Part shown: piece after piece, positions 1-64,000 of the stretch
Layout: every line of letters begins with the position of its first letter
How positions within the stretch are numbered: position 1 is the first letter of the stretch
Notes under the pieces: generated by a model
Told to the model about the DNA's origin: nothing
Databases searched by the model: none
The model's input: only the letters and a program-made list of their open reading frames with translations
From: Celeribacter litoreus
GTDB taxonomy: Bacteria; Pseudomonadota; Alphaproteobacteria; Rhodobacterales; Rhodobacteraceae
DNA length: 64,000 nt
Direction: 5' to 3'
Assembly: GCF_020165855.1 (NCBI RefSeq)
Contig: NZ_JAIUFY010000005.1
Span: forward strand, 855,243 to 919,242
Position numbers and translations under genes: made by a program

Positions 1-2
1 TG

Positions 3-1160
3 GTGTATGGCGCGACTCCCGTAGCAGGGGGCGAGCCGGTGTTGCCCCGTTGGTGGCGCACGATCGACAAATGGACCCTGTCCTGTGTGTTTATTCTGTT
101 CGGTATCGGGCTTTTGCTCGGGCTGGCAGCGTCGCCGCCTCTGGCCGAGAAGAACGGCTTTGCAGACATGTTCTACTACGTGAAGCGGCAGGCCTTTTTT
201 GGCACTGTCGGCCTCACGGTGATGGTCGCGATCACGATGATGGACCCTGCGCGGGTGCGGCGGTTGGCGGTGCTCGGGTTTGGCGCGGCGTTTGTCGCGC
301 TCCTGCTGCTGCCGTTTCTTGGCACCGATTTCGGGAAGGGGGCGACGCGGTGGTTCTCCTTCGGGTTCGCCTCTGTTCAACCGTCGGAGTTTCTGAAGCC
401 TGCCTTTGTCGTGACGGCTGCGTGGCTCATGGCGGCCTCTTTGGAAATCGGTGGACCTCCGGGCAAGATGTATTCCTTTGCGCTCGCGGGGATCATCGTA
501 ATCCTGCTCGCGCTGCAGCCGGATTTCGGGCAGGCCTCTTTGATCCTGTTTTCCTGGGGCGTGATGTATTTCGTTGCGGGGGCGCCGATGATGCTCCTCG
601 CGGGGATTGCGGGGCTTGTCGTGATGGGCGGTTTCTTCGCCTATGAGAATTCCGAGCACTTCGCCCGCCGCATCGACGGCTTTCTGAACCCGACAATCGA
701 TCCGACGACCCAGATCGGCTACGCGACGAACGCGATCCGCGAGGGCGGTATCTTCGGCGTCGGCGTGGGTGAGGGGACGGTGAAATGGTCTCTGCCGGAT
801 GCGCATACCGATTTCATCATTGCCGTCGCAGCCGAAGAATATGGGCTGTTGCTCGTTCTGATCATCATCTCGCTTTACGCGACGATCACTGTGCGTTCTA
901 TGTGGCGGCTGCTCCGAGAGCGTGATCCGTTCATCCGCCTTGCGGGGACGGGGCTTGCCTGTGCGTTCGGTGTTCAGGCCTTTATCAATATGGGTGTGGC
1001 CGTTCGCCTGTTGCCTGCCAAGGGGATGACGCTTCCATTCGTTTCCTATGGTGGCTCGTCTGTGATTGCGTCGGGCATTGCGCTCGGCGCGCTTTTGGCT
1101 TTTACCCGCACGCGACCGCAGGGCGAGATCGGGGACATCCTGATCCGGCGCGGACGTTAA
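3..1160 (+). CDS. ftsW: FtsW, septal peptidoglycan polymerase (SEDS family), 5' end at window edge
   Basis: SEDS-family glycosyltransferase that polymerises lipid II at the division septum together with FtsI. About ten hydrophobic segments are visible, and the family signature PFVSYGGSS lies at about residues 345-353. The extracellular loop carrying PDAHTDFI (about 265-272) holds the conserved acidic residue of the family. The reading frame is open to the window start. The GTG at position 3 is the first usable codon, but relatives usually start a few residues earlier, so the true start probably lies outside the window. The gene is followed after 8 bp by murG, as in other Rhodobacteraceae dcw clusters. 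RodA is the alternative, but the mur/fts neighbours decide for FtsW. Confidence 0.95.
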
Positions 1161-1168
1161 GAACCGGA

Positions 1169-2293
1169 ATGAGTGGACCTATGACCCAAGACGCCCCCCT
1201 CCTCGTGATCGCAGCCGGTGGCACCGGAGGACATATGTTTCCGGCGCAGTCGCTCGCCGAGGTGATGCTTGCGCGTGGCTGGCGAGTGAAACTGTCGACC
1301 GACGCCCGCGGTGCGCGTTACACGGGGGCTTTCCCGAAAGCCGTTGAAATCGACGTGCTGCCTTCCGCGACCTTTGCGCGGGGCGGAATTGCGGCGAAAG
1401 CCATGGTGTTCCCGCGTATCCTTGGCGGTGTTGCAAAAGCGATCCGCCACTTTTTGCGCGACAAGCCCGCCGTCGTCGTGGGTTTTGGTGGCTATCCGGC
1501 TATTCCGGCGGTGGCGGCCGCGACGCTGATGAAGCTGCCGCGCATGATCCACGAACAGAACGGCATTCTCGGCAAGGTCAATCAGGTCTTCGCCAAACGC
1601 GTGAACCAAGTTGCCTGCGGGACATGGCCGACGACGCTTCCCGAAGGAGTTCATGGTCTGCACGTTGGCAACCCCGTGCGGGGCGCCGTTCTCGAAAAAC
1701 ACGCGGCTGCTTACATCGCGCCGGGCGATTACCCGATGGAAATTCTTGTGATCGGTGGCTCCCAGGGCGCGCGCATTCTGTCGGATGTGGTGCCCTCCGC
1801 TGTCGCGCAGCTCCCGCAGTCGCTTCTCTCACACCTCCGAGTGAGCCAACAGGCGCGGCCCGAAGATCTCGACCGCGTGACGGAGTTTTATGAGGCGCAG
1901 GGCATTCAGGCCGATGTGCGGACCTTCTTTGACGATATCCCGAAACGGATGAGCGAAGCACAGCTCGTGATTTCGCGTTCTGGCGCCTCGACTGTCGCAG
2001 ATATCTCCGTGATTGGCCGTCCGTCGATCCTCATCCCGTTTGCCGCTGCCGCAGGGGATCACCAGACTGCAAATGCTCGTGGTCTTGTTGAGGCCAACGC
2101 CGCCGTGATGATCCCCGAGAGCCAGTTGACAGCCGAGAGCCTGTCCGAACAGGTCACCAATATTCTGAGCCAACCCGATGGCGCCCTGATGATGGCGCGG
2201 GCCGCGCTCTCCGTGGGCAAGCCTGAAGCCGCCGAGGAATTGGCTGTGCTCGTTGAGAGCCTTGCTTTCCCCGAAACCTACCCTGCCGCCTAA
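1169..2293 (+). CDS. murG: MurG, UDP-GlcNAc:undecaprenyl-pyrophosphoryl-MurNAc-pentapeptide transferase
   Basis: Cytoplasmic membrane-associated GT28 glycosyltransferase that converts lipid I to lipid II. The N-terminal glycine loop GGTGGH is at residues 17-22, a second glycine loop VGFGGYP near 109-115, HEQNG near 134 and GGSQGA in the C-terminal UDP-GlcNAc domain. At 374 residues the length is normal. A second in-frame ATG at 1181 (MTQDAPLL) matches the usual start of relatives equally well; neither has a strong ribosome binding site, so the start is uncertain by four codons. It lies between ftsW and murC in one transcription direction. Confidence 0.96.
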
Positions 2294-2314
2294 GACACGA
2301 GTGAGACCGAGAAG

Positions 2315-3712
2315 ATGAACGCATCTGCCACCAAACTGCCTACCGAGATGGGCGCAATCCACTTTGTCGGCATCGGCGGGATCGGCATGTCGGGCATTGC
2401 CGAAGTGCTGCTCAACCACGGCTATCAAGTGCAGGGCTCTGACCTGAAAGCCTCCAAGATCACGGATCGTCTCAAGGAGCTGGGCGCGGTCATCTACGAA
2501 GGCCAGCGGGCCGAGAATCTCGAGAATGCCGAGGTTGTGGTGATCTCAAGCGCGATCAAACCGGGCAATCCGGAGCTCGACGCGGCACGTCTGGCCGGTC
2601 TGCCGGTGGTGCGCCGCGCGGAAATGCTCGCAGAACTCATGCGCCTGAAATCCAACGTCGCGGTGGCCGGCACGCACGGCAAGACGACGACCACGACGCT
2701 CGTGGCCGAGTTGCTTGTGGCGGGCGGGATCGATCCGACGGTGATCAACGGCGGGATCATCCATGCCTATGGCTCCAACGCACGGATGGGGCAGGGCGAT
2801 TGGATGGTCGTGGAAGCCGACGAGAGCGACGGAACGTTCAACCGTCTGCCTGCGACGATTGCCATCGTGACCAACATTGATCCCGAACATATGGAACACT
2901 GGGGCACGATCGAAAACCTGCGTCAGGGCTTTTACGACTTCGTGTCGGGCATCCCGTTCTATGGTCTCGCCGTGTGCTGCACGGATCACCCCGAAGTTCA
3001 GTCTCTCGTGGGCAAGATTACGGACCGCCGTGTCGTGACCTATGGGTTCAATGCGCAAGCGGATGTGCGGGCGGTGAACCTGACCTACAAAAAGGGCGTC
3101 GCGCATTTCGACATCGTGCTCGCTGCCGACGACATCGTGATTGAGGGCTGTACCCTCCCGATGCCCGGGGATCACAATGTGTCCAATGCGCTGGCGGCTG
3201 TGGCTGTGTCCCGCCATCTCGGGATGAAAGCCGCAGAGATCAAAGAGGCGCTTGCGGCCTTTGGCGGTGTGAATCGCCGCTTTACCCGCGTGGGTGAAGT
3301 GAACGGTGTGACGATCATTGATGACTACGGCCATCACCCTGTGGAGATCGCCGCCGTGCTCAAAGCCGCGCGTCAGGCGTCCGAGGGGCGCGTGATTGCG
3401 GTGCACCAGCCGCACCGATATTCGCGTCTCCATACCCTCTTCGATGATTTCTGCACCTGTTTCAACGAGGCCGATGTGGTCGGCATTGCGGAGGTCTATG
3501 CCGCGGGTGAAGAGCCGATCGAAGGCGCGTCACGTGATGATCTCGTGGCTGGTCTGATCCGCCACGGCCACCGCCACGCGCGCGCGGTGACGTCCGAGGA
3601 CGATCTCGAACGGTTGGTGCGCGAGCAGACTGGTCCTGGAGATATCGTTGTCTGTCTGGGTGCTGGGACAATTTCGACTTGGGCGCATAATCTACCGAAC
3701 AGACTCGGCTAA
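2315..3712 (+). CDS. murC: MurC, UDP-N-acetylmuramate--L-alanine ligase
   Basis: ATP-dependent Mur ligase that adds the first L-alanine to UDP-MurNAc in the cytoplasm. The N-terminal Rossmann-like loop GIGGIGMSG is at residues 19-27 and the ATP-binding loop GTHGKTTT at 119-126. The central ADESDGTF motif and the NIDPEHM segment follow, as in the family. The 465-residue length is typical. The gene follows murG after 21 bp and is itself followed, unusually, by an amino-acid permease gene instead of murB. Confidence 0.97.
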
Positions 3713-3729
3713 CACTCACGGAGGCAGCG

Positions 3730-4917
3730 ATGGCACAGGCTTTGAAACGGAGGATCGGTCCCGGTCTTCTGACGGCCTATGGTGTCGGTGTTATGGTAGG
3801 CGCGGGCATTTACGTGCTCGTGGGTGCGGTCGCGGCGCAGGCGGGGCTGTATGCGCCTTTGGCGTTTCTACTCGCAGGTCTAATCGCCGCGCCCTCCGCG
3901 CTCTCCTATGCTGAACTCTCGACCCGTATTCCCGAAGCTGCTGGTGAAGCGGCCTATGTCGAGGCGGGCTTTGGCTCCCGTCTGCTGGGGCTGATCGTCG
4001 GTGTCGCCATCGTCATGGCGGGGACTATATCCGCAGCCGCCGTTTTGCGCGGCGGCGCGGGGTACTTAATCGGGTTTGTCGATATACCGTTTGCCGTGGC
4101 TATTGGCGGTCTTGGCCTGTTGCTCTTGGCCGTCGCCATTGTCGGCGTGCTGGAGAGCCTTGCGATGGCGGCTGTGTTTACGGTGATTGAGGTCATCGGG
4201 CTTGGCCTCGTCGTCTGGTCCGGTTGGCACGCGCCGATGTCGCCCGATTTTGCAACGCCGACGATGCCCTATCTCCCCGGTGTCGGTGTGGCGGCGACGC
4301 TCGCCTTCTTCGCCTTCATCGGGTTCGAAGACATTGTGAACATGGCCGAAGAGGTGCGGCGACCGGAGCGGACGCTACCGATTGCGATCATTGCCTCGCT
4401 GGTCATTACGACGCTGCTTTACGCCGGCGTGACCATCGCGGCGGTACGGGCCGTGCCGCTCGAAGTGTTAGCGGAGTCGGAGCGTCCGCTGGCTCTCGTG
4501 TATGAAGCGGGGGGCGGGCAAGCCGTTCTCCTCTCCGCGATTGCGGCGACAGCGGCGCTCAATGGCGTGCTTGCGCAGGTCGTTATGGCGGCGCGGGTGC
4601 TGTTCGGGCTTGGCAAACGTGGCAGCATCTTTAGGGTCTTTCACCATGCACACCCGCGCTTTGGCACACCTGTTCTCGCGACGTCACTGATCGGCGTGGT
4701 GGTCATCGGTGCGGCGCTGACAATGCCGGTTGCGAACCTTGCTGGTGTCACCTCCACTATTTTGCTCATCGTGTTTTCTGTCGTAAACGGGAGCCTGATT
4801 TTCCTCAAACGCAAGTCTCAAAAAGCCCCGTTCCGGGTTGCGGACTGGGTGCCGGTGGTGGGGCTGGTGTTTGCACTTCTGGCACTGTTTGCTTTTGTTA
4901 TGGGAGCGGTCGGATGA
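3730..4917 (+). CDS. APC-superfamily amino acid permease
   Basis: Integral membrane amino acid/polyamine/organocation (APC) transporter of 395 residues with about eleven to twelve hydrophobic segments. The segment 18-36, rich in GVGVMVGAGIY, is the characteristic broken first helix of the APC fold, and FIGFEDIVNMAEEVRRPERTLP is the conserved loop after helix 6. A good ribosome binding site (GGAGG, 3720-3724) precedes the ATG. The gene sits 17 bp after murC and overlaps the next small gene by ATGA, so it is probably transcribed with the mur genes. Substrate is unknown. Transporters are not a standard member of the dcw cluster, so this looks like a lineage-specific insertion. Confidence 0.9.
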   Translation: MAQALKRRIGPGLLTAYGVGVMVGAGIYVLVGAVAAQAGLYAPLAFLLAGLIAAPSALSYAELSTRIPEAAGEAAYVEAGFGSRLLGLIVGVAIVMAGTISAAAVLRGGAGYLIGFVDIPFAVAIGGLGLLLLAVAIVGVLESLAMAAVFTVIEVIGLGLVVWSGWHAPMSPDFATPTMPYLPGVGVAATLAFFAFIGFEDIVNMAEEVRRPERTLPIAIIASLVITTLLYAGVTIAAVRAVPLEVLAESERPLALVYEAGGGQAVLLSAIAATAALNGVLAQVVMAARVLFGLGKRGSIFRVFHHAHPRFGTPVLATSLIGVVVIGAALTMPVANLAGVTSTILLIVFSVVNGSLIFLKRKSQKAPFRVADWVPVVGLVFALLALFAFVMGAVG

Positions 4918-5186
4918 ACGAGTTGCTGAACCCTCTTGTGGCCATGGCGATCTGGGCGCTTGCGTGTATGGCGCTTGCACCGTTACCTATTAAGTATCAA
5001 ATCGTTCCGGGCCTGAGCTTGCTCGCCATGTTGCCCGTTTTGTTGATTTGGACCGGCATGACATACGGTGTCTGGCCGGTGCTGATCGGACTGGCTGCGG
5101 CCGCCTCGTTGTTTCGCAAGCCTTTGATCGCTCTCTGGCGATATCTTGGTCGGCGTCTCAAAGGACAGGATGGGAAGACAAAATGA
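4914..5186 (+). CDS. Small membrane protein, DUF2484-like
   Basis: A 90-residue protein with three hydrophobic segments (about 5-22, 30-47 and 50-68) and a basic tail. It resembles the next small protein in size, topology and C-terminal RKPL..LWRYLGRRLK pattern, and both look like the DUF2484 proteins found between murC and murB in Rhodobacteraceae. The start overlaps the permease stop (ATGA) and the stop overlaps the next start (ATGA), so translation is probably coupled. Function is unknown. It could be a diverged duplicate of its neighbour. Confidence 0.75.
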   Translation: MNELLNPLVAMAIWALACMALAPLPIKYQIVPGLSLLAMLPVLLIWTGMTYGVWPVLIGLAAAASLFRKPLIALWRYLGRRLKGQDGKTK

Positions 5187-5443
5187 CCCTATCTCTCGCG
5201 CTCGCTTGCATCTGGGCCATTCTGGCCAATGTGATCGCCATGTTCCCGTCGCGCCACCACCACTGGCCTGCGGCCTATGTGCTGATCGCGCTGGGGGTTC
5301 CCCTTCTGGGCTACGTCACATATGAGAACGGCCCATGGATCGCGCTCATCTGCTTTGCTGCGGGTGTGTCGATCCTGCGCTGGCCGGTGATTTATCTCGG
5401 CCGGTGGATCCGCAAGCTATTCGCAAAAGGTCCCGCACAATGA
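5183..5443 (+). CDS. DUF2484 family small membrane protein
   Basis: An 86-residue protein with two or three membrane segments, starting [17 protein letters not shown] and containing the MFPSRHHHW segment typical of DUF2484. This family is regularly found directly before murB in Rhodobacteraceae; its function is not known. An upstream frame extension to 5048 exists, but the ATG at 5183 overlaps the previous stop as ATGA and the stop overlaps the murB ATG in the same way, which fixes the start. Confidence 0.85.
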
Positions 5444-6405
5444 CATATCCTGACGTCCGTGGAAAATTGACGGAGAACCGCGTGCTCTCCGACCTCACAT
5501 GGTTGCGTGTGGGCGGGCCTGCAGATGCGCTGTTCCAGCCTGCGGATCTTGAGGATTTGCAGAGCTTTCTCTCCGCGCTTGATCCCTCGGTCGAGGTGTT
5601 TCCGATGGGCGTTGGCTCCAACCTGATCGTGCGGGACGGCGGGCTCAGAGCCGTGGTGATCCGCATGGGGCGCGGGTTCAACGGGATCGAGATCGACGCA
5701 GAGGCGGGACGTGTGACAGCGGGCGTGGCGGCGCTTGATGCCCATGTCGCGCGCAAAGCGGCAGCAGCGGGGCTTGACCTCACGTTCCTGCGGACCATTC
5801 CGGGGGCCATCGGCGGCGCGGTGCGGATGAATGCAGGCTGCTATGGTACCTATGTCGCGGATCATTTCGTGTCCGCGACCGCTGTGACACGCGCCGGAGA
5901 GATTGTCACGCTGACAGCGGACGACCTGAATTTTCAATATCGTCAAACCGACCTACCGGAGGGTTGGGTCATCGTCGAGGCGACCTTTTCTGCCGAGCAC
6001 GGCGATCCCGAGATGCTCGAAACCCGCATGGCGGACCAACTCGCCAAGCGCGACGCGACACAGCCGGTGAAAGACCGCACGGCGGGTTCGACCTTCCGCA
6101 ATCCTGCCGGATTTTCGTCGACGGGGAAGGCCGACGACGTGCATGATCTCAAGGCATGGAAAGTCATTGATGACGCCGGTCTGCGCGGCTTTTCCATCGG
6201 TGGGGCGCAGATGAGCGAGAAGCACTCGAACTTTATGATCAACACCGGTGAAGCGACCGCACACGATCTCGAAGAACTCGGAGAGACGGTGCGAAAAAAG
6301 GTATTCCAAAACAGCGGTATCGCGTTACAATGGGAAATCAAACGTGTCGGCGTGTTCGCGGGGCCAGAGGTTCTTGACGGGCTGACCGAGGCGGAAGATA
6401 CATAA
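5440..6405 (+). CDS. murB: MurB, UDP-N-acetylenolpyruvoylglucosamine reductase
   Basis: FAD- and NADPH-dependent reductase that makes UDP-MurNAc from UDP-GlcNAc-enolpyruvate. FAD-binding segments are [12 protein letters not shown] (57-68) and [13 protein letters not shown] (121-133). GSTFRNP at 216-222 carries the serine expected to donate the proton to the enol intermediate, and the C-terminal substrate motif KHSNFMIN follows. The 321-residue length is normal for the short type. The ATG at 5440 overlaps the DUF2484 stop, and relatives begin in the same place; the longer open frame from 5335 is not used. Confidence 0.96.
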
Positions 6406-6411
6406 AAATAA

Positions 6412-6472
6412 CAGACGCTTCGGCGTTTGCGCAGTCAGAGCAGGCTGTGACGGTAAAGACCCCGAAACGGGG
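6412..6472. other. Two hairpins in the murB-ddl gap
   Basis: The 120-bp gap contains a 7-bp stem with a TTCG loop (CAGACGC at 6412-6418, GCGTTTG at 6423-6429, one G-T pair) and a second stem CCCCG (6460-6464) / CGGGG (6468-6472) with loop AAA. Neither is followed by a clear T-run, so they are weak terminators at best. They may modulate read-through into ddl. Confidence 0.4.
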
Positions 6473-6526
6473 CAATTCCAAAAAAGGGCCGCAAAAGATG
6501 GTCCGAACAATTTGAGGCGAGTGGAC

Positions 6527-7438
6527 ATGTCGAGCAGGCAGTCCCCGAAAGTAGCGGTTCTCAAGGGTGGCCCCTCGGCTGAGCGCGAGGTGTCCTTGGT
6601 CTCCGGGCGTGAATGCGCCGAAGCTCTTCGGGGTGAAGGATTTGAAGTGGTCGAGATCGATGCAGGGGATGACCTCTGCGCGCGCCTTCAAGAGGTCGCG
6701 CCCGATGTCGTGTTTAACGCCCTTCATGGTCGCTACGGCGAAGATGGCTGTGTACAGGGCCTCCTCGAATGGCTGCGCATTCCCTACACCCATTCCGGTG
6801 TTCTTGCCTCTGCTCTGGCAATGGACAAGGAAAAGACCAAAGAGATTTACCGCCGCGAAGGTCTGCCGATTGCGCAGTCTGTTCTGGCGACCCATGGCGA
6901 GATCGAAGCCAGCCATGTGATGGCGCCGCCCTACGTGGTGAAGCCCTATGATGAGGGGTCGTCTGTGGGCGTCTATCTCATCCGTGAAGGTGATGAGACA
7001 CCGGCGCTCTCCAAAGATCTTCCGCCCGTTCTGATGGTTGAGCAATTCGTTCCTGGACGCGAACTGACCTGTTCCGTCATGGGGGATAAGGCGCTCTGTG
7101 TGACCGACATCCTCACGGACGGCTGGTATGATTATGAGGCGAAGTATTCCGCCGGTGGGTCGCGCCATGTGTGCCCCGCCGAATTGCCGGAAGAGATCAC
7201 GGCGGCCTGTCAGGACTACGCTCTGCGGGCACATAAGGCGCTCGGGTGCCGTGGTGTTTCGCGGACAGATTTCCGTTGGGATGAAGCGAAGGGTCTTGAA
7301 GGGTTGATCCTCTTGGAGACCAATACCCAGCCCGGCATGACACCTACGTCGCTCTCGCCGGAGCAGGCGCAGAAAAGCGGCATTACCTTTGGTGCCTTCT
7401 GTAAATGGATGGTGGAGGACGCGTCATGCGACCGGTAG
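6527..7438 (+). CDS. ddl: Ddl, D-alanine--D-alanine ligase
   Basis: ATP-grasp ligase that joins two D-alanines for the peptidoglycan stem peptide. GGPSAEREVSLVSG (residues 14-27) holds the acidic and serine residues of the first substrate site. HGRYGEDGCVQG, KPYDEGSSVGV and the C-terminal LLETNTQPGMTPTSL with its metal-binding residues follow in family order. The ATG at 6527 has GAGG nine bases upstream; an upstream TTG at 6512 is less likely. Length 303 residues. The stop lies inside the ftsQ start region (13-bp overlap). Confidence 0.96.
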   Translation: MSSRQSPKVAVLKGGPSAEREVSLVSGRECAEALRGEGFEVVEIDAGDDLCARLQEVAPDVVFNALHGRYGEDGCVQGLLEWLRIPYTHSGVLASALAMDKEKTKEIYRREGLPIAQSVLATHGEIEASHVMAPPYVVKPYDEGSSVGVYLIREGDETPALSKDLPPVLMVEQFVPGRELTCSVMGDKALCVTDILTDGWYDYEAKYSAGGSRHVCPAELPEEITAACQDYALRAHKALGCRGVSRTDFRWDEAKGLEGLILLETNTQPGMTPTSLSPEQAQKSGITFGAFCKWMVEDASCDR

Positions 7439-8403
7439 ACCCGTCCGAGTTTGCGAAAGGCCCGACCGAGGGCGGCTCTGCGCGGGTGTCTGAAGCTGTC
7501 GCGCGGGCGCTGCGTGCGCGTCGCGGCGATGCCGGTGCGCATCGCCCCCGCGATCCGGCACCGTCCCGCACGGCCTACCGGATGAACCGTCTCTGGCTCA
7601 CGCCGTCGGTCCGCTTTTTCCTGCGCCGCGTTGCGCCCGTGTTGGCCGTCGCGGGTTGTGCTGCTATTTGGTTCGCATCCGAAGAGAACCGCCGCGCCTT
7701 CACCGATACCTATGCGGCCGCGAAGTTCGAAATTCAGAACCGTCCGGAATTCATGGTCAAGCTCATGGCCATCGATGGCGCATCCGAGGGGCTTGCGGAA
7801 GAAATTCGCGAAGTGACCTCGATCGATTTTCCGATCTCGTCCTTCTCTCTCGATCTACAGGAACAACTCAGCCGCGTTGAAGAACTCGATGCCGTCGAGA
7901 GCGCGGGGCTGCGCGTTCGTGCGGGCGGGATTTTGCAGGTGGATGTCAAAGAACGCGTGCCCGCGGTTGTCTGGCGCGGGAGCAATGGCCTCACGCTACT
8001 CGATGCAGAAGGGCACCGCGTTGCTGCGCTTGAGAGCCGCCTTGATCGCCCAGATCTCCCCCTGATCGCAGGGGAGGGTGCGGAACGTGAAGTGGCGCAG
8101 GCGATCAGACTTCTAAAAGCGGCGCGTCCTCTGGAGAACCGCTTGCGCGGCCTCGTGCGCGTCGGCGAGCGCCGTTGGGATCTCGTTCTCGATCGTGATC
8201 AAGTGATCATGCTGCCAGAAAAGAACCCGCTCGGGGCCTTGGCGCAGGTGATCGCGATGGATCAAGCCAAAGACCTTCTCGAACGCGATGCAACTCATGT
8301 GGATTTGCGTCGGCCAGATCGACCGACCCTTAGACTGACTGAAGCCGCCGTCTCCGAGATGGAGCGTTTGCGCGCGATAGAAATGGGAGTTTCTTTCAGA
8401 TGA
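7426..8403 (+). CDS. ftsQ: FtsQ, cell division protein
   Basis: Single-pass inner-membrane divisome protein. A basic, disordered cytoplasmic tail of about 68 residues precedes one membrane helix (about 69-85). A POTRA-type segment and the FtsQ core, including VKERVPAVVWR, follow in the periplasm. The 325-residue length is typical for alphaproteobacteria, which have long N-tails. The ATG at 7426 lies 13 bp before the end of ddl, and the stop overlaps the ftsA ATG as ATGA, so ddl, ftsQ and ftsA are translationally coupled. Confidence 0.94.
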   Translation: MRPVDPSEFAKGPTEGGSARVSEAVARALRARRGDAGAHRPRDPAPSRTAYRMNRLWLTPSVRFFLRRVAPVLAVAGCAAIWFASEENRRAFTDTYAAAKFEIQNRPEFMVKLMAIDGASEGLAEEIREVTSIDFPISSFSLDLQEQLSRVEELDAVESAGLRVRAGGILQVDVKERVPAVVWRGSNGLTLLDAEGHRVAALESRLDRPDLPLIAGEGAEREVAQAIRLLKAARPLENRLRGLVRVGERRWDLVLDRDQVIMLPEKNPLGALAQVIAMDQAKDLLERDATHVDLRRPDRPTLRLTEAAVSEMERLRAIEMGVSFR

Positions 8404-9731
8404 CCGATCTCTATGACGCCCAGCGGGCCATGCGGAACATGCGCAAAGCGGCACTCCAGCGCGGTGTGATCGCCATTCTCGATGTTGGCACCTCCAAGAT
8501 CGCCTGCCTTGTGCTCCGGTTCGACGGGGACAGCTTTACCGGTGGGGACGGTGTCGGGCCGCTCGCGGGGCAATCCTCTTTCCGCGTGATCGGTGCCGCG
8601 ACGACGCGCTCGCGCGGTGTGCGCTTTGGCGAGATTGAAGCCATGGCCGAAACCGAACGTGCCATCCGTACGGCTGTGCAGGCCGCACAAAAGATGGCGC
8701 AGACGCGCGTCGACCACGTCATCGCGTGTTTCTCCGGCGGTCAGCCACGGTCCTATGGTCTGGCCGGTCAGGTCGAGGTCGAAACGGATGTTGTCTCCGA
8801 ACAGGACGTCGCCCGCGTACTCGCCGCATCGGATGTGCCTGATTACGGCACGCATCGTGATGTGCTCCACGCGCAGCCAGTGAACTTTGCACTTGATCAC
8901 CGCTCCGGCCTCAAAGATCCGCGTGGCCAGATCGGGCAGGACCTTGCGGTCGATATGCACATGCTCACGGTCGACTCTGCGACGATCCAGAACCTTCTCT
9001 ACGCGATCAAGCGTTGCGATCTCGAAGTCGCGGGCCTCGCCTCAGGCGCCTATGTGTCCGGCATTTCCGCTCTTGTGGAAGATGAACAAGAGTTGGGTGC
9101 GGCCTGTGTCGATATGGGCGGCGGCGCGACGGATGTGTCGATCTTCATGAAGAAGCACATGATCTTTGCGGATTCCGTGCGGATGGGCGGTGATCACGTC
9201 ACGTCTGATATTGCCATGGGGCTCCAGATCCCGCTCGCGACAGCGGAGCGGATCAAGACCTTCTACGGCGGCGTTGTGGCGACGGGAATGGATGACCGCG
9301 AGATGATTGAGATCGGTGGCGATAGCGGCGATTGGGACAAAGATCGTCGTACTGTGAGCCGTGCCGAACTCATTGGCATCATCCGTCCGCGGGTCGAGGA
9401 AATTCTCGAAGGCGTCCGTGATAGCCTTGATGCAGCGGGCTTTGAGCATTTGCCGTCGCAGCAGATCGTGCTCACAGGTGGCGCGTCGCAAATTCCGGGT
9501 CTCGTGACGCTTGCGCCGAAGATCCTCGGGCAGAATGTCCGCATCGGACGTCCGCTGCGTGTGCAGGGTCTACCGCAGGCAGCGACTGGCGCGGCGTTTG
9601 CCGCCTCTGTCGGTCTGTGCTTGTTTGCGGCCCATCCGCAAGACGAATGGTGGGATTTCGAGATTCCGGCAGAACGCTATCCATCGCGCTCTCTCAAGCG
9701 CGCGGTGCGGTGGTTCAAGGACAACTGGTAA
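8400..9731 (+). CDS. ftsA: FtsA, actin-like membrane tether of FtsZ
   Basis: Actin/HSP70-fold ATPase that anchors FtsZ filaments to the membrane. AILDVGTSKIACLV (about 21-34) is the first phosphate loop, CVDMGGGATDVSIF the second, and VLTGGASQIPG the adenosine-binding segment. The C-terminal RAVRWFKDNW is an amphipathic membrane-targeting helix ending with the aromatic residues expected. Length 443 residues. The gene starts inside the ftsQ stop (ATGA). A 430-bp gap separates it from ftsZ. Confidence 0.96.
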   Translation: MTDLYDAQRAMRNMRKAALQRGVIAILDVGTSKIACLVLRFDGDSFTGGDGVGPLAGQSSFRVIGAATTRSRGVRFGEIEAMAETERAIRTAVQAAQKMAQTRVDHVIACFSGGQPRSYGLAGQVEVETDVVSEQDVARVLAASDVPDYGTHRDVLHAQPVNFALDHRSGLKDPRGQIGQDLAVDMHMLTVDSATIQNLLYAIKRCDLEVAGLASGAYVSGISALVEDEQELGAACVDMGGGATDVSIFMKKHMIFADSVRMGGDHVTSDIAMGLQIPLATAERIKTFYGGVVATGMDDREMIEIGGDSGDWDKDRRTVSRAELIGIIRPRVEEILEGVRDSLDAAGFEHLPSQQIVLTGGASQIPGLVTLAPKILGQNVRIGRPLRVQGLPQAATGAAFAASVGLCLFAAHPQDEWWDFEIPAERYPSRSLKRAVRWFKDNW

Positions 9732-10163
9732 GCAATTGCGCTTCGGCGCGGCTGCCTGTAGGATACGTGAAGAGGCAGTGATCCCGCGAAATGAGGATCT
9801 CGACCAAAATAGGCGCGATTTCATTCGTGCGTCCCATATGTCAGGCACCGAGCAGAGTTCCGACATGCCATAGAAATCCCATTCGGGATTTATCGTCGTT
9901 GTAGCGGTTTTTACCGTTCTCTAGATGTGCGACTGCCTCAATCAGCTAAATCTAGGTGAGTGCGCATAATCCCGCCGAAAATTGAAGAATTGGCCCCAGA
10001 TTTTGTGGCGTGAATGTGTTTTCGGGGTGACGAACAGGCCGAAAACACGTAGGATTCTCCCAGGATAGGTAAAATTTGCCCGCGATTCAGGCGGGCAGGG
10101 ACACGTCGGGTCTCCGGAAGAATAGGCCGGACGGACCCGTGTTAACAAAACAGGCGGACGATC
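9732..10163 (+). promoter_or_regulatory. ftsA-ftsZ intergenic leader with two perfect hairpins
   Basis: No gene is visible in these 432 bp. Two uninterrupted hairpins stand out. The first is AAATCCC (9874-9880) / GGGATTT (9885-9891) with loop ATTC. The second is TGCCCGC (10077-10083) / GCGGGCA (10091-10097) with a 7-base loop, about 67 bases before the ftsZ ATG. Neither has a T-run, so they are not standard terminators. The size of the gap in an otherwise packed cluster suggests a separate ftsZ promoter and a structured 5' leader; this is an inference. GTTAAC lies at 10140-10145 and AGGCGGA (10151-10157) is the ribosome binding site. Confidence 0.55.
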
Positions 10164-11831
<1,668 letters not shown>

Positions 11832-11902
11832 AAATAGCCGTCACAAACCGTTAATTTTGTGACACACAACATTCACGTTCACGACGTGTTACAGCATGGA
11901 AA

Positions 11903-11937
11903 GGCCGCCTTCGGGCGGTCTTTTTCGTTTTTTTACA
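11903..11937 (+). terminator. Rho-independent terminator of ftsZ
   Basis: Stem GGCCGCC (11903-11909) / GGCGGTC (11914-11920) with a TTCG tetraloop, followed by TTTTTCGTTTTTTT. It closes the ftsZ transcript and separates it from lpxC. Confidence 0.92.
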
Positions 11938-12116
11938 ATTACTTGCTGCGCTGCCGCGAGGATGTGCGCGGGAATCTGCCTTCTCACGGGGCGGGATGTT
12001 TCATTTCGTTACAATCTTTGAGTTGAGAGAAGGTTAAAGCTCGCGATACTTCGACTACATCATAAGCGCGGGTGGCATTCGACCGCCCGACATAGAAGAA
12101 ACGTGAGGCCAGAGCC

Positions 12117-13052
12117 GTGCAAAAGACAGTCGCAAAGAACATCCGCTTCGACGGTGTGGGTCTCCACTCCGGCGCGCCTGTGCGCATGGTCGTCTCTCCA
12201 GCCCCTGTGAATAGCGGCATCACCTTTATCCGTTCCGACGTTGAGGCCGACGCGTCCGATACACGCGATGCGGTCATCCCGGCCCGTTGGGATGTTGTGG
12301 TCCCGTCGCAGCTCTGCACGCTGATCCGCAACGAAGACGGTGTCGAGCTTTCGACTATCGAGCACATCATGGCGGCCCTTGCTGGCTGTGGCGTCGTTAA
12401 TGCGATCGTGTCCGTGAGCGGGCCGGAAGTTCCGATCCTTGATGGCTCAGCAGCTCCGTTTGTTGACGGTATTCTGGCCGCTGGCCTCGAAACACAGGGC
12501 GGTGCCCTGCGCGCGCTCAAGATCCTCAAGCCTGTGGAAGTCAAAACCGACACGGCCACCGCACGCCTTGAGCCGGCGGATACGATGGAGATCGATTTCC
12601 ACATCGACTTTTCCGACAAAGCCATTGGGGTGCAGGATAAGCACCTGAAGATGTCGAATGGCGCGTTTGTGCGCGAGCTGTCCGACTGCCGCACCTTCTG
12701 CCGCAAGGCCGACGTGGATTACATGCGTGAGAACGGTCTCGCCCTCGGCGGCACTTTCGAGAACGCTGTTGTCGTTGATGACGCGGAGGTTCTGTCTCCG
12801 GGCGGTCTGCGCCGTGCGGATGAGCCTGTGCGCCACAAAATGCTCGATGCTCTTGGCGATCTGTTCCTCGCAGGCGCTCCGATCCTCGGGCGCTATGTCG
12901 GCGATAAATCCGGCCACGCCGTGACCAACCAGTTGCTGCGCGCGCTCTTTGCGACGCCGGGTGCCTGGGCCTATGTGACGGTGGACGGGGCGACTGCAGC
13001 GCGTCTGCCTGGAGCCGGTGTGAGCCACGCTGATCTCGCGGCCTGTGCCTAA
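12117..13052 (+). CDS. lpxC: LpxC, UDP-3-O-acyl-GlcNAc deacetylase
   Basis: Zinc-dependent deacetylase, the committed step of lipid A synthesis. The zinc and catalytic motifs are EHIMAAL (82-88), HKMLDALGD (240-248) and GDKSGH (262-267), all intact. The 311-residue length is normal. The start is GTG (MQKTVAKNIRFDGVG), preceded by GAGG; this matches where the family begins, and no nearer ATG exists. It lies between the ftsZ and lpxC terminators and so appears to be monocistronic, with its promoter in 11940-12116. Confidence 0.96.
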   Translation: MQKTVAKNIRFDGVGLHSGAPVRMVVSPAPVNSGITFIRSDVEADASDTRDAVIPARWDVVVPSQLCTLIRNEDGVELSTIEHIMAALAGCGVVNAIVSVSGPEVPILDGSAAPFVDGILAAGLETQGGALRALKILKPVEVKTDTATARLEPADTMEIDFHIDFSDKAIGVQDKHLKMSNGAFVRELSDCRTFCRKADVDYMRENGLALGGTFENAVVVDDAEVLSPGGLRRADEPVRHKMLDALGDLFLAGAPILGRYVGDKSGHAVTNQLLRALFATPGAWAYVTVDGATAARLPGAGVSHADLAACA

Positions 13053-13126
13053 GGCGCACCATGCCAAATAGACTGCCTCAGAGACCTGTGCGTGTTTTGG
13101 GGCAGACACTCTCTCAGCCGTGACAT

Positions 13127-13162
13127 AAAATCCTGTGCAAAGACGTTTTGCACCGGATTTTT
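13127..13162 (+). terminator. Rho-independent terminator of lpxC
   Basis: Long imperfect palindrome: AAAATCC-T-GTGCAAA, loop GACGT, TTTGCAC-C-GGATTTTT, with one mismatch in about fifteen pairs, ending in a T-run. The T-run direction and its position 75 bp after lpxC make a terminator more likely than an operator for the next gene, although the GTGCAAA-N5-TTTGCAC core could also bind a protein. Confidence 0.8.
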
Positions 13163-13226
13163 CTGTGCTAGGAGTGTGTCCACGACCCGCGAGAGACGGG
13201 GGGAGACGTTGAAGATAGGGCCTTTT

Positions 13227-14063
13227 ATGACGGCAAGTAAAACAGGCGGATTGGGTGTGGCTCTTGGCCTCTCCATGGTTTTTCTGACAGCTTGCGGGGA
13301 TTACGCGCCCACAGCGAACCTAGAGGGCTATCCGGCGGAAGAGATTTACGCCCGTGCCGAATACGAGATCACACAAAAAGATTTCGGGGATGCGGCTGAA
13401 TTCTTTGGTGAAGTTGAACGTCTCTATCCCTATTCCGACTGGGCAAAACGCGCCTTGATCATGCAGGCGTTCTCCTACCACCGTGATCGTGATTACGAGA
13501 ACGCGCGTGTCTCCGCGCAGCGCTTCCTCGATTTTTATCCCGCAGACGAAGATGCCGCCTACGCGCAATACCTGCTCGCGCTTTCTTATTACGACCAGAT
13601 CGATGATGTGGGTCGCGACCAAGGGCTGACTTTCCTCGCGCTGCAAGAATTGCGCACGGTGATCGAGCGCTATCCCGACAGCGAATATGCGCGCTCTGCG
13701 ATTCTGAAATTCGACCTCGCTTTTGACCACCTCGCCGCTAAAGAGATGGAGATCGGGCGGTATTACCTCAAGCGCAAGCATTACGCCGCCGCCTCGAACC
13801 GGTTCCGTGTTGTGGTCGAGAGCTTCCAGTCCACTCAGCACACGCCAGAGGCGCTTCACCGTCTCGTCGAGAGCTATCTGTCGCTCGGCTTGATCGAAGA
13901 GGCCCAGACCGCTGGCGCGATCCTCGGCTATAACTACCAGTCTTCGGAGTGGTATGAGGCGAGTTATGCACTGCTGACGCAGCAGGGACTTGAGGTCAAA
14001 GTGTTTGATAACAACTGGCTCGGCGCGGTCTATCGCCAGATGATCCGCGGCGAATGGCTCTGA
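13227..14063 (+). CDS. bamD: BamD, outer-membrane assembly lipoprotein
   Basis: TPR lipoprotein of the beta-barrel assembly machine, on the periplasmic face of the outer membrane. A signal peptide ends in the lipobox LTAC with the lipidated Cys23. The mature part begins with the typical BamD segment (YPAEEIYARAEY, FGEVERLYPYSDWAKRA) and continues as TPR-like helices. Length 278 residues from the ATG at 13227; the open frame extends upstream to 13092, but the signal peptide decides the start. recN follows after 19 bp, the same order as in other alphaproteobacteria. Confidence 0.94.
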   Translation: MTASKTGGLGVALGLSMVFLTACGDYAPTANLEGYPAEEIYARAEYEITQKDFGDAAEFFGEVERLYPYSDWAKRALIMQAFSYHRDRDYENARVSAQRFLDFYPADEDAAYAQYLLALSYYDQIDDVGRDQGLTFLALQELRTVIERYPDSEYARSAILKFDLAFDHLAAKEMEIGRYYLKRKHYAAASNRFRVVVESFQSTQHTPEALHRLVESYLSLGLIEEAQTAGAILGYNYQSSEWYEASYALLTQQGLEVKVFDNNWLGAVYRQMIRGEWL

Positions 14064-14082
14064 GTCTGCAGGACGCACTTAC

Positions 14083-15735
14083 ATGCTGAGAAGTCTCGAT
14101 ATCCGGGACATGTTGATCATTGATCGGCTGGAGCTTGAGTTTCAGCCGGGTCTCAATGTGCTCACGGGGGAGACCGGCGCGGGGAAGTCCATTCTGCTCG
14201 ACAGTCTTGGCTTTGTGCTTGGCTGGCGAGGGCGCGCCGATCTCGTGCGGGCGGGGGCGAAGCAGGGCGAAGTGAGCGCTGTCTTTGATCTGCCAAAGGG
14301 GCACGACGCTGAAGCGCTCCTCGAAGAGATGGGGATCGACACCGAGGACGGCGAACTGATCCTGCGGCGCGTAAATAGCGCGGATGGGCGTAAGACGGCC
14401 TGGGTCAATGACCGGCGGGTGTCGGGTGATGTGCTGCGACGGCTCTCGGACCTGTTGGTCGAGTTGCACGGGCAGCACGACGATCGCGGCCTTTTGAACC
14501 CACGCGGGCACCGTGTGTTGCTCGATGCATTCGGCGGGTTGGACGCGGCGCTCAAGGAGACGCGCGCGGCGTGGTCAGAACTTTCCCAAGCCCGCAAGGA
14601 CCTCCGCGCGGCGGAAGCGACGCAGGACGCGTTGAAATCCGAAGAAGAGTTTCTGCGTCACGCTGTGTCCGAACTGGACGCATTGGGGCCAGAGGAAGGA
14701 GAAGAGGCGAAGCTCGACGCGGAACGCCGTCTGATGCAATCGGCAGAAAAGATCGCAGCGGACGTATCCAAGGCTTATCAGGCCATAGGATACGACGGTG
14801 GGGAGGGAATGCTCTCTGACGCGCTCAAGTGGCTCGAAGGGGCGTCTGACAAGGCCGAGGGCAAACTCGACGAGGCGATTGATGCCCTCGGGCGGGCTCT
14901 AAATGAATTGGCTGAGGCGCAGGCGGGTGTGGAAAGCTGTATCGAGGCGCTCCAGTTCAATCCGCATGATTTGGAGATGGTTGAGGAACGCTTGTTCGCG
15001 ATCCGTGGCTTGGCTCGCAAACATGGCGTTCTGGCGGATGATCTCGGGACGTTTGCGGAGGATTTGCGAGAAAAACTCGCTGCGCTCGATGGTGGGGCAG
15101 CGGACCTTGCGAAGCTTGAGAAACGTCTGGCGACGGCACAGACCCTGTACGATGCGGCGGCGACTGCGCTGACGGGCGCCCGCATTGCGGCGGCGATGGA
15201 GCTTGATGCGCTGATGGCGGAGGAACTCGCCCCGCTCAAAATGGAGCGTGCGGTGTTCTCCACGGAGATTGCAGAGACGGACGCAGGGCCGGAAGGGCGC
15301 GATGCGGTGTCGTTTACCGTTGCGACCAACCCTGGCGCACCGGCGGGTCCGCTGAACAAGATTGCCTCCGGCGGTGAATTGTCCCGCTTCCTGCTTGCGC
15401 TCAAAGTTTGCCTGACCCGTGACCAGAACGGTGTGACGATGATTTTTGACGAAATCGACCGCGGTGTGGGCGGTGCCACGGCGGATGCCGTGGGGCGCAG
15501 GCTCAAATCTTTGTCGGACGAGGGGCAGGTGCTTGTCGTGACGCACAGCCCGCAGGTCGCGGCGCTGGGTGGGCATCACTGGCGTGTGGCGAAACGCATC
15601 GAGGATGGCATGACCCTCTCGGAGGTCACGCCTCTGGAAGACGGCGCGCGGGTCGATGAGATCGCGCGGATGTTGTCGGGGGATACGATTTCCGACGCGG
15701 CCCGAGAGGCGGCCCGCGCATTGCTCGCAGGCTAA
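14083..15735 (+). CDS. recN: RecN, DNA repair protein
   Basis: SMC-like ATPase that acts early in double-strand break repair. Walker A GETGAGKS is at residues 29-36, a central Ala/Glu-rich coiled coil runs from about 150 to 380, the ABC signature ASGGELSRFLLALK is at 428-441 and the Walker B aspartate and glutamate are D456-E457. Length 550 residues is normal. It follows bamD closely and ends before a terminator shared with the convergent dehydrogenase gene. An SOS box was not identified. Confidence 0.95.
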   Translation: MLRSLDIRDMLIIDRLELEFQPGLNVLTGETGAGKSILLDSLGFVLGWRGRADLVRAGAKQGEVSAVFDLPKGHDAEALLEEMGIDTEDGELILRRVNSADGRKTAWVNDRRVSGDVLRRLSDLLVELHGQHDDRGLLNPRGHRVLLDAFGGLDAALKETRAAWSELSQARKDLRAAEATQDALKSEEEFLRHAVSELDALGPEEGEEAKLDAERRLMQSAEKIAADVSKAYQAIGYDGGEGMLSDALKWLEGASDKAEGKLDEAIDALGRALNELAEAQAGVESCIEALQFNPHDLEMVEERLFAIRGLARKHGVLADDLGTFAEDLREKLAALDGGAADLAKLEKRLATAQTLYDAAATALTGARIAAAMELDALMAEELAPLKMERAVFSTEIAETDAGPEGRDAVSFTVATNPGAPAGPLNKIASGGELSRFLLALKVCLTRDQNGVTMIFDEIDRGVGGATADAVGRRLKSLSDEGQVLVVTHSPQVAALGGHHWRVAKRIEDGMTLSEVTPLEDGARVDEIARMLSGDTISDAAREAARALLAG

Positions 15736-15741
15736 ATTAAC

Positions 15742-15773
15742 GGCGCGAGGCGATTGGCCCCGCGCCTTTTTTC
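15742..15773 (+). terminator. Rho-independent terminator of recN
   Basis: GGCGCGAGG (15742-15750) pairs with CCCCGCGCC (15758-15766) with one mismatch, followed by TTTTTTCTT. The T-run ends at the stop codon of the convergent gene. Confidence 0.85.
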
Positions 15774-17141
15774 TTAGGGGATAAGCTTACCCGGATTGAG
15801 GATGTTCGTCGGATCGAGCGCCTTTTTGAGCTGACCCATAACGGCCCAAGCTGCGCCGTGCTCCGCATCCATCAGGCTCTTTTTACCAAAGCCGATGCCG
15901 TGTTCGCCCGTGATCGTGCCGCCGAACTTCAGCGCACGTTCCGCCATGCGGTGGGCGAGGTCTTTGGCGAGTTTGATTTCCTCGGTGTCGTTCGGGTCCA
16001 CCAGAAGGATGGCGTGGAAGTTTCCGTCTCCGACGTGCCCGAGGATCGGGCCCTGGATCGGGGAGGCTTCGATGTCTTGCGCTGTTTCCTCGACCGCTTC
16101 GGCGAGTTTCGAGATCGGCACGCAGATGTCGGTCACAACGGCTTTCGCCCCTTTGCGGAGCGCGAGACAGGCCCAATAGGCGTGGTGGCGCATGGTCCAG
16201 AGTGCGTTGCGATCCTCTGCTTTGGACGCCCACTCGAAGTCGGAGCCGCCGAAGTCGTGGATGATCTCACCGAAAAGCTCGACCTGCTCGGCGACCGCGC
16301 CCTCGGAGCCGTGGAATTCGACGAAGAGATGCGGTTTGAGCGGGAAGTCCGCGCCAGAATACGCGTTTACGGCCCGCACGGATTCGGCGTCGAGAAATTC
16401 GATCCGTGCCATGGGAAGACCGACTTGAATTGTGGCGATTACGGCCTCAACGGCGGGGCCCATTTCTTCAAAGGAGCAGACTGCGGCAGAAATGGCCTCC
16501 GGCTGACCATGCAGCCGCACGGTCATCTCTGTGATCAGGCCAAGCGTGCCCTCGGAGCCGACCATCAGAGAGGTCAGGTCATATCCTGCCGCCGATTTGC
16601 GGGCGCGGGAGCCGGTGTGGATGATAGAGCCGTCCGCGAGCACGACCTCAAGCCCGATGACGTTCTCTTTCATCGTTCCGTATTTCACAGCCGTGGTGCC
16701 GGAAGCGCGGGTCATGGCCATGCCGCCGAGCGAGGCATTCGCACCGGGGTCAACGGGGAACATGAGACCCGTGGTGCGCAGCTCGACGTTCAATTCTTCG
16801 CGGGTGATGCCGGGCTGGACGATGGCGTCCATGTCGGCGTCATTGACGCGCAGCACACGGTTCATGCGGGTAAAGTCCACGACAATCCCGCCGGAAATCG
16901 CAAGCGTCTGCCCCTCAAGAGATGTGCCTGCGCCGAAGGCCGTTACGGGAATGCCGTGCGCGTGGCAAATCTTCATGATCTGAGACACTTCCTCAGTGCT
17001 TTCCGGATAGGCGACGGCCTCTGGTGGTGTCAGGGGAAACCATGTTTCGGAGAGACCATGCTGATCGAGTTCAGACTTGGAACGGGTGAGCCGAGTCTCT
17101 AGAACAGAGGAAAGCTCGGCGAAGGCGGTATCGGAGATCAT
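15774..17141 (-). CDS. FAD-linked oxidase, D-lactate dehydrogenase/glycolate oxidase GlcD type
   Basis: Flavoprotein that oxidises a 2-hydroxy acid, most likely D-lactate, and passes electrons to the respiratory chain or cytochrome c. FAD-binding PP-loop motif GAGTSLEG at residues 70-77, the DPGANASLGGM segment after it, and the C-terminal oxidase motifs GHVGDGNFH and EHGIG with histidines for the substrate. A 455-residue protein from the ATG at 17141; the frame is open to 17219, but relatives begin at SDTAFAEL-like sequence and the extension has no ribosome binding site. glcE/glcF are not next to it, which favours the single-subunit D-lactate form. It is divergent from the ClC gene. Confidence 0.88.
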   Translation of the reverse strand: MISDTAFAELSSVLETRLTRSKSELDQHGLSETWFPLTPPEAVAYPESTEEVSQIMKICHAHGIPVTAFGAGTSLEGQTLAISGGIVVDFTRMNRVLRVNDADMDAIVQPGITREELNVELRTTGLMFPVDPGANASLGGMAMTRASGTTAVKYGTMKENVIGLEVVLADGSIIHTGSRARKSAAGYDLTSLMVGSEGTLGLITEMTVRLHGQPEAISAAVCSFEEMGPAVEAVIATIQVGLPMARIEFLDAESVRAVNAYSGADFPLKPHLFVEFHGSEGAVAEQVELFGEIIHDFGGSDFEWASKAEDRNALWTMRHHAYWACLALRKGAKAVVTDICVPISKLAEAVEETAQDIEASPIQGPILGHVGDGNFHAILLVDPNDTEEIKLAKDLAHRMAERALKFGGTITGEHGIGFGKKSLMDAEHGAAWAVMGQLKKALDPTNILNPGKLIP

Positions 17142-17240
17142 TGCGGACTCATTGTCTGTTTCTTCGGCTGCGCGACCATAGGGGAAGGCGCCCGTCAGGG
17201 AAAGCAGGCAGCGGCGCACAAGAGGGGATACTGGACGAAC

Positions 17241-18923
17241 ATGTCCGAAACACCGGGATACCCGCGAAAGGCGTGGAAAGAGATCTGCGAAGGTCTGCGT
17301 GAGACGCTTGATCTCGTGCGTGCGAAGGGGCCGAGCCAGATCCAGTTCTGGTTCATTGCGCTCTTGATCGGGATCGCGTCCGGGTTCGCTGCTCTGGGGT
17401 TTCGTCTCGGCATCGACCGCTTGCAGAGCTTTCTTTACGGAACGTCCGACCTACGGCACCTGCACACGGTCGCGCGTGAGCTGCCTTGGTTCTGGGTTTT
17501 GACCCTTCCTGTTTTGGGTGGATTGGCCGTTGGCATCATCTTGAACTGGTTCACGCCGGACGGGCGGGTGCGCTCCGTCGCAGATGTGATTGAAGGCGCG
17601 GCACTCAATGCGGGGCGCGTCGAAAAGCGCGCGGGGCTTGCATCCGCTGCCGCGTCGTTGATCACTCTGTCGACCGGTGGGTCATCCGGTCGTGAGGGGC
17701 CTGTCGTCCACCTTGCAGCTGTCATCTCCACTTGGGTATCAAACCGCCTCCATGCCAACGGCATTACGGGGCGCGATTTGCTCGGCTGTGCGGTCGCCGC
17801 CGCTGTGTCCGCGTCCTTTAATGCGCCGATTGCGGGGGCGCTCTTCGCCCTCGAAGTCGTGCTTCGCCATTTTGCCGTGCATGCGTTCGCGCCGATTGCG
17901 ATTGCCTCGGTCGCGGGGACCGTCATCAACCGGATCGAATTCGGCGGGGTGACGGAGTTTGTGCTCGCCGAAGAGGGGGCGTTGAGTTTTTATGTCGAGC
18001 TTCCCGCCTTTGTCATCCTCGGTCTGATTTGCGGCGTCGTGGCAGTGCTGCTCATGCGCACGATCTTTATGGCTGATGATTTCGGGACATGGGTGCAGCA
18101 GAAGACCAAGTTGCCCCCTGTACTGCGCCCTGCGGTGGCGGGCTTCTTGCTCGGCCTCATCGCGATCAAATTCCCGCATATCATCGGGGTCGGCTATGAG
18201 ACGACCTCCTCTGCGCTGACCGGAGAATTGTTGCTCTGGACGGCCATTATGTATGCGGTGGTCAAAGTCGTGGCCGTGTCGATCACCATGGCGGGCCGCA
18301 TGGGGGGCGGGGTGTTCTCTCCTGCGCTCATGGTCGGAGCGTTGACCGGATTAGCATTTGGCCTCATCGCCACCAGCATCTTTCCGAACGTGTCAGGCAC
18401 GGTGACGCTTTATGCGCTCGCCGGTATGGGGGCGGTCGCCGCGGCGGTCCTAGGCGCGCCGATTTCGACGACGTTGATTGTGTTTGAACTCACGGGCGAC
18501 TGGCAGACGGGTCTGGCCGTGATGGTGGCTGTGTCGCTCTCCACCGCGCTGGCGTCACGTCTCGTGGATCGCTCGTTCTTCCTCACCCTTCTGGAACGCC
18601 GCGATGTGCATCTGGCCGCTGGGCCACAGGCCTATCTGCTTGCGACGGTGCGCGTCCATCAATGCTACCGCGCGCCCGACGCGCCACGGGCGGCCTCCGA
18701 GAAGGACTGTCGCGACCTGATCTCGAAGGGTGTTTATATCTCGCCCAACGCGACGCTCGAAAAGGCGATGCCGATGTTCGAGAAGCACAACCTGATCTTT
18801 ATTCCCGTCGTGACCTTGCGTGAAGACACGGGGCCGGAGCTTTACGGGGCGTTGTTTCAGGTCGACGCACTACGGGTGTTTTCGCGAAAACTCGCAGAGA
18901 CGGCAGCGGAAGAGCATTCGTGA
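17241..18923 (+). CDS. ClC-family chloride channel/transporter with channel-like residues
   Basis: Integral membrane anion protein of 560 residues with about ten to twelve hydrophobic segments. The gating-glutamate motif GREGP is at 150-154 (E152) and GGVFSP at 356-361. In place of the selectivity motif GSGIP, the sequence before IEGA reads RSVAD (about 111-115). The segment FNAPIAGALFALEV places Val206 where the proton-coupled exchangers have the internal glutamate (E203 of E. coli ClC). The C-terminal part (about 485-555) looks like part of a CBS-type regulatory region. Channel rather than exchanger activity is an inference from these residues. Confidence 0.9.
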   Translation: MSETPGYPRKAWKEICEGLRETLDLVRAKGPSQIQFWFIALLIGIASGFAALGFRLGIDRLQSFLYGTSDLRHLHTVARELPWFWVLTLPVLGGLAVGIILNWFTPDGRVRSVADVIEGAALNAGRVEKRAGLASAAASLITLSTGGSSGREGPVVHLAAVISTWVSNRLHANGITGRDLLGCAVAAAVSASFNAPIAGALFALEVVLRHFAVHAFAPIAIASVAGTVINRIEFGGVTEFVLAEEGALSFYVELPAFVILGLICGVVAVLLMRTIFMADDFGTWVQQKTKLPPVLRPAVAGFLLGLIAIKFPHIIGVGYETTSSALTGELLLWTAIMYAVVKVVAVSITMAGRMGGGVFSPALMVGALTGLAFGLIATSIFPNVSGTVTLYALAGMGAVAAAVLGAPISTTLIVFELTGDWQTGLAVMVAVSLSTALASRLVDRSFFLTLLERRDVHLAAGPQAYLLATVRVHQCYRAPDAPRAASEKDCRDLISKGVYISPNATLEKAMPMFEKHNLIFIPVVTLREDTGPELYGALFQVDALRVFSRKLAETAAEEHS

Positions 18924-18944
18924 TCATGCCTCCTGCGAACCAGA

Positions 18945-18972
18945 AACGCGGCACTCGTTAGAGCGCCGCGTT
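18945..18972. other. Hairpin between convergent ClC and DUF427 genes
   Basis: Perfect 8-bp stem AACGCGGC (18945-18952) / GCCGCGTT (18965-18972) with a 12-base loop. There is no clear T-run on either strand. It sits where a shared terminator of the two convergent genes is expected. Confidence 0.45.
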
Positions 18973-18998
18973 GGTCAATCACATAAATTTAAGCTGGC

Positions 18999-19340
18999 TT
19001 ACAGCTGCTCGACAGCGGCCTTCTGCGGATAGAAGGCGACGTAACCTTTGACGCCGAGTGTCGCGTCTTTCGGCGTCTCGTAGGACCAGGCTGCATTTTC
19101 GATCACGACAGATTTGGTGTGGATGTCAAAGTGCTTGGCTTCGCCTTTAAAAGGGTTGCTGGAGACGGTGTCGGTCTCCTCGAGGAAGGCCATCGCGAGA
19201 TCTTCGCGCGGGAAGTAAATGACAGGAGGAAATTCCCCCTCGCTCAGTTCCAATGCACGGTCGGTTTCACCCAATACCGCACCACCTGCTCGCACAACCC
19301 ACTTTCCGCCAGCCGGACGGATCTTAATATCATCACCCAT
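18999..19340 (-). CDS. DUF427 domain protein
   Basis: A 113-residue soluble protein that is almost wholly one DUF427 domain: WVVRAGGAVLGETDRALEL, PPVIYFPREDL and the later AWSYETP..KGYVAFYP pattern are characteristic. No signal peptide or membrane segment. Function of the family is unsettled. It is the last gene of the minus-strand run cobT-aminopeptidase-DUF427, 62 bp after the peptidase stop. Confidence 0.9.
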   Translation of the reverse strand: MGDDIKIRPAGGKWVVRAGGAVLGETDRALELSEGEFPPVIYFPREDLAMAFLEETDTVSSNPFKGEAKHFDIHTKSVVIENAAWSYETPKDATLGVKGYVAFYPQKAAVEQL

Positions 19341-19402
19341 CTTTTCATCCCTCTATTCTTAAGTCGCGCGCACCCTATCAGGGTTTGTGCGTCAGGTATA
19401 TG

Positions 19403-21184
19403 TCAGACTGGTGCAACCGCTTGTCGCAACCATGCACGGGCTTCCTCGGAAACGCGCGGGCCGATTTTTTCCCAAACTTCCGCATGATAGCTGTTGAGCC
19501 AGTCCCGTTCCCATGGCGCCAATTCATCCGCGAGGATGAGGTTGCGGTCAATGGGGACAAAGGTCAGGGTTTCGAAAGCGAACATGGTGCGATCGTCTGC
19601 GCCATCAAGGGCGGGGGCCTCTTGGACGACGATCAGGTTTTCAATCCGAATGCCGAACTTTCCTTCGCGGTAGTAACCGGGTTCGTTGGACAGAATCATG
19701 CCCGGCCGGAGCGGGAGCGTGGAGAGGCGCGAGATGCGTTGCGGGCCTTCATGGACGGACAGGTAGGAGCCGACGCCATGGCCGGTTCCGTGATCATAGT
19801 CACGTCCCTGCCGCCAGAGCGGCGCGCGGGCGAGGGCATCGAGGTGTGCACCTGCGACTCCTTTGGGGAAGCGGGTGGTCGAGATCCCGATCATCCCCTG
19901 AAGCACCGCAGTGAAAGCGGCACGTTCCTCAAATCCCGGGTCGCCGAGAGCGACGGTCCGCGTGATGTCTGTGGTGCCGTCCTGATACTGGCCGCCACTG
20001 TCGATCAGAAGCAATTCGCCCTCATGGAGCGCGCTGTTGGTGTCCTCAGTGACGCGGTAATGCACGATGGCGCCGTGCGCGCCGGTCCCGCAGATCGTAT
20101 CAAATGAAATCTCTTTGAGAGCGCCCGTAGCACCGCGAAAGGCCTCCAGCTTTTTGACGACCTCGATTTCCGTGAGGTCCTCGATCGGTTGCTCGGAGAG
20201 CCAGTAAAGAAACTCCACCATCGCCGCCCCGTCGCGCAAATGCGCAACACGCGCGCCTTCAAGCTCAGCGTTGTTTTTGCACGCCTTGGGCAGAATGCAG
20301 GGATCATCTCCTGCGACCAGCTCCGCCTCAGACAGCAGGGCTTTGACAGCCTCGGGCGCGGTTTTGATGTCGACGAGGACGGGGCCGGTGAGCTCAGAGA
20401 GGGCCGCAGAAAACGCGTCTCTGGAGTGGACCGAGATGCGCGGATCGGGGCCGAGTGCGTCATATTTCTCTCTGGCGTCAAATAGCGACAGCTTGCCGTC
20501 CGTGGTCAGGATTGCGAAGGCTTGAACGACCGGATTGTGCGCGACATCGGTTCCCCGGATGTTCAAGAGCCAGCAGATGCTATCGGGCAGGGTGAGAACA
20601 ACTGCTTCGGCACCACTCTTGCGTATGGCGTCGCCGATCTCGACAAACTTCTCTTCTGAGGTCTTTCCTGAAAGCTCAAAGGGCTGCTTGATCACGGGAT
20701 TAGCTGGGCGCGCGGGGCGGTCCTGCCAAATCCGGTTCACGAGATTGGGGGTCGGAATCAATTCCTTGTCCGTGCCTTTGAGCAAAGATTTCAGGCGCGA
20801 AATTTCATCAATTGTATGGAGCCACGGATCGAACCCGATCTTTTTTGCATCCGTTTTCAGGAGATAGTCTCCGAGGCCGGTCGCGGGCCAATCGATGAAG
20901 TCAAAGATCTCGCCGTCGCACTGCTCGCGCACCTGAACCGTATAGCGACCATCGGTGAAAAGCGCGGCTTCACCCGCGAGGATCACGGCAAAGCCCGCAG
21001 AGCCAGTAAAGCCCGTGAGCCACGCCAGTCGCTCATCACAGGGCGCGGTGTATTCGCCCTGATGGGCGTCCGCGCGGGGCACGAGGAAGGCATCCACTCC
21101 GACATCCCGCATCGCGGAACGAAGGGCGGTCACACGCGGCGCGGCCTGTTCCGGTCGCGCAGTCACGTCAAAGGTCTGGAACAT
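19403..21184 (-). CDS. Xaa-Pro aminopeptidase (M24B, aminopeptidase P, long form)
   Basis: Dimetal hydrolase that removes N-terminal residues before proline. Two N-terminal creatinase-like domains (about 1-310) precede the pita-bread catalytic domain. Metal ligands are intact: D395 and D406 in DSGGQYQDGTTDITR, H469 in HGTGHGVG, E501 in NEPGYY and E515 in IRIENL. The 593-residue, three-domain form resembles eukaryotic XPNPEP1 and is common in alphaproteobacteria. It starts 48 bp after the cobT stop, so it is probably transcribed with cobT. Confidence 0.94.
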   Translation of the reverse strand: MFQTFDVTARPEQAAPRVTALRSAMRDVGVDAFLVPRADAHQGEYTAPCDERLAWLTGFTGSAGFAVILAGEAALFTDGRYTVQVREQCDGEIFDFIDWPATGLGDYLLKTDAKKIGFDPWLHTIDEISRLKSLLKGTDKELIPTPNLVNRIWQDRPARPANPVIKQPFELSGKTSEEKFVEIGDAIRKSGAEAVVLTLPDSICWLLNIRGTDVAHNPVVQAFAILTTDGKLSLFDAREKYDALGPDPRISVHSRDAFSAALSELTGPVLVDIKTAPEAVKALLSEAELVAGDDPCILPKACKNNAELEGARVAHLRDGAAMVEFLYWLSEQPIEDLTEIEVVKKLEAFRGATGALKEISFDTICGTGAHGAIVHYRVTEDTNSALHEGELLLIDSGGQYQDGTTDITRTVALGDPGFEERAAFTAVLQGMIGISTTRFPKGVAGAHLDALARAPLWRQGRDYDHGTGHGVGSYLSVHEGPQRISRLSTLPLRPGMILSNEPGYYREGKFGIRIENLIVVQEAPALDGADDRTMFAFETLTFVPIDRNLILADELAPWERDWLNSYHAEVWEKIGPRVSEEARAWLRQAVAPV

Positions 21185-21232
21185 TTTGCAATGGTCCTTT
21201 CTGCATCTCTCAATGAACTAATTGTATGCCTC

Positions 21233-23107
21233 TCAGGAGGCGCGGCGCATGCCCATGACGCGCGCACGGGCCCGCGGGTCGGAATCGAACAGCGAGGCAA
21301 GTTGTTCTGTCATCGCACCGGCGAGTTGCTCGGCGTCGGTGATCGTGACGGCGCGGTCGTAATAGCGGGTCACGTCGTGGCCGATCCCGATTGCGAGCAA
21401 TTCGACCTGACGCCGTTTCTCAATCATGCCGATCACGTCGCGCAGGTGCTTTTCGAGGTAGTTCGCGGGGTTCACAGACAGCGTGCTGTCGTCAACAGGC
21501 GCGCCGTCCGAGATCACCATGAGAATCTTACGCGCTTCCGGACGGCTCATCATCCGCTTGTGCGCCCATTCGAGCGCCTCACCGTCGATGTTTTCCTTCA
21601 GAAGGCCTTCTTTCATCATCAGGCCGAGGTTCGCGCGGGTGCGGCGCATCGGGGCGTCGGCGGATTTGTAGATGATGTGGCGCAGGTCATTGAGGCGGCC
21701 CGGATGCTGCGGACGGCCGGAATTCAGCCATTCTTCGCGGCTCAAGCCACCTTTCCACGCGCGTGTGGTAAAGCCGAGGACTTCGACCTTCACGTTGCAC
21801 CGCTCCAGCGTGCGGGCGAGCACGTCGGCACAGATGGCAGCGATCGAAATCGGACGACCGCGCATAGAGCCGGAGTTATCGAGCAACAGGGTCACGACGG
21901 TGTCGCGGAACTCTGTGTCTTTCTCGACTTTGAAACTCAGCGGCGTCGTCGGGTTGGCGACCACACGGGCGAGGCGGCCAGCGTCGAGAATACCCTCTTC
22001 GCGGTCGAATTCCCAAGAACGGTTCTGTTGCGCCTGAAGGCGACGCTGCAATTTGTTGGCGAGGCGCGACACAGCGCCCTTCAGCGGCTCTAGCTGTTGG
22101 TCGAGATACGCGCGCAGACGCTCAAGCTCTGCAGGTTCCGCGAGCTCTTCGGCCATGATTTCTTCGTCATGCTCCGAGGAGAAGACCAGATAATTCGGGT
22201 CCGCATCGGACACAGGGGCGGGCTGCGGCGGTTCGACCTCTGCCTCTTCCTGCGGAAGCTCGACCTCTTCGGTCATGTCCTCATCTGACAGGTCGGTGTC
22301 AGAAAGCGTCGCTTCCTGCATGTCCTGCTGTTCTTCTTGCGTGCTCTCGGATTGAGCGTCGCTCTCGTCTTCCTGCTCCTGCTCTTCGCCTTGATCCTGA
22401 GGCTCTTCTTCCTGCTCGTCGGTTTCGGCGGACTGGTCTTCTTCGGGATCGGGCTGATCGGGGTCCTCGCCGAGCTGATCGCCGTAGCCGAGCTCTTCGA
22501 TGATGCGGCGGGCGAGGCGGGCAAAACCCTTCTGATCTTCGAGCAGGTCGTCGATATTGTCGAAGGTTTCGACGGTCTGGCCGTCGATGAAGTCGCGCCA
22601 CAGATCAAGGACGTTCTCTGCTGATTTCGGCAGGGTTCGGCCCGTTGCCTTTTCGCGGAGGTAATATCCCATCGCCTGCGCGAGCGGCGCATCTTCGCGA
22701 TTCTTGATCCCGTCGTACCCGCGGCGCAGGGCATCGTTGTCGATTTTCGCGTCGATATTGCTCGCGGTGCCGGGCATGTGGCGGGCACCTGCGGCTTCGC
22801 AGCGGGCGCTTTCGAGCGCGTCGTAAATGTCGAACGCCATCTGGCCCTGCGGGGCATAGCGGTTGAACAGGCCCTTGTCGTGAAACCTGTGGCGAAGCGC
22901 CAACGCATCGGCGGTGCCGCGCGCGATCAGAACCTCTTCCTTGCTCATCCGCCGCGACACCTGCGGAAGACGCATGGTGTCGTTGCTCAGACCTGCTGGG
23001 TCCATCGAATAGGTCACCGTCAATTCGCTGTCATCGGCCATCACTTTGGTGGCCTCTGCGAGGGCTTTTTTGAACGGATCGGCTGGGTTTTCGATGGGCT
23101 TACTCAT
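21233..23107 (-). CDS. cobT: CobT, cobaltochelatase subunit
   Basis: Subunit of the aerobic CobN-CobS-CobT complex that inserts cobalt into hydrogenobyrinic acid a,c-diamide. The order is an N-terminal all-helical part, a very acidic Glu/Asp/Gln-rich linker (about 215-290), and a C-terminal VWA domain with the MIDAS motif DNSGSM at 410-415. Length 624 residues from the ATG at 23107; the frame is open upstream to 23257, but [16 protein letters not shown] matches the family start. cobN is not in this window. cobS lies 1.5 kb away on the same strand. Confidence 0.95.
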
Positions 23108-23331
23108 GCGATTGTTAAACCACGCGGAAAGGGGCTGAGCAAGGGAAAGCGCATTGCGCGGCCTATTCGTCATTGCACAGGAAGTCGCCTGCACATCGCA
23201 CAGGTTCTGCGCATTTTCGCGCAAAACATAAGATTGAAACGATTCCGTGTGCGGCATTATTTGAGTGCAGACGGTGCGCAGACCTCTCCTCCTCCTCCCA
23301 ACTGCTGCGCACAGAATGAAAGGACTACACT

Positions 23332-23940
23332 ATGAGCGCACCTAAAATCGCTATCGTCATCGGCACCACCCGTGACGCCCGCTTTGCTGACACGCCTGCC
23401 AACTGGCTCCTCGAAAAAGCCAAAGAACTGAACACCGATCTCGATTTCGAACTCGTTGACCTGCGTGACTTCGATCTGCCGCTGTTCAATGAAATGGCGT
23501 CCAACCTCTGGATGCCGTCTGCAGACCTGAACGCCATCAAATGGCAGGAAAAAATGGCTGAATTCGACGGCTACATCTTTGTGACCGCAGAATACAACTC
23601 CTCTATCCCGGCGTCCCTGAAGAACGCACTCGACCAAGCCGGTAAAGAATGGGTCCGCAAGCCGGCCGCATTCCTCGGATACGGTGTTGTGGGTGCAGCC
23701 CGCGCAATCGAGCACCTGCGTGGCTCTGTCATCAACCTCCAGATGGTTCCGGTTCGCGCCTCCGTGCACATCTCCGGTTCCGACTTCTTCAAAGTTTCCC
23801 CGCTTGGTGCAGGCGAAGACTTCTCCACCATCGAAGCCAACATCCTCCCCTCTGTTGAAGCGATGCTGGGCGATCTCGCCTGGTGGACGTTCGCAACCAA
23901 ATCCGCACGTGAAACCGAGGCAGTGGCAGAAGCCGCCTAA
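23332..23940 (+). CDS. NADPH-dependent FMN reductase family protein
   Basis: Flavodoxin-fold oxidoreductase of 202 residues. IGTTRDARFADTPANWL (about 10-26) is the FMN phosphate loop, FVTAEYNSSIPASLKNALD (about 83-101) is the second FMN loop with the family pattern, and GYGVVGAARAIEHLR follows. Relatives reduce FMN, quinones, azo dyes or chromate with NAD(P)H; the substrate here is not known. It is divergent from cobT across 224 bp, has its own terminator and interrupts the cob gene run. Confidence 0.92.
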   Translation: MSAPKIAIVIGTTRDARFADTPANWLLEKAKELNTDLDFELVDLRDFDLPLFNEMASNLWMPSADLNAIKWQEKMAEFDGYIFVTAEYNSSIPASLKNALDQAGKEWVRKPAAFLGYGVVGAARAIEHLRGSVINLQMVPVRASVHISGSDFFKVSPLGAGEDFSTIEANILPSVEAMLGDLAWWTFATKSARETEAVAEAA

Positions 23941-23968
23941 GATCACGCGCAACGACGTCCCTCGTAGA

Positions 23969-24002
23969 AGGCCCGCTTCCCCCCAAGCGGGTCTTCTCTT
24001 TT
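23969..24002 (+). terminator. Rho-independent terminator after the FMN reductase
   Basis: 10-bp stem AGGCCCGCTT (23969-23978) / AAGCGGGTCT (23985-23994), loop CCCCCC, followed by TCTCTTTT. The end abuts the stop of the convergent small gene. Confidence 0.85.
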
Positions 24003-24007
24003 GTGGA

Positions 24008-24406
24008 TCAGCCGCCGAGAAGCATGCTTCGACACTGTGTGAGTTGCTCGGATGCGATCGTTTCGGCCCGCTCTGCCTTTGCCTGATCAAAGGAAAACCG
24101 CGTTGTCGCACGTAATTCGGACTGTGCGACATGGCCCGCAATGCGCAGTTCCTCAAATGTTTCGGCGTCCGCCGGATCGATAGTTGCAGCAAGTAAATCG
24201 AGCATTTGCTCTTTGAGCAGATATAAATCGTGATCCTCGAAATGTGCCGCATCGGCGGACAGGCGACCTGCGCAATATGCAAAGTGCCGTGCGAGAGAGG
24301 AGGATGACGTGCTCGTGGCCGCGACGGCCGGAGTGATGCAGCAGAGGCTTGCGACGATCGCCGTTCCCCACGAATGTGTTTTGATCTTCCCCAGAGTTAT
24401 TCCCAT
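24008..24406 (-). CDS. Hypothetical exported protein
   Basis: Not recognised. A 132-residue protein with a probable Sec signal peptide (hydrophobic about 12-30, cleavage after AVAA), then a Ser/Thr-rich stretch and a mainly helical, acidic mature part with two cysteines (HFAYCAGRL and LTQCRSML) that could form a disulfide. It lies alone between the FMN reductase and cobS. An AT-rich repeated element (24475-24504) lies about 70 bp upstream of its start. Confidence 0.7.
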   Translation of the reverse strand: MGITLGKIKTHSWGTAIVASLCCITPAVAATSTSSSSLARHFAYCAGRLSADAAHFEDHDLYLLKEQMLDLLAATIDPADAETFEELRIAGHVAQSELRATTRFSFDQAKAERAETIASEQLTQCRSMLLGG

Positions 24407-24474
24407 GCGCGCCCCCTTGTCATGGAACCGTTACATTCACGCTAGGGCGTGAGGGGGAGTCTGGCAAGAATTTT

Positions 24475-24504
24475 GTATATACTTCTGATATACTCGAAAT
24501 ATAC
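24475..24504. promoter_or_regulatory. AT-rich GTATAT/ATATAC repeat cluster
   Basis: GTATAT (24475-24480), GATATAC (24487-24493) and ATATAC (24499-24504) lie 12 and 12 bases apart. The outer pair forms an inverted repeat and the last two form a direct repeat. This is strikingly AT-rich for the region and sits upstream of the minus-strand exported protein. It could hold the -10 region or bind a regulator. Confidence 0.4.
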
Positions 24505-24537
24505 ACTTTGGACGGCGCCTCGATGCGACTGGCGCGC

Positions 24538-24568
24538 AAAGAAAACGGGCCCCCGAGGAGAGCCCGTC
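24538..24568 (-). terminator. Rho-independent terminator of cobS
   Basis: Read on the minus strand, ACGGGC / GCCCGT (plus positions 24562-24567 and 24545-24550) forms a GC-rich stem followed by TTTTCTTT. It lies 25 bp beyond the cobS stop. Confidence 0.75.
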
Positions 24569-24592
24569 TAAAACATCTGATTGTGGCGCAGT

Positions 24593-25561
24593 TTAGCCGG
24601 CGACGGAGGCCGCAGATTCCGGCAGTTCCTCGTCAAAGCAGCGCTGGTAGAACTCGGCGACGGTCTGGCGCTCCAGCTCATCACATTTGTTGAGGAAGGT
24701 CAGGCGGAACGCATAGCCGACGTCTCGGAAGATTTCAGCGTTTTGCGCCCAGGTGATCACGGTCCGCGGGCTCATCACGGTCGAAAGATCGCCGTTCATG
24801 AAGGCGGTCCGGGTCAGGTCGGCCACAGAAACCATTTGAGAGATCGTCTGACGACCTTTCTCGTTGTTGTAATGCGGCGCTTTGGACAGAACGATGGCGC
24901 TCTCTGCATCGTGGCTCAGATAGTTGAGCGTCGCAACGAGGGACCAACGGTCCATCTGCGCTTGGTTGATCTGCTGAGTGCCGTGGTAGAGGCCGGTGGT
25001 GTCGCCGAGGCCGACGGTGTTCGCCGTCGCGAAGAGGCGGAAATACGGGTTCGGCGTGATCACTTCGTTCTGGTCGAGCAACGTGAGTTTGCCGTCATGT
25101 TCCAGAACGCGCTGGATCACGAACATCACGTCGGCGCGGCCTGCATCGTACTCGTCGAACACAATGGCGCAGGGGTTGCGCAGCGCCCACGGCAGGATGC
25201 CTTCTTGGAAGACAGTGACCTGTTTGCCGTCCACGAGTTTGATCGCGTCTTTACCGATGAGGTCGATACGGGAGATGTGGCTGTCGAGGTTCACACGCAC
25301 CGACGGCCAGTTGAGACGCGCGGCCACCTGTTCGATGTGCGTGGATTTACCCGTGCCGTGATAGCCCTGAATCATCACGCGGCGATTGTGTGAGAACCCT
25401 GCAAGAATTGCGAGGGTGGTTTCCGGATCGAATTTGTAGGTCGGGTCCAGATCCGGCACACGGTCGGTCGCCTCGGCAAAGCCTTTGACGGTCATGTCCG
25501 TGTCGATGCCAAAAACGTCGCGCACGGAGATGACTTCGGTCGGTTTGAGATTGGCGTCCAT
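24593..25561 (-). CDS. cobS: CobS, cobaltochelatase AAA+ subunit
   Basis: AAA+ ATPase (MoxR-like) partner of CobT that powers cobalt insertion by CobN. Walker [10 protein letters not shown] is at residues 66-74 and the Walker B segment IVFDEYDAG near 138-146. The N-terminal [11 protein letters not shown] segment is diagnostic of CobS. Length 322 residues. The open frame runs on upstream to 26575 but crosses the divergent FAS1 gene and carries no family sequence, so the ATG at 25561 is used. It has its own terminator, so in this genome it is not in one transcript with cobT. Confidence 0.95.
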
Positions 25562-25698
25562 ATGTGGCCTCGTGTTGGCTAAATTTCGTCCGCACCTGTT
25601 TGCCCTGTCTGATCCATGGGTGCAAGGGGAGAGCGGGGGCATTTCTGCAAGGCGACCTCTGCAACTCGGAACGGGCCTCACGAATACGTGTGTGTTTG

Positions 25699-25715
25699 TG
25701 AATGAACCACATTCA
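25699..25715. promoter_or_regulatory. Inverted repeat upstream of the FAS1 gene
   Basis: Perfect TGAATG-AACCA-CATTCA palindrome in the 228-bp divergent region between cobS and the FAS1 gene, 74 bp before the FAS1 ATG. It may be an operator; no factor is suggested by the sequence. Confidence 0.35.
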
Positions 25716-25789
25716 TCCAAGTTCACAGCTCGCCCCGTAGTCCCGGTAACTCTGACGCAAAGTTGGGGTCCATAAAGGGAGATACACAA

Positions 25790-26347
25790 ATGAAACGCAT
25801 TCTTACGACCGCCGCCGCCGCCCTCGTCGCCACTGCCGCTTTTGCCGATGGGCAGATGGGCAAGAACCCGATGGTCGGCGGTGCCGCCATGTACGCTGAC
25901 AAAAACATCGTCGAAAACGCTGTGAACTCGGCCGATCACACGACCCTCGTTGCCGCCGTTCAGGCCGCCGGTCTCGTGGACACGCTTGCAAGCGAAGGAC
26001 CGTTCACCGTCTTCGCGCCCGTCAACGCGGCATTCTCCGCTCTGCCTGAAGGCACTGTTGAATCGCTTCTGATGGAAGAGAACAAAGACCAGCTCACCAA
26101 AATTCTCACCTGTCACGTGGTCGCAGCGGATGTGATGTCCGAAGCGCTCGTCGGCATGATCCAGGATGATGGCGGTGTTCACGCAATCCCGACCGTCGGC
26201 GGCTGCACCCTCAACGCCATGGTCAAAGACGGCATGGTGATGATCGAAGACGAACAGGGCAACACCGCGACCGTGACGATCGCCGATGTCGATCAGTCGA
26301 ATGGCGTGATCCACGTGATCGACACCGTATTGCTTCCCGCTATGTAA
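25790..26347 (+). CDS. Fasciclin (FAS1) domain secreted protein
   Basis: A 185-residue exported protein: signal peptide about 1-19 (cleavage near AFAD), then one FAS1 domain. [36 protein letters not shown] and the terminal [12 protein letters not shown] are the family landmarks. Two cysteines (LTCHV, GGCTL) probably pair. FAS1 proteins are linked to adhesion or envelope functions, but the role here is unknown. AGGGAG precedes the ATG, and a strong terminator follows. Confidence 0.93.
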
Positions 26348-26378
26348 TCTCCGAGGCCTTGTCAGGGCCCATGTGGGG

Positions 26379-26410
26379 AAGGGCGCTCCGGTCGGGGCGC
26401 CCTTTTTTAT
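26379..26410 (+). terminator. Rho-independent terminator of the FAS1 gene
   Basis: 8-bp stem AAGGGCGC (26379-26386) / GCGCCCTT (26397-26404) followed by a T-rich tract. Confidence 0.88.
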
Positions 26411-26484
26411 TTTGGATCGGGTTTGCCTCGGCGTAACGGTGTGCCTAGATAAGGACAAATGAAAGTCCGTGTGGAGACAATGAC

Positions 26485-27453
26485 ATGAGCGGCCTGCTGG
26501 CACTATTGGATGACGTCGCGGGGATCGCGAAAGTGGCGGCGGCGAATGTTGATGACATCGCCTCTCAGGCAGCAAAAGCCTCTGCCAAGGCGGCTGGCGC
26601 GGTCATTGACGATGCGGCAGTTACGCCGAAATACCTGACCGGATTCGCCCCCGCCCGCGAATTGCCGATCGTGGGCAAGATCGCGTTGGGGTCCATCCGC
26701 AACAAACTCCTGATCCTGCTGCCCGCTGCGCTCTTGCTCGCGAGTTTCGCACCGTGGCTGATCACGCCGCTCCTGATGCTCGGCGGGTCCTACCTGTGTT
26801 TTGAAGGCGCGGAAAAGGTCTATCACCTCTTCAAACCCCACGCCCCGCATGCGGACGGGCACAAGGAAGAAGAGGGAGACCCAAGCCATCTCGAAGAGCA
26901 GAAAGTCGCAGGCGCGGTGAAGACCGACTTTATCCTGTCGGCAGAGATTATGACGATCATCCTCGCGGCGCTCGACACAGATCAATCCATCTGGTTTCAG
27001 GCAGGTGCGCTCGCGCTCGCGGGAATTATCATCACGGTCGTTGTCTACGGCAGTGTCGCACTGATCGTGAAAGCGGATGACTTTGGACTTTGGCTCGCCC
27101 GCGTCGGGCGGTTGTCCGTCACGCGCACCATCGGGCGCGGGATCGTGAAATTCATGCCCTACCTTATGAAAGTGCTCATGATCGTCGGCACGGCAGCCAT
27201 GATTTGGGTCGGCGGGTCGATTGTGATCCATGGGCTTCATGAACTCGGGATGCATCACCCCTATGAAGACATCCACCACATCGCTGAATTGACTGCACAT
27301 GCTTTTGAGAGCGCGGCCGGCTTCGTGAACTGGTTCGTGACGGCCTTTTTCGACGGTATTTTCGGCCTGATCTACGGGTTGATCCTCATTCCCATCGTGG
27401 CCAAAGTGATCAATCCCGTAATCCAAAGTGTTCTGCCCAAAAAGCAGCATTGA
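26485..27453 (+). CDS. DUF808 family inner-membrane protein (YedI-like)
   Basis: A 322-residue membrane protein starting [16 protein letters not shown], with the diagnostic [13 protein letters not shown] and [16 protein letters not shown] segments. About six hydrophobic segments follow; a charged, His-rich loop (about 112-132, [14 protein letters not shown]) separates them. DUF808 proteins are widespread and of unknown function. GGAG lies upstream of the ATG. It is monocistronic, between two terminators. Confidence 0.92.
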
Positions 27454-27459
27454 TCGCAC

Positions 27460-27490
27460 CTTACGTCTCGTAAGTTTATGATTTTAATTA
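27460..27490 (+). terminator. Possible weak terminator of the DUF808 gene
   Basis: 6-bp stem CTTACG (27460-27465) / CGTAAG (27469-27474), loop TCT, then TTTATGATTTT. The stem is short. Confidence 0.5.
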
Positions 27491-27563
27491 CTTAAAACTT
27501 GACGCCCTTCGGCGCATTGGGACGGTGAACCAAAGGTTTTCCATTCTACGTGCCGAGGTTGTC

Positions 27564-28616
27564 ATGCGCTCTTCGAAAATTTCTTTCATACTTCTCCCAT
27601 CCCTCGTGGCTCTGACCACTCTGACCGCTTGCGTCGAGCCGGGAACGACCGACACACAGACGTCCCGCGCGAAAGGTCCGACACTTACGTTGCCGGAAAT
27701 GGTCGCACAAAATAATGCGCTCGTTGCGAACACCTTGGATGCGCAGGCGACGGAGAAGTGTGGTGACAAAGAGAGTGTTCGGCAAGAAAAGACGGACTGG
27801 CTCACCGAGAGAAAAGGCCGGTCGTCGTATAACTCCACGCGGGAGTATCGTGAATCTCACAAGCTCGCACGCGATTGGTTTGTGGAGGCCATAGATTGTC
27901 GTCAGAAACTCGTTAATAAGGCGGCGGTTGAGCGGGGATACGAGCTTGGTTATGCCCAAAATGTTTACGACAGTTTGGAAACGGCAGCGGTAGAAAACTC
28001 TCTCGAACTCCGTGCGCCCAATACGCTCGGCGACGAGATTCAGGCTTTCGAGGAAACACAGGCCAAGGTCATAAGCGGTTTGGCGTTGGAAGAAAATAAC
28101 ATCAAAAGGTCTGAGGCCTATCGCCGCGCAGAGGCGGCGAGTTGGGCAAATGCATTCAATGCGGCGGTCACAAACTTTTCCGCCAACTACGGCACGCCGG
28201 GGTATAGCGCCGGGAACGTGAACAGCCTGAACTCCTTTGCCAATTCACTAAGCACCGCTGCGGGCCGTGACGCCATCCAAGTCTACTCTTACAACCTCGG
28301 CACCTATGAGACGATCAAGAATGTCTATGGGACGGGCGGTGGCTCCGGATCGTCGAGCGGATTCCACCTGACTATGAGTGAGAGCGGCGGCGATCACATA
28401 GCTGTGGCCAATCAAAACGCCGAAAAGCTGTGCTTAGGGAATGGCAATCAGACGGTCTATTGTAAGGACCTCGACAGTCACAATAAGCAAATGGAAGCGG
28501 CTTGGGAAAAGCGTCGGGTCGAAATGATGTGTACTCCCATACCCAGAGTACCATTTAAATGTGCGGAAAGCCTCTCATCCGAGCAAACAGGGCCAAGCAC
28601 GGTCACTGACCGATAG
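27564..28616 (+). CDS. Hypothetical lipoprotein
   Basis: Not recognised. A 350-residue protein from the ATG at 27564, which has GAGG five bases upstream; the frame is open to 27525. A signal peptide ends in LTAC, so the protein is probably lipidated at Cys23. The mature part is mostly helical and charged, with a Gly/Ser-rich stretch (TGGGSGSSSG, about 269-278) and six further cysteines, four of them near the C-terminus. Codon use is less GC-biased than in its neighbours. It lies alone between dnaJ-like and DUF808 genes and may be a lineage-specific acquisition. Confidence 0.75.
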   Translation: MRSSKISFILLPSLVALTTLTACVEPGTTDTQTSRAKGPTLTLPEMVAQNNALVANTLDAQATEKCGDKESVRQEKTDWLTERKGRSSYNSTREYRESHKLARDWFVEAIDCRQKLVNKAAVERGYELGYAQNVYDSLETAAVENSLELRAPNTLGDEIQAFEETQAKVISGLALEENNIKRSEAYRRAEAASWANAFNAAVTNFSANYGTPGYSAGNVNSLNSFANSLSTAAGRDAIQVYSYNLGTYETIKNVYGTGGGSGSSSGFHLTMSESGGDHIAVANQNAEKLCLGNGNQTVYCKDLDSHNKQMEAAWEKRRVEMMCTPIPRVPFKCAESLSSEQTGPSTVTDR

Positions 28617-28638
28617 GTTCGCACGCAGCATTTCCAAT

Positions 28639-28674
28639 AAAAAAGGGACGGCCTGAACCGTCCCTTTTTCTTTT
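28639..28674. terminator. Bidirectional terminator between lipoprotein and J-domain genes
   Basis: Stem GGGACGG (28645-28651) / CCGTCCC (28658-28664) flanked by AAAAAA on the left and TTTTTCTTTT on the right. It can therefore act on both convergent transcripts. Confidence 0.9.
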
Positions 28675-28689
28675 CTCAACTGCCGTTCG

Positions 28690-29325
28690 TCACTTGAACC
28701 AGCGGCTGTCCTTGAGTTGGTCCCATGCCCAGACAACCTGTTGCAACTGCTCTTCCTGAGAGCGGTCGCCGCCGTTGACGTCGGGGTGAAGGATTTTGAT
28801 CAGGGACTTGTACTGTTTCTTGATCTCGGCCTTGGTCCAGTGGTCTTTGGCCTCAAGAATGTCGATGGCCTGACGTTCCACCGGCGGCAGCTTGCGTGTC
28901 GGGGCACCGGGATCGGACTTGCCCGGATTGCGCGTCGCGTTTTCACCGAGAACCTCATGCGCATCGTCGATGCCCAAACGTTCCCACGCGCGCTGTTCTA
29001 CAGACTTGCGGCCGAACGGCTTTGTCGGACGGTCGCCGACTTGGGAATCCTTATAGGCCCGCTCCATCTCTGCTTCTGTCGCGTTGGTGAAGAAGTTCCA
29101 TTGCAGGTTATATTCGCGCACGTGTTCTTTGCAGAACCATTTGTACTGATCGAGATGATCAGGGGAGCGGGGTGCACGATATTGGCCGGGTTCATCACAG
29201 CCGTCCCACTCGCATTTCCGTTTCGAGGTCTCGAACGCGCCAGACATACCGCGCCGTCCGCCGCGTCTGTTCTTTTTCGCGGAAGAAACCGACATATCAA
29301 AACCGAAGGGGTCTTTTTTATCCAT
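28690..29325 (-). CDS. J-domain (DnaJ-like) protein
   Basis: A 211-residue co-chaperone-like protein whose J domain is at the C-terminus (about 150-211) with the HPD tripeptide in ILHPDVNGG. The N-terminal part carries CEWDGC and a CKEHVREYNLQWNFF segment, a putative small metal site (Cys-Cys-Cys-His). This architecture is the DnaJ-like family found beside cobS and bolA in alphaproteobacteria. The ATG at 29325 gives MDKKDPFGFDMSVS, the family start; the frame is open to 29535. It is divergent from bolA across about 70 bp. Confidence 0.92.
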   Translation of the reverse strand: MDKKDPFGFDMSVSSAKKNRRGGRRGMSGAFETSKRKCEWDGCDEPGQYRAPRSPDHLDQYKWFCKEHVREYNLQWNFFTNATEAEMERAYKDSQVGDRPTKPFGRKSVEQRAWERLGIDDAHEVLGENATRNPGKSDPGAPTRKLPPVERQAIDILEAKDHWTKAEIKKQYKSLIKILHPDVNGGDRSQEEQLQQVVWAWDQLKDSRWFK

Positions 29326-29395
29326 CTGCCTCAAACCTTTTCGACTCGGACGCAAGACTTTAGATGAGAATGACAAAATGGAAAAGGGTGGTGAG

Positions 29396-29653
29396 ATGAG
29401 AATTGCCGACGAAATGGAAAAGCGCCTGACAGAGGCGTTTGCGCCCACTGCGATGGAGATCGTGGACGACAGCGCAAGCCACGCGGGCCACGCAGGTGTC
29501 GAGGGCCTGTCGGGTGAGACGCATTTCAACGTCATGATCCGCTCTGCGGCGTTTGAGGGGCAATCCCGCGTGATGCGTCACCGCATGGTGCACAAAGCCT
29601 TGGGCGATCTCGTGCCGCGCATCCATGCGCTCGCGCTTGATCTCGACGTTTAG
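29396..29653 (+). CDS. BolA family protein
   Basis: An 85-residue BolA/IbaG-fold protein. Family members bind monothiol glutaredoxins and take part in iron-sulfur handling and morphology control. The DDSASHAGHAG segment and GETHFNV..I followed by RHRMVHKAL are characteristic. The ATG at 29396 (MRIADEMEKRL) matches the usual start; an in-frame ATG at 29378 would add six residues. The stop shares TTAG with the convergent next gene. No grxD is adjacent in this window. Confidence 0.9.
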   Translation: MRIADEMEKRLTEAFAPTAMEIVDDSASHAGHAGVEGLSGETHFNVMIRSAAFEGQSRVMRHRMVHKALGDLVPRIHALALDLDV

Positions 29654-30066
29654 GACTCGCGGTCTTCGGCGATTTCGTCCGCGACGTCCGGGGCAACGGC
29701 GCGTGCCTTCGCGCCTGCGCCGTCTTCGACGACGGACGGGAAGGGGGCTGATGCCTCTGGCACAGAGCGGCTTGCAGAGAGGGGTTTAGGCGCTGCCTCC
29801 ACCTCTGTCGTCTCTGGCACGGCGGGGGCGATTCCTGCCTCACGGCGGAACACCAGAATCGTGTGGTAGTTCACGGTCTTGGACGTAATGCCGGAGCGTT
29901 CTTCCATCGGGACGAGGTCCGCACGCAGGTATTCCCAGCCGTCCGCGGCCTTCTCATTCAGGAGCGTCGTCATCGCCTGTGCAATCCGTCCCTCCGCGCT
30001 TTTGACGCCTTTGGCTTTCTCGCCTTTGCGGGGCGCGGGGATGGTCAGATACTCGTAGAGGGGCAT
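29650..30066 (-). CDS. DUF4177 domain protein with Pro/Ala/Glu-rich tail
   Basis: A 138-residue protein. The N-terminal half (about 1-75: MPLYEYLTIPAPRKG, NEKAADGWEYLRADLVP, YHTILVFRR) is a DUF4177 domain. The second half is a low-complexity tail rich in Ala, Pro, Glu and Ser, likely disordered. The ATG at 30066 is chosen because it begins the domain; the frame is open to 30120. It follows the thioesterase gene after 63 bp. Its stop overlaps the bolA stop by four bases. Function unknown. Confidence 0.85.
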   Translation of the reverse strand: MPLYEYLTIPAPRKGEKAKGVKSAEGRIAQAMTTLLNEKAADGWEYLRADLVPMEERSGITSKTVNYHTILVFRREAGIAPAVPETTEVEAAPKPLSASRSVPEASAPFPSVVEDGAGAKARAVAPDVADEIAEDRES

Positions 30067-30129
30067 GGAACTCTCCTGGATGACGAAGCCAAGGTTTAGC
30101 GTTGGAAGGCTGAGGGTCAATAGCAGCGA

Positions 30130-30615
30130 TCACGCGGGGCCATTTGACAGGGATATGGAGCGGCCCGCCTGCGGTGGTGTTGGGAGCGCGGCGTGCGCGT
30201 CTTTCATCGCGGTCAGCTTTTCTACGACCTCGGGCGGGAAGGGAACAACGCGCGGGCCGGACATATCGACGTGGAGCAAAAGCTCCTCGGCCGTCGCGGA
30301 CAGCCAGCCGTCCTCATGCCAGATTTCGTGAAACAGGATCATGCGTTTGGCGTCAAAATCGAGGAGCTGCGTGCGGACCCGTGTGATGTCGCCGAGCTTC
30401 AGTTCACGCTTGTAGCAGATGTGGAATTCGGCGGTGTAGGTCGTGTGGCGCGCGGACTTCGCATAGGCCTCACCGAGCCCGATGAGCGCATACATCTGAT
30501 CGCCGCCCTCATCTGTGATCGCCGCATAATAGGCCATGTTGATATGGCCATTGTAATCGACCCACTCGGGGCGAACGGCGATGGGCGTGGATATATGGGG
30601 AACGGGCAAGGTCAT
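30130..30615 (-). CDS. Hotdog-fold acyl-CoA thioesterase
   Basis: A 161-residue 4HBT-type thioesterase. RPEWVDYNGHINMAYY (about 15-30) carries the catalytic Asp and the Asn-Gly-His pattern of the 4-hydroxybenzoyl-CoA thioesterase group. FHICYKRELKLGD and FHEIWHEDGWLSATAEEL match the subgroup often placed with carnitine/betaine CoA metabolism, but no such genes are adjacent here, so the substrate is left open. It lies downstream of gatB on the same strand, separated by a terminator. Confidence 0.88.
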   Translation of the reverse strand: MTLPVPHISTPIAVRPEWVDYNGHINMAYYAAITDEGGDQMYALIGLGEAYAKSARHTTYTAEFHICYKRELKLGDITRVRTQLLDFDAKRMILFHEIWHEDGWLSATAEELLLHVDMSGPRVVPFPPEVVEKLTAMKDAHAALPTPPQAGRSISLSNGPA

Positions 30616-30621
30616 GGCATG

Positions 30622-30647
30622 AAAAAGCCGCCCCGAGAGGCGGCTTT
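30622..30647 (-). terminator. Rho-independent terminator of gatB
   Basis: Perfect 9-bp stem AAAGCCGCC (30624-30632) / GGCGGCTTT (30639-30647). On the minus strand it ends in a run of five T. It lies 8 bp beyond the gatB stop. Confidence 0.85.
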
Positions 30648-30654
30648 GTGATCC

Positions 30655-32172
30655 TTAGAGGCCGAGCTTCTGTTTGACCAGTTCGTCAACCGCTTTCGGG
30701 TTGGCCTTGCCCCCCGTCGCTTTCATGACCTGACCGACGAACCAACCGGCGAGTTTCGGGTTGGCTTTTGCCTTTTCGACCTGCGCAGGGTTGGCTGCGA
30801 TGATCTCGTCCACGGCGGCCTCGATGGCACCGGTGTCGGTCACCTGCTTCATGCCGCGTTCTTCGACGATTTTCGCCGGATCACCGCCTTCTGTGTAGAC
30901 GATCTCGAAGAGGTCTTTCGCGATCTTACCGGAAATGGTGTCCGCTTTGATCAGCTTGACGATCTCGCCGAGTTGCTCGGGCGACACGGGGCTATCGGTG
31001 ATCTCGTGGCCTTCTTTTTTCAGGCGACCAAAGAGTTCGTTGATGACCCAGTTTGCGGACAGCTTTCCATCCTCGCCAACCGCGACAACTTTCTCAAAGA
31101 AGTCGGCGTTTTCAGTTTCGGCGGTCAGAACGCCTGCGTCATACTCGGAGAGGCCGAAGTTCTTCACAAAACGCGCTTTCTTCTCGTCCGGCAGTTCCGG
31201 CAGCGTTTTCGCGATATCGTCCACCCACTCCTGCTCGATCTCCAGCGGGAGAAGGTCAGGGCAGGGGAAGTAGCGATAATCGTGGGCTTCCTCTTTGGAG
31301 CGCATGGAACGGGTTTCGTTCTTCGCTGCGTCATAGAGGCGGGTTTCCTGATCGACGGTGCCGCCGTCTTCGAGGATCGCGATTTGACGGCGTGCCTCGT
31401 AGTCGATGGCGGCCTGAATGAAGCGCGTGGAGTTCATGTTTTTGATCTCACAACGGGTGCCGAGATGCGAGAAGTCCTGCGTTTCCTGATATTTCTCGTA
31501 CTGACCTGGACGGCAGACCGAAACGTTCACGTCTGCCCGCAGGTTGCCGTTCTGCATGTTGCCATCACAGGTGCCGAGGTAGCGCAGGATCTGACGCAGC
31601 TTGAGCACATAGGCGGCGGCCTCTTCCGGTCCGCGGATGTCGGGGCGCGACACGATTTCCATGAGCGCCACACCGGTGCGGTTCAGGTCGACGAAAGACA
31701 TTGTCGGGTCCATGTCGTGGATCGACTTGCCAGCGTCCTGTTCGAGGTGGATGCGTTCAATGCGCACCTTGCGGGCGACACCCGGCTCCATGTCCACGAT
31801 GACTTCGCCTTCGCCCACGATCGGGTGGTAAAGCTGCGAAATCTGGTAGCCCTGCGGAAGGTCGGGGTAGAAATAGTTCTTACGGTCGAACGCGGAGAAC
31901 AGGTTGATGTCTGCTTTGAGGCCAAGGCCCGTGCGCACAGCTTGTTCGACGCAGTATTCGTTGATGACGGGCAGCATACCGGGCATGGCCGCATCCACGA
32001 AGGACACGTTGGAGTTCGGCTCGTTGCCGAATTTGGTAGAGGCGCCGGAGAACAGCTTCGCCTCGGAGGAAACCTGCGCGTGGATTTCCATACCGATCAC
32101 GAGTTCCCAGTCTTCTTTGGCGCCCTGAATGACTTTGGGCTTCGGGGTGGCGTATTCGAGATGGTCGAGCAT
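30655..32172 (-). CDS. gatB: GatB, Asp-tRNA(Asn)/Glu-tRNA(Gln) amidotransferase subunit B
   Basis: Kinase/transamidation subunit of the GatCAB complex that converts mischarged Glu-tRNA(Gln) or Asp-tRNA(Asn). [23 protein letters not shown] (about 23-45, shown here only in part as the N-terminal signature), the [19 protein letters not shown] segment and DVNVSV are intact. The C-terminal YqeY-type tail domain ends in [14 protein letters not shown]. Length 505 residues. gatA and gatC are not in the window. A stand-alone yqeY gene lies at 42.5 kb. Confidence 0.97.
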
Positions 32173-32458
32173 CGGAGATCGGTCCTCAAGATGGCGTTTC
32201 TTCGCCTTCTAGGACAGGGGCGCGTGGGGAGCAAGAGGGCAGGGGCTTGCAAGTGAGGCAACGAGGGAAAATGAGGGTTTTCGTGTAGTGTCTTCGGAGA
32301 AGCGCGCGTGTTTGCGCTCACTCTGGCGGGACTTTGCCGGAAGCCCCCTGCCAGCGCCGCGTGACTTGCGCGTGCAGGCGGGGAGGACCATAGTTTGCCC
32401 CATATTCTCTTGGTCGCGCCCGAACGGGAGCGATTACGCCTCTGACGGATCGTTCGCA

Positions 32459-33208
32459 ATGGCCTTTACTCACGCACTTCGCCGTGTCTCGATGGGCGCA
32501 GCTCTGTCTGTGCTGACGCTGCTGCCTGCGCTTTCAGAACCTATGACGCCCCCAATCTCGACGGAGAAAGCGCCTCTGGCAGAGAGCCCCATGCCTCTCT
32601 TTCGCCCTTACTTGGTACAGATGCCTGATTTGCGCTGGGAGGACACCGCGAAAGGCGATCTTTGGACGCGCGCCTCGATGAATGCCATCTCGAGCCATGG
32701 TCAGAAACTGATCAAAACTGTCCCTCAGGATATCTCGAACTGGTGTCCGGGGTATAAATCTCAGGATGCGCACGGGCGCGCGTCTTTCTGGGCGGGGCTT
32801 TTGTCCACGCTGTCCTATCACGAAAGCACATGGCGCGAGACCGCGGTCGGCGGTGGCGGCGCTTGGTTCGGACTGACCCAGATCGCGCCCTCGACCGCGC
32901 GGTGGCGTCAATGTCGTGCGCAGACGGGGGCGGAGCTAAAGAATGGTGTGGCGAACTTGAGCTGTGCTGTGCGGATCATGAACGTCACCGTGCCGCGTGA
33001 TCAGGTTGTCTCGCGCGGAATGAAGGGGGTCGCCGCCGATTGGGGGCCGTTTCATTCCTCGAAGAAGCGCGAGGACATGCGCAGATGGCTCTCTGCGCAG
33101 CCTTTCTGCCGCCCTGTTCTCAAATCCTCGCCCGTTCCGCTCCTGCGCCCCGGTTCCGGCTATGCGATCGCGTTTGATGACGCGCGGTCCTCTAACACGC
33201 CATTTTGA
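32459..33208 (+). CDS. Lytic transglycosylase-like (SLT fold) exported protein
   Basis: A 249-residue exported protein with signal peptide about 1-27 (cleavage after ALSE or similar). The SLT/lysozyme-fold motif SYHESTWRE has the presumed catalytic Glu122, and GLTQIAPSTA (138-147) is the second family motif, so it probably cleaves peptidoglycan. Cysteines at 96 and further along may pair. The start at 32459 is chosen for the signal peptide; the frame is open to 32288. Its last 17 bp overlap the end of the convergent Hint gene. Confidence 0.85.
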   Translation: MAFTHALRRVSMGAALSVLTLLPALSEPMTPPISTEKAPLAESPMPLFRPYLVQMPDLRWEDTAKGDLWTRASMNAISSHGQKLIKTVPQDISNWCPGYKSQDAHGRASFWAGLLSTLSYHESTWRETAVGGGGAWFGLTQIAPSTARWRQCRAQTGAELKNGVANLSCAVRIMNVTVPRDQVVSRGMKGVAADWGPFHSSKKREDMRRWLSAQPFCRPVLKSSPVPLLRPGSGYAIAFDDARSSNTPF

Positions 33209-34355
33209 GCGCCTTGGCCTCCCATGACCGGAGTTCATAACGCGCAAGGCTCACGACGTTATCTTTGGTCTCTAACTCGGGGAAGAGTGTGAGGATTTCC
33301 GATTTCGCTTCCTCATCCACAGAAGAGAGCGTTTCCTGCCCCGGGAAGAGGCTCTCGGTCGGGCAGGCCTCTGCGAAAATGATCTGATGCGCGTCAAAGA
33401 GCATGTGGAAGTAATCCACGAAACCGCCCGGAGCGCGCCGGATCGTGTCGTCATTCACCAGATGCTTTGCCGCAACGAGCACATCACGTTCCCCAAAGAG
33501 GAGTTCGGCCTCCGCGCCACGGATCATCATGCGGTGGTTGGGAGAGACCTTTAGATCACGCAGATTGCCGAGCGCCCCGCGCTTGATCAGGATCGGCGCC
33601 AGATGGCCCTCGGCTTGCACGCGGCGAGACCCGATCCAGCGGATCGGCTGTGGGCCATAGTCGAGCGTATGAACGAGATCGCCCTCGGAAAGCGTTTCAA
33701 TATAGCGCGGCCCGTTCGGCGTATCGATGAGGGTCCCCCGCACGAGACACACCGTGTTCGCGATCGTCTCTTCGGCGAAGATATTGATATTCGTTTCGAA
33801 AACCCCGTTCCCGTTCTCATTTCCGTTATCGATCGTTCCGTTGCCATTGTAGTCGGTGTCGTCGATGTGTGGGATGAACAGGGGTAAATCCGAGGTCAGG
33901 TCTACGCCCGGCGCGAGCAACATGTAATTTAGCGCCGGCGCGTTGGGGTCTTCACATTCGAAATGGGTGGCGCGGAAGTGGAGGTAGTTGTCGCCCATGT
34001 TGTAGACGGTGGTCGAGACGTCACCCGTTTGTCCGCCTGTCCAGTTCCGACCTGCGCCTTGCCCGTTGCCGGAACTCGATCCGGTCGAAAGCGAATAGGT
34101 ATAAAGCGCGTTGCCGTTCACGTAATCCGCGGCGCTGTCGTATACGATGATATCTGTGATGATCGACTGATCACTCAGCGCGCCTGCAGGTGTCACATTC
34201 TCTGCGACAAAGACGACGATATCGTCATTGTCGAACACCATATCTCCGCCGGTGAGATACGCACCGTCGTTCTCTGTGCCTTGGGCATCTGTTGCATAGC
34301 CCTCCGGATCATTGATGACGGAGGACCCCATTAAAATCAGCTCTTCAGTCGCCAT
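33192..34355 (-). CDS. Hint-domain (Hedgehog/intein-type) protein
   Basis: A 387-residue acidic protein without a classical signal peptide. The N-terminal part (1-200) is Asp/Asn/Gly-rich with a DYNGNGTIDNGNENGNG stretch resembling calcium-binding repeats. A Hint_2 domain begins at Cys203 in CLVRGTLI, followed by IETLSEGDLVHTLDYG, WIGSRRV and SPNHRM (271-276). Such proteins are abundant in Rhodobacteraceae and are usually thought to leave by a type I system; no exporter is adjacent. Whether the Hint domain cleaves itself is not known. The downstream 110 residues contain no obvious cargo domain. Confidence 0.88.
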   Translation of the reverse strand: MATEELILMGSSVINDPEGYATDAQGTENDGAYLTGGDMVFDNDDIVVFVAENVTPAGALSDQSIITDIIVYDSAADYVNGNALYTYSLSTGSSSGNGQGAGRNWTGGQTGDVSTTVYNMGDNYLHFRATHFECEDPNAPALNYMLLAPGVDLTSDLPLFIPHIDDTDYNGNGTIDNGNENGNGVFETNINIFAEETIANTVCLVRGTLIDTPNGPRYIETLSEGDLVHTLDYGPQPIRWIGSRRVQAEGHLAPILIKRGALGNLRDLKVSPNHRMMIRGAEAELLFGERDVLVAAKHLVNDDTIRRAPGGFVDYFHMLFDAHQIIFAEACPTESLFPGQETLSSVDEEAKSEILTLFPELETKDNVVSLARYELRSWEAKALKMAC

Positions 34356-34617
34356 GACTGCTCAACCTCGTGACGCGTAAACCATTTTATCTATACTTTT
34401 TAGGGCACATGCCCCTTGTGCGTTTTGAAGTGCTGGTGCGGCTTGGCACCGCTTGTCTTTTTCAGGCCGCGATGTTTTTTAACGGCATAATCGTTTAAGA
34501 AGCGTGGACGTTCTTTCGAAAATCGGATGGCACTGTCCATGCCCTCTGACGGTCTGGAAATCGCTTTTGCAGTGCTGTGGCTGAAATGCATCGCGCTGCC
34601 ATGAAAAGGAAAAAATC

Positions 34618-35751
34618 ATGCCTGCTTTGCGCCACGATATCGACCCTGATGGCTTTCTGGAGTTCTCCGTCGTCTTTACGGACCGCTCTCTCAACCACAT
34701 GTCGAAGGCATTTCAAAGCGTTATGAACGACATCCACACCACGCTTTGCGAGGTCTACAACGCTGATTCGGCCGTCGTCGTTCCCGGCGGTGGGACCTAC
34801 GCGATGGAGGCGGTCGCACGCCAGATTGCGGATGATGAGGATGTGCTTGTGATCCGGAACGGCTTTTTCTCGTTCCGCTGGTCGCAGATTTTCGAGGCGG
34901 GGGATATTCCGGCCACGCAGACCGTCATGAAGGCCCGCCGCCTCGGGAACGATGCGCAGTCGCCCTTCTCTCCGGCGCCGCTCGAAGAGGTCGTGCGCAA
35001 GATCCACGAACTGCGTCCCAAAGCCGTTTTCGCACCACACGTCGAAACCGCCTCCGGCATGATCCTGCCGGACGCCTATATCCGCGCGATTTCGGAAGCT
35101 GTGCATGAGGTCGGGGGCTTGATGGTGCTCGACTGTATCGCGTCAGGTTGTGCGTGGGTCGATATGGCGGCGACAGGCGTCGATATTCTGATTTCCGCGC
35201 CTCAAAAGGGTTGGTCCGCACAACCGTCGGCGGGACTCGTGATGCTCAACAAAGCCGCGCTTGAGGTGGTGAAGTCGCGCCAGTCCAGCTCCTTCGCGAT
35301 TGATCTCGGCAAGTGGCTCACGATCATGGAGGCCTACACTGGCGGCGGTCATGCTTATCACGCCACCATGCCAACAGACGCCCTTCGCGCCTTCCGCGAT
35401 GCCATGATGGAGACCAAGGAATACGGCTTCCACAAACTCTCCGAGGCGCAGTGGGAGCTTGGCCGTCGCGTGCGTCACCTTCTGGCCGAACGCGGCTTCA
35501 AGTCCGTTGCAGCTGAAGGTGTCGAGGCGCCGGGCGTGGTCGTGTGCTACACGGACAACCCGAACTTCAAAAATGGCTCTGCGTTCGCTGCCCAAGGCGT
35601 GCAGATCGCGGCGGGTGTGCCGCTCCAGTGTGATGAGGGCGCAGAGTTCTCGACCTTCCGCCTCGGCCTCTTTGGTCTCGACAAACTCTATGATGTCGAT
35701 GCGGCTGTGGCGCGCCTTGAGGCCGCTCTGGATGCGGTGGCGGCTTCTTAA
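34618..35751 (+). CDS. Class V aminotransferase (alanine--glyoxylate type)
   Basis: PLP enzyme of 377 residues, fold type I. The segment DILISAPQKGWSAQPSAG contains the PLP-binding Lys197, VVPGGGTYAMEA (54-65) is the phosphate-binding region and VLDCIASGCAW (170-180) has the aspartate that contacts the pyridine nitrogen. Relatives transfer amino groups between alanine, serine or aspartate and glyoxylate or pyruvate; the exact substrate cannot be read here. AAGGAAAAAA precedes the ATG. It is divergent from the Hint gene across 262 bp in which I see nothing else. Confidence 0.88.
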   Translation: MPALRHDIDPDGFLEFSVVFTDRSLNHMSKAFQSVMNDIHTTLCEVYNADSAVVVPGGGTYAMEAVARQIADDEDVLVIRNGFFSFRWSQIFEAGDIPATQTVMKARRLGNDAQSPFSPAPLEEVVRKIHELRPKAVFAPHVETASGMILPDAYIRAISEAVHEVGGLMVLDCIASGCAWVDMAATGVDILISAPQKGWSAQPSAGLVMLNKAALEVVKSRQSSSFAIDLGKWLTIMEAYTGGGHAYHATMPTDALRAFRDAMMETKEYGFHKLSEAQWELGRRVRHLLAERGFKSVAAEGVEAPGVVVCYTDNPNFKNGSAFAAQGVQIAAGVPLQCDEGAEFSTFRLGLFGLDKLYDVDAAVARLEAALDAVAAS

Positions 35752-35781
35752 GGTCGTTTAAGAACCCCGTGCAGGCGCGTC

Positions 35782-36996
35782 TCAAAGCGGACCGAGGCCC
35801 GCCTGCATGACTTTCATACGCACCGGTTTGACATCGTGCACCGCTTTGAGGCCCCAGAGCCGGACGAGTTGCAAGATGTCATCCTCGGACCGGGTGACGC
35901 GATTGAACAGGTCCACGACCTTTGAGCGCGTGGAGATGTCGCGATGGCGTGTTTTTGCGTAAAGGTCGAGCATCTGCTGCCCGCCAAGGTCACCACGGAA
36001 ATCCTCTGATAGCTTCAAGAGTTCAGCGAGATCGTTGAGCGACGTGTTCAGACCCTGCGCGCCAATCGGGGGGAGCGCGTGGGCGGCTTCTGCAATGATC
36101 GCGACGCGTTCGGACGAGAGGCTGTCAGCAACCTGCGTGATGATCGGAAAGATCGCGCGGCCGGAGGCGAGTTCGAGATCGCCGAAGAGACCAGCAGACC
36201 GTTCCGTCATCACCGCATTGAACTGCTCCGGTTCCATCGTCAGGAGTTTTTTGGCGTAGGGGCCTTTGTTCATCCACACGATTGCAGAGGCGTGTTTGCC
36301 GTCGATGTCGTGGAGCGGCACCATGGTGAAGGGGCCACCTTCGCGGTAAATCTCAGTCGAGACGTTGTGATGGGGTAGGGTGTGGGTCGCGGTGAAGGCC
36401 AGAGATTTCTGGCCGTAATGCGTTGTTTTGACGCCAATCCCTGCGGCCTCACGCACCGGGCTGTTGCGACCGTCCGCGGCCACGACGAGTTTCGCGCGCA
36501 CCAAACTTCCATCGGTGAGAGTAACGCGGGCCTCGGTCATGCGGGTGAAGAGACTTTTGAACCCGACACCGTAGCGCAGTTCGACATTCGGGATGTTAGG
36601 CACGGCGCGGGCGAGTTCGCGTCGGATCACCCAGTTCAGGAAGTTCCAGCCGAACGGCTCATCGCCGGTCTCGCGGCCTTCGAACTGACGTTCTGCGCGG
36701 ATCTCAGAAGGACGACCGACCGTGTCCACGATGCGCAAGGCTTCGAGCGGGGTCGCATGGGGTGCAAGTTCGCCCCAAATGCCGATTTTCTCAAACAGGT
36801 CCCGCGCGGGGCGGAGGAACGCGGTGGAGCGCAGATCGGAGCCGGCCTCATCGCCTGTGATGATGGGCTGCGACGGGTCGACCATCAAAGTCGAGAACCC
36901 CGACGCGCCAAAGGCCGCTGCTGCGATCAACCCTGCGATACCGCCTCCGGAAATGAGGACATCAACGGAATGGATGGGGGTTTTTGCGGCGGTCAT
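35782..36996 (-). CDS. UbiH/UbiF-family FAD monooxygenase (ubiquinone biosynthesis hydroxylase)
   Basis: FAD-dependent ring hydroxylase of 404 residues. The dinucleotide motif GGGIAG is at 17-22, VVAADGRNSPVRE is the DG motif and IIAEAAHALPPIGAQGLN is the second FAD motif in its UbiH-family form, with A-E-A in place of the common G-D-A. It very likely hydroxylates a position of the ubiquinone ring. In alphaproteobacteria one or two broad-range enzymes (UbiL, UbiM) do the work of UbiH/F/I, so no single symbol is assigned. Confidence 0.88.
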   Translation of the reverse strand: MTAAKTPIHSVDVLISGGGIAGLIAAAAFGASGFSTLMVDPSQPIITGDEAGSDLRSTAFLRPARDLFEKIGIWGELAPHATPLEALRIVDTVGRPSEIRAERQFEGRETGDEPFGWNFLNWVIRRELARAVPNIPNVELRYGVGFKSLFTRMTEARVTLTDGSLVRAKLVVAADGRNSPVREAAGIGVKTTHYGQKSLAFTATHTLPHHNVSTEIYREGGPFTMVPLHDIDGKHASAIVWMNKGPYAKKLLTMEPEQFNAVMTERSAGLFGDLELASGRAIFPIITQVADSLSSERVAIIAEAAHALPPIGAQGLNTSLNDLAELLKLSEDFRGDLGGQQMLDLYAKTRHRDISTRSKVVDLFNRVTRSEDDILQLVRLWGLKAVHDVKPVRMKVMQAGLGPL

Positions 36997-37045
36997 GGCT
37001 CACTCACTCCTGAAACAGTCTTTGGCTAAGACATAGGCGCAAGTG

Positions 37046-37073
37046 GACGGCTTGTCCAAGGGGACAGGCCGTC
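37046..37073. other. Long hairpin between UbiH-type and small membrane protein genes
   Basis: 12-bp stem GACGGCTTGTCC (37046-37057) / GGACAGGCCGTC (37062-37073) with one G-T pair and loop AAGG, 18 bp past the stop of the minus-strand small membrane protein gene. No T-run follows on the minus strand. It may still act as a terminator or processing site. Confidence 0.5.
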
Positions 37074-37091
37074 ACAGGCGACGAAAATGGC

Positions 37092-37328
37092 TTAGCGCCC
37101 AACCGTCAGAAGAATGAGGGCGACGAAGATGAACGGCACCAATGCCACAGCGGTGACACCGATTACCCAAGGGCCGATTGCAAACGCCGCGTAGCCGAGG
37201 CCGCCGAGGACGGCGACTACGAACAACAGAAACAGGACGACGGCGCCGGTGGAGGCAACGCCCTCTTCAGAGTGGGAATGGTCATGGGAATCGGTCGCCA
37301 GGTTGGCGGCGAAAGTCGCGTCAGTCAT
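37092..37328 (-). CDS. Small two-helix membrane protein with His-rich N-tail
   Basis: A 78-residue protein with a hydrophilic, His-containing N-terminus (DSHDHSHSEEG, about 14-24) and two membrane helices (about 29-50 and 53-75). Not recognised as a named family, though similar small proteins are seen in Rhodobacteraceae. The ATG at 37328 is preferred; the frame is open to 37367. The histidine cluster could bind a metal, which is only a guess. Confidence 0.65.
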   Translation of the reverse strand: MTDATFAANLATDSHDHSHSEEGVASTGAVVLFLLFVVAVLGGLGYAAFAIGPWVIGVTAVALVPFIFVALILLTVGR

Positions 37329-37416
37329 GTGCGTGCTCCGGTATCGGATGGTTTTTATCTGCGGCACAGATAAGAACCGAAGCGTTTTCCGTCACGGTGG
37401 CAGAATGACGCACGAC

Positions 37417-38076
37417 TTACGTCTCGACGATCAGAGACCGGAGAAAATGCGCGAGATCATTGGTGTGATGATGGATGTGCGGGGCAGGCGGGTCGAGCGG
37501 GCTCGGCGCCACGTAGACCGTCTTCATCCCGAGGGCGTGGGGGACCACGAGATTGCGGGGATCATCTTCGAACATGGCAGCTTCTTCCGGGGCGACGCCA
37601 TCGGCTGCAAACACGGTCGCGAAGGCCTGCGGCTGGGGTTTCGGGTGAAACTCCGCGTGCTCGATGCCGTAGATCGCGTTAAAGATTCCCGTGAGGCCAC
37701 GCGCCTCAAGCACCCGCTCCGCATAAGGTTTGGAGCCGTTCGTGTAGACGATCTTCCGCCCCGGCAGGGCCGTGATGGCGGCTTTGAGCGCGGCATCTGC
37801 GGCAAGGCCCGAGAAATCGATATCGTGCACATATGTCAGATAGGGCAACGGATCGGTGCCGTGGCGCGCCATCATTCCCGAGAGGGTGGTGCCGTATTCC
37901 GCCCAATAGTCGCGGCGCAGCTTGTTGGCTTCGTCCGTTGTGACGTTCAATTCGCGTGATACCCAGTCGGTCATTTTGACTTCGATCTGCGAGAAAAGAG
38001 CCGCCTCTGGTGGGTAGAGAGTATTATCGAGGTCGAAGACCCAGGTTTTTACGTGAGAGAAACTGTCTGCTGTCAT
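37417..38076 (-). CDS. HAD-family pyrimidine 5'-nucleotidase
   Basis: A 219-residue haloacid-dehalogenase-type phosphatase. Motif I DLDNTLY (15-21) has the nucleophilic and acid/base aspartates, motif II VYTNGS, the motif III lysine in HPKPQPQAF and motif IV FEDDPRN follow in order. The SDT1/PHM8-like subgroup pattern (DLDNTLYPP, YGIEHAEFHPKP) points to pyrimidine nucleotide monophosphates as substrate. It is divergent from the GntR regulator across 128 bp. Confidence 0.88.
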   Translation of the reverse strand: MTADSFSHVKTWVFDLDNTLYPPEAALFSQIEVKMTDWVSRELNVTTDEANKLRRDYWAEYGTTLSGMMARHGTDPLPYLTYVHDIDFSGLAADAALKAAITALPGRKIVYTNGSKPYAERVLEARGLTGIFNAIYGIEHAEFHPKPQPQAFATVFAADGVAPEEAAMFEDDPRNLVVPHALGMKTVYVAPSPLDPPAPHIHHHTNDLAHFLRSLIVET

Positions 38077-38204
38077 GCCTCACGTGTTAAGGTGCGCATA
38101 GTTGAACTGCAAGGGCGCGCTGCGACCATGTTAGCGCTTGATACTCAGGGGCGTGGGTGGCTATGGTTCAGTCTCGAACGATAAGTGACGGAAAAGAGAG
38201 CGAT

Positions 38205-38849
38205 ATGAAAGATCCGCGCGCCAGCCAGAAAGACGCCTATGCGATGATCCTAGAGGCCATCGACACGGGTGTATATCGTCCGGGCGATCGTCTGGTGGAG
38301 AGCGAATTGGCGGACCGCTTCGGGGTGTCCCGCACGCCAATCCGTGAGGCGTTGCAGCGTCTGGAAACACAGTCGATGCTCACGCGCGACGGCCGCTCTC
38401 TCATTGTCGCATCGCTGGACCATAACCAGATGGCCGATCTCTATGTTGTCCGGACGGAGCTTGAAGGTTTGGCCGCTCGTCTCGCCGCCCGTCATGCCAC
38501 CCCCGAAGAGGTGCGTGTGCTGCGGGATATGGTCGAGGCGGACCGTGAGTTGATTGGTAAGCCCGAGGAAATGTCCCGTGCAAACCGCCGGTTCCACAAG
38601 CAAATCCACCTCGCGTCACACAATAAGTATCTCGTGCAACAGCTTGACCTTGTTCACAGATCAATGGCGCTCCTCGCGACCACGTCGCTCGCCGCAGAAG
38701 GACGCGGTGAGGAAGCAATCCGTGAGCACGATCAGATCGTGTCCGCGATTGAAGCGGGCGACGGAGATGCGGCGCACAAGGCGCTCTCCGAACATATTTC
38801 GATTGCCTTTGTGACCCGCCTCAAAATCGACGCCGAGAAAGTACGCTGA
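38205..38849 (+). CDS. GntR-family transcriptional regulator (FadR subgroup)
   Basis: A 214-residue repressor or activator. The N-terminal winged helix (about 10-72) contains GVYRPGDRLVESELADRFG and SRTPIREALQRLE, the GntR signature. The C-terminal all-helical FCD domain has the metal-binding pattern D..N..FH..I (NRRFHKQI) with later histidines near 165-195. The ATG at 38205 has AAGAGAG upstream; the frame is open to 38157. The target is unknown: it is divergent from the HAD gene and convergent with the glycosyltransferase. Confidence 0.9.
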   Translation: MKDPRASQKDAYAMILEAIDTGVYRPGDRLVESELADRFGVSRTPIREALQRLETQSMLTRDGRSLIVASLDHNQMADLYVVRTELEGLAARLAARHATPEEVRVLRDMVEADRELIGKPEEMSRANRRFHKQIHLASHNKYLVQQLDLVHRSMALLATTSLAAEGRGEEAIREHDQIVSAIEAGDGDAAHKALSEHISIAFVTRLKIDAEKVR

Positions 38850-38853
38850 GCGG

Positions 38854-40932
38854 TCAGTTCTCCGTCAGGTTCAGCCCGAATGTGAGCCCGCGTTTGAGCG
38901 GCTTTAGTGGCTGATTAAGAGCGGCCTGCACAACGTCATGCGCGAATGGGGATGCTGCTTCGGCTAGGCCGCTTGGCGTCGCTGAGGCCCCGAACGCGTA
39001 GGCCCCTTTGAGCGTCGTGGGCTTCGTTTCTTCGAGGGTCTTTGGCAAGTGGACACCTTGATCATGAATCCCGTGCGCAGTCTTGTCCCAATAGAACGGT
39101 TTCGAGATGAGCTCCCACATCCCTTTCATCGCAGCCAGTGTCGCGAGCGGGTAGTAGAAATGCAGCGTGGGCACCCACGGCCAAAGCCATTTGTGTTTGT
39201 CCGACGCGGTCGCGACCAATCCGGTTGTAACTGTGATCGCCTCTGACAGGAGAAAGACGGCACCAATCGCGGTGAGGGCCTCGTTTGTGAGAACGCCCCG
39301 GAGCGGATGCGGCAACCCGAGGGGGAAGCTCCAGAACGACCACAGCAGTGGTGCGAGCAGGAATTGGGACAGAGTGCCGAGAAAGAGCACCTGAACGCCG
39401 AAAAACCGCCATGCGCCGAGATCGCGCCAGAGCGCGCGCGGGTTTCGCATGTGGACGGCGTAGGTCATTGCATAGCCCTTGAGCCAGCGGGACCGCTGTT
39501 TGACCCATGGCCAGAACCGGCAGTTGGCCTCCTCTTCGGTCACAGTCGGGATCAGGTCAGTGCGGTAGCCATGGCGGGCAAGGCGGATGCCAAGGTCCGC
39601 GTCCTCTGTCACGTTATGCGCGTCCCAGCCGCCGAGTTCCTCCAACGCCTCACGTCGGAAGAAGAGCGTCGTGCCTCCCAGTGGAACGGTGAGGCCAAGG
39701 CGGTCGTAGCCAGGCAGGATCACGCGAAACCAGCTCGCATACTCAATCGTAAAGCACCGAGAGAGCCAGTTTGTCCGTGCGTTGTAAAAGTCTAGGATGC
39801 CTTGGACGCAAGCGACTTCAGGCCCGACTTTCGCGAAATGGGCGGCGACTTTATGAATTTGGCCGGGATCCGGCGCGTCCTCTGCGTCGTAAATGCCGAT
39901 GATAGAACCGCGACAGAAATCGAGCGCGAAGTTCATGGCGCGGGGTTTGGTTTTGACGCCGCCCTTTGGCACCGTGATCTCGCGTATCCAGCGTGGTAGT
40001 TCGGTCTCGGCGATGGCGTCACGCGTGACCTGATCGTCCTCCTCGACGACCAAAAGGATGTCGAGCAATTCTCGGGGATAGATGAGGCGGGAGACGCGCT
40101 GGATCAGCCGGTTCGCAATCTCGCGCTCTTTGAACAGCGGTAGCATGATCGAGACGGTGGGCAGGCGCCGCTGTTTGCGGCCGGTCTCAAAGGTCTGATG
40201 CCGTCGCGTCGCTCCGCGAAATTGCGCGACAGCCGCAGCCAAACGAAGGCCGGACGCGAGCACCAATGTCAAGATTGCCCAGCCCGTGAACAGAGCCGCA
40301 GCACTCCGTGGCGCGGCGAGGGCGAAGGCGAGACAGACAAAGGCGAGACCAGTTATGCGGCGCGTCGCGAGACGTAAATCCATTTCGCGACAGCTCTCCG
40401 GCTCTGCGACCCGCGTTTCGGCGTTCGCGGCGAGGGTGCGGCTGCGGGTGCGAAGTAAGGCCGCGTGCATGGCCGTTTCTGGCGCAACAGCAAGACGTAC
40501 CGAACCGAAGAGGGTGGTGAGTGCTTCGCGCTGGGCGTGGAATTCTTCCGGTCGGCAGGAGGCTATCACGACCGTGCCCCCGATCTGACGCCATGGCAGC
40601 AGTCCATCCCGAAGGCATCGGTCGCTCCCGAGCCTGTCGATCAGGCGCACGTCAGGTGGCTCCGCGACAAAATCGGCGACCATTGCATCGAATTGTGCGG
40701 CGATGGCTTTGTAGAGCGTCTCTTCATCGACCATTCCATGCGCCAGTAGAATATCGCCGAACCGGGCATCTTCCCGCTGGCGGATAGCAGCGGCGCGCAA
40801 GAGATCGCTTTGACTGAGAGCGCCGGCATCGACGAGGAGCTGACCGATTGGACGTCGGGCAGGCGCACGCGCTTTTACAGATTGATCCCCACGATGGGAC
40901 ACCGGATTTCCCTCTTGTTCTGAACCGCACAT
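38854..40932 (-). CDS. Membrane glycosyltransferase (GT2) with N-terminal GspE/MshE-type domain
   Basis: A roughly 690-residue fusion. The N-terminal 150 residues (RRPIGQLLVDAGALSQSDL, RFGDILLAHGMVDEETLYKAIAAQ) look like the MshEN/GspE N-terminal domain, whose relatives bind cyclic di-GMP. Two membrane helices follow, then a processive GT2 catalytic domain with VSIMLPLFKE, YDAEDAPDP (DxD-like), TEDADLGIRL and QRSRWLKG (the QxxRW motif), and further membrane helices. The product is probably an exported polysaccharide. The start is uncertain: an ATG at 40932 is used, a GTG is 30 bp downstream and the frame is open to 41037. No capsule genes are adjacent. Confidence 0.85.
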   Translation of the reverse strand: MCGSEQEGNPVSHRGDQSVKARAPARRPIGQLLVDAGALSQSDLLRAAAIRQREDARFGDILLAHGMVDEETLYKAIAAQFDAMVADFVAEPPDVRLIDRLGSDRCLRDGLLPWRQIGGTVVIASCRPEEFHAQREALTTLFGSVRLAVAPETAMHAALLRTRSRTLAANAETRVAEPESCREMDLRLATRRITGLAFVCLAFALAAPRSAAALFTGWAILTLVLASGLRLAAAVAQFRGATRRHQTFETGRKQRRLPTVSIMLPLFKEREIANRLIQRVSRLIYPRELLDILLVVEEDDQVTRDAIAETELPRWIREITVPKGGVKTKPRAMNFALDFCRGSIIGIYDAEDAPDPGQIHKVAAHFAKVGPEVACVQGILDFYNARTNWLSRCFTIEYASWFRVILPGYDRLGLTVPLGGTTLFFRREALEELGGWDAHNVTEDADLGIRLARHGYRTDLIPTVTEEEANCRFWPWVKQRSRWLKGYAMTYAVHMRNPRALWRDLGAWRFFGVQVLFLGTLSQFLLAPLLWSFWSFPLGLPHPLRGVLTNEALTAIGAVFLLSEAITVTTGLVATASDKHKWLWPWVPTLHFYYPLATLAAMKGMWELISKPFYWDKTAHGIHDQGVHLPKTLEETKPTTLKGAYAFGASATPSGLAEAASPFAHDVVQAALNQPLKPLKRGLTFGLNLTEN

Positions 40933-41041
40933 GCTCGTCCAAGTGGAGAACACGCGTTGAACGTTTGGGGGAGGGTGCACTGAAATTGGTGAATGGCTCG
41001 TTAACCAAAGCCAAAAAGCGGGCTTGCCTGCATGCAAAAAC

Positions 41042-41069
41042 GAAAAAAGGCGGGGAAGTCCCCGCCTTT
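41042..41069 (-). terminator. Rho-independent terminator of carA
   Basis: Perfect 10-bp stem AAAGGCGGGG (41046-41055) / CCCCGCCTTT (41060-41069), loop AAGT. Read on the minus strand it ends in TTTTTT. Confidence 0.9.
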
Positions 41070-41091
41070 CGTCATTCGATTATCTCTTGGA

Positions 41092-42261
41092 TCAGGCCGA
41101 TGCTGTGGCGCGTTCGGCCATAGCGGCTGCGAAGCGTTCAAAGAGGTAGTAGCTGTCCATCGGGCCCGGGGAAGCTTCCGGGTGATACTGGACGGAGAAA
41201 ATCGGTTTGCCTTCGACCTTGATGCCACAGTTGGAGCCGTCGAACAGGGACACGTGGGTTTCGACAACACCTTCCGGCAGCGACTGGGCGTCCACGGTGA
41301 AGCCGTGGTTCATGGAGGTGATTTCCACCTTGCCCGTGTCGTGATCTTTCACTGGGTGGTTCGCCCCGTGGTGGCCGTGGTTCATCTTGATCGTCTTCGC
41401 ACCGAGGGCGAGGGCGAGCATCTGGTGACCGAGGCAGATACCGAAGACCGGCAGGTCTTTCTCAAGCACGCCTTTGATCATCGGAACGGCATATTCGCCG
41501 GTCGCAGCCGGATCGCCAGGGCCATTGGAGAGGAAAACTCCATCCGGATTGTGGGCGAGCACTTCCTCGGCGGTGGCAGACGCAGGGAGAACCGTGACGT
41601 CGCAACCCGCAGACGCGAGGCAGCGCAGGATGTTGCGTTTCGCGCCGAAGTCGACAGCGACGACTTTGAAGCCTTCGCCCTCACGTTTCGGGAAACCGTC
41701 CGGCCATGCCCAACGCATCTCGTCCCATTTGTAGGACTGGGAGCAGGTGACGTCTTTGGCGAGATCGAGGCCAACGAGACCAGAGAAGCCGCGCGCTTGT
41801 TTCACGAGTGCTTCGATGTCGAAGTTACCTTCCGGATCGTGTGCAATCGCGACGTGCGGTGCGCCTTGCTGACGAATGGCTCGAGTGAGGCGACGCGTGT
41901 CGACACCGCCCATGCCGATGCGACCGCGCTTTTCAAGCCACGGGCCGAGCTCTTCCTGAGCGCGCCAGTTGGAGGAATGGGTCGGATCCCATTTGACAAC
42001 CATACCCGCTGCAACCGGATCCGCGGTTTCGTCATCCTCGGCGTTAACGCCGGTGTTGCCGATGTGCGGGAAGGTGAACGTGACGATCTGACCTGCGTAG
42101 GACGGATCTGTCATGATTTCCTGATAACCGGTCATGGCTGTGTTAAAGCACAGCTCTGCGGTGGTGGTGCCGGTGGCTCCGAAACCCATCCCGTAGAAGA
42201 TGGTCCCGTCTGCCAAAGCCAGACAAGCGGTTGGTTTTCCGGACGTGTGACCAGATGCCAT
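41092..42261 (-). CDS. carA: CarA, carbamoyl-phosphate synthase small subunit
   Basis: Glutaminase subunit that feeds ammonia to CarB for arginine and pyrimidine synthesis. The N-terminal CPSase domain contains FNTAMTGYQEIMTDPSYAGQ (about 39-58), and the C-terminal class I amidotransferase domain has the nucleophile Cys276 in FGICLGHQM with H360 and E362 in YHPEASPGP. Length 389 residues. carB is not in the window. It is divergent from yqeY across 216 bp, a pairing common in alphaproteobacteria. Confidence 0.97.
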   Translation of the reverse strand: MASGHTSGKPTACLALADGTIFYGMGFGATGTTTAELCFNTAMTGYQEIMTDPSYAGQIVTFTFPHIGNTGVNAEDDETADPVAAGMVVKWDPTHSSNWRAQEELGPWLEKRGRIGMGGVDTRRLTRAIRQQGAPHVAIAHDPEGNFDIEALVKQARGFSGLVGLDLAKDVTCSQSYKWDEMRWAWPDGFPKREGEGFKVVAVDFGAKRNILRCLASAGCDVTVLPASATAEEVLAHNPDGVFLSNGPGDPAATGEYAVPMIKGVLEKDLPVFGICLGHQMLALALGAKTIKMNHGHHGANHPVKDHDTGKVEITSMNHGFTVDAQSLPEGVVETHVSLFDGSNCGIKVEGKPIFSVQYHPEASPGPMDSYYLFERFAAAMAERATASA

Positions 42262-42477
42262 GGCGCGACTCTCCTATATGGGCAAAATTGGCCGGAACCT
42301 AAGGAAAGGCTCCCGTGGCGTCAAGGCAGCAGAATAGCTAATTTCCCTACGTTTGCCCATGTTTTCCGCAACGCAGCGAAAACCCTCCGTTATCGCTCTC
42401 ATAGGCGGTTGAGAAAGGAGCACTCTTTCGCTATGTTTCCCTCTTGCGACATCATGAGGGATGAGGCCCGTACAGAT

Positions 42478-42930
42478 ATGCGAAACCGACTCAACGCCGC
42501 TTTGAAAACGGCGATGAAGGAGAAGGACACCGAGAAACTGGCCACGTTGCGTTTGATTAACGCCGCTATCAAGGATCGGGAAATCGCCTCCCGTGTTGAT
42601 GGTGAAGAGGTCAGTCTCACAGATGCGGAGGTTCTCGCGATCCTTGGTAAGATGGTGAAACAAAGGCAAGAAAGCGCCAAAGCCTTTGAAGAAGGCGGGC
42701 GTTTGGAACTTGCGGAAAAGGAGCGTGGCGAGATTTCCGTCATCGAAGAGTTCCTGCCGCGCCAATTGTCGGAAGAGGAAACCAAAGCCGCGATTGCCTC
42801 TGCAATCGATGCCACCGGTGCAGAGAGCATTCGGGACATGGGCAAGGTGATGGGGGCTTTGAAGGCTAAATACACCGGCCAACTCGACTTCGGATCGGTT
42901 GGTTTGATGGTGAAAGAAAAGCTCGCCTGA
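42478..42930 (+). CDS. yqeY: GatB/YqeY domain protein
   Basis: A 150-residue cytoplasmic protein made of one YqeY domain, homologous to the C-terminal tail of GatB. MRNRLNAALKTAMKEKD, LRLINAAIKDREI, KQRQESAKAFEEGGR and EEFLPRQLSEEE are family landmarks. Its role is probably in tRNA amidation or tRNA binding, but is not settled. A much longer open frame in the same phase extends upstream across carA on the opposite strand; the ATG at 42478 begins the domain. Confidence 0.93.
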   Translation: MRNRLNAALKTAMKEKDTEKLATLRLINAAIKDREIASRVDGEEVSLTDAEVLAILGKMVKQRQESAKAFEEGGRLELAEKERGEISVIEEFLPRQLSEEETKAAIASAIDATGAESIRDMGKVMGALKAKYTGQLDFGSVGLMVKEKLA

Positions 42931-42946
42931 CTCTTTTTAAGATGAG

Positions 42947-42979
42947 AAACAGCCGTCCGGAAGGGCGGCTGTTTTTTTA
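42947..42979 (+). terminator. Rho-independent terminator of yqeY
   Basis: 12-bp stem AAACAGCCGTCC (42947-42958) / GGGCGGCTGTTT (42963-42974) with one G-T pair, loop GGAA, then a T-run. It overlaps the stop codon of the convergent DUF2244 gene. Confidence 0.92.
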
Positions 42980-43531
42980 TGTCGAGGTTTCCGCGCGAGG
43001 GCGTTTGATCTCGCCCAGAACAAATGCGAGATCATCGCGCAGCTGTTGGCGCTCATCGGGGCTGAGAAAAGCGCCGAGTTCGACATTGCGGTTTTGCTCC
43101 GCACCGGCACCTGAAAGTGTGAGGTAGTTCTCGATCTGTCCGTTCTTCGGGTGAAGCGTCAGGCGGACCCAGTAGGGGTTGGCGTCCCATGTCAGGCGCT
43201 GGCCTTTGGCGGTCCAGTGACACAACTCGACACGATCCGGCCAGATCAGCATTTCCTCCCGTAGCTGGTCCCGATCCGACTTCCGCAGCGCCGTCCAGAG
43301 CGCCGCTAAAGCCGTCATCATAAAGATGAGCAAGATCCAGAATGCGATGGTGCCGATGAATGGCACGACGGGGATCATCCCGCCCGCAAACATAATCCAG
43401 ATCGTCCATGAGAACCCGCGCCCCTTCAGACTTCGGTGCGGCCAAAGCTCGAGACGAAAAAGCGGGGCTTCCGTCGTCGTGCGGGCGTTTGAAATCGGCG
43501 TGTCGTACGCGGGTGTCCAGAGATAGGGCAT
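42977..43531 (-). CDS. DUF2244 family membrane protein
   Basis: A 184-residue protein with two membrane helices (about 42-62 and 64-82) after a short N-tail, then a soluble C-terminal part with REEMLIWPDRVEL and NPYWVRLTL, characteristic of DUF2244. Function unknown. It lies about 100 bp downstream of the ctaD stop on the same strand with a terminator between; this neighbourhood recurs in Rhodobacteraceae. Confidence 0.88.
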   Translation of the reverse strand: MPYLWTPAYDTPISNARTTTEAPLFRLELWPHRSLKGRGFSWTIWIMFAGGMIPVVPFIGTIAFWILLIFMMTALAALWTALRKSDRDQLREEMLIWPDRVELCHWTAKGQRLTWDANPYWVRLTLHPKNGQIENYLTLSGAGAEQNRNVELGAFLSPDERQQLRDDLAFVLGEIKRPRAETST

Positions 43532-43576
43532 GGCTAAGGTATATGTGTTTTACAGTATTCTAGGCTGACGTAGGCC

Positions 43577-43609
43577 AAAGAAAAAGGCCCCGCCGGAGCG
43601 GAGCCTTTC
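43577..43609 (-). terminator. Rho-independent terminator of ctaD
   Basis: Stem AAGGCCCCGC / GCGGAGCCTT with one mismatch and loop CGGA. On the minus strand it is followed by TTTCTTTGG, and it lies 25 bp past the ctaD stop. Confidence 0.78.
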
Positions 43610-43633
43610 TTTATCTCTTACTGGAGCCTGCGC

Positions 43634-45325
43634 TTAGTGCGCGTGGCCTTTGTCCCAGTCTTCGCGCTTCGGAAGCGTTTCGAACGTATGCTCCGGCGGC
43701 GGGGACGGAAGCGTCCATTCCAGCGTGTCAGCATATTCGTTCCAGTAGTTGTTCTCGGTCACGCGGCGACCTTTGAGCAACGTGTAGATCACAATGCCGA
43801 TGAAGAAGACAAAGGATGCGAAGGACAGAAGTGCACCGAAGGAGGACACTTTGTTCCAAAGCGCAAATGCGTCCGGATAGTCGATGTAACGACGCGGCAT
43901 ACCCTGACGGCCAAGGAAGTGCTGCGGGAAGAAGGTCACGTTCACACCGATGAAGAACATCCAGAAGTGAAGCTTACCTGCCCATTCCGGATACTGACGG
44001 CCGGACATCTTGCCGAGGTAGAAGTAGATACCTGCGAAGATACAGAAGGCAGCACCCATGGACATGGTGTAGTGGAAGTGCGCAACGACGTAGTAGGTGT
44101 CGTGGTAAGCGCGGTCCACACCAGCCTGGGACAGAACGACGCCCGTCACACCACCGATGGTGAAGAGGATCAGGAAGCCGAATGCGAAGAGCATCGGTGT
44201 CTTGAACTCGATGGAGCCGCCCCACATGGTTGCGATCCAGGAGAAGATCTTCACACCCGTCGGAACCGCGATGACCATGGTGGCCAGCATGAAGTAGGAC
44301 TGCTGGGTCAGGGACATGCCGACCGTGTACATGTGGTGTGCCCACACGACGAAGCCGAGAACACCGATGGCGATCAGAGCCCAGACCATCGGCAGGTAGC
44401 CGAAGACCGGTTTCTTGGAGAAGGTGGCGATGATGTGGGAGATCAGACCGAAGCCCGGCAGAACCACGATGTACACTTCAGGGTGACCGAAGAACCAGAG
44501 GATGTGCTGGTACAGGATCGGGTCGCCGCCGCCAGCAGGCTGGAAGAAGGACGTGCCGAAGTTACGGTCGGTGAGAAGCATGGTGATCGCGCCTGCGAGA
44601 ACCGGCAGGGACAGAAGGATCAACCAGGAGGTCACGAAGATCGACCAGGCAAACAGCGGCACCTTGAAGAGGGTCATGCCCGGGGTGCGCATGTTGAGCA
44701 TGGTGGTGATCATGTTGATCGCGCCGAGGATCGAGGACGCACCGGAAACGTGCACGGCGAAGATCGCGAGATCCATGGAGTAACCGCCTTCAGACGTGGA
44801 AAGCGGCGGGTAGAGAACCCAGCCCACACCGGAGCCTGGCTGGTTGTTGCCGCCCGGAGCGAACAGGGAAGCGATACCCAGAGCCACACCAGCAACATAG
44901 AGCCAGTAAGACAGGTTGTTCAGGCGCGGGAATGCCATGTCCGGAGCGCCGATCTGCAGCGGCATGAAGTAGTTGCCGAAGCCGCCGAACAGCGCGGGAA
45001 TCACAACGAAGAACATCATCAGAACGCCGTGGTAGGTGATCATGACGTTCCAGAGGTGGCCGTTCGGGTGACAATCTTCGGCACCAAAGCCGGAGAGGAG
45101 GCGTGCAGCGGATTCGCCGGCCTCGTTCAGACACATGAACTGAACACCCGGTTCCATGAGCTCAAGGCGCATGTAAACGGTGAAACAAACCGAGATGAAC
45201 CCGACCACGGCAGCCGTGATCAGGTAGAGAATCCCGATATCTTTATGATTTGTCGACAGAAACCAGCGGGTAAAGAACCCTCTGTTGTCCTCGTGCTCGT
45301 GGCCGTGAATGGCTGCGTCTGCCAT
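43634..45325 (-). CDS. ctaD: CtaD, cytochrome c oxidase subunit I (aa3 type)
   Basis: Catalytic subunit of the aa3 oxidase: twelve membrane helices, heme a, heme a3 and CuB. The heme a ligand is in [10 protein letters not shown], the CuB-tyrosine segment is [17 protein letters not shown], the CuB histidine pair HH is in [10 protein letters not shown] and the heme a3/heme a ligands are in [12 protein letters not shown]. The Glu-containing K/D-channel region [20 protein letters not shown] is intact. Length 563 residues. Subunits II and III are not adjacent, so the gene is a solitary ctaD locus as in Rhodobacter and Paracoccus. Confidence 0.97.
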
Positions 45326-45654
45326 GCGGTCCTCCCGAATAAGTGCGTGGTCTTAGTGCGTTTGTATCGCGATTTATGCGTGTTCCTACCGTGCCCTTTG
45401 AGCGAGCGTCAAACGGCGGAATTGGAATTTGTTTTAGGCGGTCACGAAGCGGAGAGCAACAATTTGCCGCATATTGTTACCGGAAAAATGTAGGGCTCGG
45501 CTTGAAATCCACATTTTCGTTACGGTGTCACACGCGAAACTGGTTCGGTCCTGTCGGTTAGAGGCCTCGGAAGAGCGAAGGGCCTGCACCGCAAAAGAAA
45601 AACGCCACCCCGATAGGAGTGGCGTTTCGAATTTTCGTCCTCGGATGTCCGTTC
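45326..45654. promoter_or_regulatory. ctaD upstream region, gene-free
   Basis: 329 bp without a gene, expected to hold the ctaD promoter. An inverted repeat AACAAT (45458-45463) / ATTGTT (45473-45478) with a 9-base spacer is the only symmetric element I find. No TTGAT-N4-ATCAA (FnrL-type) site is present. Confidence 0.35.
45595..45627 (-). terminator. Rho-independent terminator of the cytochrome c gene
   Basis: Stem AAACGCCACCCC / GGAGTGGCGTTT (about 45600-45611 and 45616-45627) with one mismatch, loop GATA. On the minus strand it ends in TTTTTCTTTTG. It lies 28 bp past the stop. Confidence 0.85.
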
Positions 45655-46125
45655 TTATTCGGACGCGGCCTCTTCACCTGCTTCCTCGGATTCCATCTCC
45701 TCCATCGGGGCTTCTTCCATCGGTGCCGGACCAACAGATGCGAGATAGGCGATCACGTTTGCGCCGTCCTTCATCTTGAAGGTCATTTTGGAGCGACCGG
45801 AGCCGCCGTGGGTGTCGATGAACGCAGTCGGGTCTGCGACGTATTCGGTCAGCAGCTCTTCGGTCCAGACCATGCCGGTCTCACCAACGGCCAGCATGCC
45901 GTCGCTGTATTTGAAGCCGTCTTCGTGGCCAACCGGGCGACCGACGACGCCATAGAGGTTCGGGCCCGTTTTGCCACCCTTCTGAATGACGTTGTCGCCA
46001 TCTGCGATCACGTGGCAGGATTTGCATTTGCGGAAATCTTTTTCGCCGGCTTCAGGGTCACTTGCGAAGGCGGCCGTAGAAGTTGCCATCAGGGCGGCGG
46101 CTGTGAGGGCAAAGAATTTGGTCAT
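45655..46125 (-). CDS. Class I c-type cytochrome (cytochrome c2/c552 type)
   Basis: A 156-residue periplasmic electron carrier. Signal peptide about 1-21 (cleavage near AFAS), heme site CKSCH at 34-38, the GPNLYGVVGRPVG segment typical of mitochondrial-type cytochromes c, and the methionine ligand in SKMTFKM near 122-126. The last 20 residues are a Glu/Met-rich tail (PMEEAPMEEMESEEAG), an unusual acidic extension. It lies upstream of ctaD on the same strand, 330 bp away with a terminator between, and is a plausible donor to aa3 oxidase. The ATG at 46125 begins the signal peptide. Confidence 0.92.
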   Translation of the reverse strand: MTKFFALTAAALMATSTAAFASDPEAGEKDFRKCKSCHVIADGDNVIQKGGKTGPNLYGVVGRPVGHEDGFKYSDGMLAVGETGMVWTEELLTEYVADPTAFIDTHGGSGRSKMTFKMKDGANVIAYLASVGPAPMEEAPMEEMESEEAGEEAASE

Positions 46126-46191
46126 GCGGTGGTGTCTCCCTGGAGTCATGTATCCGTCGTCACAATAGTGTAATTCTCGGGCGTTTCCAGT

Positions 46192-46213
46192 ATACCATTG
46201 TCGCAGATGGTAT
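46192..46213. promoter_or_regulatory. Inverted repeat between lipB and the cytochrome c gene
   Basis: Perfect 7-bp repeat ATACCAT (46192-46198) / ATGGTAT (46207-46213) with an 8-base spacer, 67 bp upstream of the minus-strand cytochrome start and 30 bp beyond the lipB stop. There is no T-run. It is either a lipB hairpin or an operator for the cytochrome gene. Confidence 0.4.
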
Positions 46214-46243
46214 CCTTCCTGCCTCCTGCGTCAATGCGCCGCT

Positions 46244-46894
46244 CTAGTCCCCGAAAACCTCTTCAAAGGCCCGTTTCAGAGCGACGTCCACGTCATCCAT
46301 CGTGACGGGGAGGCCGAGATCAACGAGCGATGTCACGCCGTGTTCCGTGATGCCGCAGGGGACGATGCCAGTGAAGTGGTCGAGGTCCGGTTCAACATTG
46401 ATCGAGACACCATGGAAAGACACCCATTTGCGCACGCGCAGTCCGATCGCCGCAATTTTGTCCTCGGCCTTTGCGCCGGTCACGGTCAGTGGTTTGTCGT
46501 CACGGACCACCCAAACGCCGACACGACCCTCGCGAAGCTCGCCTTTGATGTTGAACTCGGCCAGAGCGGCAATCACCCAGGCCTCCATGTCGGCAACAAA
46601 CTTACGAACGTCTTTTCCGCGCTTGTTGAGATCAAGCATCGCATAGGCGACGCGCTGCCCTGGTCCATGATAAGTGTATTGGCCGCCGCGCTTGCTCTCG
46701 TAGACAGGGAAACGGTCCGGATCGACGAGGTCTTCGATCTTGGCAGAGGTGCCCGCAGTGTAGAGCGGCGGATGTTCTACGAGCCAGACGAGTTCTTCAG
46801 CCTCGCCTTTGGCAATGGCTTCCGCACGGGCCTCCATCGTTGCCACGGCTTCATCGTAATCGGTCAGCCCCTCGGTGATTTTCCACTCGACCAT
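46244..46894 (-). CDS. lipB: LipB, octanoyl-[ACP]:protein N-octanoyltransferase
   Basis: Transfers octanoate from acyl carrier protein to lipoyl domains, the first step of lipoate synthesis. [16 protein letters not shown] (about 70-85) is the family motif, the catalytic lysine is in RKWVSFHG and the catalytic Cys180 is in IVPCGI. Length 216 residues. lipA is not in the window. Confidence 0.95.
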
Positions 46895-47153
46895 CTCGCA
46901 CCTCCGGTTTGTCGTGCCAAAGCTCTACCTCTCCCGAGGTCGCGCGAAAAGGGGCAGGGGCCTATTATTCCATGCGTCTTATGAATCGCAGCGTGCTTCA
47001 GCATTTGTGGCGCGCAATTCCACAGGACGCGCCGAAAAATCCGCTCTTTTCCCATGAAAAATGCGGTCGTGAAAAAAAATGAACTTTCTTGCTTTTTCCT
47101 CTTTTCTTCCCCGAACCGCTTCGCTAAATACCCCCTCACCAAGTCAAGACAGT

Positions 47154-47240
47154 GCGGTCGTGGCGGAATTGGTAGACGCGCAGCGTTGAGGTCGCTGTGG
47201 GGTAACTCCCGTGGAAGTTCGAGTCTTCTCGACCGCACCA
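47154..47240 (+). tRNA. tRNA-Leu (anticodon GAG)
   Basis: Acceptor GCGGTCG (47154-47160) pairs with CGACCGC (47230-47236); ACCA is encoded at 47237-47240. The anticodon arm CAGCG-TTGAGGT-CGCTG shows GAG. A long variable arm (TGGGGTAACTCCCG) marks a class II tRNA, and the T-arm carries GTTCGAG. The 259-bp region before it has no gene and is AT- and pyrimidine-rich just upstream of the tRNA. Confidence 0.95.
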
Positions 47241-47405
47241 ATCTCTCCCAAGAGAGATATGAAGAAGAAAGCCTGCGGGCTTAACGATCTGGTAATCATA
47301 GAAAATTTAGATGTTGAGCCGCTTGCGCTGAGTGTTCTTAGCATTTCGGCAGGCTGGCCGATATCACGAGCCCCTAATGCTTGGCGGTGTTCAGTCCTGC
47401 GATAG

Positions 47406-47438
47406 GATTGGCGGAACTACAGGTGAGTGCCGCCAATC
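47406..47438. other. Perfect hairpin after the cytochrome c' gene
   Basis: 9-bp stem GATTGGCGG (47406-47414) / CCGCCAATC (47430-47438) with a 15-base loop, 4 bp beyond the stop of the minus-strand cytochrome c' gene. No T-run follows. It could stabilise or end the transcript. Confidence 0.5.
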
Positions 47439-47442
47439 GCGA

Positions 47443-47877
47443 TCAGTCCCGATAATCATCATGACAGGATTTGCAGGTCGTCCCGAGATCGACGAGGGCC
47501 ATCGGGGTGTCATCTTCTGAAACGATGTTGCCGCTCCATTTTGCAGCCGCCTGAGTGAGTGCATCGGCCTTCTCCGAGAAATCATCGAAGTCCTCCCAGA
47601 TCGTGGGAAGTGCGGCGCTCTTCGGGTCACTTTCTTCGGCTTCGAAAAGGGACACAGTCTTTCCGGATTCTGTCTCAATCACAGCAATGGCAGCGTTCAG
47701 AGCATCTGCGTCGAATTCACGCTGCTTTTTCACTGTCTCGGAGAGCGTCTTCATCTGCTCGGAAATAGTTTTCATGCTGTCCATACGCGCGAGGACGGCA
47801 GGATTCTCCACGCCTCCGTGAGCGAGGGCGGCGGTTGCTGTGGCGGCGAGGCAGGCGGCCAACAAGTTCATTTTCAT
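47443..47877 (-). CDS. Cytochrome c' (class II c-type cytochrome)
   Basis: A 144-residue periplasmic protein with a signal peptide (about 1-19, ending ALA-H) and a four-helix mature part. The heme site CKSCH is at the extreme C-terminus (135-139), the hallmark of class II cytochromes. VLARMDSMKTISEQMKTL is the first helix. Cytochromes c' bind NO and CO and often protect against nitrosative stress. The ATG at 47877 begins the signal peptide; the frame is open to 47970. It is the last gene of a three-gene minus-strand group. Confidence 0.92.
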   Translation of the reverse strand: MKMNLLAACLAATATAALAHGGVENPAVLARMDSMKTISEQMKTLSETVKKQREFDADALNAAIAVIETESGKTVSLFEAEESDPKSAALPTIWEDFDDFSEKADALTQAAAKWSGNIVSEDDTPMALVDLGTTCKSCHDDYRD

Positions 47878-47990
47878 ATAGGTGTTTCCCGATTTGCGAT
47901 TGGCTGTTGTCTCAAGAGTAGGGTGTGAAAGCGCACGGGCGAGTCGAATGTCGGCGTCATGCGCACTCACGTTTCTTCAGTTCATGTGCG

Positions 47991-48425
47991 TCAGTTGATA
48001 CCGTTCGCCCGCTGGAGTTCGCGCACGTAGGTAATAATGGCTTTCACGTCCGCCGGCGTCACGCCCTCTTGCGGAGGCATATTGCCGAAACGCCAGTGGT
48101 GTGCCTGAACACCCCTTTGGGCGGCCATGACGAAGGACATGTCGCCATGGTGCGACGGTTCGTAGATGATGTGGACGAGCGGCGGCCCGAAAGCTTCGCG
48201 ACCGGCCGCATTCTCGCCATGGCACTCCGCGCAGACAGCGTCGAAGGCGCGTTTGCCGATTTGAGCGTTTGCGGAGAGTGCGTCGGGCAAGACGACGTCG
48301 ACGATCGGTGCGCCCTCGGCTGGTTTCGAGGAAAGGGCGAGCGGTGCTGGCTCGGGTTTCAGAGCGACATACGCACCTGCAGCCAGTGCAGCGGCACCAA
48401 CAAGGGGCAGAATAAATTTTTTCAT
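47991..48425 (-). CDS. Class I c-type cytochrome, membrane-anchored or exported
   Basis: A 144-residue protein with an N-terminal hydrophobic segment (about 4-22) that may stay as an anchor. One heme site CAECH (65-69) is followed by GRE-AFGPPLVHIIYEPSHHGD and a likely methionine ligand in GNMPPQEGVTPAD. Relatives are small monoheme carriers. It lies 29 bp after the Cys/His-rich protein gene and 113 bp before the cytochrome c' gene on the same strand, so the three are probably co-transcribed. Confidence 0.9.
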   Translation of the reverse strand: MKKFILPLVGAAALAAGAYVALKPEPAPLALSSKPAEGAPIVDVVLPDALSANAQIGKRAFDAVCAECHGENAAGREAFGPPLVHIIYEPSHHGDMSFVMAAQRGVQAHHWRFGNMPPQEGVTPADVKAIITYVRELQRANGIN

Positions 48426-48454
48426 GGGTCTTTCCGTATCAGGATTTAAGGGGC

Positions 48455-48805
48455 TCAGAACTTAGTCGCCCAGATACGGGGTGGGGGGAGGTCGAGCTTT
48501 GGAGAACGGGCAAAAGCCTGTCCTGACGTTTCGGTGTGGAAGCGAACGGGACGCAGGGTTCGGCAGACGGCTCCGTTGGCTTCGCCCACGACGGTAAAAA
48601 TGGCGCAGATCCCACCATGGGGGCAGTTGTGTCCGCCCGAAGCGTCGATGTGCATCTGCTCTATGCAGTCCGAACAGGTCGCGTGAAGCGAGGCCGATGT
48701 TTCAACTGTCATCGCATGTCCGACCATTTCATGTGCCTGCGTCGGTCGCGGTCCGAAAAGCAGGGCCATGGCTCCGATGAGCATGAGGATAACAAATCGT
48801 TGCAC
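48455..48805 (-). CDS. Small exported Cys/His-rich protein
   Basis: Not assigned to a family. A 116-residue protein with a signal peptide (about 1-24, cleavage at TQA-H). The mature part has five cysteines (44, 47, 61, 67, 81) in CSDC, CPHGGIC and VCRT, and several His and Met residues (HEMVGHAM near its start). This looks like a periplasmic metal-binding protein, perhaps for copper, but that is an inference. It is the first gene of the cytochrome group. Confidence 0.75.
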   Translation of the reverse strand: MQRFVILMLIGAMALLFGPRPTQAHEMVGHAMTVETSASLHATCSDCIEQMHIDASGGHNCPHGGICAIFTVVGEANGAVCRTLRPVRFHTETSGQAFARSPKLDLPPPRIWATKF

Positions 48806-48885
48806 GCGAAGCTCCTTTCACGGAAAAATAGGATACGTGCGCGATATTTGTGGCGTCAACTCCATGTCGTGTGACTCTAGCGCGG

Positions 48886-49824
48886 CTAGGGCAGGATCGA
48901 GAGCCAGAGCCAGATTGTTAGAATTGAACCTGCGGTGCCGATAAGAACCGAGGACGCAGCGACCCGCTTCCCGACGCCGTAGAGGTTCGCAAAGAGATAA
49001 GCGTTCACTCCTGGTGCCATCGCCGCCGTCAGGGTCGCGGACCGGAGAGGGCCGATGTCCAGATCAAACGCGAAATGTGCTAGCCCGAATGCGATAGCTG
49101 GGTGAACGATCAGAGAGGCTGCAACGGCCCAGAGGATGATCCGGATGTCGCCCTCGGGTTTGTAGCGGAGCAACACGCCACCGAGGCCGAAAAGAGCGGC
49201 AGGAATGGCGGCGCGATTGACCATGAGAACGGCGTCCCACGCGGGGGCGGGGATTGGAATTGCGGCGATGTTGACGATCCAACCCGCAGCAATCCCGAGG
49301 ATGAGCGGATTGCGGAGGACAGAACGTCCGATCTGCCGGATCAATCCGAAACCGGAAAGGCCCATTCCACGGGTGCGCGCAATCTCCATCGCTGCGATCC
49401 CGATGCCGTAGAGGAGGGGGGAGTGGATGGAGATAATGGCAAAGTTCCAGCTCAGCGCCTCGGTGCCATAGGCCCGCTCGGTGATCGGAATGCCGAGAAG
49501 CAGTGAATTGGAAAACAAGCCGATAAACCCGATCGCCACGGAATCCGTCAACTCGCGTTTAAAGAGATACCGTGCGCCCAGAAAACACATCAACCCGCCC
49601 GAGAGCGCGCCCGTGTAAAAGGAAATCAGCAGCGGAGGGTGAAAGTTCTCTCCGAGATCCATCCGCGCGATGCCAGCAAACAGGAGCAGCGGCACTGCAA
49701 AATTCTGGGCGAACTTCATGACGTGATCAACGAGCTCGTCGCTCACCCAACCCATCTTGCGCGCGATGTAGCCGTAGCCGATGACGAGGAATACCGGGAG
49801 GACGACCTCAATGAGGGCCTGCAT
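48886..49824 (-). CDS. AEC-family transporter (auxin efflux carrier type)
   Basis: A 312-residue inner-membrane protein with about ten hydrophobic segments in two inverted halves. It begins MQALIEVVLPVFLVIGYGYIA and contains GLFSNSLLLGIPI, a conserved Asn-Pro-like crossover region, and the C-terminal AMAPGVNAYLFANLYG. Relatives move malonate, malate or similar anions; the substrate is unknown. Its start overlaps the upstream metallohydrolase stop (TAATG), so it closes the dacC-tmk-holB-tatD run. Confidence 0.9.
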   Translation of the reverse strand: MQALIEVVLPVFLVIGYGYIARKMGWVSDELVDHVMKFAQNFAVPLLLFAGIARMDLGENFHPPLLISFYTGALSGGLMCFLGARYLFKRELTDSVAIGFIGLFSNSLLLGIPITERAYGTEALSWNFAIISIHSPLLYGIGIAAMEIARTRGMGLSGFGLIRQIGRSVLRNPLILGIAAGWIVNIAAIPIPAPAWDAVLMVNRAAIPAALFGLGGVLLRYKPEGDIRIILWAVAASLIVHPAIAFGLAHFAFDLDIGPLRSATLTAAMAPGVNAYLFANLYGVGKRVAASSVLIGTAGSILTIWLWLSILP

Positions 49825-50624
49825 TATAGATCTCCTGTGATCTCGATGACCATGCCGTCATGGGCAGGGGTCACGTGATCCGGGGTCTCCTCCAACACCG
49901 TCTCATAATCAATGTCGATGTGCATGTTCGTGAGAACCGCACGTCGAGGGTTAAGTTGCGCGATCCACTCAAGAGCAAGATCGAGATGCGCGTGGCTTGG
50001 ATGTGGGGTGTAGCGCAGCGCGTCGATGACGAACGTGTCGAGACCTTCGAGTTTCGACAGGGTCTCCTCCGGCATTGCCAGCACATCCGGAATGTAGGCC
50101 AGATCACCAATGCGAAAGCCCTTTGCATTGATCTGGCCGTGGTTCACCTGTAGAGGTTCGAACGTGATCGGACCGCCGGGACCGGTGACGGTCACAGGCC
50201 CGCGGATGGCCATCAATTCGAGAATGGGCGGATAGTTCGACCCCTCCGGCTGCACAAACGCATAGCCAAAACGGGAAATCAAATCGTTCTCCGTCTCAGA
50301 GTCGGCCCAGACTTTCACGCGTTCGCGCATGTTGAAAACGATCTGGCGAAGGTCGTCGAGACCGTGGACGTGATCGGCGTGTGGGTGGGTATAGATCACC
50401 CCGTCGAGACGGGTGACGCCTGCATCAATGAGTTGCTGGCGCATGTCCGGTCCGGTGTCGATCAGAACGGTGGTCGTCCCGTCCGGTCCATCGCGCTCCA
50501 CGAGCGCGGAACAGCGCATCCGCCGGTTCTTAGGGTTCTCGGGATCGCATGCCCCCCAGAGCCCGCCAATGCGCGGCACGCCACCGGAGGAGCCGCAGCC
50601 CAATATGGTAAAGCGCGCGCTCAC
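49824..50624 (-). CDS. MBL-fold metallohydrolase (PhnP-like)
   Basis: A 266-residue metallo-beta-lactamase-fold enzyme. The metal motif THPHADHVHG gives H80, H82, D84 and H85. The N-terminal GCGSSGGVPRIGG (9-21) and CDPENPKNRRMRCSAL segments are typical of PhnP-like phosphodiesterases. In Rhodobacteraceae and rhizobia this gene regularly follows tatD, independent of phosphonate genes, so PhnP function is not implied. It overlaps tatD by ATGA. Confidence 0.9.
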   Translation of the reverse strand: MSARFTILGCGSSGGVPRIGGLWGACDPENPKNRRMRCSALVERDGPDGTTTVLIDTGPDMRQQLIDAGVTRLDGVIYTHPHADHVHGLDDLRQIVFNMRERVKVWADSETENDLISRFGYAFVQPEGSNYPPILELMAIRGPVTVTGPGGPITFEPLQVNHGQINAKGFRIGDLAYIPDVLAMPEETLSKLEGLDTFVIDALRYTPHPSHAHLDLALEWIAQLNPRRAVLTNMHIDIDYETVLEETPDHVTPAHDGMVIEITGDL

Positions 50625-51409
50625 AGTTTCGCCTTTGTGAAAAGGCGGTCAAAGTTTGCTTCGGTCAGTGCAGCAAAATCCGCGTAGTCCATCTCGAACG
50701 TCTCGGCGGCTTTGAGCGCGGTCTTGGCGGAGTAGGCGGGTTCGTTCCGCTTCCCGCGATGGGGCGGCGGGGCGAGGTATGGGCTGTCTGTTTCGACGAG
50801 AATGCGGTCTTTGGGCACCTCGCGGAAAATATCACGCAGCTCTCCGGATTTTGGAAAAGCTGTGATGCCGGACATCGACAGGTAAAACCCGAGATCAATC
50901 GCCGCCTTTGCCAGCTCTTTGGAAGAGGAGAAGCAATGCATCACGCAGGGGTAGGCGCCGGCCTTATACTCTTCGGTGAGGATCGCGGCCATGTCGTCAT
51001 CTGCAGCGCGGGCGTGGATGACCAACGGCAACTGCGTTTCCCGCGCGGCGGCGATGTGGATGCGCAGGCTTTCTTTCTGCACTTCCGCGCTTTCGGCGGT
51101 GTAGTGATAGTCGAGGCCGCTCTCGCCAATCGCCACAAACTTTGGATGGTCTGCGAGGGCCACCAATTCCTCGACAGTCGCCATCGGTTCCTCTGCCGCC
51201 GACATAGGGTGCGTGCCCGCCGCCCAAAAGACTGGGGCGTGGGCCTCCGCGATGGCTCTCACCTGATCGACCTGACGCAGCCGTGTGCAAATCGTCACCA
51301 TCCGGTGCACGCCTGCATCAAGTGCGCGCGCAATGACGTCCGGGAGTTCATCGGCGAAATCGGGGAAATCCAGATGGCAGTGGCTGTCGGTAATGAGGGG
51401 GAGGCTCAT
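50621..51409 (-). CDS. tatD: TatD-family metal-dependent deoxyribonuclease
   Basis: TIM-barrel amidohydrolase-like nuclease of 262 residues. DSHCHLDF places metal ligands H10 and H12; GESGLDYHY, the central MHCFSSS histidine and TDSPYLAPPPHRGKRNEP near the C-terminus are the other signature segments. It has no role in Tat export despite the name. It sits 44 bp after holB and overlaps the metallohydrolase start, the standard alphaproteobacterial order. Confidence 0.93.
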   Translation of the reverse strand: MSLPLITDSHCHLDFPDFADELPDVIARALDAGVHRMVTICTRLRQVDQVRAIAEAHAPVFWAAGTHPMSAAEEPMATVEELVALADHPKFVAIGESGLDYHYTAESAEVQKESLRIHIAAARETQLPLVIHARAADDDMAAILTEEYKAGAYPCVMHCFSSSKELAKAAIDLGFYLSMSGITAFPKSGELRDIFREVPKDRILVETDSPYLAPPPHRGKRNEPAYSAKTALKAAETFEMDYADFAALTEANFDRLFTKAKL

Positions 51410-51453
51410 GCGGTCTCTTTGTTTTACGGCGTTCTAATTTGCCGACGCGCCAT

Positions 51454-52599
51454 TTACCTGCTCAGGCGGCTCGCGGTGTCGTTAATTTTAAATACCATAT
51501 CAAGGATCAGCGCCGCAGGGTCAAGGTTGACGGCGCGGGCATGCTGCGCGCGTGCGGTCAACTCCTGCTGCAAAATTGCCCAATCACGTGCCGCATAGCC
51601 GTCGGGAGACAGCCGGTTCAGGAGCATGACTTCATCCGATGCGGCCTCGACCTGCGGCGGGCGACCGGCGCCGGTGCGTGCAAGGCGGGTCAGAAACTGT
51701 TCGATCAGATCAATGGTGAGCGTGTAGCGATCTGCATTCGCCGCGCCGACGCAAGCCTCTGCGAGCGTGAGCGCGCGACTACGATCAAGTCGGGGGAGCG
51801 TCGCAAAGAGTGCGATGAGATCTTGGTAGGCGTGAAGACCACCGGCGTTGGTCAATCGGAGCGCTTCACCGACGGAGCCAGCGGACAATTCCGCGAGGCT
51901 TGCCGAGTGATCGGCGGCATCAAACCCGGCCCCTTCGAGCGCGCGCGCGAGATCGTTCGGCTCCAATGGCCCAAGGCGCAATTCGCGGCAACGCGACCGG
52001 ATAGTCGGTAGAAGGCGGGAGGGCTGGTGCGAAATCAGCAGGAGCACGGCATGCTTCGGCGGCTCTTCTAGAGTTTTGAGAAGGGCGTTCGCGGCAGAGA
52101 CGTTCATCTCGTCGGCGCTGTCGACAATCACCACACGCCGTCCGCCATCGGCAGCTGACATATGGAAAAAGCTGTTGAGCTTGCGGACTTCCTCAACAGA
52201 AATCCCCGTGCCATGGCGGCCTTTCTTCTCATCCCACGCGCGGCGGATCAGGCAGAGGCGCGGTTCGGCCAATTGGGCGGAGCGCCGGTAAACCGGATGG
52301 TCCTCTCCTATTTCGAGCGAGGTCGGTGGAGGAGGGGCCTCACCAAACAGCCCCCCGTCGTCCGCATCCACGGGCTGCGCGAGTAGAAAGCGCGCGATAC
52401 GCCAAGCGAGCGTCGCCTTGCCAACCCCGCGCGGTCCGGTGATGAGCCAAGCGTGATGCATCCGGTGAGAGTTGAACGCATCGAGAAAGGCGTCCTGCGC
52501 CTCGTCCTGCCCGAAGAGCCGGGTCGTCTTTCGCGGATGCGGGGCACCTGGCGCGCAATCGGCCTCCGGTGCAAAGTCCATTTCCCCGAGACCACTCAT
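51454..52599 (-). CDS. holB: DNA polymerase III subunit delta'
   Basis: Clamp-loader subunit of 381 residues. It has a Walker-A-like loop GPRGVGKAT (55-63), a DE-box-like VVIVDSADEMN and the SRC motif in TIRSRCREL that supplies the arginine finger to the neighbouring subunit. The zinc cysteine cluster of E. coli delta' is not evident. The start overlaps the tmk stop (ATGA); an ATG six codons later (MDFAPEA) is also possible. Confidence 0.92.
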   Translation of the reverse strand: MSGLGEMDFAPEADCAPGAPHPRKTTRLFGQDEAQDAFLDAFNSHRMHHAWLITGPRGVGKATLAWRIARFLLAQPVDADDGGLFGEAPPPPTSLEIGEDHPVYRRSAQLAEPRLCLIRRAWDEKKGRHGTGISVEEVRKLNSFFHMSAADGGRRVVIVDSADEMNVSAANALLKTLEEPPKHAVLLLISHQPSRLLPTIRSRCRELRLGPLEPNDLARALEGAGFDAADHSASLAELSAGSVGEALRLTNAGGLHAYQDLIALFATLPRLDRSRALTLAEACVGAANADRYTLTIDLIEQFLTRLARTGAGRPPQVEAASDEVMLLNRLSPDGYAARDWAILQQELTARAQHARAVNLDPAALILDMVFKINDTASRLSR

Positions 52600-53210
52600 A
52601 CGGTTTCGAGCCTCGCGATAACCTGCGACGCGACGTCTTCGGCTACGACATTCATGTCACGCGCTGCATCGATGACCGTGAACCGATCATAGGCATCCGC
52701 CAACGCCAGAAACGCAGCGCGGCATTTCTCTTGGAAATCGAGGCCGAAATCTTCGAAGCGCTCTTCGCTTGTTTGACGGCCTTTCGCTCGTTTCAGCCCG
52801 ACGGCAGGGTCCATATCAAAGAGGAGCGTCATGTCGGGTTCAATGCCGATCATTTCTGCGTGGAGGAGATCGACCTTGGCCCGCAGATCGCCACGGGTTG
52901 CGCCCTGAAAAACGCGGGTGCTATCGGCGAAGCGGTCGCAGATAACGATCTCGCCACGGGCCAGCGCAGGGCGGATGGTTTTCTCTAAGTGGTCGCGGCG
53001 GGCGGCGGTGAATAGCAAAAGCTCTGTCTCGGCAGACCAGCGATCCGGATCACCCTCAAGCACCAGAGACCGGATTTCCTCTGCACCCGCCGATCCGCCA
53101 GGTTCACGTGTAAGGATCACTGTGCGGCCTGCCTGTCGCAGGGTCTCGGCGAGGAGCCGCGCCTGAGTGGATTTGCCGGAGCCGTCGATACCTTCGAAAC
53201 TGATGAACAT
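52596..53210 (-). CDS. tmk: Thymidylate kinase
   Basis: Phosphorylates dTMP to dTDP. The P-loop is GIDGSGKST (7-15), the DRF motif is in ICDRFADSTRVFQG and the LID-containing segment is KRAKGRQTSEERFEDFG. Length 204 residues. It lies 30 bp after the carboxypeptidase gene and overlaps holB by ATGA. Confidence 0.96.
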   Translation of the reverse strand: MFISFEGIDGSGKSTQARLLAETLRQAGRTVILTREPGGSAGAEEIRSLVLEGDPDRWSAETELLLFTAARRDHLEKTIRPALARGEIVICDRFADSTRVFQGATRGDLRAKVDLLHAEMIGIEPDMTLLFDMDPAVGLKRAKGRQTSEERFEDFGLDFQEKCRAAFLALADAYDRFTVIDAARDMNVVAEDVASQVIARLETV

Positions 53211-53240
53211 ACCGTGCCCGTTGCCTCCACTGTCGTAGCG

Positions 53241-54401
53241 TTATTCGGACACGGGCAATCCCGTTTGTCCCTCCAATTTGTCCTTAAGGACCAGAGCGGC
53301 CGTACGCAAGCGCGGAGCCAAGCCGCCGCGCCCGATAGACCGGTCCGCAACGAGCGGGATACGCGCTTCCGGCAAACCGTCGCGCGGGATAACGAGCTCG
53401 GCAAGAACGTCGCCTTCTGCAATAGGGGCTTCGAAAGGGCCGGTGTAGACGACCTCGCCTTCAAGCTCCTGAAGCTGGGCCCCCGGCAGGAGGATCGTGG
53501 TGTCCTCAGACGCGACGAGTCCAACCTCCGTTTCGCTGCCCATCCAGACGCGGGCGCGGGCAAATTCGTGGCCTTCGTCTGCAATGGTCTTCTCTGCAAA
53601 CTGGCGGAAGGCCCAGTTGACGATACGTTCGCTTTCCTGTGCGCGATCTGCCTCGCTTGTGAGTCCCGAGATCACGAAGACGATGCGACGCGTGCCCTGC
53701 GTTGCGGAACCAACGAGACCGTAACCCGCTTCCTCTGTGTGGCCCGTTTTCAGGCCATCCGCGCCGATCCCGAGTTTCAGGAGCGGGTTGCGGTTAAAGC
53801 GGTTCTGCGGGGCGCGGTTGTCGAATGGGAATTCGCGCTGACCGAAATAGCCGTAATATTCGGGGAATTCGGAAATCAGACGGATTGCGAGCCGCCCGAG
53901 GTCTTCCATCGACATGCGTTGCCCCGGGTTGGGCCAGCCAGAGGCATTCGCGAAGGTCGAGTTGTCCATTCCTAGCGCCTTCGCGCGGTCATTCATCAGG
54001 CGGGCAAAGTTGTCCTCGGTGCCACCGAGGCCTTCGGCCACGACCACGCAGGCGTCGTTGCCGGACAGAACGATGATGCCCTGAATGAGTTCCTCAACGG
54101 TCGGACGGTCCATTTCGTTGAGAAACATCGTGGAGCCGCCCATGTTCTTGGCTCGGGTAGACACAGAGAATTGCGTATCAAGTGTAACGCGTCCGTCGCG
54201 CAGCGCCTCGAACAGCATGTTCAGCGTCATCAGCTTGGACATGGAAGCCGGCGGCAGGGGCGTCTGTGCATTCTTGTCCATCAGAACCGTATCAGTGCTC
54301 ATGTCATAAACCCAAACAGCCCGCGCGCGCGTTTCAAACGCGGATGCAGGCAGTGCGAGGGCAAGGATGAGGGCGAAGCTGTGAAGGATGAGGCGCAGCA
54401 T
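53241..54401 (-). CDS. D-alanyl-D-alanine carboxypeptidase (PBP5/6 type)
   Basis: Low-molecular-weight penicillin-binding protein that trims the terminal D-Ala from pentapeptides. Signal peptide about 1-21, catalytic S53-M-S-K56 tetrad, S113-G-N motif, and K217-T-G triad, all intact. The C-terminal domain (about 265-385) is the beta-rich PBP5-associated region, with an end that could be amphipathic. Length 386. It begins 55 bp after the SPOR-lipoprotein stop, and the two are likely co-transcribed. Confidence 0.95.
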   Translation of the reverse strand: MLRLILHSFALILALALPASAFETRARAVWVYDMSTDTVLMDKNAQTPLPPASMSKLMTLNMLFEALRDGRVTLDTQFSVSTRAKNMGGSTMFLNEMDRPTVEELIQGIIVLSGNDACVVVAEGLGGTEDNFARLMNDRAKALGMDNSTFANASGWPNPGQRMSMEDLGRLAIRLISEFPEYYGYFGQREFPFDNRAPQNRFNRNPLLKLGIGADGLKTGHTEEAGYGLVGSATQGTRRIVFVISGLTSEADRAQESERIVNWAFRQFAEKTIADEGHEFARARVWMGSETEVGLVASEDTTILLPGAQLQELEGEVVYTGPFEAPIAEGDVLAELVIPRDGLPEARIPLVADRSIGRGGLAPRLRTAALVLKDKLEGQTGLPVSE

Positions 54402-54456
54402 GGTGAAGCGGGGCGTCCTTTCTTTATCTACAGGTCTTGGGCGTGGCGTCGCGGTG

Positions 54457-55344
54457 TTAATGCGTCACAGCGTAGGCGTCCGTGAAGCCCGTCTGCTTCA
54501 CTTTTTCGAGAAGAGATTTGAGTTCGGCACTCGTTGTCGCGGGGCCCACGATCACGCGCCAAAAGGCTTTGCCATTGCTCTCGCCGGCCTTGATCTCGGC
54601 ATCAAGCCCTTGGGAACCGAGCATTTCGACCGTGCGTTTGGCGTTGGCCTCGACGGAGAAAATCCCGATTTGCAAGAACGGTTTGGAGAGAGGCGTCGCC
54701 GGTGCTGTTTGCGCGGGGGCGGGGGCAGGTGCGGTCGGTTTCGGCTTCGGCATAGTTGCCGCGGGGGTCTCGAGCGCATCAAGCGTCGCAGCAGCATCCG
54801 CAATCGGATCCGTGAGCGTCATCGTTTCGATCGCTTCAGAGTCTTCAATGGTGTCGACGATGGCAGGCTCTTCATTAATCGAGACAGGAACTTCTTCGAC
54901 AACTTCTTCGCGGCGCAATGCGATCACACTCAGTTCGGCAGGCGCACCGGCCAACAGACCAAGGGCCTCGGCGGCATCAGACGAGACCTGAATGCCTGGC
55001 CCGGGTGACGTCGATTCACGTTTGAACAGGGCGCCGATCACGAAGTTGCCGTTGCTCGTATTCCGGATGATGACCCGTTCCGGATCTGTCACGTCGGAAT
55101 GGGCAACCCAGACACCACCGAGAGACGGACGTCCGTCCCAGAGGCCTCTGTCGGTGACTTCAAAAACTTCGGGCGCTTCAACATCGCGCTCGATCACGTT
55201 TCCAGTGGTTGTGGTGACCTCGCTCGAGGTCGTTTGCGGAGATTTGAAACTGTCCAAGAACGACTGTCCGCTCTCGCACCCACTCAGAACTAGCGCTGTG
55301 GTCAACATGAGTGCCAGGCGCGGTACCGGTCCAGAAAATCGCAT
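54457..55344 (-). CDS. SPOR-domain lipoprotein with RlpA-like core
   Basis: A 295-residue outer-membrane or periplasmic lipoprotein. The signal peptide ends in LSGC (lipidated Cys23). A middle segment (VIIRNTSNGNFVIGALFKRE, PGPGIQVSSDAAEALGLLAG, ELSVIALRRE) resembles the double-psi beta-barrel of RlpA. It is followed by an acidic and Pro/Ala-rich linker (about 150-215) and a C-terminal SPOR domain (about 220-293, LQIGIFSVEANAKRTVEML) that binds denuded septal glycan. AGGGGCAAC precedes the ATG at 55344; the long upstream frame extension crosses tRNA-Ser and is not real. It heads the dacC-tmk-holB run. Confidence 0.88.
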   Translation of the reverse strand: MRFSGPVPRLALMLTTALVLSGCESGQSFLDSFKSPQTTSSEVTTTTGNVIERDVEAPEVFEVTDRGLWDGRPSLGGVWVAHSDVTDPERVIIRNTSNGNFVIGALFKRESTSPGPGIQVSSDAAEALGLLAGAPAELSVIALRREEVVEEVPVSINEEPAIVDTIEDSEAIETMTLTDPIADAAATLDALETPAATMPKPKPTAPAPAPAQTAPATPLSKPFLQIGIFSVEANAKRTVEMLGSQGLDAEIKAGESNGKAFWRVIVGPATTSAELKSLLEKVKQTGFTDAYAVTH

Positions 55345-55636
55345 GATGTTGCCCCTTGGGTCCCCTTTTGCATATTGCGTGGGGGTCGTTATTTTATGTT
55401 GCTGCTCGCCTTTTGCCGCTTGGATCGCCTGATTGTTGTGTGCAGGCGAAGGCGGCTTTCGAAGTATGTTAGCGGTTTGACGAAAGGCAGGAAAGCCCCG
55501 CTTTGGGGATTGCGCGAAATTCGGCAAGTCGCGCGCGGGAGCGAGGCCCAAGCAGCTGTCTTGCCAACAACATGCGCGTTCCGTCATGTGATGGGTTTCA
55601 GAATCGAAACGAGGGGGGTAAAGGTCGTCGCTACGC

Positions 55637-55726
55637 GGAGGCTTGGCAGAGTGGTCGAATGCACCGGTCTTGAAAACCGACGAGGGTGAAAGTCCTCCCA
55701 GGGTTCGAATCCCTGAGCCTCCGCCA
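55637..55726 (+). tRNA. tRNA-Ser (anticodon TGA)
   Basis: Acceptor GGAGGCT (55637-55643) pairs with AGCCTCC (55716-55722); G and CCA follow at 55723-55726. The anticodon loop CTTGAAA gives TGA. The long variable arm (GAGGGTGAAAGTCCTCC) is typical of tRNA-Ser, and GGTTCGAATCC is the T-arm. The outermost anticodon-stem pair is not Watson-Crick. The 292-bp gap before it holds nothing I can identify. Confidence 0.95.
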
Positions 55727-56220
55727 TTACCCCTGGTCTCAAATTCCCAGATGTAAATGGCTTCGATGTCCTCCGACTTTTCCGTTGGTTGCAAAGCAGT
55801 GTCTGGACCTGAGGCAATGAGCTTCCCTGAATGCGGTGTCAGGAAAATCCGGCATGCGAGTAATGTCGCCGCCTCGTATCCGCGTGCCGCGACCCCAACC
55901 TTCCCTTTTTATAAATTTCAAGATGACCCGCGCAGACGTTCTCTCTGAGTGGCGCGGTCTGTGTGCGAAAACCACGGCAGCCAAGCTCTCTCCTGGCGCG
56001 AGTTCGAATTTGTCTGACATTGCCTGATGGTCTGTATTTCATGCTGCAAGTGATGGTATCACAGGAGGCATATCAAAGCGCGATGCGTGCAAATACATCG
56101 CCAATGGGTCATTGTGATTGGATTTTTCAGGCGTGCTACCAGATGAAGTAGCCGAAAAAGGCGTTATGATAGGTCTGAGTTGTGTAGTGCGATGCCAACT
56201 TGCGGGACGCAAAAGATAAG
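55727..56220. other. Gene-free stretch between tRNA-Ser and the RpiR gene
   Basis: About 500 bp with no convincing coding sequence on either strand; the short open frames have no ribosome binding site or recognisable product. No repeat of the tRNA 3' end is seen. It marks the junction between the conserved core region and the catabolic module and probably holds the rpiR-type promoter. Confidence 0.5.
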
Positions 56221-56234
56221 AAGGAGCGGGTGTC

Positions 56235-57143
56235 TTGGAAAAAGAACATCACGAGGACATGCAGATCGACGAAAGGATCATGAATGCCTACGCGAAGCTG
56301 ACCCCCCGCGAAAAGCAACTGGCCGAGGTTGTGTTGAGGGCGCAAAGCTCTCTGTCGAGCTATACAGCTGCGGAGCTCGCTGATACCGCAGGGGTGTCTG
56401 CGGCAACCGCTGCGCGTTTTTTCCGCCGGTTGGGATATAGCACTTACAACGAAGCACGACTCCATTCGAGGCGCAAAGCCGGATGGGGGTCTCCGTTCGA
56501 GCATCTTCAGGACACGCCGCAGCAGGAGGGAGATTTCCATCATCATGTTGCGCAGGATAGCGAGAACCTATCGCGCACACTTGAAACGATCGATGTATCT
56601 CAGATTGAGGAGGCCGTCGGATATCTCGCGCAGGCGCGTCGCGTCTGGATCGTCGGATACCGCAACTCGCGCGCTTTGGCGCAATACGCTCACATGCTGC
56701 TTTTGAATTTCTCGTCAGACGTCCATCTGCTGCCTCGCGATGCTGGGGCGTCTTTGGGAGAGGATTTGGCCAGCCTTCGTTCCGATGATGTCGTTTTGGT
56801 CATGGCGATGCGGCGACGGCCGCGCGTTCTCGGTGGGATCGTGACAATCGCGCGGGAGGCGGGGGCCCCCGTCATAATGATCAGCGATCCAACGCTTGGA
56901 GAAACGGGCGCAGATGCCACGGTGTGTTTGCGGTGCCAGAACAAAGGGGCGGGTATCTTCGATAGCATGGTCGTGCCGATCAGTCTGATCAACCATCTCT
57001 GCGCGCGGCTGGTCGCGATAAAGGGCGCGGAATTGAAAGAAAGGCTCGCTGGAATCGAACGCCTGCATGAGCGTGTAGATGACCTGAGCCCTGGTGTCTC
57101 TGTGCAGGGTCTGCCTGATTTTCCGTCAACCTCTGATCAATAG
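56235..57143 (+). CDS. RpiR-family transcriptional regulator (HTH + SIS)
   Basis: A 302-residue regulator with an N-terminal helix-turn-helix (about 18-80: LTPREKQLAEVVL, SYTAAELADTAGVSAATAARFFRRLGY) and a C-terminal SIS domain (about 125-250: VWIVGYRNSRALAQY, LASLRSDDVVLVMAMRRRPR) that binds a phosphosugar or other ligand. The TTG at 56235 is chosen because AAGGAG lies at the right distance; the nearest ATG (56259) has a site only two bases away. It is directly upstream of the importer-lyase operon, on the same strand, and is its likely regulator. Confidence 0.9.
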   Translation: MEKEHHEDMQIDERIMNAYAKLTPREKQLAEVVLRAQSSLSSYTAAELADTAGVSAATAARFFRRLGYSTYNEARLHSRRKAGWGSPFEHLQDTPQQEGDFHHHVAQDSENLSRTLETIDVSQIEEAVGYLAQARRVWIVGYRNSRALAQYAHMLLLNFSSDVHLLPRDAGASLGEDLASLRSDDVVLVMAMRRRPRVLGGIVTIAREAGAPVIMISDPTLGETGADATVCLRCQNKGAGIFDSMVVPISLINHLCARLVAIKGAELKERLAGIERLHERVDDLSPGVSVQGLPDFPSTSDQ

Positions 57144-57168
57144 GCGCAGAAATTCAGCGAATTTTGTT

Positions 57169-57216
57169 GTGAAATAAGTATTTCAGAAAATTTCTTTGAT
57201 GAAATACTAATTTCAC
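57169..57216. promoter_or_regulatory. 48-bp double-palindrome operator candidate for the importer-lyase operon
   Basis: Left arm GTGAAATAAGTATTTCA (57169-57185) and right arm TGAAATACTAATTTCAC (57200-57216) are inverted copies with one mismatch in 17. Each arm is itself a TGAAAT-N4-ATTTCA palindrome, and GAAAATTTC (57186-57194) sits in the spacer. The two centres are 31 bp apart, about three helical turns. It lies between the RpiR gene and the binding-protein gene. GAAA/TTTC palindromes are typical of RpiR-family sites, so binding by the adjacent regulator is likely but inferred. Confidence 0.75.
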
Positions 57217-57273
57217 AAATAGAACTTGGAAGAGATTACGTTCCTCTTTCTTCCACGTTCGAAAGGATTCCAA

Positions 57274-58341
57274 ATGCTTCGCAGAGACTTTATCAAATCC
57301 GCCATGGCGGGGACCGCGCTCGGCGCGCTCGGCCCCGCTGCCCGTGCCATTGCCAGCACCGACATTCTTTGGATGACCTGGGAAAACCTCGCCAAGGATG
57401 ACTACCTCGCGCCCTTCCTCGACAGCCGCGACATTTCCATCACGAAGACCTTTATCGGAACCGACGATGAACAATTCGCCAAGCTGCGCGCCGGCGGCGC
57501 CTCCTCGGTCGATCTGATCACACCGGGCCTCGACAAAGTTGAGTACTACACAGCCTCCGATCTGCTTCAGCCGATCGATTTCGAAAAAGTGCCGAATGCT
57601 GCACTGCTCTACGACACGTTCAAAGCGACGTCGCTCGGCAAAGTCGATGGTGAGACCTACGGGATTCCGTTCTACTGGGGTATCAACCCGATTGTTTACC
57701 GCGCTGACCTGATGGACGAAGAGCCGGATTGGTCCGTTTTCTTCGAGGGGGACGCCTATAACGGCAAGCTCGCGATGCGTGACTATGCCCTCGAAGGCAT
57801 CATGATTGCGGCGATGTATCTCGGGATTCCCGAGGACGAAATGTTCCATATGGATGACAAACAGCTCGCTGAAATCAAAAAGGTTCTGATGATCCAGAAG
57901 AGCAAGCTTCGGACTTATTGGAACTCCATCGGTGATCTGACCAACCTGTTCGCGACAGGTGAAGTGGTCTGCGCGTTCTCCTGGGTGCCGCCGTATTACG
58001 ACCTGAAAGCCAAAGGCATCGAGATGGGCATGGCCAAGCCGAAACAGGGTGTGATCGGCTGGTGCGACACCATCGCTGTGCCAAAAGGCGTCTCTGGCGC
58101 GCGTCTGGATGCCACGTTTGAGTTGGTGAACTACCTGCTCGGCGAGGAATACGGCAAGATGCTCGCGGTCGGTGGCCCCTATGCGCAATCGACCTCCGCT
58201 GCGCGTGATCTTCTGACCGAAGAAGAACAGGACAAAATCTTCATCAAAGATCTTTCTGTGATGGACAACTTCGTCTGGAAGCAGAACCCGCCGCGTTACA
58301 ACGAGTGGGTTGCCCTGTGGAATGAAGTGAAAGCCAGCTAA
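57274..58341 (+). CDS. Tat-exported ABC substrate-binding protein, spermidine/putrescine (PotD) type
   Basis: A 355-residue periplasmic solute-binding protein. The N-terminus MLRRDFIKSAMAGTALGALG with twin arginines at 3-4 is a Tat signal. ILWMTWENL (near 30), a PotD-like GVDGETYGIPFYWGINPIVYR equivalent (about 120-145) and FVWKQNPPRYNEWVALWNEVK at the end match polyamine-type binding proteins. The usual acidic polyamine contacts cannot be confirmed by eye, so the ligand may be another small cationic or zwitterionic compound. The ATG at 57274 has AAGGA upstream; the frame is open to 57226. It is the first gene of the operon. Confidence 0.92.
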   Translation: MLRRDFIKSAMAGTALGALGPAARAIASTDILWMTWENLAKDDYLAPFLDSRDISITKTFIGTDDEQFAKLRAGGASSVDLITPGLDKVEYYTASDLLQPIDFEKVPNAALLYDTFKATSLGKVDGETYGIPFYWGINPIVYRADLMDEEPDWSVFFEGDAYNGKLAMRDYALEGIMIAAMYLGIPEDEMFHMDDKQLAEIKKVLMIQKSKLRTYWNSIGDLTNLFATGEVVCAFSWVPPYYDLKAKGIEMGMAKPKQGVIGWCDTIAVPKGVSGARLDATFELVNYLLGEEYGKMLAVGGPYAQSTSAARDLLTEEEQDKIFIKDLSVMDNFVWKQNPPRYNEWVALWNEVKAS

Positions 58342-59483
58342 TGACATCGCGTTCCTCGCGAAAGTTGGAAGGAGGCGGGCGCTCTGCGCGCCCGCTTCTC
58401 GAGGCTTTCAAACTAACCAAAACCTACGGCACAGTTCAGGCTGTGCGTGGCGTTGATTTCGCTCTCTCAGAGAATAGCTACGTGACGCTTCTCGGGCCGT
58501 CCGGCTGCGGCAAGACCTCAATCCTGCGCATGATTGGCGGTTTCGAGAGTGTTAGCTCCGGCGCCCTGTCTCTCGATGGCAATCGTCTCGACGAAACTGC
58601 GGCCAACCAGCGTCCGATCAACACAGTTTTCCAAAACTATGCGCTGTTTCCGCATCTGTCCGTGCTGGAAAACGTTGCCTTCGGCCTGAGCTATCGCGAC
58701 GTGGCGAAGTCCCAGATCAAAGCCCTTGCAATGGACGCGCTGAAAACCGTTCAGATGGAGGCCATGGCCGACCGTCGTCCCCGCCAGCTGTCTGGCGGAC
58801 AACAGCAGCGCGTTGCTCTGGCGCGGGCCATTGTCAATGAACCCCGACTTTTGCTTCTGGATGAGCCGCTTTCTGCTCTGGACCGCAGGATGCGCAAGGA
58901 CATGCAGATCGAGTTGAAAGACCTGCAACGTCGTCTGGGGATGACCTTTTTGCATGTGACCCACGATCAGGAAGAGGCCTTTGCGCTCTCTGACCAGATC
59001 ATCGTTATGCGCGATGGTCGCATCGAACAACAGGGTTCTCCAGAGGCCATCTATGCGCAACCCGAAACCGCCTATGTCGCTGATTTCATTGGGGGTGCTG
59101 CCTGCATTCCTGCGGATGTGATAGTGCGCGAAGAGACAAATGTCGTGTTGAAGTCTGCCTTTGGGACTTTCACCGTGCCGAGTGTGCCATCTTTGAGCAT
59201 GGGGGGCAAAGCTGTGCTGTGTCTGCGCCCGGAACAGGTTTCCGTCGTGCAAGCAGAGCCAGAAGGCAAAGCCACCCTGAAAGCCCGCGTGGTTCATCAG
59301 GTTTACCGCGGCTCCGACTGGTTGTTGGAATGCGACTGCGGAGACCAGATTGTGCAGGTCCTCCACAGAGATACGCCGCCGGCGGTTGGCGATGACGTCA
59401 TCTTGGCGTTCGACACGTCTAAAGTCTGGGCCGCTGCTGCCGATCCGCGTGTTGCTACACTCTCAGAGACAGGAGCGGCGTAA
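58341..59483 (+). CDS. ABC transporter ATPase, PotA type
   Basis: A 380-residue ATPase. Walker A GPSGCGKTS is at 52-60, the Q-loop VFQNYALFPHLSV at 96-108, the signature LSGGQQQ at 150-156, Walker B LLLDEP at 171-176 and the switch histidine in HVTHDQEEA. A C-terminal TOBE domain (about 265-370) is present, as in PotA/MalK-type subunits. Its ATG overlaps the binding-protein stop (TAATG), so the two are translationally coupled. Confidence 0.95.
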   Translation: MTSRSSRKLEGGGRSARPLLEAFKLTKTYGTVQAVRGVDFALSENSYVTLLGPSGCGKTSILRMIGGFESVSSGALSLDGNRLDETAANQRPINTVFQNYALFPHLSVLENVAFGLSYRDVAKSQIKALAMDALKTVQMEAMADRRPRQLSGGQQQRVALARAIVNEPRLLLLDEPLSALDRRMRKDMQIELKDLQRRLGMTFLHVTHDQEEAFALSDQIIVMRDGRIEQQGSPEAIYAQPETAYVADFIGGAACIPADVIVREETNVVLKSAFGTFTVPSVPSLSMGGKAVLCLRPEQVSVVQAEPEGKATLKARVVHQVYRGSDWLLECDCGDQIVQVLHRDTPPAVGDDVILAFDTSKVWAAAADPRVATLSETGAA

Positions 59484-60346
59484 TGCGGCGCTCGATCCTA
59501 TCTGTCGGGGATTGGTTGGCGCTGCCTGTGGTCGCGGCGCTGATCGCACTATGTTGCGCGCCTCTGCTGATCCTCTTGGCCTACTCGTTTTTTCAGGTCG
59601 ATTTCGTGACCATCTCTCACGATCTGACGCTGGCCAACTATGCCAAAATCGCGGGCTCGGAAACCTATCGAAGCCTGATCGCGCGGGCTTTTGGCTCCGC
59701 TTTGCTCGTGGTCGCGCTCACGGCGGTCATAGCCTATCCCGTCGCATGGTTCATCGCCAAACGTGTTCACGCCGCGAAATCGACTCTGCTCACCTTGCTG
59801 CTCGTCCCGCTGTATTCGGGCGATCTGATCCGAATTTTCGCATGGCGTGTTCTTCTCGGTGCAGAGGGCGCGATCAACCGCAGCCTGATGTGGCTCAATG
59901 TGATTGATGAACCACTTTCCGGTCTGCTGTTCAGCCCTTTGGCCACGCATATCGCACTGACTTACAATTATCTGCCGTTCATGGTGATCGGGCTGTGGCT
60001 CGCCTTCGAAAGTCTTGATGATAGATGGCTCGAAGCGGCTGCCGATCTCGGGGCGCCGACCCACGCACGGTTCCTGCGGGTGATCCTGCCTCTGACTGTG
60101 CCGGGTCTCGTTGCGGGTGGGCTTATGGTATTTGTCATGGTCGCTGGTGACTATCTCACGCCCCAGCTCTTGGGCGGTGCATCCGGCATCACGATCATTT
60201 CGGCAATCAACGATCTGTTCGGGACGGCATTCGACTGGCCGCTCGGATCGGCCATCGCATGGACCATGCTCTCTATCCTGATGCTCTGTTTCGGCCTCGG
60301 CGCTTTGGCCATTCGCCGCTCCAGCCTCGTTGCGGAGGATGTGTGA
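59483..60346 (+). CDS. ABC transporter permease, PotB type
   Basis: A 287-residue inner-membrane permease with six hydrophobic segments. The coupling-helix (EAA) motif is WLEAAADLGAPTHARFLRVILPL, in about 184-206. It overlaps the ATPase stop (TAATG) and the next permease start (TGATG). Family: binding-protein-dependent transport, spermidine/putrescine group. Confidence 0.93.
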   Translation: MRRSILSVGDWLALPVVAALIALCCAPLLILLAYSFFQVDFVTISHDLTLANYAKIAGSETYRSLIARAFGSALLVVALTAVIAYPVAWFIAKRVHAAKSTLLTLLLVPLYSGDLIRIFAWRVLLGAEGAINRSLMWLNVIDEPLSGLLFSPLATHIALTYNYLPFMVIGLWLAFESLDDRWLEAAADLGAPTHARFLRVILPLTVPGLVAGGLMVFVMVAGDYLTPQLLGGASGITIISAINDLFGTAFDWPLGSAIAWTMLSILMLCFGLGALAIRRSSLVAEDV

Positions 60347-61119
60347 TGACACGTGTTGCAACCTTCTGGGTCTACCTGGTTTTCGGGTTCATGTACCTGC
60401 CGATTGCGATGATCCTGCTCTTCTCGGTCAATGACGCCGATGTCATGGCATTTCCGATCCGCGGGCTGACTTCTGCCTGGTATGCCGACATCCTGTCGGA
60501 CGCGCGTTTGGGCGGCGGGTTCCTGACGACGCTTTTCGTCGCCTTCCCTGTGGCGATCCTGTCGACGTTGTTCGGAGCTGCAGCCGCCCTCGCGCTGGTG
60601 TTCTATCCGGTCCGTTGGAGGGGGCTATTCGCAGCTGCGCTGCTGCTGCCGTTCCTCGTGCCGCGTTTGATCCTCGCGGTGGCGCAGCTTATCCTGTTCA
60701 AAGAGGTGAGTGTCGACCGTTCGCTGTGGACTGTGATCGCAGGCCAGTCGATCATCATCCTGCCGTTCTCTACGCTGATCATCGCCTCCGTGCTAATCCG
60801 TCTAGATCGCAGACTGATCGAAGCGGCAGCTGATCTCGGCGCTTCAGGAAGGTCGAGCTTTCGCCGCGTGGTTCTGCCGCTCATGGGTAACGGGCTTTTG
60901 GCCTCTTGGGTCATCGCGTTTGTGCTGTCCTCTTCGGAATATGTCCTCACCGCCTTCCTCAGTGGGCGCGAGCAGCCGCTCTCCGTCCTCGTGGCATCGG
61001 ATTTCCGGTTCAACCTTTCCCCAAGTCTGAATGCGCTCGCTGTGCTGATCGTGTTCGGGAACATCGCGCTTGTCGTGTTGGCGGAAGCCATCCGACGGCG
61101 CTCGGGCTCAAAAGCCTAA
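60346..61119 (+). CDS. ABC transporter permease, PotC type
   Basis: A 257-residue permease with six hydrophobic segments and the EAA motif LIEAAADLGASGRSSFRRVVLP (about 158-180). The ATG at 60346 overlaps the previous stop; the frame is open to 60259. Together with the preceding three genes it makes a complete polyamine-type ABC importer. The lyase gene begins 22 bp later. Confidence 0.93.
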   Translation: MTRVATFWVYLVFGFMYLPIAMILLFSVNDADVMAFPIRGLTSAWYADILSDARLGGGFLTTLFVAFPVAILSTLFGAAAALALVFYPVRWRGLFAAALLLPFLVPRLILAVAQLILFKEVSVDRSLWTVIAGQSIIILPFSTLIIASVLIRLDRRLIEAAADLGASGRSSFRRVVLPLMGNGLLASWVIAFVLSSSEYVLTAFLSGREQPLSVLVASDFRFNLSPSLNALAVLIVFGNIALVVLAEAIRRRSGSKA

Positions 61120-61141
61120 CTCATTTTTTTTGGAAGATCCC

Positions 61142-62410
61142 ATGACTGATACGATCAAATTCACCAATGCGCTTGGCAATAGCTCTATCTCCGAGCTTGT
61201 GTTCAACCGTCACTATGCGCCGGACGTGGATTACACACCTGAACAGGCCGCTGTTCTAAACGATGCAAACTTTGTGACGGCGCAAGAGACTATTGCGGCA
61301 TGGCCCGGTTACGCGCCCACGCCGCTTCTGGCCTTGACTGAGATGGCCAAAGACGCCGGCTTGGCCAGCCTTCATTACAAGGACGAAGGTGGGCGTTTCG
61401 GCCTCGGAAGCTTCAAAGCGCTCGGTGGCGCCTATGCGGTGCTTCGGCTTATCATGTCGGAAATCTCCGCCAGAACCGGAGCGCCTGAACCGAGCGTGCA
61501 GGAGATTTTGGGCGGCACTTACAAGGATATCTTGGCTGGGATCACCGTCTGTTGTGCGACAGATGGCAACCACGGGCGCTCAGTTGCGTGGGGCGCGCAA
61601 ACCTTCGGCTGCAACTGCGTGATCTTTATTCACGCGACTGTTTCCGAGGGGCGCAAGAGTGCGATTGAGAGCTTCGGGGCAGAGGTCCGTCGCACCGCAG
61701 GCAATTACGATGAAAGTGTGCGCGAGGCCGACGAGACGGCGCGTGAAGAAGGCTGGTTCGTGGTTTCCGACACGTCCTATGAAGGCTACACGGAAATCCC
61801 GAAAAACGTGATGCAAGGCTATGAGATTATGGCGGCCGAGGCGGCTGATCAGCTTGCCGATGGAAGTTTTGAGCCTCCAACCCACGTCTTCTTGCAAACC
61901 GGAGTAGGGGGCGCGGCGGCGGCTGTCGCTGCTCAGTTGCGTCGGCGCTATGGCGCGGAGAAGGCTCCTAAAATCATTCTTGCCGATCCCGACAAATCCG
62001 CCTGCTGGCTTGAAACGCTGCGCAACGGCACTCCGACGGCGGTTGAGGGCGATCTCGATACGCTGATGGCGGGCTTGGCCTGCGGCGAGATTTCTCTCTT
62101 GGCTTGGGACGTGTTGAAGCCGCTCGCATGTGCGGCGGTGTCCGTTGCAGACGCGGATGCGGTCAGCGTGATGAAGATGCTAGCCTCGCAAACCGGAAAC
62201 GATCCGGCGATTGTCGCGGGCGAGTCCGCCGTTGCTGGTCTCGCGGCCTGTATCGCGGTCGCGGCATACCCAGAGGCGGCGCAGGCCATCGGCCTCGGCG
62301 CGGACAGCCGTGTGCTGGTCTTCGGTTCAGAGGGCGACAGCGATCCCGAGCTCTATGAACAGCTCGTGGGCCGCACGGCCGCCGAAGTTCGTGGAGATGT
62401 CATAGCATGA
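61142..62410 (+). CDS. dpaL: Diaminopropionate ammonia-lyase
   Basis: PLP enzyme of fold type II, 422 residues, that converts 2,3-diaminopropionate to pyruvate and two ammonia. The PLP lysine is K92 in GSFKALGGAY (89-98), a sequence diagnostic of this family. CCATDGNHGRSVAWGAQ, the phosphate-binding loop QTGVGGAAAA and the C-terminal FGSEGDSDPELY follow in order. The E. coli counterpart is YgeX. The ATG at 61142 follows the permease by 22 bp, and the stop overlaps the next start by ATGA. Threonine/serine dehydratase is the alternative, but GSFKALGG and the overall length favour the lyase. Confidence 0.9.
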   Translation: MTDTIKFTNALGNSSISELVFNRHYAPDVDYTPEQAAVLNDANFVTAQETIAAWPGYAPTPLLALTEMAKDAGLASLHYKDEGGRFGLGSFKALGGAYAVLRLIMSEISARTGAPEPSVQEILGGTYKDILAGITVCCATDGNHGRSVAWGAQTFGCNCVIFIHATVSEGRKSAIESFGAEVRRTAGNYDESVREADETAREEGWFVVSDTSYEGYTEIPKNVMQGYEIMAAEAADQLADGSFEPPTHVFLQTGVGGAAAAVAAQLRRRYGAEKAPKIILADPDKSACWLETLRNGTPTAVEGDLDTLMAGLACGEISLLAWDVLKPLACAAVSVADADAVSVMKMLASQTGNDPAIVAGESAVAGLAACIAVAAYPEAAQAIGLGADSRVLVFGSEGDSDPELYEQLVGRTAAEVRGDVIA

Positions 62411-63693
62411 GCGTTGCGATCAAAATCGACCGCCTCATGGCGCGGATTTTCGAACTCGGGAAAATTGGCGCTCTCCCAAATGGCGGCTGTAAACGTCTTG
62501 CGCTCAGTGAAGAAGACAAGGCCGGTCGTGCGCTTGTCACCGGTTGGTTTCATACGCTCGGACTTGAGGTTCATACTGACGTGATCGGCAACACTTGGGC
62601 CATCCGGCCGGACCGGCACGGGAGCACGGAGCATCCCATCGTGATGGGGTCTCATATCGACACCGTGGGCACCGGCGGTCTCTACGATGGCAACCTTGGC
62701 GTGCTCGGGGGGCTTGAAGTGATCGAAAGCCTTATCGACGCAGGTGTTCAGACCGAACGCCCCGTAGCTGTCGCCTTCTTCACCAACGAAGAGGGCGCGC
62801 GCTTTCAGCCGGATATGATGGGCTCTGGCGTGGCGCAGGGCGAACTTGATCTTGCCGAAATGCTGGCGACTGTCGGGATCGATGGCATGAGTGTTTCCGA
62901 GGCACTGGACGCGATCGGCGCACGGGGTGACGAGCCCGTCGGTGCGCTCAAACCCTCAGCCTATCTCGAACTCCATGTCGAACAGGGGCCGGTCCTTGAG
63001 GCCGAAGGCCTCGACATTGGCGTTGTCACGGGTGTGCAGGGCATTTCGTGGTCAGAATTCGCGATCTCCGGTCAATCCTGCCACGCGGGGACAACGCCGA
63101 TGCCAATGCGCCACGACGCGGGTGTCGTTGCCGCAGGGATCGCGATTGAAGCGCGCGCCATCGCTCAAGACTTTGGCGCCCCGCAGGTAGCCACCGTGGG
63201 TCGCATGCATTTTGCGCCGGATCTCGTGAACGTCGTGCCAGAAGAAGCCCGTTTGACGGTCGATCTGCGTAACACTTCGGAGGGGGTGCTGCAAAAAGCC
63301 GAAGCGCGTTTGTTTGCCAAGGCAGAGGCGCTCGCGGCAGCGGAAGGCTGCACCATCAGCCGTCAAAGCCTCGCCCGTTTCGAACCGGTCGCTTTCGATC
63401 GTGACTTGATCGAAAGCATAGGGCAGGGCGCAGCAGAACTTGGGTTCGCGTCCCGCAGGATGCCGTCGGGGGCGGGCCATGACGCACAGATGTTTGCCCC
63501 ACATTGCCCCTCCGCGATGATCTTCGTGCCGTCGAGAGATGGCATCAGTCACAATATCAACGAATACACCGCGCCGGATCAAATCGCCAAAGGGGTCGCC
63601 CTTCTGGCCAAGGTCGTCTTGGCGCAGGCCGGGCCGGAGCAAATCCTACCTGACCGACAACAGCCCGCCACAGCACAAGGAATCCCCTCATGA
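62407..63693 (+). CDS. M20-family Zn amidohydrolase, carbamoylase/ureidopropionase type
   Basis: A 428-residue dimetal hydrolase of the N-carbamoyl-L-amino-acid hydrolase/allantoate amidohydrolase/beta-ureidopropionase group. Metal ligands: H83 in GSHIDTV, bridging D94 in YDGNLG, E128-E129 in TNEEGARF, a histidine in ELHVEQGPVLE and the C-terminal GAGHDAQMFA. The lid domain segment HAGTTPMPMRHDA is also present. It removes a carbamoyl group, releasing CO2 and ammonia. The overlap with the lyase gene (ATGA) argues that its product feeds the lyase. The E. coli ygeX gene also has an M20 neighbour, ygeY, though of another subgroup. Confidence 0.9.
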   Translation: MSVAIKIDRLMARIFELGKIGALPNGGCKRLALSEEDKAGRALVTGWFHTLGLEVHTDVIGNTWAIRPDRHGSTEHPIVMGSHIDTVGTGGLYDGNLGVLGGLEVIESLIDAGVQTERPVAVAFFTNEEGARFQPDMMGSGVAQGELDLAEMLATVGIDGMSVSEALDAIGARGDEPVGALKPSAYLELHVEQGPVLEAEGLDIGVVTGVQGISWSEFAISGQSCHAGTTPMPMRHDAGVVAAGIAIEARAIAQDFGAPQVATVGRMHFAPDLVNVVPEEARLTVDLRNTSEGVLQKAEARLFAKAEALAAAEGCTISRQSLARFEPVAFDRDLIESIGQGAAELGFASRRMPSGAGHDAQMFAPHCPSAMIFVPSRDGISHNINEYTAPDQIAKGVALLAKVVLAQAGPEQILPDRQQPATAQGIPS

Positions 63694-64000
63694 GCCGTAA
63701 AATGATTGTCGCCACCGCGCAGCTCGGTCCGATCGCACGCGATGAACCCCGCGCTTCGGCCGTGGCCCGTATGGTTGCTTTGATGGAACAGGCGCATGTG
63801 CGCGGTGTGAAGCTCATCGTCTTTCCGGAGTTGGCGCTGACGACGTTTTTCCCGCGCTGGATGATCGAAGACGAGGACGAGCTTGCCGCCTTTTTTGAGA
63901 CGGAAATGCCGAACGCGGAGACACAGCCTCTGTTCGATACCGCCAAACGGTTGAGCATGGGGTTCTATCTTGGCTACGCAGAAGAGGTCGTCGAAGAGGG
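63690..64000 (+). CDS. N-carbamoyl-D-amino-acid hydrolase (nitrilase superfamily), 3' end outside window
   Basis: The frame begins at ATG 63690, overlapping the M20 stop by ATGA, and stays open for 103 codons to the window end. MSRKMIVATAQLGPIAR and IVFPELALTTFFPRW match the D-carbamoylase family closely; E47 in FPELAL is the first residue of the nitrilase Glu-Lys-Cys triad. The Lys and Cys lie beyond the window, so activity cannot be confirmed. A cytoplasmic enzyme that hydrolyses N-carbamoyl-D-amino acids to the D-amino acid, CO2 and ammonia is expected. Confidence 0.85.
   Translation, partial: MSRKMIVATAQLGPIARDEPRASAVARMVALMEQAHVRGVKLIVFPELALTTFFPRWMIEDEDELAAFFETEMPNAETQPLFDTAKRLSMGFYLGYAEEVVEE

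Follow-up and report, generated by a model that had tools for sequence, protein, structure and literature searches.

Described RpiR operators and the dyad pair

In the part of a 2025 preprint that is available (PMC12713135), crystal structures of RpiR-family proteins are tetrameric, and a tetramer of Escherichia coli MurR is proposed to bridge two adjacent sites, 17 bp apart over 47 bp, at murR-murQP. The same part describes NanR of Streptococcus pneumoniae (SpNanR), a dimer-tetramer protein that recognizes a TGAAA/TTTCA near-palindrome and is proposed to make a second contact nearby. HexR and RccR of Pseudomonas, which regulate catabolic genes and belong to the same family, also bind palindromes (available part of PMC5489143). 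The two-site operator architecture is already known in kind; what may be new in the present work is a clade-wide spacing of the two sites together with the replacement of a ligand loop in the regulator. A literature search, with most subscription papers outside its scope, returned no operator paper for the RRR-loop RpiR clade described below, including its Rhizobium plasmid members at loci L113, L114 and L135.

The locus lies in a 64-kb stretch of DNA, which we call the window. As the sequence-only reading had placed it, the pair of dyads stands between an RpiR gene upstream and a co-oriented transport and catabolic operon downstream. The features are as follows.

56235..57143, + strand: RpiR-family regulator with HTH_6 and SIS domains and an RRR loop replacing the sugar-phosphate loop (domain search, loop alignment)
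57170..57185, no strand: first dyad of the putative operator, TGAAAT-AAGT-ATTTCA (motif scan; half-sites fully kept in L004)
57186..57199, no strand: 14-bp spacer between the dyads, containing the non-conserved GAAAATTTC (8/14 bases conserved and a 1-bp indel against L004)
57200..57215, no strand: second dyad of the putative operator, TGAAAT-ACTA-ATTTCA (motif scan; half-sites fully kept in L004)
57274..58341, + strand: solute-binding protein, the first gene past the dyads (domain and family search; start codon aligned with L004)
58341..59483, + strand: ABC transporter ATPase, PotA-like, below equivalog cut-offs (domain and family search)
59483..60346, + strand: ABC permease (domain and family search)
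60343..61119, + strand: ABC permease (domain and family search)
61136..62410, + strand: diaminopropionate ammonia-lyase family enzyme (NF006058, 483.6 bits against a cut-off of 276)
62407..63693, + strand: M20 hydantoinase/carbamoylase family amidase (TIGR01879, 403.4 bits against a cut-off of 204)
63690..64000, + strand: carbon-nitrogen (CN) hydrolase, a 324-aa frame that runs past the window end (domain search, frame extended beyond the window)

A tRNA-Ser gene (anticodon TGA) lies at 55637-55726, about 500 bp before the regulator gene.

The 17-mer at 57169-57185 (GTGAAATAAGTATTTCA) recurs in inverted orientation at 57200-57216 (TGAAATACTAATTTCAC) with a single mismatch, and both are dyads of TGAAAT-N4-ATTTCA, self-complementary at 14/16 positions in the first and 12/16 in the second. 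Sequence comparison thereby bears out the earlier description of two 17-bp inverted copies, each palindromic in itself; a repeat search at 57169-57216 gives 24-nt arms, 88% complementary and 4 nt apart. The 31-bp spacing that accompanied this description holds for the 17-mers in their own register: each has an additional base, on opposite sides, and their centers are 31 bp apart. As the dyad spacing in the window it was rejected as an effect of that register, since the dyad centers fall at 57177.5 and 57207.5, 30 bp apart in an element that spans 46 bp.

In the nearest relative, Celeribacter naphthalenivorans (L004), whose RpiR protein is 89% identical to that of the window, the intergenic bases are kept at 24/24 positions in the half-sites, 1/8 in the dyad centers, 8/14 in the spacer and 59/84 in the rest of the gap. 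The dyads of L004 are 31 bp apart by virtue of the spacer indel and span 47 bp. Because the half-sites are kept entirely while centers and gap drift, constraint appears to act on the four half-sites and, more loosely, on how far apart they stand. The sequence at 57186-57194, GAAAATTTC, which had been put forward as a further element between the dyads, is lost in this relative, so we rejected it as a further site and place it, on sequence conservation, probably outside the element. Few close orthologues exist; RpiR proteins with more than 50% identity to the window protein were confined to the window's own genome and G012 among 20 genus genomes, with G572 in addition among 390 order genomes; a related-locus search of genome contigs gave one locus.

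With up to one mismatch, TGAAAT-N4-ATTTCA occurs twice in the window, whereas 100 dinucleotide shuffles average 0.05 matches and never reach two, a comparison that understates local A+T because the intergenic region is 33% GC in a window of 59% GC. The relatives are stronger evidence for the element than this shuffle. Throughout the 3.66-Mb genome, the exact motif is found at only the two window sites. Four more sites, one of them before a second RpiR gene, carry one mismatch, which makes six matches in all against three for a reversed-pattern control; these four single sites are near the control level.

Taken together, these features resemble MurR most closely in layout: an RpiR-family regulator, two adjacent sites and a proposed tetramer, with an operator span of 47 bp in the available part of PMC12713135 against 46 bp in the window and 47 bp in L004, the pair lying beside the regulator at an operon and being kept in orthologues. 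MurR differs in sensing a sugar phosphate, with an ISYSGS loop where the window protein has MAMRRRP, in serving another pathway and in being only 22% identical to the window RpiR in the alignment. A scan of the E. coli MurR intergenic DNA gave no convincing TGAAA-N6-TTTCA pair (best 18/24 at 24 bp; a 32-bp repeat, 16/24). As far as the same part of the preprint describes it, SpNanR differs in having half-sites 4 bp apart rather than 6 and one full site with a degenerate half-site about 23 bp downstream, in being an activator and in belonging to a sialic-acid pathway. The sites of HexR (TTGT-N7-8-ACAA) and RccR (TGTAGT/ACTACA, either 15 or 28 bp long; aceE has two of the 15-bp sites, separated by 68 bp) are different again, and the effector of these proteins is KDPG (PMC5489143, available part). 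HexR identity was rejected for the window RpiR, which scores 66.8 bits with NF008451 against a cut-off of 296. By analogy, the most economical reading is that of a MurR-like two-site operator for a clade that would sense non-sugar ligands.

The RRR-loop clade and the spacing of its dyads

The window regulator has an N-terminal HTH_6 domain (PF01418, 47.5 bits, cut-off 28.3) and a C-terminal SIS domain (PF01380, 33.2 bits, cut-off 25), the composition of the MurR/RpiR family, and the neighbor of the dyads is, as had been claimed, an RpiR regulator. The phosphosugar loop of the SIS domain is a motif of the S-x-S/T-G type. In the loop alignment, ISYSGSKKEI of MurR stands opposite MAMRRRPRVL of the window protein, a replacement on which we rejected placing it in the sugar-phosphate-sensing subgroup. 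The phosphate loop of RpiR proteins is described as highly conserved in the available part of PMC12713135; most members of the window's clade have a loop of the form [FLMI]RR[RKP].

We collected 124 RpiR genes by protein, pattern and HTH_6 searches and kept 89 after near-duplicates (L005, L114, L116 and others) had been left out of the clade counts. Proteins with the arginine-rich, mostly RRR, loop form one group of 39 in the tree (support 100/99, midpoint root). Loop patterns had counted L052 and L089, neither of which has a pair, as RR and L107 as sugar type; the tree groups the first two with sugar-type proteins and assigns L107 to the RR clade, which gives 39 members instead of 41 and 50 others instead of 48. 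L086 (31 aa) was left out of the tree. Pairs of TGAAA-N6-TTTCA were scored at a threshold of at least 18/20 matches within about 300 bp of the regulator, the region being kept to 60 bp past the regulator start. A pair spaced 29-31 bp is present in 14 of the 39 non-redundant clade members (13/38 without the window). When the scan was run on 41 genes, two of them outside the tree group, it gave 28 pairs over 16-110 bp, half of which fall in 3 of the 95 spacings; 100 dinucleotide shuffles of this set gave 0.01 pairs in total at any spacing. For the clade without the window, 19 permuted half-site arrangements gave no pair at 16-110 bp. At the same threshold, none of the 50 other RpiR genes has a pair, at 29-31 bp or elsewhere; at 17/20, 48 genes run as others gave pairs at 27, 44, 44 and 93 bp, four in all where 0.17 would be expected. 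We note that the two groups were not drawn alike, in that searches with the window protein supplied most of the RRR-loop genes and strong HTH_6 matches most of the others. A few clade members have a spacing of 39, 42-43 or 46 bp, and in 25 of the 39 the stretch of about 300 bp around the regulator holds no strong pair; these genes may have sites in another place, drifted sites or none at all.

In a motif-free test on 188 regions at 94 RpiR genes, near-duplicates included, 13 best pairs fell at 29-31 bp against 0.95 in shuffles, although about half of these are unlike the motif and may have arisen by chance. At a strict threshold, five pairs remained where shuffles gave 0.14, and the window and its close orthologue account for two of them. 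The regions here extended no more than 20 bp past the regulator start, and the pair of L044 was missed for that reason. This pair, at 1501-1547, overlaps the called start of its RpiR gene, and the true start may therefore lie further downstream.

Other spacings were seen in the vicinity of this clade. At the RRR-loop gene of L107, 25-126 bp past the RpiR stop, three dyads follow each other at distances of 43 and 42 bp, which is about four turns of the helix. In a neighboring RpiR group with an RRYE-type loop, pairs of TGWAR-N6-YTWCA stand 44 bp apart before the regulator in 6 of the 17 genes examined (L053, L054, L057, L058, L065 and L067, with L054, L057 and L058 having been added as look-alikes of L053). 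Several other genes of this group have weak 29-31 bp pairs, and L065 has a weak third site at 29 bp.

The 29-31 bp spacing is steady in alpha- and betaproteobacterial relatives while dyad centers and gap sequence drift, as would be expected if the protein fixed the distance, and the spacing as such seems to matter for the operator. The sequence shows the dyads, their conservation, this spacing and their link to the RpiR clade and to a set of genes; the pair is very probably the binding place of the neighboring RpiR regulator. We infer from these observations a model for binding, tetramer formation, repression and effector class. One RpiR dimer would occupy each TGAAA-N6-TTTCA dyad through its HTH domains, and two dyads 30 bp apart, close to three helical turns, would bring two dimers to about the same face of the DNA. 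Three turns of 10.5 bp amount to 31.5 bp, so the observed 29-31 bp are slightly under three turns and same-face binding is plausible. The SIS domains of the two dimers could then join into a tetramer and make binding cooperative, a tetramer bridging two sites being drawn by analogy from the literature on other RpiR proteins (PMC12713135, available part). Bound 58 bp before ATG 57274 of the solute-binding protein, RpiR would most likely repress the operon until an effector that binds the SIS domain releases it from the operator. Loop and gene content would suggest as effector a compound that the pathway takes in or forms on the way, substrate or intermediate, probably an amino acid in carbamoylated or free form rather than a sugar phosphate. 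We have good, though far from complete, confidence in this reading as a whole, in which the dyads are the operator of the upstream RpiR, bound by one dimer each and cooperatively through a SIS tetramer, with the transporter, lyase and carbamoylase operon likely repressed until the effector is present.

Two dimers could instead bind the dyads independently, with the 30 bp kept by promoter geometry or descent rather than by contact, as is conceivable given that SpNanR dimers bind single sites with nanomolar affinity (PMC12713135, available part). We regard this as unlikely, since 29-31 bp is kept despite the drift of centers and gap, in varied gene contexts and on either side of the regulator gene, and since the plasmid loci L115 and L116 have three successive dyads at exact 30-bp steps. 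These arrays, at 5942-6017 in L115 and 5900-5975 in L116, lie on Cupriavidus plasmids at an RpiR start before lyase and carbamoylase genes and include a degenerate fourth dyad.

Whether RpiR tetramers measure distance on DNA, which is only a proposal in the available part of PMC12713135, could be tested directly on the conserved 30-bp step. The pair also supplies a concrete operator motif, together with its spacing, for an RpiR clade seemingly tied to amino-acid-derived rather than sugar-phosphate substrates, and the targets of some unstudied RpiR regulators would become predictable from DNA. A broader generalization, to which we give slightly less than an even chance, is that this clade swapped the sugar-phosphate loop for an arginine-rich loop suited to acids and regulates amino-acid, hydantoin and N-carbamoyl amino-acid pathways from TGAAA-N6-TTTCA sites every 30 ± 1 bp, sometimes three in number, with a tetramer or a chain of dimers that reads distance as well as sequence.

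The operon and loci with the same enzyme genes

The ATPase and two permeases of the operon are of the spermidine/putrescine type. We do not claim polyamine as the substrate because no transporter protein of the operon reaches an NCBIfam cut-off for polyamine transport among the matches listed. On two Rhizobium plasmids, a dihydropyrimidinase closes the transporter operon, and the genes of the three enzymes make up a divergent unit; their annotations are diaminopropionate ammonia-lyase, Zn-dependent hydrolase and N-carbamoyl-D-amino-acid hydrolase. This arrangement points to uptake of a hydantoin- or ureido-type compound followed by its opening, decarbamoylation and deamination, the exact substrate being suggested by gene content. 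The Rhizobium plasmid RpiR genes L113, L114 and L135 resemble that of the window in their RRR loop and in having carbamoylase and dihydropyrimidinase neighbors; L113 and L114 also share enzymes, transporter and dyad pair with the window, and L135 differs in having no strong pair near the gene.

A large-locus scan covered 16 loci and L004, 17 in all; among plasmid loci, 21 were fetched out of 62 plasmid records with a match. In 9 of the 17, lyase and M20 genes share the locus with an RpiR gene, and the CN hydrolase is present in these as well, except in L004, which ends inside M20. All nine, like the window, have a 30-31 bp pair, so that the check proposed in the sequence-only reading, repeats upstream of orthologous operons, finds them conserved in L004 and every other fetched locus with the enzymes near RpiR. 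The pair is strong (at least 18/20) in the window, L004, L113, L114, L115, L116, L118, L120 and L123, and weak (16/20) in L121, which has one in each of the two gaps around RpiR. The remaining eight loci, without lyase genes, have a 29-31 bp pair in L122, L127 and L128 and none in L117, L119, L124, L125 and L126, an unfair sample because several loci were picked after a pair had been seen: L121, L122, L123, L127 and L128 were chosen with a pair or candidate pair already seen, L120 as the best relative and L124-L126 with no pair known; the choice of L113-L119 followed their rank.

In the window, L004, L113, L114 and L120, the pair occupies the gap that separates RpiR from the binding protein. 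In Cupriavidus, the order is RpiR and then lyase, with the pair before RpiR (L118) or across the RpiR alignment start (L115, L116), start codons in relatives being automatic choices. The comparison found no homologue of the window transporter in L115 or L116 and only an ATPase at 36% identity in L118. Across these arrangements the pair goes with the head of the unit.

L123 (G000:C9:355000-370000) is a second cluster in the window's own genome, with lyase, M20 and CN hydrolase 58-68% identical to those of the window and its own paralogous RpiR, before which stands a 31-bp pair. Another regulator, such as this paralogue, could therefore bind the window pair, or both paralogues could share the sites, given that the pair before the paralogue gene is similar, includes a one-mismatch match to the full motif and accompanies a second set of the same enzymes. 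We consider this very improbable; the paralogue is only 33-35% identical to the window RpiR, and it is the adjacent RpiR that accompanies the pair in the nine relatives with the enzymes.

The inverted relation of the two copies also admits an RNA hairpin, a terminator or attenuator after rpiR in which the copies fold on each other. Folding energies are -20 kcal/mol in the window (z -5.8), -15.6 in L004 (z -5.1) and -16.6 in L044/L122 (z -2.6), and the middle six bases, compared over 15 pairs, match at 40/90 positions in the inverted register against 29/90 in the direct one. Folds of L111 and L104 were set aside because the stretches used there span less than the two dyads. However, any two dyads sharing one motif pair mutually, and a search for a terminator-like site on the operon strand found none. 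In addition, L113, with a pair at the corresponding position, folds no more stably than its shuffles (z -0.7), and in L115, L116 and L118 the dyads are at or before the regulator start. We rejected a hairpin as the main function and hold it to be remote.

The direction of control is a separate matter. A MurR-like two-site operator would overlap -35 and -10 elements; a scan of 56900-57400 gave no sigma-70-like promoter (shuffle mean 0.3), and since none was recognized near the dyads we infer the mode of action. Where no promoter can be placed, the regulator could bind the pair as an activator, in the manner of SpNanR; SpNanR is reported to activate, with its effector stabilizing the tetramer (PMC12713135, available part), and an RpiR activator is also described in Lactococcus (PMC6528599, available part). 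Against this, all RpiR regulators so far reported are, according to PMC12713135 and with SpNanR excepted, repressors, and activation appears quite unlikely beside the repression proposed above.

Occurrence of the pair in wider genome sets

We scanned 394 family genomes for exact pairs with a dyad spacing of 18-46 bp. Matches were confined to three genomes, against none for a reversed-pattern control: the window's own (30 bp), G336 (31 bp) and G261 (44 bp). In G336 the pair runs across the start called for an RRR-loop RpiR gene, so that in two of the three genomes, at 30 and 31 bp, the pair is at such a gene; the G261 pair lies between convergent genes, with no RpiR in the 3 kb examined. A class-wide scan for pairs at exactly 30 bp with two mismatches gave 14/240 genomes against 5 for the reversed control, so a degenerate pair alone is not diagnostic. 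At a further locus (L129), a 1209-aa frame with repeated segments lies beyond the operon at 1758-5387 (translations judged by eye; part of the stretch is N), and the other strand past this frame has ABC-exporter-like and membrane-fusion-like genes, which perhaps indicates a type I secreted repeat protein.
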